From: a virus
Length of the DNA: 23,187 nucleotides
IMG/VR virus record: IMGVR_UViG_3300030508_000073
Span: 1 to 23,187 of that record
Reading direction: 5' to 3' (one strand)
Shown: piece by piece, positions 1-23,187 of the stretch
How the letters are laid out: the number at the start of each line of letters is the position of its first letter
Numbering within the stretch: position 1 is the first letter of the stretch
The notes under the pieces: model-generated
What the model saw: only the letters and a program-made list of their open reading frames with translations
The model's database searches: none
What the model was told of the DNA's origin: nothing
Program-made: the position numbers and the translations under genes

Positions 1-183
1 ACAAGTACTACAACCACTACAATTACTACAATCATCACAATAACTACAATCATCACAATTACTACAACCTCTACAATCTCTACAATTAGTTAGGGTAGGT
101 GAGTATTGAGTAGCTGCTTCTTCTGATAACCAGCTATTATTGTTTTCGTCATACCATCTATTGTTTATTTTTGTTATTGTCAT
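1..183 (-). CDS. Cys-triplet-repeat protein, copy 1 (partial, runs off the left edge)
   Basis: The first 61 residues are visible; the rest lies outside the window. The N-terminus (NNRWYDENNNSW, then YSPTLTNC) is the family head shared with the copies at 1248, 10529 and 16948. From residue 34 a Cys occurs at every third position (CRD CRG CSN CDD...), ten Cys to the window edge, almost all TGT codons. The start follows an AT-rich leader (TTAATATATG) without Shine-Dalgarno. It is the last visible gene of the operon that begins at 2143, 40 nt after the preceding stop with a hairpin between. Long stretches of its head are nearly identical in DNA to the 10529 copy, so the duplication or gene conversion is recent. 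Function unknown; metal binding or a Cys-lined solenoid is inference. Confidence 0.85.
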   Translation of the reverse strand, partial: MTITKINNRWYDENNNSWLSEEAATQYSPTLTNCRDCRGCSNCDDCSYCDDCSNCSGCSTC

Positions 184-191
184 ATATTAAG

Positions 192-214
192 GGGAAGATA
201 GTAACTATCCTCCC
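192..214 (-). terminator. Intergenic hairpin in the left operon
   Basis: Ten-base-pair inverted repeat (arms 192-201 and 205-214, one G-U pair in the minus transcript, 3-nt loop) in the 40-nt gap between the stop at 224 and the start at 183. There is no T-run. It could be a weak terminator or an mRNA-stability element separating the last gene from the coupled genes upstream. Confidence 0.5.
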
Positions 215-223
215 ATCTTATTT

Positions 224-442
224 TTAGCTATCAACACCTCTAGCCGCAACATAAAGTTGATTATCTTTATTTACGCTTAGCAATACCCATTTAGGTTTAT
301 CTGTATTCAGTATCATTCCAAATACTACTGGCATTTCATCGTCAATCATACTTTTAGCTTTGGTAACTAACTCTGCTGGAGCATTAGTCACACCATAATT
401 CCAACCTTTACTAGTTATTTCTTCACAGATTTTATAAGTCAT
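224..442 (-). CDS. Small conserved-looking protein, 72 aa
   Basis: Not recognised. It is an acidic, soluble 72-residue protein with no signal peptide or membrane segment and one Cys near the start (KICEEITSKGWNYG). The start codon overlaps the VWA gene stop as ATGA (439-442), so it is probably translated by termination-reinitiation from the VWA gene. TAA stop at 224-226. A link to the VWA protein is suggested only by this coupling. Confidence 0.75.
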   Translation of the reverse strand: MTYKICEEITSKGWNYGVTNAPAELVTKAKSMIDDEMPVVFGMILNTDKPKWVLLSVNKDNQLYVAARGVDS

Positions 443-1251
443 ATTTTAGTATCATTAGTTGAAGTTGGATTAGTGATGAAACTTATCTGACTAGTACTTG
501 TGACTTTATCCAGGGCATCAATAGAACAAGTAAACATGGCAACAGTATCGACACAACGCTTTTGTAGGACATTGGAAGAAGCTAAACTATAAGCATATGC
601 AATACCACTACTAGTTTGCTGATAATTCAAACTTTGCCCTGGAGCTACACTATATTGTGAACTTTCTTGAATTGCATCCTGATTAGCACCTAGATAGATA
701 AACTGCCAATTAAGACTTTGTTTATCCGCTATCCTTCTAGACAGATCATCCTTCTTAAACTTAGTACTGCTATTTTCCGCCCCATCAGTAATGACTAGAA
801 AAATAATCCTACCAGGCCTGTCTTCTTCTTTAGTCACATTAATAAACTGTGTGCAATCATCAATAGCTTTACAAAATGCATCTATTAATGGAGTTCCACC
901 TACAGGACTTATCTCTTGAATAGGAGTGATGTCGTTAATATTAACTTTATCGAAATGAACTACATAATTGAAATTAACATCAACAGGTTCTCCATGATTA
1001 GAATTATAGTTAGTAAACCAATTACTAGGATGACTAACACTACTAAAGAATACTACCGAAGTAGTACATTTAACATTATTACTACTATCACTTAAATCTT
1101 CTGCAAAACTAAGATTTCTATCCTGGCTTGGCAATACCTTCTGTTGATTCAAGAAGTTATTTATGCCATCTACGGTAGCTTGTCTAGTATTAAACATGCT
1201 ACCACTATTGTCTACTAATACTACGATATGTGTATAATTTGTATTACTCAT
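439..1251 (-). CDS. von Willebrand factor A (VWA) domain protein
   Basis: A 270-residue protein that is almost entirely one VWA domain. The metal-ion-dependent adhesion site is complete: DNSGS at residues 14-18 (DxSxS), Thr120 in VGGTPL and Asp156 in VITDGAEN. There is no signal peptide or membrane segment, so it should be cytoplasmic or packaged. VWA domains of this kind bind protein partners through a divalent metal. The gene sits between a Cys-triplet-repeat gene and a 72-aa gene, overlapping both as ATGA, so the three are probably made together. A role in assembling or holding the Cys-repeat protein is a guess from context. It differs from the second VWA protein at 19453, which has an extra N-terminal region. 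Confidence 0.88.
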   Translation of the reverse strand: MSNTNYTHIVVLVDNSGSMFNTRQATVDGINNFLNQQKVLPSQDRNLSFAEDLSDSSNNVKCTTSVVFFSSVSHPSNWFTNYNSNHGEPVDVNFNYVVHFDKVNINDITPIQEISPVGGTPLIDAFCKAIDDCTQFINVTKEEDRPGRIIFLVITDGAENSSTKFKKDDLSRRIADKQSLNWQFIYLGANQDAIQESSQYSVAPGQSLNYQQTSSGIAYAYSLASSNVLQKRCVDTVAMFTCSIDALDKVTSTSQISFITNPTSTNDTKI

Positions 1252-1619
1252 AAGTCTGGTTCTAAAAGTCTCTGGGCCGGGTCAAATTCTTCTCTTAAAG
1301 TTGATTCACGAACAATTTCTTGGGGTTCTAGGTTTATTTTATTTAAATAATTAGCGCAATGTATGCAACTTCTACAAGCATGACAAGCATAACAATCTCT
1401 GCAATTACTACAATCATAACAATTAATACACGCAATACAATCATTACACCAACTACAACGACTACAATCTCTACAATCTCTACACTCTCTACAATAACTA
1501 CAATCTCTACAACTACTACAATTAGTTAGGGTAGGTGAGTATTGAGTAGCTTCTTCTTCAGTTATCCAACTATTATTGTTTTCATCAAAGTATCTATTAT
1601 TTCTTTTAATTATTGTCAT
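1248..1619 (-). CDS. Cys-triplet-repeat protein, copy 2
   Basis: 123 residues. A head of about 33 residues (NNRYFDENNNSW, YSPTLTN) is followed by an uninterrupted run of 18 C-x-x triplets (CSS CRD CSY CRE...) ending in Cys, residues about 34-88, giving 19 Cys at exact three-residue spacing. A 35-residue acidic tail without Cys closes the protein (ending LLEPDL). In DNA the array reads as a 9-bp period of TGT plus six variable bases. The start overlaps the upstream stop as ATGA and the stop overlaps the VWA start. No known family is recognised with confidence. A three-residue period could give a polyproline-II-like or 3-10 rod with one Cys face, or a metal-loaded chain; this is inference. Confidence 0.88.
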   Translation of the reverse strand: MTIIKRNNRYFDENNNSWITEEEATQYSPTLTNCSSCRDCSYCRECRDCRDCSRCSWCNDCIACINCYDCSNCRDCYACHACRSCIHCANYLNKINLEPQEIVRESTLREEFDPAQRLLEPDL

Positions 1620-2143
1620 AGATTTGGATCTAAATTTCTATCTTCATCTGAATACATAGTTCTAGTAGTAGATTGCTCGTCTACTGGTCTTACTGTAGGT
1701 CTTAGAGAGGCTGTATAATTTGTAGGATCTTCATTTAATGATGGAACAACACTTCTAGTATCAACTACAATTTCAGATCCTCTAATTCCTTGTAGTACTC
1801 CTCCTACGCTAGCAGGAACTCCAACGACAGTATCTCTTCTCATAATATTGCTTACCTGCCTTATATATTCCATCTCTGTCCTTAAAGAATTAATCGAATT
1901 TGCTAATAATTCTATATTAGATCTTAGTTCACATACGTCTCTATAACGACTATCTAAATTACTTTTAAGTCCTTTTAATTCAGACTGGGCCGAAAATTGA
2001 TGAGTAGGTAAACTACATACTTCATTACTCTTACCTATGTAAATTATATGCTTACCTACATAAGTTATATCAGCGCCTTTAGTTTCAGGTTTAATACTGT
2101 TGAATAACCAATTAATGAATTTAGCTTTGAGTTTGTTTAACAT
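1616..2143 (-). CDS. Coiled-coil protein of unknown function, 175 aa
   Basis: Not recognised. Residues about 50-100 have heptad-like spacing of Leu, Ile and Val (SELKGLKSNLDSRY, LRSNIELLANSINSLRTEM), typical of a coiled coil. The N-terminus (MLNKLKAKFINWLFNSIK) is amphipathic and basic and could touch a membrane. The C-terminal third is polar with many Thr and Ser. It is first in the left minus-strand operon and its stop overlaps the next start as ATGA. The leader is A-rich with no Shine-Dalgarno. Confidence 0.75.
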   Translation of the reverse strand: MLNKLKAKFINWLFNSIKPETKGADITYVGKHIIYIGKSNEVCSLPTHQFSAQSELKGLKSNLDSRYRDVCELRSNIELLANSINSLRTEMEYIRQVSNIMRRDTVVGVPASVGGVLQGIRGSEIVVDTRSVVPSLNEDPTNYTASLRPTVRPVDEQSTTRTMYSDEDRNLDPNL

Positions 2144-2350
2144 AAATTATGAATTTACCCCCAACCCTCCAGCCCCTTTAGATTTAAGCTTAATATTTGA
2201 TATTTTAAGCCTAAGTTGTTGATTTATAAGCAGAGTATTGTCTGCTAATGAGTTAATTTTTATCGTATAAAATAGTAGAGCTGAATCAAATAAGCCAATA
2301 CTTAATATTTGATCCAGCATTAAGGAAATCTATACTAACCTATTTATATG
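2144..2350. other. Intergenic spacer with a 13-bp direct repeat
   Basis: AT-rich, no coding potential seen. The sequence CTTAATATTTGAT occurs exactly twice, at 2189-2201 and 2301-2313, about 110 bp apart. In the minus orientation (ATCAAATATTAAG) both copies lie upstream of the operon starting at 2143. They may be phage promoter elements or protein-binding sites. No known promoter consensus fits exactly. Confidence 0.4.
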
Positions 2351-2749
2351 TCAAGGAGAGACAGTAATTGAGGAACTATTGATGGTAACGGTTTCAGGAG
2401 TGGATAAAGTACTTAAATCATCCGTTTGTTGACATAGAATTTGAATGTCAGAATATATGTGTGTACTTATATCAGTTAATAAAGTGGGATCTTCTGATAT
2501 TAAAGATATGGCACTATCTCTGAAAAACATATTGCCTTGATTAGGACTACTATAAGGCAAATCCTCCATCTCAGTAGGTGAAGCTACAGTATAGAAAGTA
2601 TCGTCAAAAGTACCATCAGCTCTAACAATACGTTGTTTGACAAATATATGAGAATCTATATTATTAGAAGAAGTGACGGTAATATTTAATAAGTAGTTGC
2701 TCGGTCTGGTTGATTGAGCAGTCTGTTGTGTTAATGTTATGGATGTCAT
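2351..2749 (-). CDS. Hypothetical protein, 132 aa
   Basis: Not recognised. Rich in Ser and Thr with alternating polar and aliphatic residues (YLLNITVTSSNN, ETVTINSSSITVSP), suggesting an all-beta fold such as a structural or adhesin-type protein. The reading frame opens at 2773, but the start at 2749 (MTSITLTQQTAQ) is preferred: the eight residues before it look like untranslated DNA, and it leaves a 27-bp gap to the divergent start at 2777. It is divergent from the virion block. Confidence 0.6.
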   Translation of the reverse strand: MTSITLTQQTAQSTRPSNYLLNITVTSSNNIDSHIFVKQRIVRADGTFDDTFYTVASPTEMEDLPYSSPNQGNMFFRDSAISLISEDPTLLTDISTHIYSDIQILCQQTDDLSTLSTPETVTINSSSITVSP

Positions 2750-2776
2750 ACCACAAATTATTATATTAAACAAATT

Positions 2777-3433
2777 ATGGCAAGTATTTTAAGCATACCT
2801 TATGACCCGGAAATCGTTGAAGTAAGCCCTGATGCTTCTGCTCCACCTAAAAGTTATATTGTTCCTAAATTCGATAATTTTGGTAAAAAGAAAGTAAATG
2901 GTGAAATGGTAGGTGGTAGTAAAGAAGCAGAGAAACTAAAAAGATTAATGTTAGATAGTATGCAGAATAGAGGTTCTTTGATGCCGGGGTTTGTAATGAC
3001 TCCTACTGGCCCTATAAAAGCAGTACATGCTAAGCAGGAACCTTTAACTATTAAATTTACTAAGCAAGCAACTGAAGAAGTACAAAACTTAACCAAACCT
3101 AAAAAAGGTAAGAAAGCTAAACTACAAGAAATTGAATCATTACCTATTATGGAAGAAACTATGCCTACTAAAACAGAATACCCTGTCACTTTCATTATTG
3201 AGTCAGGTAAGATCAAGGGTATGATAGATGCAGTATTGGAAGATGAATTATTCCTGGCACTAGTATTTAATAATGAGGGATCAGTAACTTATGTACCAGA
3301 ACAAGGCAGTCCATTAAAATTATTGTTACCTGATAAAAGACAATTAAATGTAGTTTTTTCAGGCTCTCAATTAGATTGGTACAATACTAATCAACAAATA
3401 TTATTATTCCTTAAACAGGAAAAAGTTAGCTAA
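2777..3433 (+). CDS. Hypothetical protein at the start of the virion block, 218 aa
   Basis: Not recognised by family. The N-terminal half is Lys- and Pro-rich and looks disordered. A basic patch (KPKKGKKAK, about 111-119) precedes a compact C-terminal half with beta-rich sequence (YPVTFIIESGKIKGMIDAVL, about 138-157). It is the first gene of the plus-strand block that holds the portal, so a head or scaffold role is possible but not shown. The start lies in AAATTATGG without Shine-Dalgarno. Confidence 0.75.
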   Translation: MASILSIPYDPEIVEVSPDASAPPKSYIVPKFDNFGKKKVNGEMVGGSKEAEKLKRLMLDSMQNRGSLMPGFVMTPTGPIKAVHAKQEPLTIKFTKQATEEVQNLTKPKKGKKAKLQEIESLPIMEETMPTKTEYPVTFIIESGKIKGMIDAVLEDELFLALVFNNEGSVTYVPEQGSPLKLLLPDKRQLNVVFSGSQLDWYNTNQQILLFLKQEKVS

Positions 3434-3462
3434 ACATAAGTAATGATGCTATAATTAATTCT

Positions 3463-3654
3463 ATGATTGATATTAATGATTTAATCAAGATGGCAATGGA
3501 ACCAGAACCTGAAAAACTAGAAGAACAACATTCTCCTACCAGAAAAGTATATGATGCTGTATCTAATAGTGCTACAGTTTTAGGTAGTGGTGTAGTGGCA
3601 GGTATTGCTAGTCTAAATTCATTAGATCAAAAAGCACCACCAAAAACTATATGA
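3463..3654 (+). CDS. Small protein, 63 aa
   Basis: Not recognised. An acidic N-terminal half (MAMEPEPEKLEEQ) is followed by a glycine- and alanine-rich apolar stretch (VLGSGVVAGIASL), too short for a certain membrane helix. It lies 29 nt after the 218-aa gene and its stop overlaps the next start as ATGA (3651-3654), so the two small genes are translationally coupled. Confidence 0.65.
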   Translation: MIDINDLIKMAMEPEPEKLEEQHSPTRKVYDAVSNSATVLGSGVVAGIASLNSLDQKAPPKTI

Positions 3655-3821
3655 TTAAATATGGCATCGTAGATAAAGACTCTCATTCAGATTTCGACCT
3701 TACTAAAAAGGCCAAGTACTATGATGAACTAGGTACTGAGATTGCTGATGAGCAGAACAAAGATAAGCTTAAAGAACCTAAATTGATAGAAATTGAACCT
3801 ACTAAGCAAAAATCTTCTTGA
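3651..3821 (+). CDS. Small charged protein, 56 aa
   Basis: A 56-residue open frame beginning MIKYGIVDKDSHSDFDL and ending PTKQKSS. About 45 percent of residues are charged, and no hydrophobic core is visible. It is called because its ATG overlaps the previous stop as ATGA and it is collinear with the virion genes. Function unknown. Confidence 0.6.
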   Translation: MIKYGIVDKDSHSDFDLTKKAKYYDELGTEIADEQNKDKLKEPKLIEIEPTKQKSS

Positions 3822-3854
3822 CTTTTATTTGTTATCTGATACCGTAAAACATTA

Positions 3855-3934
3855 AGTTATCTAGTTAAAAAAGCTACCTGTTTCTGTTGCATCAGGACCC
3901 TAGTTTGGGAGTTAATGCAACTAACTAGATAACT
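3855..3934 (+). promoter_or_regulatory. Nested three-stem leader structure
   Basis: Three nested perfect inverted repeats lie in the only sizeable gap inside the virion block: an outer 12-bp stem (3855-3866 with 3923-3934), a 7-bp middle stem GTTGCAT/ATGCAAC (3886-3892 with 3915-3921) and a 3-bp CCC/GGG tip (3898-3900 with 3907-3909). The left side carries a 19-nt bulge and the right side is almost gap-free. The structure ends 10 nt before the next ATG (3945). It could be a transcript-processing site, a translation regulator or an attenuator; no T-run follows. It matches no riboswitch I can name. Confidence 0.6.
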
Positions 3935-3944
3935 ACAATAATAT

Positions 3945-4169
3945 ATGAATAATCCAATAATGAGAGCTAAGCTTAAAGTAGATTCAATCACTTTAACTGA
4001 ATATGGACAAATACTAAACTTAACTGTTAAGTATTCTGACAATCCTGAAGATAATAGCTATTCTAAATATACACCCGTAGCTTCAGCTTCACTTACTATT
4101 ACTAATCCAGCTTTAACAGACAAGTTTAAACCAGGACAAGTGTTCTATGTAGATTTTAGTGAAGCGTGA
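3945..4169 (+). CDS. Small beta-rich protein, 74 aa
   Basis: Not recognised. The sequence alternates aliphatic and polar residues (RAKLKVDSITLTEYGQILNL, ASASLTITNPALTDKF) and ends in GQVFYVDFSEA, consistent with a small beta barrel or sandwich such as a decoration or head-tail connector protein. It lies immediately downstream of the structured leader (3855-3934) and upstream of the portal gene. The start follows AATAATATATG, the same leader as the portal. Confidence 0.65.
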   Translation: MNNPIMRAKLKVDSITLTEYGQILNLTVKYSDNPEDNSYSKYTPVASASLTITNPALTDKFKPGQVFYVDFSEA

Positions 4170-4305
4170 ATAACAATTCTGAAGAAATGAAAGAAGAGTA
4201 CTTAAGTTAAACTACACTAATTTACAACCATTATGGATAGCTATGTAGGGAATTCAGAGAAAAGTAATAAATCATTGGTAATCCACAAATTATAAAGAAT
4301 AATAT

Positions 4306-6060
4306 ATGAGCCAAGGCCACTTAACTGAAATTGATAATGCACAGATACCTAACTTTTTTGGAGCTGGTGCAGGACCATTAAGATATTCTAATCCCTTCTA
4401 CGGGGTCCCGCAGCAATTTCTACCATTAAATATTGACCATCAAATTTGGTGGTCTGCACATTTTTTGGTACGCTTTGGCTTTTACAGAACCGCATTGGAG
4501 AGAATAGCTAACTATTTCATTACTTCTCTTAAGATAGAATGTGATGATATTGATACTAAACAGAAATATGAAGATGCCTTTGAAAAACTTAAGTGGAAAG
4601 AAAGACTTGCAGAATCAGGATTAAACTTGTTGTCTTCCGGCAATCTTATGGTCTCTGTAGCCCAGGGATTTGATAGATTCCTTCAATGTCAGACTGAAGG
4701 TTGTAAGAGAATTACTAATATACAAAAGATAGACAATTATGAATTTACAGCAAAAGGACATTATATTCTTCAATGCCCTCAATGCCAGGTTAAAGGTGAT
4801 CATTTATGCATAGATAAACCTAGTAAAGATCTGGAAAGACTTAACCTTATTTTCTGGAATCCTAGGGAAATTCAGATTAGATTTGATAGAACTACCAATA
4901 CCTCAGAATACTTGTGGGATATTCCTCAAGAATACAGCAGTAAAGTCACTCAAGTAAACAATAAGTTTTTTAGCAAGGTTACTCCTAAACCTATATTTGA
5001 TGCTATTTATAATAAAAGATTGTTTGCATTTAACAATAAGAACTTTGTACATATTAAAACACCTACTCCAGTTCTTATGCCTCAAACTGGTAAGGGTATT
5101 CCACTTTGTATTTATTTATGGGATTCGTTCTTCATGCTTAAAGTATTAGAACGTTATAATGAAACTATAATGTTTGAAGATATAGTTCCTTTTAGAGTAT
5201 TTAGCATGGCTCAACCTGGTGGAGATAATAGGCAAACAAGTCCTGTTATTCATCAAAATGCAAGTCAATGGAAGGCACACATAAATAATATGATAGAGAA
5301 GCATAGACAAGACCCAGGTGCTTATCATATGTTCCCCTTTCCATTTCAATATGACCATTTAGGTGGTGATGGTAAACAAATTGCACCTACTGAGCTTATT
5401 CAGAACACTATAGGTAATATTCTTAATGCCCTTAATATACCTCAAGAACTATATACCATGAATCTACAAGTACAAGCTATGAGTCCAGCACTTAGATTAT
5501 TTGAGAATAGCTGGTCTTTTATGATTGATGTATATAATAACTTATTACAAGAAATAGCAGATATCATTAGTAAAATTCAAGGATATGCCAAGGCTAAGGT
5601 GAGTATATTGCCAGTCACTCTTTCAGATGATATTGAACGTAAGAGTATTATTGGTCAATTAGTCAGTGCTAATTCAATTGCTAGAAGTACCTTGCTCGAC
5701 ATTTACCATCTCGACTTCAAAGACCAGCTCAAGAAGAAGATGGAAGAAGATGAGATTACAAAAGAATTGCAGGAAGAACAACAAATTAAAGATCAACTTA
5801 AGCAAATGGCTGAATCTGGTCAATCTAATCAACAAGGTGGTTCTAGTCCAGGTGATGTATTGCAACAAGCCCAGACTATTGCTCAACAACTATTCCCGTT
5901 AGATGGAGCACAACGCAGAACTGAATTGCAGAAGATTAAAGCTACTAATCAAACATTATGGTCTAGTGTTAAATCTGCTTTGGACGATATGACTAGTCAG
6001 GCTAAGTCACAGGGAGTACAAGGAAGCAAACAACAAGCTCAAGGCGGGCAGCAACAATAA
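4306..6060 (+). CDS. Putative portal protein with inserted Cys4 zinc-binding module
   Basis: 584 residues. The protein fits a tailed-phage portal vertex subunit, the dodecameric ring for DNA entry: an N-terminal helical region (HQIWWSAHFLVRFGFY, about 45-60), a mixed core, a long helical region in the C-terminal third (about 375-440) and a Gln-rich disordered tail (about 480-584). I recognise the pattern rather than a specific family. An unusual insertion at about 128-160 has four Cys (Cys128, Cys133, Cys157, Cys160; CxxxxC and CxxC) likely binding zinc. The start in AATAATATATG has no Shine-Dalgarno. A four-Cys protein follows 2 nt downstream. No large terminase or protease is seen in the window to confirm the assignment. 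Confidence 0.68.
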   Translation: MSQGHLTEIDNAQIPNFFGAGAGPLRYSNPFYGVPQQFLPLNIDHQIWWSAHFLVRFGFYRTALERIANYFITSLKIECDDIDTKQKYEDAFEKLKWKERLAESGLNLLSSGNLMVSVAQGFDRFLQCQTEGCKRITNIQKIDNYEFTAKGHYILQCPQCQVKGDHLCIDKPSKDLERLNLIFWNPREIQIRFDRTTNTSEYLWDIPQEYSSKVTQVNNKFFSKVTPKPIFDAIYNKRLFAFNNKNFVHIKTPTPVLMPQTGKGIPLCIYLWDSFFMLKVLERYNETIMFEDIVPFRVFSMAQPGGDNRQTSPVIHQNASQWKAHINNMIEKHRQDPGAYHMFPFPFQYDHLGGDGKQIAPTELIQNTIGNILNALNIPQELYTMNLQVQAMSPALRLFENSWSFMIDVYNNLLQEIADIISKIQGYAKAKVSILPVTLSDDIERKSIIGQLVSANSIARSTLLDIYHLDFKDQLKKKMEEDEITKELQEEQQIKDQLKQMAESGQSNQQGGSSPGDVLQQAQTIAQQLFPLDGAQRRTELQKIKATNQTLWSSVKSALDDMTSQAKSQGVQGSKQQAQGGQQQ

Positions 6061-6062
6061 TT

Positions 6063-6398
6063 ATGTCTAAACCAAACAAACCCAAAACTACAACTACTGA
6101 CGCTATTCTAGGTAAGGCTAAAATACTTAAAGAAGTAACTTATCCTACTACCTGTCTGATCTGTGAAAAGACCATACCAGCTGAAAGGTTAGAGGCACTT
6201 AAGTTAATGAATACTACTAGAGATAGATGGACTTGTATTGGTTGTAGTCAGGTAAGTAAAGTTAAAGGTTTATACTTGGGTGAGAGTGGAACTAGTCAAT
6301 TACAGATCTGTACTAGAGTATATAATGACTCAGTTAGAAGTGTATTTAAGAGTGCAGAGACTGATTTAGAAGATAATAGTGAAGAGGAAAAAGTCTAA
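6063..6398 (+). CDS. DksA/TraR-like zinc-finger protein, 111 aa
   Basis: Four Cys form one site: Cys31-x2-Cys34 and Cys58-x2-Cys61. The spacing and the segment IPAERLEAL between the pairs, followed by WTCIGC, resemble the C-terminal zinc finger of DksA/TraR proteins, which bind the secondary channel of RNA polymerase. The long N-terminal coiled coil of DksA is absent and the finger is followed by about 50 residues of unknown fold. It starts 2 nt after the portal gene. Either a virion component or a polymerase-binding regulator is possible; the location favours a structural or assembly role. Confidence 0.6.
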   Translation: MSKPNKPKTTTTDAILGKAKILKEVTYPTTCLICEKTIPAERLEALKLMNTTRDRWTCIGCSQVSKVKGLYLGESGTSQLQICTRVYNDSVRSVFKSAETDLEDNSEEEKV

Positions 6399-6401
6399 CC
6401 T

Positions 6402-7196
6402 ATGTCTAGTCCATCACTACAAGAAATACTTAGTAGATTAAATATAAATGGTGCCACAACTTTAGGTGGCATCAATTTTCCCAACTATCTTGTATCTACT
6501 AATAACTCTGGAGTAATAGATGCAACCTTATTCACTAGTACCCAATCAGTATATCAAGTAACGACTATTGGTGGTGGATTAGGAAGTATTACTAGTCCTA
6601 AAACTTGTGAAATAGCTATATTAGATAGTTCTTCAGTCTATGTTTACTCCTTAAGTGGTTGGTTATTGATAAGCTATACTGGTTCTGGAGTATTACCTTT
6701 TACTGGAGCTGGGTTTTCCAGCACTAATGTTCAAGCTGCGATAAATGAATTAGCAGGGAAAACCTTGCTTAATACTGGAGGTACAATAACAGGTTTAGTC
6801 TCATTCACTAATAATCCTCCATTCAGTGTTTCTAATGCTAGTCTAGTAACTAATTTAACAGCAAATTATCTTTATGTTAATAGTGTAATTGGTAGTCAGC
6901 GAGGAGATTACTTTACTAATGCATCTAATCTAGTTAATGGTACTATCGGATCAAGCTTGCTTAGTGGTGCATATAATATTAGTGTGCAATCTGCCAGTAC
7001 TGCTGTTACTGCTAATAATGCTCTACACGCTAATTCGGCTACTACTTTAGATACCGGACTACCCTTCAATCAAGTTACTGTAGGTGGCAATAACGCATTA
7101 TCATCTACTAATACTACCTTAACCATAGTTGCTGGGGCTAATATTACATTAAGTTTAAATCCAGCTACTAATACCTTAACTATATCTGCTAGCTAA
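6402..7196 (+). CDS. Tail-fibre-like structural protein, 264 aa
   Basis: Low-complexity, Asn/Ser/Thr/Gly-rich sequence with beta repeats, typical of phage fibres and spikes. The segment GFSSTNVQAAINELAGK (about 107-123) matches a motif common in phage tail and appendage proteins, and the C-terminus (NTTLTIVAGANITLSLNP) has the alternating pattern of a trimeric beta shaft. It has few charged residues and no Cys apart from one near residue 68. It follows the zinc-finger gene by 3 nt and ends the virion block before a strong hairpin. A fibre this short may be a collar or head fibre. Confidence 0.6.
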   Translation: MSSPSLQEILSRLNINGATTLGGINFPNYLVSTNNSGVIDATLFTSTQSVYQVTTIGGGLGSITSPKTCEIAILDSSSVYVYSLSGWLLISYTGSGVLPFTGAGFSSTNVQAAINELAGKTLLNTGGTITGLVSFTNNPPFSVSNASLVTNLTANYLYVNSVIGSQRGDYFTNASNLVNGTIGSSLLSGAYNISVQSASTAVTANNALHANSATTLDTGLPFNQVTVGGNNALSSTNTTLTIVAGANITLSLNPATNTLTISAS

Positions 7197-7282
7197 AAAA
7201 TAAAAATGAGCTGGAAAACTTATAGAGAAAATTTCCCTACAGTTCTCCATCTTGTAGTCAAACTAAAGCAGTTCAATACTAG

Positions 7283-7310
7283 GCCCCTCCTACTAAAGAA
7301 TAGGAGGGGC
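7283..7310. terminator. Bidirectional hairpin terminator
   Basis: Perfect 10-bp GC-rich stem (GCCCCTCCTA at 7283-7292 with TAGGAGGGGC at 7301-7310) and an 8-nt loop, between the convergent ends of the virion block (7196) and the minus-strand gene ending at 7317. There is no T-run on either side. It is symmetric, so it can stop transcription from both directions. Confidence 0.75.
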
Positions 7311-7316
7311 GCAAAA

Positions 7317-7547
7317 TTATGTTTTGTTCCTTTTAGCCAGTTTTTCTGCCAAAGGTGCAGGAAGTTTCACTTTCTCTCTAGGTTTTTTGATTGTATCAGC
7401 AGCACACCAATCATACTTAAAAATCGCCCACATTATTTTTATGGAAAATACTATAACTACTACTTTAAATAACAAACCAGTTTCATATAAACCAGCTACT
7501 AGAATAAATAATGCCAACCAACCAGAGGAAGTTAACTTCTTGTTCAT
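7317..7547 (-). CDS. Small two-helix membrane protein, 76 aa
   Basis: Two hydrophobic helices (SGWLALFILVAGLYETGLLF at about 8-27 and KVVVIVFSIKIMWAIFKY at about 28-45) are followed by a basic tail (KKPREKVKLPAPLAEKLAKR). The charge pattern is that of a real inner-membrane protein, which is why this frame is preferred over the plus-strand frame covering the same bases. It could be a holin-type or host-envelope protein; nothing decides this. The stop lies 7 nt from the bidirectional terminator. Confidence 0.6.
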   Translation of the reverse strand: MNKKLTSSGWLALFILVAGLYETGLLFKVVVIVFSIKIMWAIFKYDWCAADTIKKPREKVKLPAPLAEKLAKRNKT

Positions 7548-7602
7548 TTTCTTATTAGGTATAATTGCCTCTAAATGGTGTATAAACCATAATAAGAAAC
7601 GA

Positions 7603-7830
7603 ATGCGAATTTATCTACCTGAAACTAAAAGGTATTTGGCTCTAGCTTTGCAGCAAGAGTGGGGTGGGACGGTTAGTAGAATAAACCGTGATAAACACCA
7701 TAATGTTATGTGGCAAATAACCAGCACACGTTCCTTACAAGCAATTCGGGAGGCAGCTTTAGCTATTAAAACCTGGCTACCTCCCGAATTCTATCAGCAA
7801 TTAATGATGTTTCTACAAGAACATATCTAG
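7603..7830 (+). pseudogene. LAGLIDADG-homing-endonuclease-like fragment, 75 aa
   Basis: The 75 residues from Met at 7603 contain LQQEWGGTVSR, then WQITS and a closing helix FYQQLMMFLQEHI. This matches the second half of many LAGLIDADG homing-endonuclease domains (GG turn, W-x-I strand, terminal helix). The LAGLIDADG helix itself is not seen, so the gene appears truncated or reduced. The frame is open back to 7324, but that part overlaps the membrane protein on the other strand and looks like a shadow. Its stop overlaps the convergent gene ending at 7827. Confidence 0.4.
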
Positions 7831-8057
7831 GCCTTTTCAGGCTTTGATTTGTGACCGGTATTGTGATTAAGCTTTTGGGCTTTCCGATCAGCCAAACTCA
7901 ACACTTTCTTACCATTCTTCTTCACACCCTTCTTAATCCACATATCCCGTTTAGCAACTCGTTTAGCCAACTGCTGCTTTTTATGACGGATAGTGACTGA
8001 TTTTTGGGCTTCGTAGTAGGACCTTTTCCAACCTGATCCCTTTTTATGTTTAGGCAT
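7827..8057 (-). CDS. Very basic small protein, 76 aa
   Basis: About 40 percent of residues are Lys, Arg or His (MPKHKKGSGWKRSYYEAQ, KRVAKRDMWIKKGVKKNGKK) and almost none are acidic. It should bind nucleic acid, for example RNA or packaged DNA, or coat another polyanion. No named family is recognised. It lies 11 nt downstream of the 262-aa gene and overlaps the convergent plus-strand fragment by 4 nt. Confidence 0.65.
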   Translation of the reverse strand: MPKHKKGSGWKRSYYEAQKSVTIRHKKQQLAKRVAKRDMWIKKGVKKNGKKVLSLADRKAQKLNHNTGHKSKPEKA

Positions 8058-8068
8058 GTAGGAGAAGG

Positions 8069-8857
8069 TTATGATTTGTGCTGTTCAGATTCCTCCAACA
8101 CCTTATCCAAATCCGCCATAGCCTCCTGCATCGAGTTGATTGGAGGAGGGGCAACGAACTTGATTTTGGGCTTGGATTTCACCTTGCTGAAGTTATAGCT
8201 CCCTTTAAACTGGTTGCGCCGGAATTCGTTCCGCTTCTCGTAATCCACGCCGATATGTACCTCCAACTCTCCTATATCGATATTACCATTCTTGGAGAGA
8301 AGAGTATGCACATTGCTGGGTGTCCATATTTTCTTCGGTTTACCGCAGAACCAGGCCAGGAAAGTCTGCTGGTCCTGGGATGTGATGATCGTAATCACAT
8401 CACACTTCAAGAACCTGAACCCGGCTGCATGGGCTACATAGGAGTAGGTGTTATGCTCCGGATCATAGTCCTTGGCAATACCCAAAGATTTGCCCCAGTT
8501 CGCCTTTTCGATTTCCGCAATAGTAGCGATGGTGCTGTGACCTTTCCCCTTATAAGAATCCACCAAGTTGAAGACCCAGGCCATGTCACCATCAGCCGTA
8601 ACAGAGGTCAAATTCTTATCCATACTGGTAGGATGAGAAATGACCTCCATAAACATGGCTTCTACTGAGAGGAAGTCAGTAACACCAACAACCGCAGAGC
8701 CTTCCCGGTATCCATGAGCTAGCCGGATTTTCTCAATTTCGAATTCCTCCTTGCTTTGAATGTTTTCCAGGTTGTTCACTGCATTACGATAAGCAGTGAG
8801 AATGACCTCTGTAAGAGAGGGTGTGACTTCAGTTTCCGGCAAGTTTTGTGTTTCCAT
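8069..8857 (-). CDS. Hypothetical protein, 262 aa
   Basis: Not recognised. Soluble, mixed alpha/beta, with a helical N-terminus (TEVILTAYRNAVNNLENI) and an acidic C-terminal tail (LDKVLEESEQ). The segment DGDMAWVFNLVDSYKG near residue 89 resembles SGDMAWIFEKTKKG in the gene at 22538, possibly a shared fold or coincidence. GC content and codon choice are visibly higher than in neighbouring genes, so it may have been acquired separately. A long frame on the plus strand over the same region is an artefact of this GC pattern: it lacks an A-rich leader and opposes the operon. Confidence 0.75.
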   Translation of the reverse strand: METQNLPETEVTPSLTEVILTAYRNAVNNLENIQSKEEFEIEKIRLAHGYREGSAVVGVTDFLSVEAMFMEVISHPTSMDKNLTSVTADGDMAWVFNLVDSYKGKGHSTIATIAEIEKANWGKSLGIAKDYDPEHNTYSYVAHAAGFRFLKCDVITIITSQDQQTFLAWFCGKPKKIWTPSNVHTLLSKNGNIDIGELEVHIGVDYEKRNEFRRNQFKGSYNFSKVKSKPKIKFVAPPPINSMQEAMADLDKVLEESEQHKS

Positions 8858-8891
8858 ATACTATTTTTGTTTGTGGTTTACTAACTTTGGT

Positions 8892-9542
8892 TTACTGGTT
8901 TTGTGTGTTTTGTGTGTGTTCCGTAGAATCATTAACTATCTGTTTAACCATCCGCTTCGCTAACTTTTTACCGGTAGGAAAATCTTCGAGAAGTGACCCG
9001 TAAAGCTGACCCCAGGCACTTTGCAAACCTTTCGTATGATTAAAAGGATCAAGAACAAAACATTTAGACTCTCCAGTATATACCTTACCAGTAACTGGAT
9101 GTGTAAATGATACTTTGGTTGATCCGCCGTTAGGAAAAATATAATTAGTATGCCGGGCATAATTTTCAGCTATACCACCAGCAATTTCATTCAGAACATC
9201 CAATTCTCGTCTTGCATGAAGTTGATGTACTGGTTGAAGTACATCCTGGCACATACGCTTAAACTTTGAAAGGGCATGGACATATTGAGCTTTATTGGTT
9301 GCCCCCAATCTTCTCAATTTTTCCTTCCACACATTTGTCAATGATACACCATCCCAGTCACTAAACCGCTTTACTTCAACGTTTACAGTGTAATTCAATT
9401 TTTCCAGAGTAGTACGAATTGTGGTTGGCTTTTCCAGATTCTCAAAAATGTCAGCCAGCACAATCACATTTGTATCTGTAACTTTGCCAAGCCATTTCCT
9501 TTTTGCTGGTTTCTTTTGTTTGTCTTCTACTTTTTCATTCAT
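8892..9542 (-). CDS. Hypothetical protein, 216 aa
   Basis: Not recognised. A basic N-terminus (EDKQKKPAKRKWLGK) is followed by a mainly helical body with a short His/Arg cluster (QPVHQLHARREL) and a segment with Gly and Asn turns (YIFPNGGSTKVSFTHP). No catalytic motif is visible. Its ATG overlaps the stop of the MYG1-like gene as ATGA, so the two are translationally coupled and may act together. Confidence 0.7.
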   Translation of the reverse strand: MNEKVEDKQKKPAKRKWLGKVTDTNVIVLADIFENLEKPTTIRTTLEKLNYTVNVEVKRFSDWDGVSLTNVWKEKLRRLGATNKAQYVHALSKFKRMCQDVLQPVHQLHARRELDVLNEIAGGIAENYARHTNYIFPNGGSTKVSFTHPVTGKVYTGESKCFVLDPFNHTKGLQSAWGQLYGSLLEDFPTGKKLAKRMVKQIVNDSTEHTQNTQNQ

Positions 9543-10525
9543 AATTCATTTTGTTTGGTTGCTGCTATTGCTAGTTTTGTTGCTCCTTCTATTGTTTTTG
9601 CGGTTGCCAGGAATTGAGCAGAATGACAGAATATTGCCTCTTCTACTCCCGAAATTGCTTGAAGTTTTTGGTCAGTTAATCCTGCCCATTCTTTAGGAAA
9701 TGGTATTCTAAGATTTTCCGGGCCATTACTTTGATTGCCATCCATTCTGACTGCTGTGACTACATGAGCAGTTTTTTCCTGGTTAGGAAATATTACATGG
9801 GTTATATGAGGATGGTCTTTTACCACATCATACCAAGTACAAAACTCCTCTAAGTATAAGAAAGGACTATGCTTGCTAATCCTAGCTTCGATATAAGGCT
9901 TGGCCAGAATCTCACTAGCCTTCTTTAAGATCAATCTAGTAAGCACAATACCAGCAGTACCAACCGCTAGTTTAAATGCATCATCATCTAAATCATAGCC
10001 TACTAAAGGAATTGGATTAAAACTACTTATAATTGATTGAATTGTAGCTACTTCACAAATGAGTTCTGAATGACTACTATTTCTAGCTACAATGTTTAGT
10101 TGACCTTGGTCCTGCCAATCAATACTTTTGACGAAGTTATCAACTTTATCAACAACATCAAATTCTAAGTTGGAGTCATAAATCTTTAACTTCTGCATAC
10201 AATCATAAAGAAGATAACTTACAACTTGCCAACCATGAGCTAACCAGACTAGACCAAATGAGCTATAGAGTGTCCCATCCTCCCTACAACTATTAAATCC
10301 AGGTTGGTGATGATCAAACTTACCATTAAGAGCATCATACTCACCCCCAACGTCTACCAAATAATCAGCACCTATCCAATCAACAGGATCACGACTTCTT
10401 ATTACCGTTACAGGGATCTCTTCAGAATAAAGTAGTTGAAGGGTGGCACAAGCAAATACTTCATCGGCGTGAAAAATTCCTGTATGGGTCACTATAGTTA
10501 TTTTTTCAGTTTTTGGCTCTTCCAT
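9539..10525 (-). CDS. MYG1 (UPF0160) family metal-dependent hydrolase
   Basis: 328 residues, close to the full family length. The N-terminus carries the metal-site signature: THTGIFHADE (His14, His19, Asp21), VDVGGEYD (Asp58) and FDHHQ (Asp71, His72, His73). MYG1 proteins belong to the DHH-like phosphoesterases; the eukaryotic member is described as a 3'-5' RNA exonuclease of nucleolus and mitochondria. The product here is probably a manganese-dependent nuclease acting on RNA or short oligonucleotides. All metal residues I can check are present. It follows the Cys-repeat gene by 3 nt and is coupled to the 216-aa gene. It lies near the tRNA/tmRNA island, which fits an RNA role (inference). Confidence 0.85.
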   Translation of the reverse strand: MEEPKTEKITIVTHTGIFHADEVFACATLQLLYSEEIPVTVIRSRDPVDWIGADYLVDVGGEYDALNGKFDHHQPGFNSCREDGTLYSSFGLVWLAHGWQVVSYLLYDCMQKLKIYDSNLEFDVVDKVDNFVKSIDWQDQGQLNIVARNSSHSELICEVATIQSIISSFNPIPLVGYDLDDDAFKLAVGTAGIVLTRLILKKASEILAKPYIEARISKHSPFLYLEEFCTWYDVVKDHPHITHVIFPNQEKTAHVVTAVRMDGNQSNGPENLRIPFPKEWAGLTDQKLQAISGVEEAIFCHSAQFLATAKTIEGATKLAIAATKQNEL

Positions 10526-10528
10526 AAA

Positions 10529-11044
10529 TCAGATTTTGGTTTTGATAATGTGTTCAACCAGATTGATTAACTTCTTATACTGCTTACCAAACTTATTGTT
10601 TTTATGAGTCTTTTCTACTTTGTTTTTGAACTCAGTCAAATTTCCTGTAAAACAACCACAATCTACTTGAACATTCTTTCCTACCCAATAAATGGTAGTT
10701 TGAGCGTTTCTAGAACCAATTTTAGAAGAAGTAAATCTTTGTGGGTTAGATTTGAAACCAATACAAGTAATACAACTTATACAATCTCTACAATCTCTAC
10801 AATAATTACAACTATTACAATCTCTACAATCATAGCAACCATTACAACCTTTACAATAAATACAATCATTGCAATATCTACAATTACTACAATTATTACA
10901 ACTACTACAATTATCACACCAACCACAATCAATACAACTAGTACAACCGGTTAGGGTAGGTGAGTATAGAGTAGCTAATTCTTCTGATAACCAGCTATTA
11001 TTGTTTTCGTCATACCATCTATTATATCTTTTTGTTATTTTCAT
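10529..11044 (-). CDS. Cys-triplet-repeat protein, copy 3, with C-terminal domain
   Basis: 171 residues from the Met at 11044. This start is chosen because it matches the other family heads; the frame is open six codons further to 11062. The head (YNRWYDENNNSW) is followed by 21 C-x-x triplets (CTS CID CGW CDN...). Unlike the other copies it has a C-terminal domain of about 70 residues (IGSRNAQTTIYWVG, VDCGCFTGNLTEFKNKV, KLINLVEHI). I have seen similar short domains at the ends of phage proteins with repeat N-termini but cannot name the family with certainty. The start lies inside the end of the upstream gene (23-nt overlap). tRNA-Cys lies about 250 nt upstream. Confidence 0.87.
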   Translation of the reverse strand: MKITKRYNRWYDENNNSWLSEELATLYSPTLTGCTSCIDCGWCDNCSSCNNCSNCRYCNDCIYCKGCNGCYDCRDCNSCNYCRDCRDCISCITCIGFKSNPQRFTSSKIGSRNAQTTIYWVGKNVQVDCGCFTGNLTEFKNKVEKTHKNNKFGKQYKKLINLVEHIIKTKI

Positions 11045-11273
11045 AGTATTCAAAAGCTTCATCTAATTGTTTTAAAGCCTGGTCACGTTTTGACCCTTCC
11101 TTATACTTGAGATTAATACCTTTATTACCAGTAAGTCCAATATACAACCATGCTTTAAGTAGATCTCTAGGTTGAGGTGATGGACTATCAAACTCATTAT
11201 ATGCATAATAATTAGTTATAGCTGATAAAACTAACCTATGTCCATCTATAAATATAATTTTAGAATTTTTCAT
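11022..11273 (-). CDS. Hypothetical protein, 83 aa
   Basis: Not recognised. A short beta-type start (SKIIFIDGHRLVLS) is followed by a helical region with many Tyr, Lys and Glu (KRDQALKQLDEAFEYYENN). The leader ACAAAACTAAAACAATG is the typical A-rich start region of this genome. It is directly downstream of tRNA-Cys and its end overlaps the start of the third Cys-repeat gene, so the two are coupled. Confidence 0.7.
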   Translation of the reverse strand: MKNSKIIFIDGHRLVLSAITNYYAYNEFDSPSPQPRDLLKAWLYIGLTGNKGINLKYKEGSKRDQALKQLDEAFEYYENNKKI

Positions 11274-11296
11274 TGTTTTAGTTTTGTTGCTTTGGT

Positions 11297-11370
11297 TGGA
11301 GACGGTAATAGGAATTGAACCTATGAAACTTGTTTTGCAGACAAGTGCTTTGCCATTCAGCCATACCGTC
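11297..11370 (-). tRNA. tRNA-Cys (anticodon GCA)
   Basis: A complete 74-nt cloverleaf with CCA encoded at 11297-11299. Acceptor stem GACGGTA/TACCGTC is a perfect 7 bp, discriminator is U73 (the cysteine identity base), the anticodon stem is CTTGT/ACAAG with loop CTGCAAA (anticodon GCA), and the T-arm is ATAGG-TTCAATT-CCTAT. It is the only tRNA in the RNA island with a wholly normal form. It lies 24 nt upstream of the 83-aa gene that overlaps a Cys-triplet-repeat gene. Confidence 0.95.
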
Positions 11371-11385
11371 TAGGATTAAAATTAG

Positions 11386-11446
11386 TACAGTACTTCAGCT
11401 TACGTGATGACTAAATATTTAGCAGGAACGAGTATGAAGTACTGTA
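11386..11446. repeat. 12-bp inverted repeat with internal palindrome
   Basis: Perfect 12-bp arms (TACAGTACTTCA at 11386-11397, TGAAGTACTGTA at 11435-11446) enclose 37 nt that contain the 12-bp palindrome CTAAATATTTAG (11411-11422). It lies between tRNA-Cys and the rearranged tRNA-like locus. It could act as a terminator or processing hairpin in the tRNA transcript, or as a protein-binding site. Confidence 0.6.
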
Positions 11447-11486
11447 ATATCATCATAATATTCGTGACCTATAATGATGAAAGCGG

Positions 11487-11623
11487 AGCCGTGGGCCGGA
11501 TTTGAACCGACATCGGCCGAATTTACTTCGGTGCTCTTCTTATTGAGCTACTTTTTCAAAAGACATTAATTAGCTAGATTAACGCGCGCTCTAGCCAACA
11601 ACGTACAGTTAATAATTCACGGC
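11487..11623 (-). tRNA. Rearranged tRNA-like locus with a 66-nt interruption near the acceptor stem
   Basis: The 3' half is clear: T-arm GTCGG-TTCAAAT-CCGGC, acceptor strand CCACGGC, U73, no encoded CCA. A D-stem GCTC/GAGC precedes it, but the D-loop lacks the invariant GG. The bases before this D-arm do not pair with the acceptor. GCCGTG at 11618-11623 does: joined to G11551 it gives GCCGTGG, an exact complement of CCACGGC, leaving 66 nt (11552-11617) as an insert. The insert contains a second D-loop-like segment (TTGGCTAGAGC). The anticodon hairpin CCGAA-GTAAA-TTCGG has a 5-nt loop, so two loop bases appear missing; if they are restored the anticodon would be GTA (Tyr). Likely a decayed or unusually processed tRNA. 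Confidence 0.4.
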
Positions 11624-11660
11624 ATTAAGGCCTGTCAAATAATGAAATTGACAGGGAAAG

Positions 11661-12072
11661 TGGTGGACGTGGTTGGATTCTCACCAACGTGTTTACTTCA
11701 AAACAATATGATTTCTACAAGCTTAGCCAGAATTTTAATACTAGAATAAGGAACTGACTCAACCTTAGCTATTCCAGTATTTTGTCCTTGTTAATTAGAT
11801 TGTAATAGTACATAGACTAAACTATCACAACTCACTTATAGATTACGGTTCGTTAGTCCCATAAGTTTCAGACCAGGAACCGGTATTGGTTAAACCAACA
11901 CTTCATTGACGGAGGGAACGAACTCATCCGCTTGCGCAGAAATCGCCATCGCTTCATCAAGAATGCTCATTTTGTTAGCATTTAACGTTTGCATTCATTT
12001 TTAGGTAGCCGAGAATGCTTCTACCGCTTGCTGTCATATCTTTCTAAAATAAGTCGATTATGTTACACGCCC
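11661..12072 (-). ncRNA. ssrA: Transfer-messenger RNA (tmRNA) with atypical tag
   Basis: A 412-nt RNA that rescues stalled ribosomes. The 5' GGGCGTG and 3' CACGTCC form a 7-bp acceptor with the G3-U70 pair that specifies alanine, followed by A73 and encoded CCA. The 5' end holds ATCGACTT (conserved D-loop-like region); the 3' region holds CTAAGCTTGTAG, close to the bacterial signature CTAAGCATGTAG. Pseudoknot 1 is formed by GGTAG/CTACC (12021-12025, 12004-12008) interlocked with GCATTC/GAATGC (12013-12018, 11991-11996). Eleven nt later lies the resume codon GCT (11977-11979), the same spacing as in E. coli. The T-loop TGAGAAT is odd: it lacks the usual T55 and C56. Several later hairpins fit pseudoknots 2-4. 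Confidence 0.87.
11890..11979 (-). CDS. tmRNA tag reading frame, 29 codons
   Basis: From the inferred resume codon GCT the frame reads ANKMSILDEAMA, then ISAQADEFVPSVNEVLV and a TAA stop in the loop of a small TTGGT/ACCAA hairpin. It starts Ala-Asn, as in the E. coli tag, but is about three times longer and ends in NEVLV, not an ALAA-like C-terminus. The alternative frame starting at GCA (11990-11992 region) meets a stop after five codons and does not have the right spacing. Whether the tag directs proteolysis or has another effect is unknown. Confidence 0.7.
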   Translation of the reverse strand, partial: ANKMSILDEAMAISAQADEFVPSVNEVLV

Positions 12073-12099
12073 ATAAAGCATATAAGAAAATGTTACACT

Positions 12100-12130
12100 A
12101 CTAAATTATAATATGCTAGTATAATTTAGT
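12100..12130. terminator. AT-rich perfect hairpin upstream of the tmRNA
   Basis: A perfect 11-bp inverted repeat (ACTAAATTATA at 12100-12110, TATAATTTAGT at 12120-12130) with a 9-nt loop, 28 nt before the tmRNA 5' end. An 8-mer TGTTACAC is repeated at 12061-12068 and 12091-12098. The hairpin probably separates the tRNA-Leu transcript from the tmRNA, or is a regulator site. Two further small hairpins (12183-12200, and 12136-12141 with 12162-12167) lie in the same spacer. Confidence 0.5.
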
Positions 12131-12230
12131 TAAAGAAGGATTTGATTCTATTAAAGAACTTATCCTTTATTTTTGTTATTCTCCTGATAATTGAATCAGG
12201 TTTTCGACTAAGGGGGCTTTATTATTTAGT

Positions 12231-12363
12231 GCAGGAGGTAGGATTCGAACCTACAAGACGAATCTAATATCTTCAATGCTACGTTCGTCGACGGAGACCG
12301 GCTACTGATTGAAGTCAGGTAAGCCTACTATCCGTTGCGTCTGCCAATTCCACCACTACCTGC
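12231..12363 (-). tRNA. tRNA-Leu-like gene with expanded anticodon and variable loops
   Basis: The D-arm region TGGTGGAATTGGCAGACGC is diagnostic of bacterial tRNA-Leu, and the T-arm GTAGG-TTCGAAT-CCTAC is canonical. Acceptor strands pair fully (GCAGG-AG with CTCCTGC) if one extra T is bulged. The anticodon stem ACGGA/TCCGT is intact but encloses 35 nt instead of 7, including a 9-bp hairpin with two bulged bases. The variable arm GACGAA/TTCGTC encloses 21 nt. The two enlarged loops contain complementary 7-mers (CTTCAAT and ATTGAAG), so they could pair. No clear anticodon with U33 can be read. CCA is not encoded. Either a tRNA with a short insert needing removal or a decayed gene. Confidence 0.6.
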
Positions 12364-12367
12364 AAAA

Positions 12368-12871
12368 CTATTCCTTAGACTTAAACTTACGTAATTGATA
12401 CTGAGAAACACTAGAATAGACCTTACTGAGGTTGTTGTAAATTGCTTCAAATATATCACCGAACAAATTCCAAAACACACTCCAAGGCCAATAAGCAATC
12501 CAAGTTATAATCTTAGACTTCCAATAAGACAAGGATAGCTCACTTTTTAAACTCATTAATTGAACTTCACTTAATTCATTGCCGTATGCTGTTTTAAATT
12601 TTTCTATTATTTTTGCAGAAAACTTGAACCACCGAAAAATGGACCAAAGCATTCCTATCACTAAATAACAGAAAGAATAAAGAATGACTGAACCCAAAGT
12701 TAAATGATGATGAATAGGTTCCCAACACATAAAAATCAAACTAGCCAGAACTATACTTCCAAATACTGGTTTATTGTGATCAATAGCGGCTGCCAATATC
12801 AGATTGGCAATTATGAGTAGCAACCAGAAAGCTAAGGTGCCAACTGCGAACAATGTGAATAAAGTATGCAT
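12368..12871 (-). CDS. Multi-pass membrane protein, 167 aa
   Basis: Not recognised. Three clear hydrophobic segments (about 5-30 LAFWLLLIIANLILAAA, 36-54 IVLASLIFMCW, 60-83 VILYSFCYLVIGMLWSIF) and a fourth weaker one rich in Trp (IAYWPWSVFWNLF) form a small inner-membrane protein with a basic C-terminus (YQLRKFKSKE). It is the last gene of a group of envelope proteins (12368-15468) and ends 4 nt before the tRNA-Leu-like gene. Confidence 0.7.
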   Translation of the reverse strand: MHTLFTLFAVGTLAFWLLLIIANLILAAAIDHNKPVFGSIVLASLIFMCWEPIHHHLTLGSVILYSFCYLVIGMLWSIFRWFKFSAKIIEKFKTAYGNELSEVQLMSLKSELSLSYWKSKIITWIAYWPWSVFWNLFGDIFEAIYNNLSKVYSSVSQYQLRKFKSKE

Positions 12872-12880
12872 ATTGGTTTA

Positions 12881-13450
12881 TTAGAATTCAAGACCGATCC
12901 CTGCCTGCCAACGAACTCCATTATCACTCCCACTAGTACGCCAACTCTTACCTGATTCTTGAGTAAACAAGTCATAATTAGCGCCGGCATAAGAATAGGT
13001 ATGATCGTTAAAATACCATTGCAGCAAGATTTCAGGCCCGGTTCTCCACAAATCAGAAACACCAGCACCATAAACGTTACCTATACTCCAACCTCCGTTA
13101 AAGTATAGGTTCCTCCAAATCTGCTGGTTCCAATCTGCATCAATATCTGTAGCCCCACCAAACAAAGGCTGCCAGTAAATGCTCTGACTAGCACCAACCC
13201 AGATACTCGGAACCTGTTTGAACGGATCAATAGAGAAGGAGGTATCAAATCCTACTGTATTGTGGTTGTTATATGAAGTACCGGCACCACCAAATGTAAT
13301 GTCGATCTTATTATAGTCAACACTACCTACATTAGTTTCACTCAATGTAGGCGGACTGAGTATAATTGGTGTGTGGTTAGTATTGGTTTCGGCCAATGTT
13401 GTAATTGCTGACAATATAGTAATTGCCAGCAAGATTGTAGTTTTTATCAT
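12881..13450 (-). CDS. Exported protein resembling an outer-membrane beta barrel, 189 aa
   Basis: A signal peptide is visible (MIKTTILLAITILSAITTLA, cleavage near 20). The mature part has alternating aromatic and polar residues (IYWQPLFGG, LYFNGGWSIGN, ILLQWYFND) and ends in Phe within GIGLEF. A C-terminal Phe after a beta strand is a typical sorting signal of outer-membrane barrels. This implies a Gram-negative host envelope. It may alter the host surface, for example superinfection exclusion; this is inference. Leader AAACAAAAGCAATG, no Shine-Dalgarno. It lies 9 nt upstream of the membrane protein ending at 12368. Confidence 0.65.
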   Translation of the reverse strand: MIKTTILLAITILSAITTLAETNTNHTPIILSPPTLSETNVGSVDYNKIDITFGGAGTSYNNHNTVGFDTSFSIDPFKQVPSIWVGASQSIYWQPLFGGATDIDADWNQQIWRNLYFNGGWSIGNVYGAGVSDLWRTGPEILLQWYFNDHTYSYAGANYDLFTQESGKSWRTSGSDNGVRWQAGIGLEF

Positions 13451-13465
13451 TGCTTTTGTTTTGTT

Positions 13466-14542
13466 TTAGTTTGAATTTACTGGGATGATGGATTGTAGAA
13501 TAATGACCTTAAAAAGCACCATCAATTGCTGCTTACTAATATTGTTACCTGTCAGATCAATTGTAACTGCTGAATGTGACGTTGCATCATCTACTAATGG
13601 CAACGTATCTTTATATTTTATCGTACCGGTCAATCCTGCAATCTTGGTATCAGTATCAAAGAAAGAGGATTCATCAGATGTTGATACACTAAAAGCTGCA
13701 TCAGGATTAGGTAGAGGTTCATTAACTCTGATATCGAAGTCATATTCACCCAAACCATTTGATTCTCGATTAGGATCAGGAACCCACCTAAAAATACCAG
13801 CAATTCGATCAATTTTCACACCACTTATATCATTGTATTGAGCAGTCAGATTATTAAGAAACCAACATTTCTTATCATAATCATATAACAGCTCACCATT
13901 GACAGTAACGGAATCATAATAACCTAACGGGCCTTGACCAATTATGACTTGATTAAACGACATCTTATCATACTTCTTTAGTTGTACTGTAGTTGTCTTA
14001 CCATTAATACATCTGGTAATGTTAATCAGGCTTAGACTATCAGCCCAATTATCCGGTTTATTAGGTATCTTGCCAGCAGCAGTTCCTTTAAAGTAGCTAG
14101 TAAATCCTCCAGCTTGTCCCATTGGTAGAATATCAAATACTAGACTACCTGAATCATAGTTATATACCCCATTATCATTAATAGGTACAATACCATGTAA
14201 TGATCCAATATTCTTGGTTTGAGCAGGATTATGTGGGTTAACTACATCACAATCAACGTTATAAGCCAATGCTCGATGTTGAGTCACAGCCTTGCTCACC
14301 CAACCACTAATGATTTGTGGAGTGTCTTGAATAGTACCGTGAAATAAGACACTATTGGCTACGTTGAAATTCAGATTATACACATCCCTCACACCAGGTA
14401 TGTTGGGTGAATTGAAGGTATTGAATTTAATGTCCATTGTCCCTTTAATGAATAAGGGTGAGGGAGGTGTTTGAGCCGATACTCCGAGCACAAAAAGAAG
14501 TGATAGGAGTAAGCTGTTGATTTTCCAAAGATGTGTGTTCAT
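13466..14542 (-). CDS. Exported protein of unknown function, 358 aa
   Basis: Starts with a classical signal peptide (LLLSLLFVLGVSAQ, cleavage near 23). The mature protein is beta-rich and Asn/Asp-rich with several Gly turns and two isolated Cys (near 97 and 179). No catalytic motif was found and the family is not recognised. It lies directly upstream of the barrel-like gene and downstream of two membrane-protein genes, so the set probably acts at the host envelope. Confidence 0.7.
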   Translation of the reverse strand: MNTHLWKINSLLLSLLFVLGVSAQTPPSPLFIKGTMDIKFNTFNSPNIPGVRDVYNLNFNVANSVLFHGTIQDTPQIISGWVSKAVTQHRALAYNVDCDVVNPHNPAQTKNIGSLHGIVPINDNGVYNYDSGSLVFDILPMGQAGGFTSYFKGTAAGKIPNKPDNWADSLSLINITRCINGKTTTVQLKKYDKMSFNQVIIGQGPLGYYDSVTVNGELLYDYDKKCWFLNNLTAQYNDISGVKIDRIAGIFRWVPDPNRESNGLGEYDFDIRVNEPLPNPDAAFSVSTSDESSFFDTDTKIAGLTGTIKYKDTLPLVDDATSHSAVTIDLTGNNISKQQLMVLFKVIILQSIIPVNSN

Positions 14543-14545
14543 GTA

Positions 14546-14680
14546 TTAGTTTTGTTGTTGGTTTTGGTCAGGCATAACAGCTTGACTATCTTGTTGTTGT
14601 TGAGCACGGTTTAAGGCCAAAGCTACCAAAATCAAGATGACTATGATAACAATTGACCCCATCAGTTTATAGTGTTTCAT
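14546..14680 (-). CDS. Small single-pass membrane protein, 44 aa
   Basis: A short gene: MKHYKLMG, a strong transmembrane segment (SIVIIVILILVALAL, about 9-23), then a Gln/Asn-rich tail. Its ATG overlaps the stop of the 263-aa gene as ATGA and it ends 3 nt before the next start, so it fits the operon exactly. The small size and single helix suit a holin accessory or spanin-like role, but nothing proves it. Confidence 0.65.
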   Translation of the reverse strand: MKHYKLMGSIVIIVILILVALALNRAQQQQDSQAVMPDQNQQQN

Positions 14681-15468
14681 GTGATTTTTTGTTTAGGTAT
14701 TCTCACGATGTCATTGTTACTAGTTGAAGTAACTTCCGCATCCCAAATCTCAGCATCTTTTAAGGCTTTAGGGGTTGAGCTAACAATAGCTTTCTGTTTA
14801 TCCGCCTCTTCCTCAGCTAGACTGATCTCCAAACTACTGAATGCCTGATTAAGACTAGTCTGCACGCTATCCAGAGCTGTAGTAGTCTTTATCTTGGCAA
14901 AAATATCATTATCATTGAATCCAGCTGCCTCATTAGCTTCTCTAGCAGCTTGAGCTAATTGCCATTCAGCATCGACTCTTTCAATAGTCTTGCCAAACTT
15001 CTGCAATTCATCCTTAGCCGCCATTAATTTCTGGGTCCTGGCTTTATAGATTTGATGGAGTTTCACACTCTCATCCCGATAAGCTGCTGCTCTATCAGGA
15101 TAGTCTTTAATAAAACCATCCAATTTACTGTCAAAATTCTTGCACTGGGCACCAATATTCTCTACTGCAACTTTAGCAGCATCCCACAATTTCTGCTTAC
15201 GCTGCTGTTCCACTAATAGAGTTTCTACTGGGTTTTTATTAGCTTCAGCCCTAATAGCCTTCAACCTCCAATTAGCAAATTTCATGCCGATATAAGGCCA
15301 GAAGTAGAGGGTGGAGTAACTGATACCGAAAGCAACTATCATACCCACCAATCCTTGGATAATGGTGAATATAAATGGAGCAACTATCAATGCGGTTAAG
15401 CAAAGTCCTCCAATTTTTACAATTGCTTGAATTCTTTCTTTACGTTGTTCTGGTGTTAATGTGTTCAT
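14677..15468 (-). CDS. Membrane-anchored coiled-coil protein, 263 aa
   Basis: Two adjacent hydrophobic segments (about 20-45 LTALIVAPFIFTIIQG and 45-62 MIVAFGISYSTLYF) are followed by a long helical, highly charged region (about 80-250) rich in Ala, Glu, Lys and Gln, likely a coiled coil facing the cytoplasm. No family is recognised. First gene of the envelope group; leader CAAAACAAAACAAATAATG. It may organise other proteins at the membrane. Confidence 0.72.
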   Translation of the reverse strand: MNTLTPEQRKERIQAIVKIGGLCLTALIVAPFIFTIIQGLVGMIVAFGISYSTLYFWPYIGMKFANWRLKAIRAEANKNPVETLLVEQQRKQKLWDAAKVAVENIGAQCKNFDSKLDGFIKDYPDRAAAYRDESVKLHQIYKARTQKLMAAKDELQKFGKTIERVDAEWQLAQAAREANEAAGFNDNDIFAKIKTTTALDSVQTSLNQAFSSLEISLAEEEADKQKAIVSSTPKALKDAEIWDAEVTSTSNNDIVRIPKQKIT

Positions 15469-15500
15469 TATTTGTTTTGTTTTGGCTGTTGTTCAAAGGA

Positions 15501-15532
15501 GGGAGTGGACCCTTAGCACGGTATCCACTCCC
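15501..15532. terminator. Strong 9-bp hairpin
   Basis: Perfect arms GGGAGTGGA (15501-15509) and TCCACTCCC (15524-15532) with a 14-nt loop, upstream of the gene starting at 15468 and downstream of the permuted tRNA-like locus. It probably ends the tRNA transcript or lies in the leader of the envelope operon. No T-run. Confidence 0.55.
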
Positions 15533-15606
15533 CATAATTATATTTCAGATATAACGTCTAGGCTAATCAACTTATTAATCACAATGCAACAAATGTTTAA
15601 CTTAAT

Positions 15607-15685
15607 CATAACGCTCTACCGCTAAGCTACCGGGCAATTCTGTGAAGTGGAATAAAATGGCTGCCCAGCTCGGATTTGAACCGAG
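15607..15685 (-). tRNA. Candidate circularly permuted tRNA gene (halves in reversed order)
   Basis: In transcript order, the 3' half comes first: T-arm CTCGG-TTCAAAT-CCGAG (15669-15685), acceptor strand CTGGGCA (15662-15668), G73 and encoded CCA (15658-15660). A 21-nt spacer (15637-15657) follows, then a 5' half: acceptor strand TGCCCGG (15630-15636), TA, D-arm GCTT-AGCGGTA-GAGC (15613-15627) and TTATG (15607-15611). The acceptor strands form 7 pairs with one G-U. No matching partner lies on the normal side of either half. U1-A72 with G73 resembles Gln or Asn tRNAs. The anticodon arm is unresolved: GTTAT (15608-15612) can pair with ATAAC near 15708, leaving extra loop sequence. Two decayed tandem copies are the main alternative. 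Confidence 0.45.
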
Positions 15686-15796
15686 GTCTTTACTTTAGTA
15701 CATCTGTTATTGTAATTAACTACCTAAACTAATTTTGAACTTAGGGTGAAAACTTGAGCTTCAACCTTATCTTTAACTTTAACTTGAGCTTGAGTT

Positions 15797-15824
15797 GCAG
15801 AGCATAGTATATCTATGTCTCTGC
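15797..15824. terminator. Hairpin after the 247-aa gene
   Basis: Arms GCAGAGCATAG (15797-15807) and CTATG plus CTCTGC (15813-15824, one bulged T) form an 11-bp stem with a 5-nt loop. It lies 18 nt downstream of the stop of the minus-strand gene 15842-16585, where a terminator is expected. Short direct repeats of AACTTGAGCTT flank it at about 15750 and 15780. Confidence 0.6.
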
Positions 15825-15841
15825 TCACCCAAATTGTTTGA

Positions 15842-16585
15842 TCACTTACCAAGGATGTATTTGACTATGTCCTGGCCGATTTTCTCGCCCACAACATCAA
15901 TATTGTTGGCGCGTGCTTGTGCTGACTTGATAGCGGCCACCAAGTCCTCACAACGAGACAAAAGATCACTTTTTTCAGCTGGTGTGAGCATGCCAGACCA
16001 CTCCGTTTCATGCTTATAACCTATTATCACATCCCTTACTTCTTTCGTAGCCTGGGCCGGATGTTGAGCTGTGGCAGGAACCAGTACGAAAGGATAGAAC
16101 TCCTTGGTAGTCCTGGAAGTGACCCGAGGTTCAGCTTTATAAACATCTTCACCTTGATCATGGTCAGGCTTGAAGTTTTTGACTGGATCAAGAGTTGGGA
16201 TCTTTTCGAGCAGACTTTTGAAGGTCTGAATATGCTTTTCAAGTTCCAGCAGACCAGTAGCCGGAATGTCCTTGAGTAGAACTGTACCATCCACAATTAC
16301 ATCTGCCTTAGCCAGACAATTTGTGGAATTGATTCGATTACAGACATCCAGAACATTAGCAAAATCATTGCCGATCCAGCTCAGTTCTTTCCGTACTGTA
16401 GTTTGCCGCTTCACGTTCTTCTCCACCACATCCTGTTGATTTTCGCCCAAAGGTTTGAATATAACATGTTCTTCAACAAAGTGAAGGTGCTTCTTAGTGA
16501 AGAGTTCAGTCAAGTCACTGATTAGCTTTGTGAGCTTACCAACGACACCTGACTTTACTGCCAGGATTTCATGTAGTTTAGCCAT
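15842..16585 (-). CDS. Conserved phage/bacterial protein of unknown function, 247 aa
   Basis: The start MAKLHEILAV, the middle VDGTVLLKDIPATGLLELE and the C-terminal WSGMLTPAEKSDLL are features of a protein family I recognise in bacteria and phages, without a known biochemical role. Length is normal and the protein is soluble and mostly helical, with no catalytic motif. GC content is higher than in neighbouring AT-rich genes. The leader repeats AAACTCAAACTAA. It may be functionally linked to the VWA protein at 19453, as both belong to families of broad bacterial distribution; this is inference. Confidence 0.75.
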   Translation of the reverse strand: MAKLHEILAVKSGVVGKLTKLISDLTELFTKKHLHFVEEHVIFKPLGENQQDVVEKNVKRQTTVRKELSWIGNDFANVLDVCNRINSTNCLAKADVIVDGTVLLKDIPATGLLELEKHIQTFKSLLEKIPTLDPVKNFKPDHDQGEDVYKAEPRVTSRTTKEFYPFVLVPATAQHPAQATKEVRDVIIGYKHETEWSGMLTPAEKSDLLSRCEDLVAAIKSAQARANNIDVVGEKIGQDIVKYILGK

Positions 16586-16633
16586 AATTAGTTTGAGTTT
16601 AATGTTTAGTTTGAGTTTTAGCTTAGTGTTAGT

Positions 16634-16801
16634 TCAGGAATATACTTCCCGTTCTTCGTTTCTTTTTGTTTCACCAGTTCCTTTACAGACTGGACATTTT
16701 TGCTTGTTTCTTTTGTTGGTTACGTGATGCTTGCCAACAATCCCTCTCCCACCACAATTAAGGCAGGTGGTTGGTACTTCGACTAGTTTTGTGTGTTTCA
16801 T
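16634..16801 (-). CDS. DnaJ-type zinc-finger mini-protein, 55 aa
   Basis: The whole protein is one zinc module: CLNCGGRG (residues 13-20) and CPVCKGTG (36-43), two CxxCxGxG-like motifs as in the Cys-rich domain of DnaJ/Hsp40. The linker is basic (KHHVTNKRNKQK). There is no J-domain. It probably binds zinc and a protein or nucleic-acid partner. It starts 4 nt after the stop of the small membrane protein, which supports it as a real gene. Confidence 0.72.
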   Translation of the reverse strand: MKHTKLVEVPTTCLNCGGRGIVGKHHVTNKRNKQKCPVCKGTGETKRNEEREVYS

Positions 16802-16805
16802 GATT

Positions 16806-16943
16806 TTAGTGTATTACTCCAAAATGTTTAAGGCACCAGAAAATAAAGTAAATAACCCCGCACAGTATAGTTAAATAGATTGTTACTGTAATCACCCAAC
16901 CTAAAATTAGGTATTTGATCGCTTTTTTCTTGTAGTCAAGCAT
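16806..16943 (-). CDS. Small single-pass membrane protein, 45 aa
   Basis: Basic N-terminus (MLDYKKKAIKY), then one long hydrophobic segment (LILGWVITVTIYLTILCGVI) continuing into FIFWCLK, and a short tail. Located 4 nt after the stop of the fourth Cys-repeat gene and 4 nt before the next start. It is recognised from operon fit and composition. Role unknown. Confidence 0.62.
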   Translation of the reverse strand: MLDYKKKAIKYLILGWVITVTIYLTILCGVIYFIFWCLKHFGVIH

Positions 16944-16947
16944 AGTT

Positions 16948-17343
16948 TTAGTGTTTTGTTAAATAGTTTACTAACATAAGTATCAAGGTTCCTCCAAGCA
17001 ATACAAGAAATAGTTTTAAAACGAAATAAGGATATTTATTTCGGTCCTGTATAGAATTGACGTTATGATGATAATCTTTACGATCTCTACAATATGTACA
17101 ACCACTACAATTATTACAATCACTACAATGACCACAATAACTACAATCAATACAACTACTACAATTACTACAATAAGCACAACTACTACAACTACTACAC
17201 CATCTACAATAACTACAACTACTACAATCACTACAACATCTACAATTAGTTAGGGTAGGTGAGTGTAGAGTAGCTAGTTCTTCCGTATCCCAACTATTAT
17301 CGTTTTTGTCATACCATCTATTACCTCTTTTTGTTAGTTTCAT
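16948..17343 (-). CDS. Cys-triplet-repeat protein, copy 4, membrane-anchored
   Basis: 131 residues. The head (GNRWYDKNDNSWDTEELA) is followed by 18 C-x-x triplets (CRC CSD CSS CSY CRW...), residues about 34-87, including one CRC that breaks strict three-residue spacing. Unlike the other copies it ends in a transmembrane segment (FVLKLFLVLLGGTLILMLV, about 107-125). The repeat would lie on one side of the inner membrane. The ATG overlaps the stop of the C39-like gene as ATGA, so it is co-expressed with a peptidase-like membrane protein. Confidence 0.87.
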   Translation of the reverse strand: MKLTKRGNRWYDKNDNSWDTEELATLHSPTLTNCRCCSDCSSCSYCRWCSSCSSCAYCSNCSSCIDCSYCGHCSDCNNCSGCTYCRDRKDYHHNVNSIQDRNKYPYFVLKLFLVLLGGTLILMLVNYLTKH

Positions 17344-17822
17344 AGTGTAGTAGTGTAAACTGCAAGTGTATTGCTAAAGAATTGTTCATAAGGCCAGGTA
17401 ACCATATAATTAGTTCTGGTCCAAGGATTGTAAAGACCGTGTTTTAATACTACATATGTACTAGTAAAATAGACTAGACAAGCATGTGGATTGGTATTGT
17501 AATAACCAACCCAAACATAAGGTTGATTAAATTTTATCTTACCTACGAATTTTAAAGTCTGTCCAGTCTGTTTAAACCAAGCTGCTTTTATAGCAGTCAT
17601 TGGTTCATTAGTCAGATTCCATGTACTAGCCTCAATATCCATGTTAAGTCCCTCTGCTGCAAACATGGATAGAGTAGCAGGCCCACAAAAAGGTTGGGTT
17701 TGTTCTTGATAACTAGGTGTAGGAATGTGTTTAAATTGGTGAATTGAGATGAGCCAGGCTACAAAAAATCCACACATCCAACCAAAACACATTAATAGAC
17801 CAGAAATTGTTTCCTTTTTCAT
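17340..17822 (-). CDS. Membrane-anchored C39-like cysteine-peptidase protein, 160 aa
   Basis: One N-terminal membrane helix (about 7-27, LLMCFGWMCGFFVAWLI) precedes a domain starting QTQPFCGPATLSMFAAEG, the classic catalytic-Cys motif (Cys46 in QxxxxCGPA) of C39-like peptidases. His113 in NPHACLVYF and a following Asn (GLYNPW) are in the order expected for the catalytic His and Asn/Asp. The domain is short for the family. It could cut a peptide at the membrane, or be an inactive binding form. It overlaps both neighbours: the small membrane protein upstream and the Cys-repeat gene downstream. Confidence 0.6.
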   Translation of the reverse strand: MKKETISGLLMCFGWMCGFFVAWLISIHQFKHIPTPSYQEQTQPFCGPATLSMFAAEGLNMDIEASTWNLTNEPMTAIKAAWFKQTGQTLKFVGKIKFNQPYVWVGYYNTNPHACLVYFTSTYVVLKHGLYNPWTRTNYMVTWPYEQFFSNTLAVYTTTL

Positions 17823-18004
17823 CTTTTAGTAGGGAGTGAGAGAATTACAAATCCGATAGCGGCTAAAACACCACTAATTCCATCTTCAATCAGTTCTGCA
17901 TCTGATTGTGGAAATATTTTGGAACCATGGAAAATTGTTTCGGTTAAACAATAATACAAGCCCATAAAAACAACCAACCAGCCTATAAAATTAGAGTTTT
18001 TCAT
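17819..18004 (-). CDS. Small membrane protein, 61 aa
   Basis: Two hydrophobic segments (about 5-22 FIGWLVVFMGLYYCL and 43-57 ISGVLAAIGFVILSL). The frame is open up to 18052, but the start at 18004 (MKNSNFIGW) is preferred because a 38-aa gene overlaps the upstream part and would couple to it. Its stop overlaps the peptidase start as ATGA. Function unknown. Confidence 0.62.
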   Translation of the reverse strand: MKNSNFIGWLVVFMGLYYCLTETIFHGSKIFPQSDAELIEDGISGVLAAIGFVILSLPTKR

Positions 18005-18107
18005 AAGCAGCATATTCATGATAATCCACTTCAACAGCTTGCGTACATGCAAAGCTTTGATGCTGAATTATAGAAATTAACAGTTTATAAATATTAGGTT
18101 TAATCAT
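17991..18107 (-). CDS. Mini-protein, 38 aa
   Basis: Reads MIKPNIYKLLISIIQHQ and ends EYAAYEKL. The start follows an A-rich leader (AATATAAACATATG), 4 nt after the previous stop, and the end overlaps the next start by 14 nt. Partly hydrophobic N-terminus, acidic C-terminus. It is called from operon spacing alone. Confidence 0.4.
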   Translation of the reverse strand: MIKPNIYKLLISIIQHQSFACTQAVEVDYHEYAAYEKL

Positions 18108-18111
18108 ATGT

Positions 18112-18351
18112 TTATATTCCAATTAACATTCGGTCAAAACCATCCTTTCTAAGATAGTTATAATGCTTTAGTTTTCTTGTATTCAATTTTTTACCTACAT
18201 TTCGTTCCAATACTGTAAGTTTTACTCCAGCTCGTGTAACTTCCATGTTAACTACATTACCGAATGCATATATTTGTCCGTCCGTGTTAAACATCTGAAC
18301 TAATTTTAAGGTTTTGTATGGCATATTTAGTTTATTGAACTTTAACTTCAT
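18112..18351 (-). CDS. Small basic protein, 79 aa
   Basis: Not recognised. Beta-type core (GQIYAFGNVVNMEV, VKLTVLERNVG) with a basic C-terminal half (KKLNTRKLKHYNYLRK), possibly a small nucleic-acid-binding barrel. The ATG at 18351 follows the upstream TGA directly; a second ATG at 18324 (MPYKTLKLV) has the better A-rich leader and may be the true start. Confidence 0.6.
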   Translation of the reverse strand: MKLKFNKLNMPYKTLKLVQMFNTDGQIYAFGNVVNMEVTRAGVKLTVLERNVGKKLNTRKLKHYNYLRKDGFDRMLIGI

Positions 18352-18789
18352 TCAGTTTAGTCCTCTTTGTAGTTGATGTTGCTTAAATAAACCTGTATTC
18401 GCCTTAATTAAGTCAGCTGCCTCAAATGGTGAAATGGCCTGACTCGCACCAGCTTGTCTAAGGAATGCTCTAGTAATTTCCTTCTCACTACTTAATTCTG
18501 GAGCAATTCTAAGCATTTGTTGGTAAGCATCTACTACATGATGAGTAGGAAACTTACTTATAATAGGATCAGTAGCTACAAGTTCTTGTAGTAATAATGC
18601 TCTATCCCTGTTCGCTTCAGGAGTATTAGTGTTAGCAGTTTGTAGAAGTTGAATAAGAGTTGATACTTCATTAGTATACAAAACAAGTTTTTCTTGCTTC
18701 TTGACATAAACTGAAGTCATACCTTTACCCATTCGTACTTCTAGTTCACCTTCACTAGCTGTTATCGTGGTATCTGATGTTATTTTCAT
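18352..18789 (-). CDS. Hypothetical protein, 145 aa, perhaps longer with a membrane anchor
   Basis: From the ATG at 18789 (MKITSDTTITASEG; leader TTAAAACAATG) the protein is soluble: a beta-rich first third and a helical rest (LLQELVATDPIISKF, AFLRQAGASQAI). The frame is open upstream for about 40 codons and encodes VRVLAIVLILFIVVV, then LTLVVLAPL, a perfect membrane anchor, without an ATG or GTG. A longer, anchored product would need a TTG, rare start or read-through of the upstream TAA at 18919. Family not recognised. Confidence 0.6.
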   Translation of the reverse strand: MKITSDTTITASEGELEVRMGKGMTSVYVKKQEKLVLYTNEVSTLIQLLQTANTNTPEANRDRALLLQELVATDPIISKFPTHHVVDAYQQMLRIAPELSSEKEITRAFLRQAGASQAISPFEAADLIKANTGLFKQHQLQRGLN

Positions 18790-18918
18790 TGTTTTAATAG
18801 AAGATAGAGGAGCTAATACTACTAATGTCAAAACTACTACTATGAATAAAATGAGTACTATTGCAAGTACTCTTACTCTATTATCACATTTCTCGCTTGG
18901 TAAGAATAGAATTATATG

Positions 18919-19236
18919 TTATTTAAATAGTTCTGGATGTTGTTTTCGAAATTCTCTTTTACCTTTATTTGATGCTTTACACCACCATTCAGCATTACTA
19001 TCATCTATGCTGGTTTTCCTGATATAATTCTTAATATGTTCTCTAAGTTCTTGATCTGGAATAATATCTAGCACAACCAGATCCTCTTCTAGTAAGAATT
19101 CTCTTACTAGAATGTGTTTATGAGCACTACAAAATGAACCTAAAACATTGAAACCATCAGCTAGAAAGCCACAAACTATACATGTTTGGGTAGAAATACC
19201 CATTACACCACCATTAATTATTATAGGGAAGGACAT
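18919..19236 (-). CDS. Small zinc-finger-like protein, 105 aa
   Basis: Contains CIVCGF (Cys19, Cys22) and CSAHKH (Cys36, His39), spacing that fits a CxxC-CxxH zinc site at the N-terminus, followed by a charged helical region (LEEDLVVLDIIPDQELREHI) and a basic C-terminus (KGKREFRKQHPELFK). It is the first gene after tRNA-Ile; leader AAAATAACAATG. The frame of the next gene is the same as this one beyond its TAA. Role unknown. Confidence 0.65.
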   Translation of the reverse strand: MSFPIIINGGVMGISTQTCIVCGFLADGFNVLGSFCSAHKHILVREFLLEEDLVVLDIIPDQELREHIKNYIRKTSIDDSNAEWWCKASNKGKREFRKQHPELFK

Positions 19237-19282
19237 TGTTATTTTGTGTAAAAGTTACTATACGGGAGTGTATGGAAAGTAG

Positions 19283-19354
19283 TAGTGCTAGATGGATTCG
19301 AACCATCGACCTAACCCTTATAAAGAGCTTGCTCTACCACTGAGCTATAGCACC
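19283..19354 (-). tRNA. tRNA-Ile (anticodon UAU)
   Basis: Normal cloverleaf: acceptor GGTGCTA/TAGCACT (6 Watson-Crick pairs plus G1-U72), D-arm GCTC-AGTGGTA-GAGC, anticodon stem AGCTC/GGGTT (two G-U pairs), loop TTTATAA with anticodon TAT, T-arm GATGG-TTCGAAT-CCATC, A73. CCA is not encoded. UAU reads AUA, a codon common in AT-rich phages and rare in many hosts. The stem with two G-U pairs is weak but complete. Confidence 0.9.
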
Positions 19355-19361
19355 ATCAAAA

Positions 19362-19402
19362 TTAAAAGTGCAGTACACTCAGAAACATAGAATATACTGC
19401 AC
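19362..19402 (-). terminator. Rho-independent terminator after the VWA gene
   Basis: In the minus transcript GTGCAGTA (19395-19402) pairs perfectly with TACTGCAC (19368-19375), followed by TTTTAATTTT. It lies between the stop of the VWA gene (19453) and the 5' end of tRNA-Ile (19354). The stem plus T-run is the clearest intrinsic terminator in the window. Confidence 0.75.
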
Positions 19403-19452
19403 CAGGGCTAACTAGTTAAAGCCAGCCTCCACCAGAGCAACGAATTGCTCAA

Positions 19453-20400
19453 TTACAAGTCATCAAATCTACGAGGCGGTATGGAGTCAATGATGACTTG
19501 GATATCATCAGGATTGTCCTTAAATCCATCCTTCAATTCTTCGGTTACAGTACGGGGATCTCTACCTTCATTAATAGCAATAGTAGCTGCTATGGTAGTA
19601 CAGATAGTCTCTTCATCTTTCAGCATGATAAGATTCTGCCCAAACAATCCTTGAAGATGAGCCTTAACTCCTCTATCTCGGCTATTCTGAGCATTACTAG
19701 GGAACAACCAGTAAACATTGAACTTCTGCTTCAATTCCTCCAAAATTGTGGTAGTAGGAATGTCAGCTTCAATGTCAATTCCAATCCACTCCTTAACCTC
19801 TAGCTTACTAACAAAAGAATAGGGTTTTTCATCACCCAAAATAAAACAGTAGCCTTTCTTATTACGTTTTTTCAGGCTATCCAATTCAGTCAATCTTGCC
19901 AGCACAAACATGATTAACTCATAGCTTTCGCATTGAGTACCACCTCCGCCACCTTGGGAGACTAAAATATTGGTAAGACAACCATCCATCTGATTACCGG
20001 ACTCAAACTGGCCGACTTCAAGAGCAGCTGCAGGATAAGTAGTTGCATCATTTACAGCCCCGAACAGAATATGAGGATCAGAGACATACTTTGCTTTAAT
20101 TAGCAAATCCATCAGCTTAGGCAACTGCAAAACTACTTTGGAAGGTATTGTGCTCATCGAACCAGTAGTATCAAGACATACAGCGATTGGCAAACTATTA
20201 GGATGAGCCTCACTATCAAGACTCTCTCTAATTATCCTACCAGCCCGGTTAGGAATTCTCATATCAAGCGTTGGATGAGCCTTATTTTCAGCTCTTCCTT
20301 CATTCACTGCTACGGCATGATCCATTACAGATACGCCAGCAGCAGTTCTAGAAGAGATGTAACTTCTAGTTATAGTTGCATCATAATGTGAAAAACCCAT
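19453..20400 (-). CDS. VWA-domain protein of a widespread bacterial family, 315 aa
   Basis: The N-terminal 70 residues (SHYDATITRSYISSR, then HPTLDMRIPNRAGRIIRES) and the VWA core (AVCLDTTGSMST, DTTGS at 77-81) match a family I recognise from many bacteria. Other hallmarks are ILFGAVNDAT, VGQFESGNQMDGCL, SQGGGGGTQCESYEL and FILGDEKPYS. The MIDAS is DxTxS, with an Asp in GDE rather than the usual TDG. Cytoplasmic, metal-binding, protein-interacting. Its 3' neighbour is a terminator and its 5' neighbour is the purA-like gene with a 2-nt gap, so the two form one operon. Biochemical role unknown. Confidence 0.85.
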   Translation of the reverse strand: MGFSHYDATITRSYISSRTAAGVSVMDHAVAVNEGRAENKAHPTLDMRIPNRAGRIIRESLDSEAHPNSLPIAVCLDTTGSMSTIPSKVVLQLPKLMDLLIKAKYVSDPHILFGAVNDATTYPAAALEVGQFESGNQMDGCLTNILVSQGGGGGTQCESYELIMFVLARLTELDSLKKRNKKGYCFILGDEKPYSFVSKLEVKEWIGIDIEADIPTTTILEELKQKFNVYWLFPSNAQNSRDRGVKAHLQGLFGQNLIMLKDEETICTTIAATIAINEGRDPRTVTEELKDGFKDNPDDIQVIIDSIPPRRFDDL

Positions 20401-20402
20401 AA

Positions 20403-21845
20403 TTAATTAGTTGTTGTTGGTTTTGCTGCTTCAGTTTGTTGAAACGTATCAGCTTGTTTAATCTGAATTTCTTCAGGATTGCTCACTTCCTCAACAATCG
20501 GTACTGCAGTTTTAACTGGAGTATACGTTGCCGGGAGTTCATTTTGTTCTAGTCCCATATATAATTTGTCTTTTGTGAATTTACTGTGTGAAGTTATTAC
20601 TATAGGTAACTTCGTAACCTTTTGAATTTCAGCTAATAAATCTGGAACTTCATATAGCAGGGCCTTATTCTTAGAGTAGGCCTTAGTAAGATTCCAGGCT
20701 TCCAAACCAGCTTCTTCCTTGCAATTGTAACTAAGCAAATCTATACCAGCATAAGTCCAGCAAACTGTACGTACTTCACGATTACTTAAATAATCACAGT
20801 GAGTAACTGCCAGACCATTAAGACCACCGCACTTTTGAATAGCATATTGCAAAGCCATCAAGTCTAAATTACCTACCCTAAGACATCCTTGGAATTTACC
20901 TGTCTTATTATGATCATGTGCTATTAAAGCATTCAAATCATTTGTTTCAGTCAGAAGAGGACCATTACCATGCCTAGTCATAAAAGTCCTGGTAATGCCT
21001 AACTTATAAGTATTCTGTATAGGGATACCTAATATATACAACATATCCATAGCATAGGTAGGAGTAGTATCAGACCAGGTAGTGTAAGGATGAAAACCAT
21101 GAAGTTTATCCAACAATACTCCTTGTGCTCCTTCAAAAATAGGAAGGTTACTGTCTTTGATAATATCAAGACTATGGCAAACGTTGACCTGATTTAACCA
21201 TTCAAGGTAAATATCGTATAGTTGGTTGTTTAATTGAGGTATGTTAAAGGTAAGCATCAAGTCCTCTACTGCTTGACTTTCCAATTTATAATCATGTTGC
21301 AATTCAACGCATTTCAAAAAACAGTATTCATAGATTGAATTAAGAATCTGGAGGACATCACTTTTATGTTTACTTAAATCTCTTACTCTCAAGACCCAAC
21401 TACTACGTTGTCTAGCTAATTCTGCAGTAACTCCAATACCATTTCCAGTACTGCCGTGTACATTTGTGCGAGCTAATTCTCTCATTTGATTCAACGCTAT
21501 ATGGTATAGCGTAGTAATCCTGCAGTTAGGCGATATATGTATGAGAGATAATGGTTTATCTACTCCAAGCTTATACAAGCTGTCAGCCTCATCCATCATC
21601 AATTTAGGCGAGATAATAACTTCACTACCTATATAAGTCCTAGCCCCACTCAAGGTACCAGAACCGAACTGATGGAAGGTGTGATGTCCTGTCTCATTGT
21701 GGACATTGTGGGCAGCTTGGAATCCACCATTATAGCGAACCACCAAATCTGACTTGAAGTGTTGGACTAGACTATCAGTTACAGATCCCTTCCCCTCATC
21801 ACCATAGTTCAATCCAACTAAGATTATAGCTTTTATTTTTTGCAT
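20403..21845 (-). CDS. purA: Adenylosuccinate synthetase
   Basis: 480 residues, longer than the usual 420-460. It makes adenylosuccinate from IMP, aspartate and GTP. The P-loop GDEGKG is at residues 15-20, with Asp16 at the catalytic-base position. The catalytic His is in FQAAHNV, and GSTGNGIG, FEGAQGVLLDKLHG, GITRTFMTRHGNGP and THCD are all in order. The aspartate loop (TGKFQGCLRVG) departs from the usual TGRRRR pattern. Phage PurZ enzymes, which make the diaminopurine precursor, usually replace the catalytic Asp by Ser or Thr; here Asp is kept, which favours the ordinary reaction. The C-terminal 30 residues are a Thr/Gln-rich tail. Probably raises adenine nucleotide supply. Confidence 0.88.
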   Translation of the reverse strand: MQKIKAIILVGLNYGDEGKGSVTDSLVQHFKSDLVVRYNGGFQAAHNVHNETGHHTFHQFGSGTLSGARTYIGSEVIISPKLMMDEADSLYKLGVDKPLSLIHISPNCRITTLYHIALNQMRELARTNVHGSTGNGIGVTAELARQRSSWVLRVRDLSKHKSDVLQILNSIYEYCFLKCVELQHDYKLESQAVEDLMLTFNIPQLNNQLYDIYLEWLNQVNVCHSLDIIKDSNLPIFEGAQGVLLDKLHGFHPYTTWSDTTPTYAMDMLYILGIPIQNTYKLGITRTFMTRHGNGPLLTETNDLNALIAHDHNKTGKFQGCLRVGNLDLMALQYAIQKCGGLNGLAVTHCDYLSNREVRTVCWTYAGIDLLSYNCKEEAGLEAWNLTKAYSKNKALLYEVPDLLAEIQKVTKLPIVITSHSKFTKDKLYMGLEQNELPATYTPVKTAVPIVEEVSNPEEIQIKQADTFQQTEAAKPTTTN

Positions 21846-21886
21846 AGTTTAAGTAATTGTGGTTGTTAATGTTAACTAAAATTGAA

Positions 21887-21909
21887 GCACCTAGTACTAG
21901 ACTAGGTGC
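21887..21909 (-). terminator. Hairpin upstream of purA
   Basis: Perfect 9-bp stem (GCACCTAGT at 21887-21895 with ACTAGGTGC at 21901-21909), 5-nt loop. In the minus direction it is followed by TTCAATTTTAG, a loose T-rich run. It probably ends the non-coding transcript from 21910-22537, 42 nt before the purA start. Confidence 0.6.
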
Positions 21910-22537
21910 AAGCCTTCTCCTTTAAGAAGCACCAATATGCAACTACCTCATCAATCCGTTTTTTGCTTTAAAACTAGAGGTTCCTGTTACACACCGCTTA
22001 AAAAAGAAGACTAAAAGAAGACAGCACTGCAATAATAGGAGGTATCTTAATGCCTAACTAGCAAGAATTAGTCCATTTAACTAATACTGATTGGTTTGCA
22101 GCGATCACGGTTTAATCCTGCAACTCTACATACAGCTAGTCAAGAATCCGCGCTCTACCAGCTTTTCTAGTTAAAAATTATTGCAATGCTGCCTAAATTA
22201 AAGAACTGATGCTGCAACAGAAGAATTCCCGGCCAAGGAACCCTTCTTACTGACTCAATCGTCTTAACAGAACTATCCTTGTATTGACAATTCGGGACAG
22301 TTGGTTAAGAGTGGACAACATAAACAGCTCATGCCATATTGCTATTCAGTCTAGTAAGCCAGATTTAATACAGCACCAGTTCAAAGCTAAAAATATTAAA
22401 GGTAGGTGATTGGAAAATTCCTAACAAACAACCAATCACCTACCTAGCACCAACACTGAAGAGCTTACTCAAAGCTCACACTTTATTCAGTATTAGTATG
22501 TTTCCCCACCAAATTTGACTTTTCAGAAAACTTAATC
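21910..22537 (-). ncRNA. Hairpin-rich non-coding region, candidate structured RNA
   Basis: 628 nt without a credible gene. It holds a series of stems: 22096-22123 (TTGCAG/CTGCAA with inner GAT/ATC), 22220-22246 (11 bp in the minus RNA, using three G-U pairs that would be A-C on plus), 22262-22310 (TCTTAAC/GTTAAGA with an inner near-perfect stem), 22400-22445 (14-bp perfect) and 22461-22477 (GAGCTT/AAGCTC). The G-U pairs show that the minus strand is the RNA strand. A tRNA D-arm-like piece (AGCTGGTAGAGCGCGG, 22148-22163) and a tmRNA-like string (GACTAGCTGTATGTAG, about 22126-22141) are present, but no T-arm or acceptor. A decayed tmRNA/tRNA array or a new RNA are both possible. Confidence 0.4.
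22400..22445. repeat. 14-bp perfect inverted repeat
   Basis: Arms AGGTAGGTGATTGG (22400-22413) and CCAATCACCTACCT (22432-22445) enclose an 18-nt A-rich loop. It is the longest perfect stem in the window. It lies about 90 nt downstream of the stop of the gene 22538-23185 and may be its terminator or the 5' hairpin of the structured RNA region. Confidence 0.65.
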
Positions 22538-23185
22538 TCAGAGCCGTTTAAAGATTCCTTCCCAGGCATTCCAAGAAGGAGGTGACATAAATGTGAAGAT
22601 TCCTTCTCCGGATGTATATTGATCTAGCTGACTCAGTTGCAAGTCGATTTGGATACTGCCAGAACGTAAAAAATGAACTGGTTGTTTGTTAAGATTTACA
22701 GTAGGATCAGTGTCAAAGTCTTCAAAAGCAGTTAACACATGAGTAATAATGCCTTTCTTAGTCTTTTCAAAAATCCAAGCCATATCTCCAGACTCATTAA
22801 ACTTACAATCAATCAACATGTGAAATCTGTTTTCCTTCTGATATGCTGCCAATTCAGCGAGGGTTCTAAAGTTTCCAAGAGCTTTTGTAGGAAGAACAAG
22901 GATGAATTGTAACTTATCTTGAGATACACGAAAGCCTGTAGTAGTAATATGCACTTTGGTATCAGGATCAAGTTCAGTATAATGATAGTTATTATCTCCA
23001 CCACCCATTAACGTATCAATTCCTCGATCCAATGTGATTCTTTCAATTTCACCTAAACACCAACCATCAGTGAACTTGAAAGAAGGCTGTTCCCTTATAA
23101 TAGCTGGAACAACCTCAGTAGCAAACTCTCTGAAAGAGACAATTTTGAGGGTTGGTTCGATTTTTGTTTTAAATATAGATTTCAT
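22538..23185 (-). CDS. Hypothetical protein, 215 aa
   Basis: Not recognised. The N-terminus is basic (MKSIFKTKIEPTLK), the body is mixed alpha/beta with a Gly loop (DTLMGGGDNNYHY) and the segment SGDMAWIFEKTKKG, similar to DGDMAWVFNLVDSYKG in the gene at 8069. The start lies 2 nt from the window edge (CAT at 23183-23185), so the leader cannot be judged, although the Met is followed by a plausible N-terminus. It is the most upstream minus-strand gene of the right part. Confidence 0.72.
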   Translation of the reverse strand: MKSIFKTKIEPTLKIVSFREFATEVVPAIIREQPSFKFTDGWCLGEIERITLDRGIDTLMGGGDNNYHYTELDPDTKVHITTTGFRVSQDKLQFILVLPTKALGNFRTLAELAAYQKENRFHMLIDCKFNESGDMAWIFEKTKKGIITHVLTAFEDFDTDPTVNLNKQPVHFLRSGSIQIDLQLSQLDQYTSGEGIFTFMSPPSWNAWEGIFKRL

Positions 23186-23187
23186 AT

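Follow-up and report, generated by a model that had tools for sequence, protein, structure and literature searches.

The stretch of DNA analysed in this work (the window, 23,187 bases of a virus record) contains a 692-nt region (21846-22537) between the stop codon of a gene encoding a 215 aa protein (22538-23185, minus strand) and the start codon of the adenylosuccinate synthetase gene purA (20403-21845, minus strand; PF00709, E 1.6e-61; phrog_1211). No open reading frame of 60 aa or more is present in this region, and none of the frames stays open for more than 51 codons. The 215 aa protein could be assigned to no Pfam or PHROG family and had no match in a tblastn search of the phage collection, and close relatives of its gene and of purA were found only in a sister contig of 41,230 bases in IMG/VR, which is 99.2% identical to the window over 4,414 bases. 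Results of our analysis locate in the intergenic region, on the minus strand, a candidate RNA of 651 nt (21859-22509) with predicted ends; its structured part extends from about 22509 to 21887, and perhaps to 21859.

The candidate RNA, the two tRNA genes of the window (tRNA-Cys and tRNA-Ile) and the tmRNA gene are all encoded by one strand, and the nearest tRNA gene (19354-19282) is 2.5 kb away from the candidate RNA. The portion of the sister contig that was read has 15 tRNA genes according to ARAGORN, each of them on the strand of the candidate RNA. Promoter-like sites numbered four in total, as compared to 2.8 +/- 1.7 expected by chance, which is no excess; none was found upstream of the RNA, and the sole site on the minus strand is downstream of it. 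Words of the Bacteroidota promoter type occur 35 times (25.8 +/- 4.9 expected), and none of them is upstream of the RNA.

The phage and its relatives

A portal protein identical (100%) to that of the window is encoded in four contigs, and two more contigs show 99-100% identity over part of it. The four contigs stop at window positions 18,476-18,630, short of the candidate RNA, and the portal-identical contigs overlap the window as far as position 18,484. The end of the sister contig is at window position 18,774, near the ends of those four, and perhaps the contig ends at about 18476-18774 reflect variation or the end of a genome. One portal-sharing contig has matches to families of terminase, tail sheath, and the beta subunit of RNA polymerase, which indicates, as judged from sequence, a myophage that carries RNA polymerase genes of its own. 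A Shine-Dalgarno-like word was found for 14 of the 126 ATG-started ORFs of at least 150 aa, as compared to 10 in shuffled sequences, and T precedes ATG in 71% of these 126 ORFs. Both figures taken together suggest that the host may be of the Bacteroidota type.

Between the window and the sister contig, 37 differences were found, 30 in purA, one in the RNA region, and none in the gene of the 215 aa protein. As many as 29 of them are packed into about 450 bases of purA (21261-21708, minus strand), which suggests recombination. The purA and vWA (phrog_2971) genes have counterparts of 28-36% identity in one mycobacteriophage, one Rhizobium phage and one Vibrio phage. The matches of the vWA protein in genome contigs were bacterial genes, for the most part from actinobacteria, and were left aside.

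Several other features of the window are worth recording. The phage encodes a protein of the MYG1/UPF0160 family (9539-10525, minus strand; PF03690, E 9.5e-55). Genes of small proteins with runs of CxxC units are repeated on the minus strand (1-183, 1248-1619, 10529-11062, and 16948-17343), with nine or ten units in three of the window frames, and 22 more frames with at least six such units are present in the scanned pieces of the sister contig (G001) and of G075. The tmRNA gene (11661-12072, minus strand) is divergent: it scored 78 bits with the family model and was missed by ARAGORN. Its tag may be encoded by a frame of 29 aa, ANKMSILDEAMAISAQADEFVPSVNEVLV, starting at 11979, or by an alternative 5 aa frame starting at 11992. 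A Y-RNA-like element (15583-15710, minus strand) matched the YrlA model RF02553 with 32.0 bits (E 3.4e-5 in a search of 421 bases), below the gathering score of 69, and has a T-arm before a D-arm, as in the YrlA model. As this model responds weakly in 11 of the 14 control genomes, the element is only a candidate. Y-RNA-like elements within about 1 kb of a match to TROVE (Ro60-like) proteins were found in several related phages (W01, W02, G005, G008, and G012).

Predicted fold of the candidate RNA

The preliminary description of this locus had claimed five or more stable stems and had pointed to the minus strand as the RNA because of the G-U pairs in one of them, and the results of folding, as an energy prediction from one sequence, agree with both claims. 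The minus strand of 22509-21859 folds at -223 kcal/mol as compared to -167 +/- 5.5 kcal/mol for 60 shuffled sequences (z -10.2), while the plus strand of the same region reaches z -4.5 (60 shuffles). For the entire intergenic region (22537-21846) the minus strand gave -226.5 kcal/mol and z -10.1 with 20 shuffles, and the plus strand z -2.7. Better folding than in shuffled sequences is thus seen for the plus strand as well, with z from -2.7 to -6.4 depending on the run. Folding beyond that of shuffled sequence and biased to one strand (z -10.2 vs. -4.5) is a general mark of structured RNA, and the candidate displays it. As a reference, the true ROOL RNA of a related phage and the tmRNA of the window gave z -6.1 and z -3.6, respectively (30 shuffles). 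When 660-nt windows were folded on both strands (70 folds), the largest gain over shuffles (-55.2 kcal/mol) was that of the minus strand of the candidate, as compared to a mean of -6.6 kcal/mol (sd 9.6) elsewhere and to runner-up values of -31.1 (a window that includes part of the tmRNA) and -30.6 kcal/mol. When 160-nt windows were used, only the 5' part (22261-22560) stood out, its 5' hairpins doing so on both strands; a weak signal in such windows, which cut domains, is expected if long helices matter. Seven minus-strand stems have at least 12 contiguous pairs with G-U allowed (18, 16, 14, 14, 13, 12, and 12), as compared to a mean of 3.6 and a maximum of 10 in 150 shuffles and to three such stems on the plus strand. 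G-U pairs account for 19 of the 148 minus-strand pairs of probability above 0.8. The fold is robust, as 211 of its 215 pairs were kept with 150-nt flanks on each side and 214 of the 215 at 25 C.

In the 5' to 3' direction of the minus strand, the predicted RNA begins with a hairpin (22498-22448) of 13 bp (22498-22486/22460-22448; p 0.95) and 6 bp (22477-22472/22466-22461; p 0.98), followed by a second hairpin of 14 perfect pairs (22445-22400; p 0.98). Next is a branched domain A of 180 nt (22382-22203), closed by a helix of 14 bp (22382-22369/22216-22203), with an arm (22310-22262; 7 + 8 bp) and a 12-bp hairpin (22247-22219) inside, the loop of the latter containing a self-complementary GGCC. 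The also branched domain B of 176 nt (22194-22019) is closed by a helix of 18 bp with G-U pairs (22194-22177/22036-22019) and contains two inner hairpins (22123-22096 and 22085-22067). Domain C is a long hairpin of 102 nt (22012-21911) with stems of 16, 11, and 5 bp (p 0.96-0.98). The outer helices have pair probabilities of 0.95-0.99, and values in the interior of domains A and B go down to 0.24 and 0.10, respectively. A terminator-like hairpin before purA, claimed in the preliminary description for the segment 21910-22537, is indeed present, but it is located just outside this segment (21909-21887; 9 bp, p 0.99), and the U tract in the sequence that follows it, UUCAAUUUUA, is weak. The start of purA is about 40 nt away from this hairpin.

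The ends of the candidate RNA may form a weak helix of 4 bp (22509-22506/21862-21859; p 0.54). Sequence comparison revealed also that 11 nt of domain B (22090-22080) are a perfect complement of 22497-22487, in an arm of the 5' hairpin; the longest perfect stem in 150 shuffles had a mean of 7.4 (stems of at least 9 only) and a maximum of 12. Possibly, these two segments form an alternative or between-molecule pairing. The sequences of the closing helices of domains A and B resemble each other, and thus their arms could be exchanged. Such an exchange, together with the 11-nt complementarity, could join molecules with each other.

Comparison with known RNAs and search for relatives

A cmscan search of the region with lax filters, up to E 10, gave no Rfam family at E 0.5 or better (the best E was 0.58). 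Its ten matches concern exclusively eukaryotic families (a plant snoRNA, microRNAs, a fly lncRNA, and Giardia U6), and tRNA, tmRNA, group I and II introns, riboswitches, YrlA, ROOL, and GOLLD are all absent from among them.

In its location in a phage near tRNA genes, the candidate RNA meets with ROOL (RF03087), which is likewise phage-encoded, found among tRNA genes, and densely paired. The two are similar also in length, the ROOL model having 574 positions and a solved example 659 nt. However, the ROOL model had no match at E up to 1 in the window and the sister contig, while in the same search it recovered the ROOL RNA of a related phage (G026) with 303 bits. Nine of the eleven words chosen from the ROOL alignment are absent from the candidate RNA, and the two that are present have only 5-6 nt. 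Moreover, the ends of ROOL are joined by a long helix, whereas the candidate RNA is predicted to be a row of separate domains with only the possible 4-bp helix at its ends. In a set of 50 related phage records, G026 was the only one with ROOL over the cut-off, with tRNA genes on both sides. This full-length ROOL RNA (G026:C1:25918-26506; L180 1501-2089, minus strand) is encoded in an IMG/VR phage record with the shared vWA gene. The model of GOLLD (RF02032), another giant RNA of phages and prophages, had no match in the window or the sister contig and exceeded the cut-off in none of the 50 records. Published work describes ROOL and GOLLD as RNAs of phages or prophages that are often encoded near tRNA islands and that form cages made of RNA only; in at least one strain, ROOL equals 16S rRNA in abundance (PMC12286853).

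The only other copy of the RNA that was found, that of the sister contig, differs at a single one of 692 positions, too few for covariation to show. A blastn search of 50,697 phage records gave 23 records that match 3-7% of the query, with E 0.7 or weaker among the matches listed, and a search of 72,556 plasmids gave no match. No homologue of the RNA was found by blastn and nhmmer in the collected phage loci, nothing up to E 5 by nhmmer --max in nine related records plus G081 and G084, and, beyond the sister contig, only short fragments (E 0.03 or weaker) by DNA search of 33 and of 13 whole records. The covariance model R1, built on domain A, found only the candidate itself and the sister contig in 78 + 16 records; the model R2, built on domain B, found in 77 records the same two plus two matches at E 2.1 and 3.8. 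Each of these models is derived from a single sequence, carries about 0.6 bits per position and was used with no independent positive control, and would thus miss remote relatives. A scan of IMG/VR with three DNA words indicated the sister contig and otherwise unrelated places. The ten of these places that were inspected (nine loci) all touch ORFs, mostly long ones, and in all 19 pattern loci the models R1 and R2 gave a match below E 1 only in the sister contig. In a literature search by title, largely limited to open-access papers, no description of the candidate RNA was found.

Certain other regions were considered and rejected as relatives of the candidate RNA. The other large ORF-free folds picked out in related phages (149 of the 234 folds done) are not relatives: the gaps in G081 and G084 look like short genes, and hairpins in one locus (L349) look like terminators. 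Among them is also a region of about 1 kb with few ORFs, located shortly before the tRNA island of a related phage (G003:C1:154830-155911; L197 14830-15911, plus strand), which could be another large RNA. One of its 800-nt pieces folds 44 kcal/mol better than six shuffled sequences, and no Rfam family reached the gathering score in it.

Nature of the candidate RNA and its meaning

The proposal of a new phage non-coding RNA encoded by the minus strand, made in the preliminary description, is supported by the folding statistics, the position, and the absence of coding sequence. We consider it a credible new large phage RNA, modelled from one sequence, whose function we infer. With moderate confidence, we propose that it is an ornate RNA that stands alone, represents a family so far undescribed, and acts in the manner of ROOL and GOLLD without being a member of either, since its length, the independence of purA from such an RNA elsewhere, the neighbourhood of tRNA genes, and the terminator-like end fit this proposal. 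It would be a densely paired non-coding RNA of about 620-650 nt in a tRNA-rich phage, transcribed together with the surrounding tRNA genes and probably ending at the hairpin before purA. The phage setting of ROOL and GOLLD, the cages they form, and the presence of ROOL in a related phage suggest that the candidate RNA probably works like them. If made as a discrete molecule, it would then most likely be a rigid multi-domain RNA that self-assembles through its loops, rather than a regulator of purA. That it represents a third, unrelated family of phage RNAs building a large RNA-only assembly is a tentative suggestion, which we regard as rather unlikely.

The main rival explanation, in our view a doubtful one, is a long 5' leader of purA, which would sense a metabolite, a protein or translation and would gate purA transcription by its last hairpin. 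The RNA and purA are encoded by one strand, the gene starts shortly past the terminator-like hairpin, and the alternative pairing of 22497-22487 with 22090-22080 would suit a switch. However, cmscan gave no riboswitch family up to E 10, the tail that resembles a terminator is weak, and a leader usually needs far less than about 650 nt with several domains. Additionally, purA of the three annotated phages that were inspected, the ones sharing it at 28-36% identity (ET08, RHph_Y65, and phiKT1024), begins at most 100 bases after the preceding gene, with no long leader, which indicates that an RNA of this kind is not a fixed part of purA.

It is quite unlikely that the candidate RNA acts as a scaffold to which a phage protein binds, for example in the way known from Y RNAs and Ro60 (TROVE) proteins. 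Proteins of this kind were found in 7 of the 24 phage records searched, and the window has its own Y-RNA-like element (15710-15583), but a search of the window, of its sister contig and of four other contigs from the same phage gave no TROVE protein, and the candidate RNA had no YrlA match up to E 10.

A non-functional origin, as a leftover or as palindrome-rich DNA that folds by accident, appears very unlikely, although the near-identical sister contig is the only relative found. The one difference between the two copies (22402, C to T on the minus strand) falls in the 14-pair hairpin and turns a G-C pair into G-U, where the plus strand would have A-C. As the pair would be kept in 246 of the 430 transitions possible at paired sites, this single change says little. 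On the other side, the z-score of -10.2, the strand asymmetry, and the G-U-containing stems of 18 and 16 bp argue against accidental folding, as does a single difference in 692 non-coding bases as compared to 30 of the 37 in purA, although the upstream 648-nt ORF is unchanged as well.

A degenerate self-splicing intron or other known catalytic RNA, so diverged that its model fails to recognise it, is highly improbable: the length is similar to that of ORF-less group II introns (about 600 nt), which occur in phages and in 2 of 20 candidates appear intergenic (PMC12350094), but no group I model and none of the group II models (domain 5/6, D1-D4) matched up to E 10, and no gene is interrupted here. 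A diverged relative of tRNA or tmRNA, suggested earlier, is hardly credible, as the region has no match to the tmRNA (RF00023) or tRNA (RF00005) models up to E 10, the phage has its own structured tmRNA elsewhere on the same strand (12072-11661), and the two similarities invoked are at chance level: the 10-mer TTGAGTCAGT does occur in both the region and the tmRNA, but a word of at least 10 in common with the tmRNA arises in 305 of 1000 shuffled versions of the region, and the D-arm-like 12-mer (22163-22152) reaches 22.9 bits against 319 distinct tRNAs of the collected loci, while the mean best score of 336 background pieces of the same phage is 23.35.

Shapes have been solved for the large phage RNAs ROOL and GOLLD, which have no known function. 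With an independent RNA from such a setting, the features that these RNAs have in common could be compared, and since the phage of the candidate RNA shares genes with a ROOL-carrying phage, a replacement of one RNA for the other could be looked for. Should the candidate RNA prove instead to be the leader of purA, it would stand out by its unusual size among regulatory RNAs of phages. If it does represent a third family, such RNAs would have arisen in tRNA-rich phages on at least three occasions, a sign of a common need that is met by shape and not by sequence.
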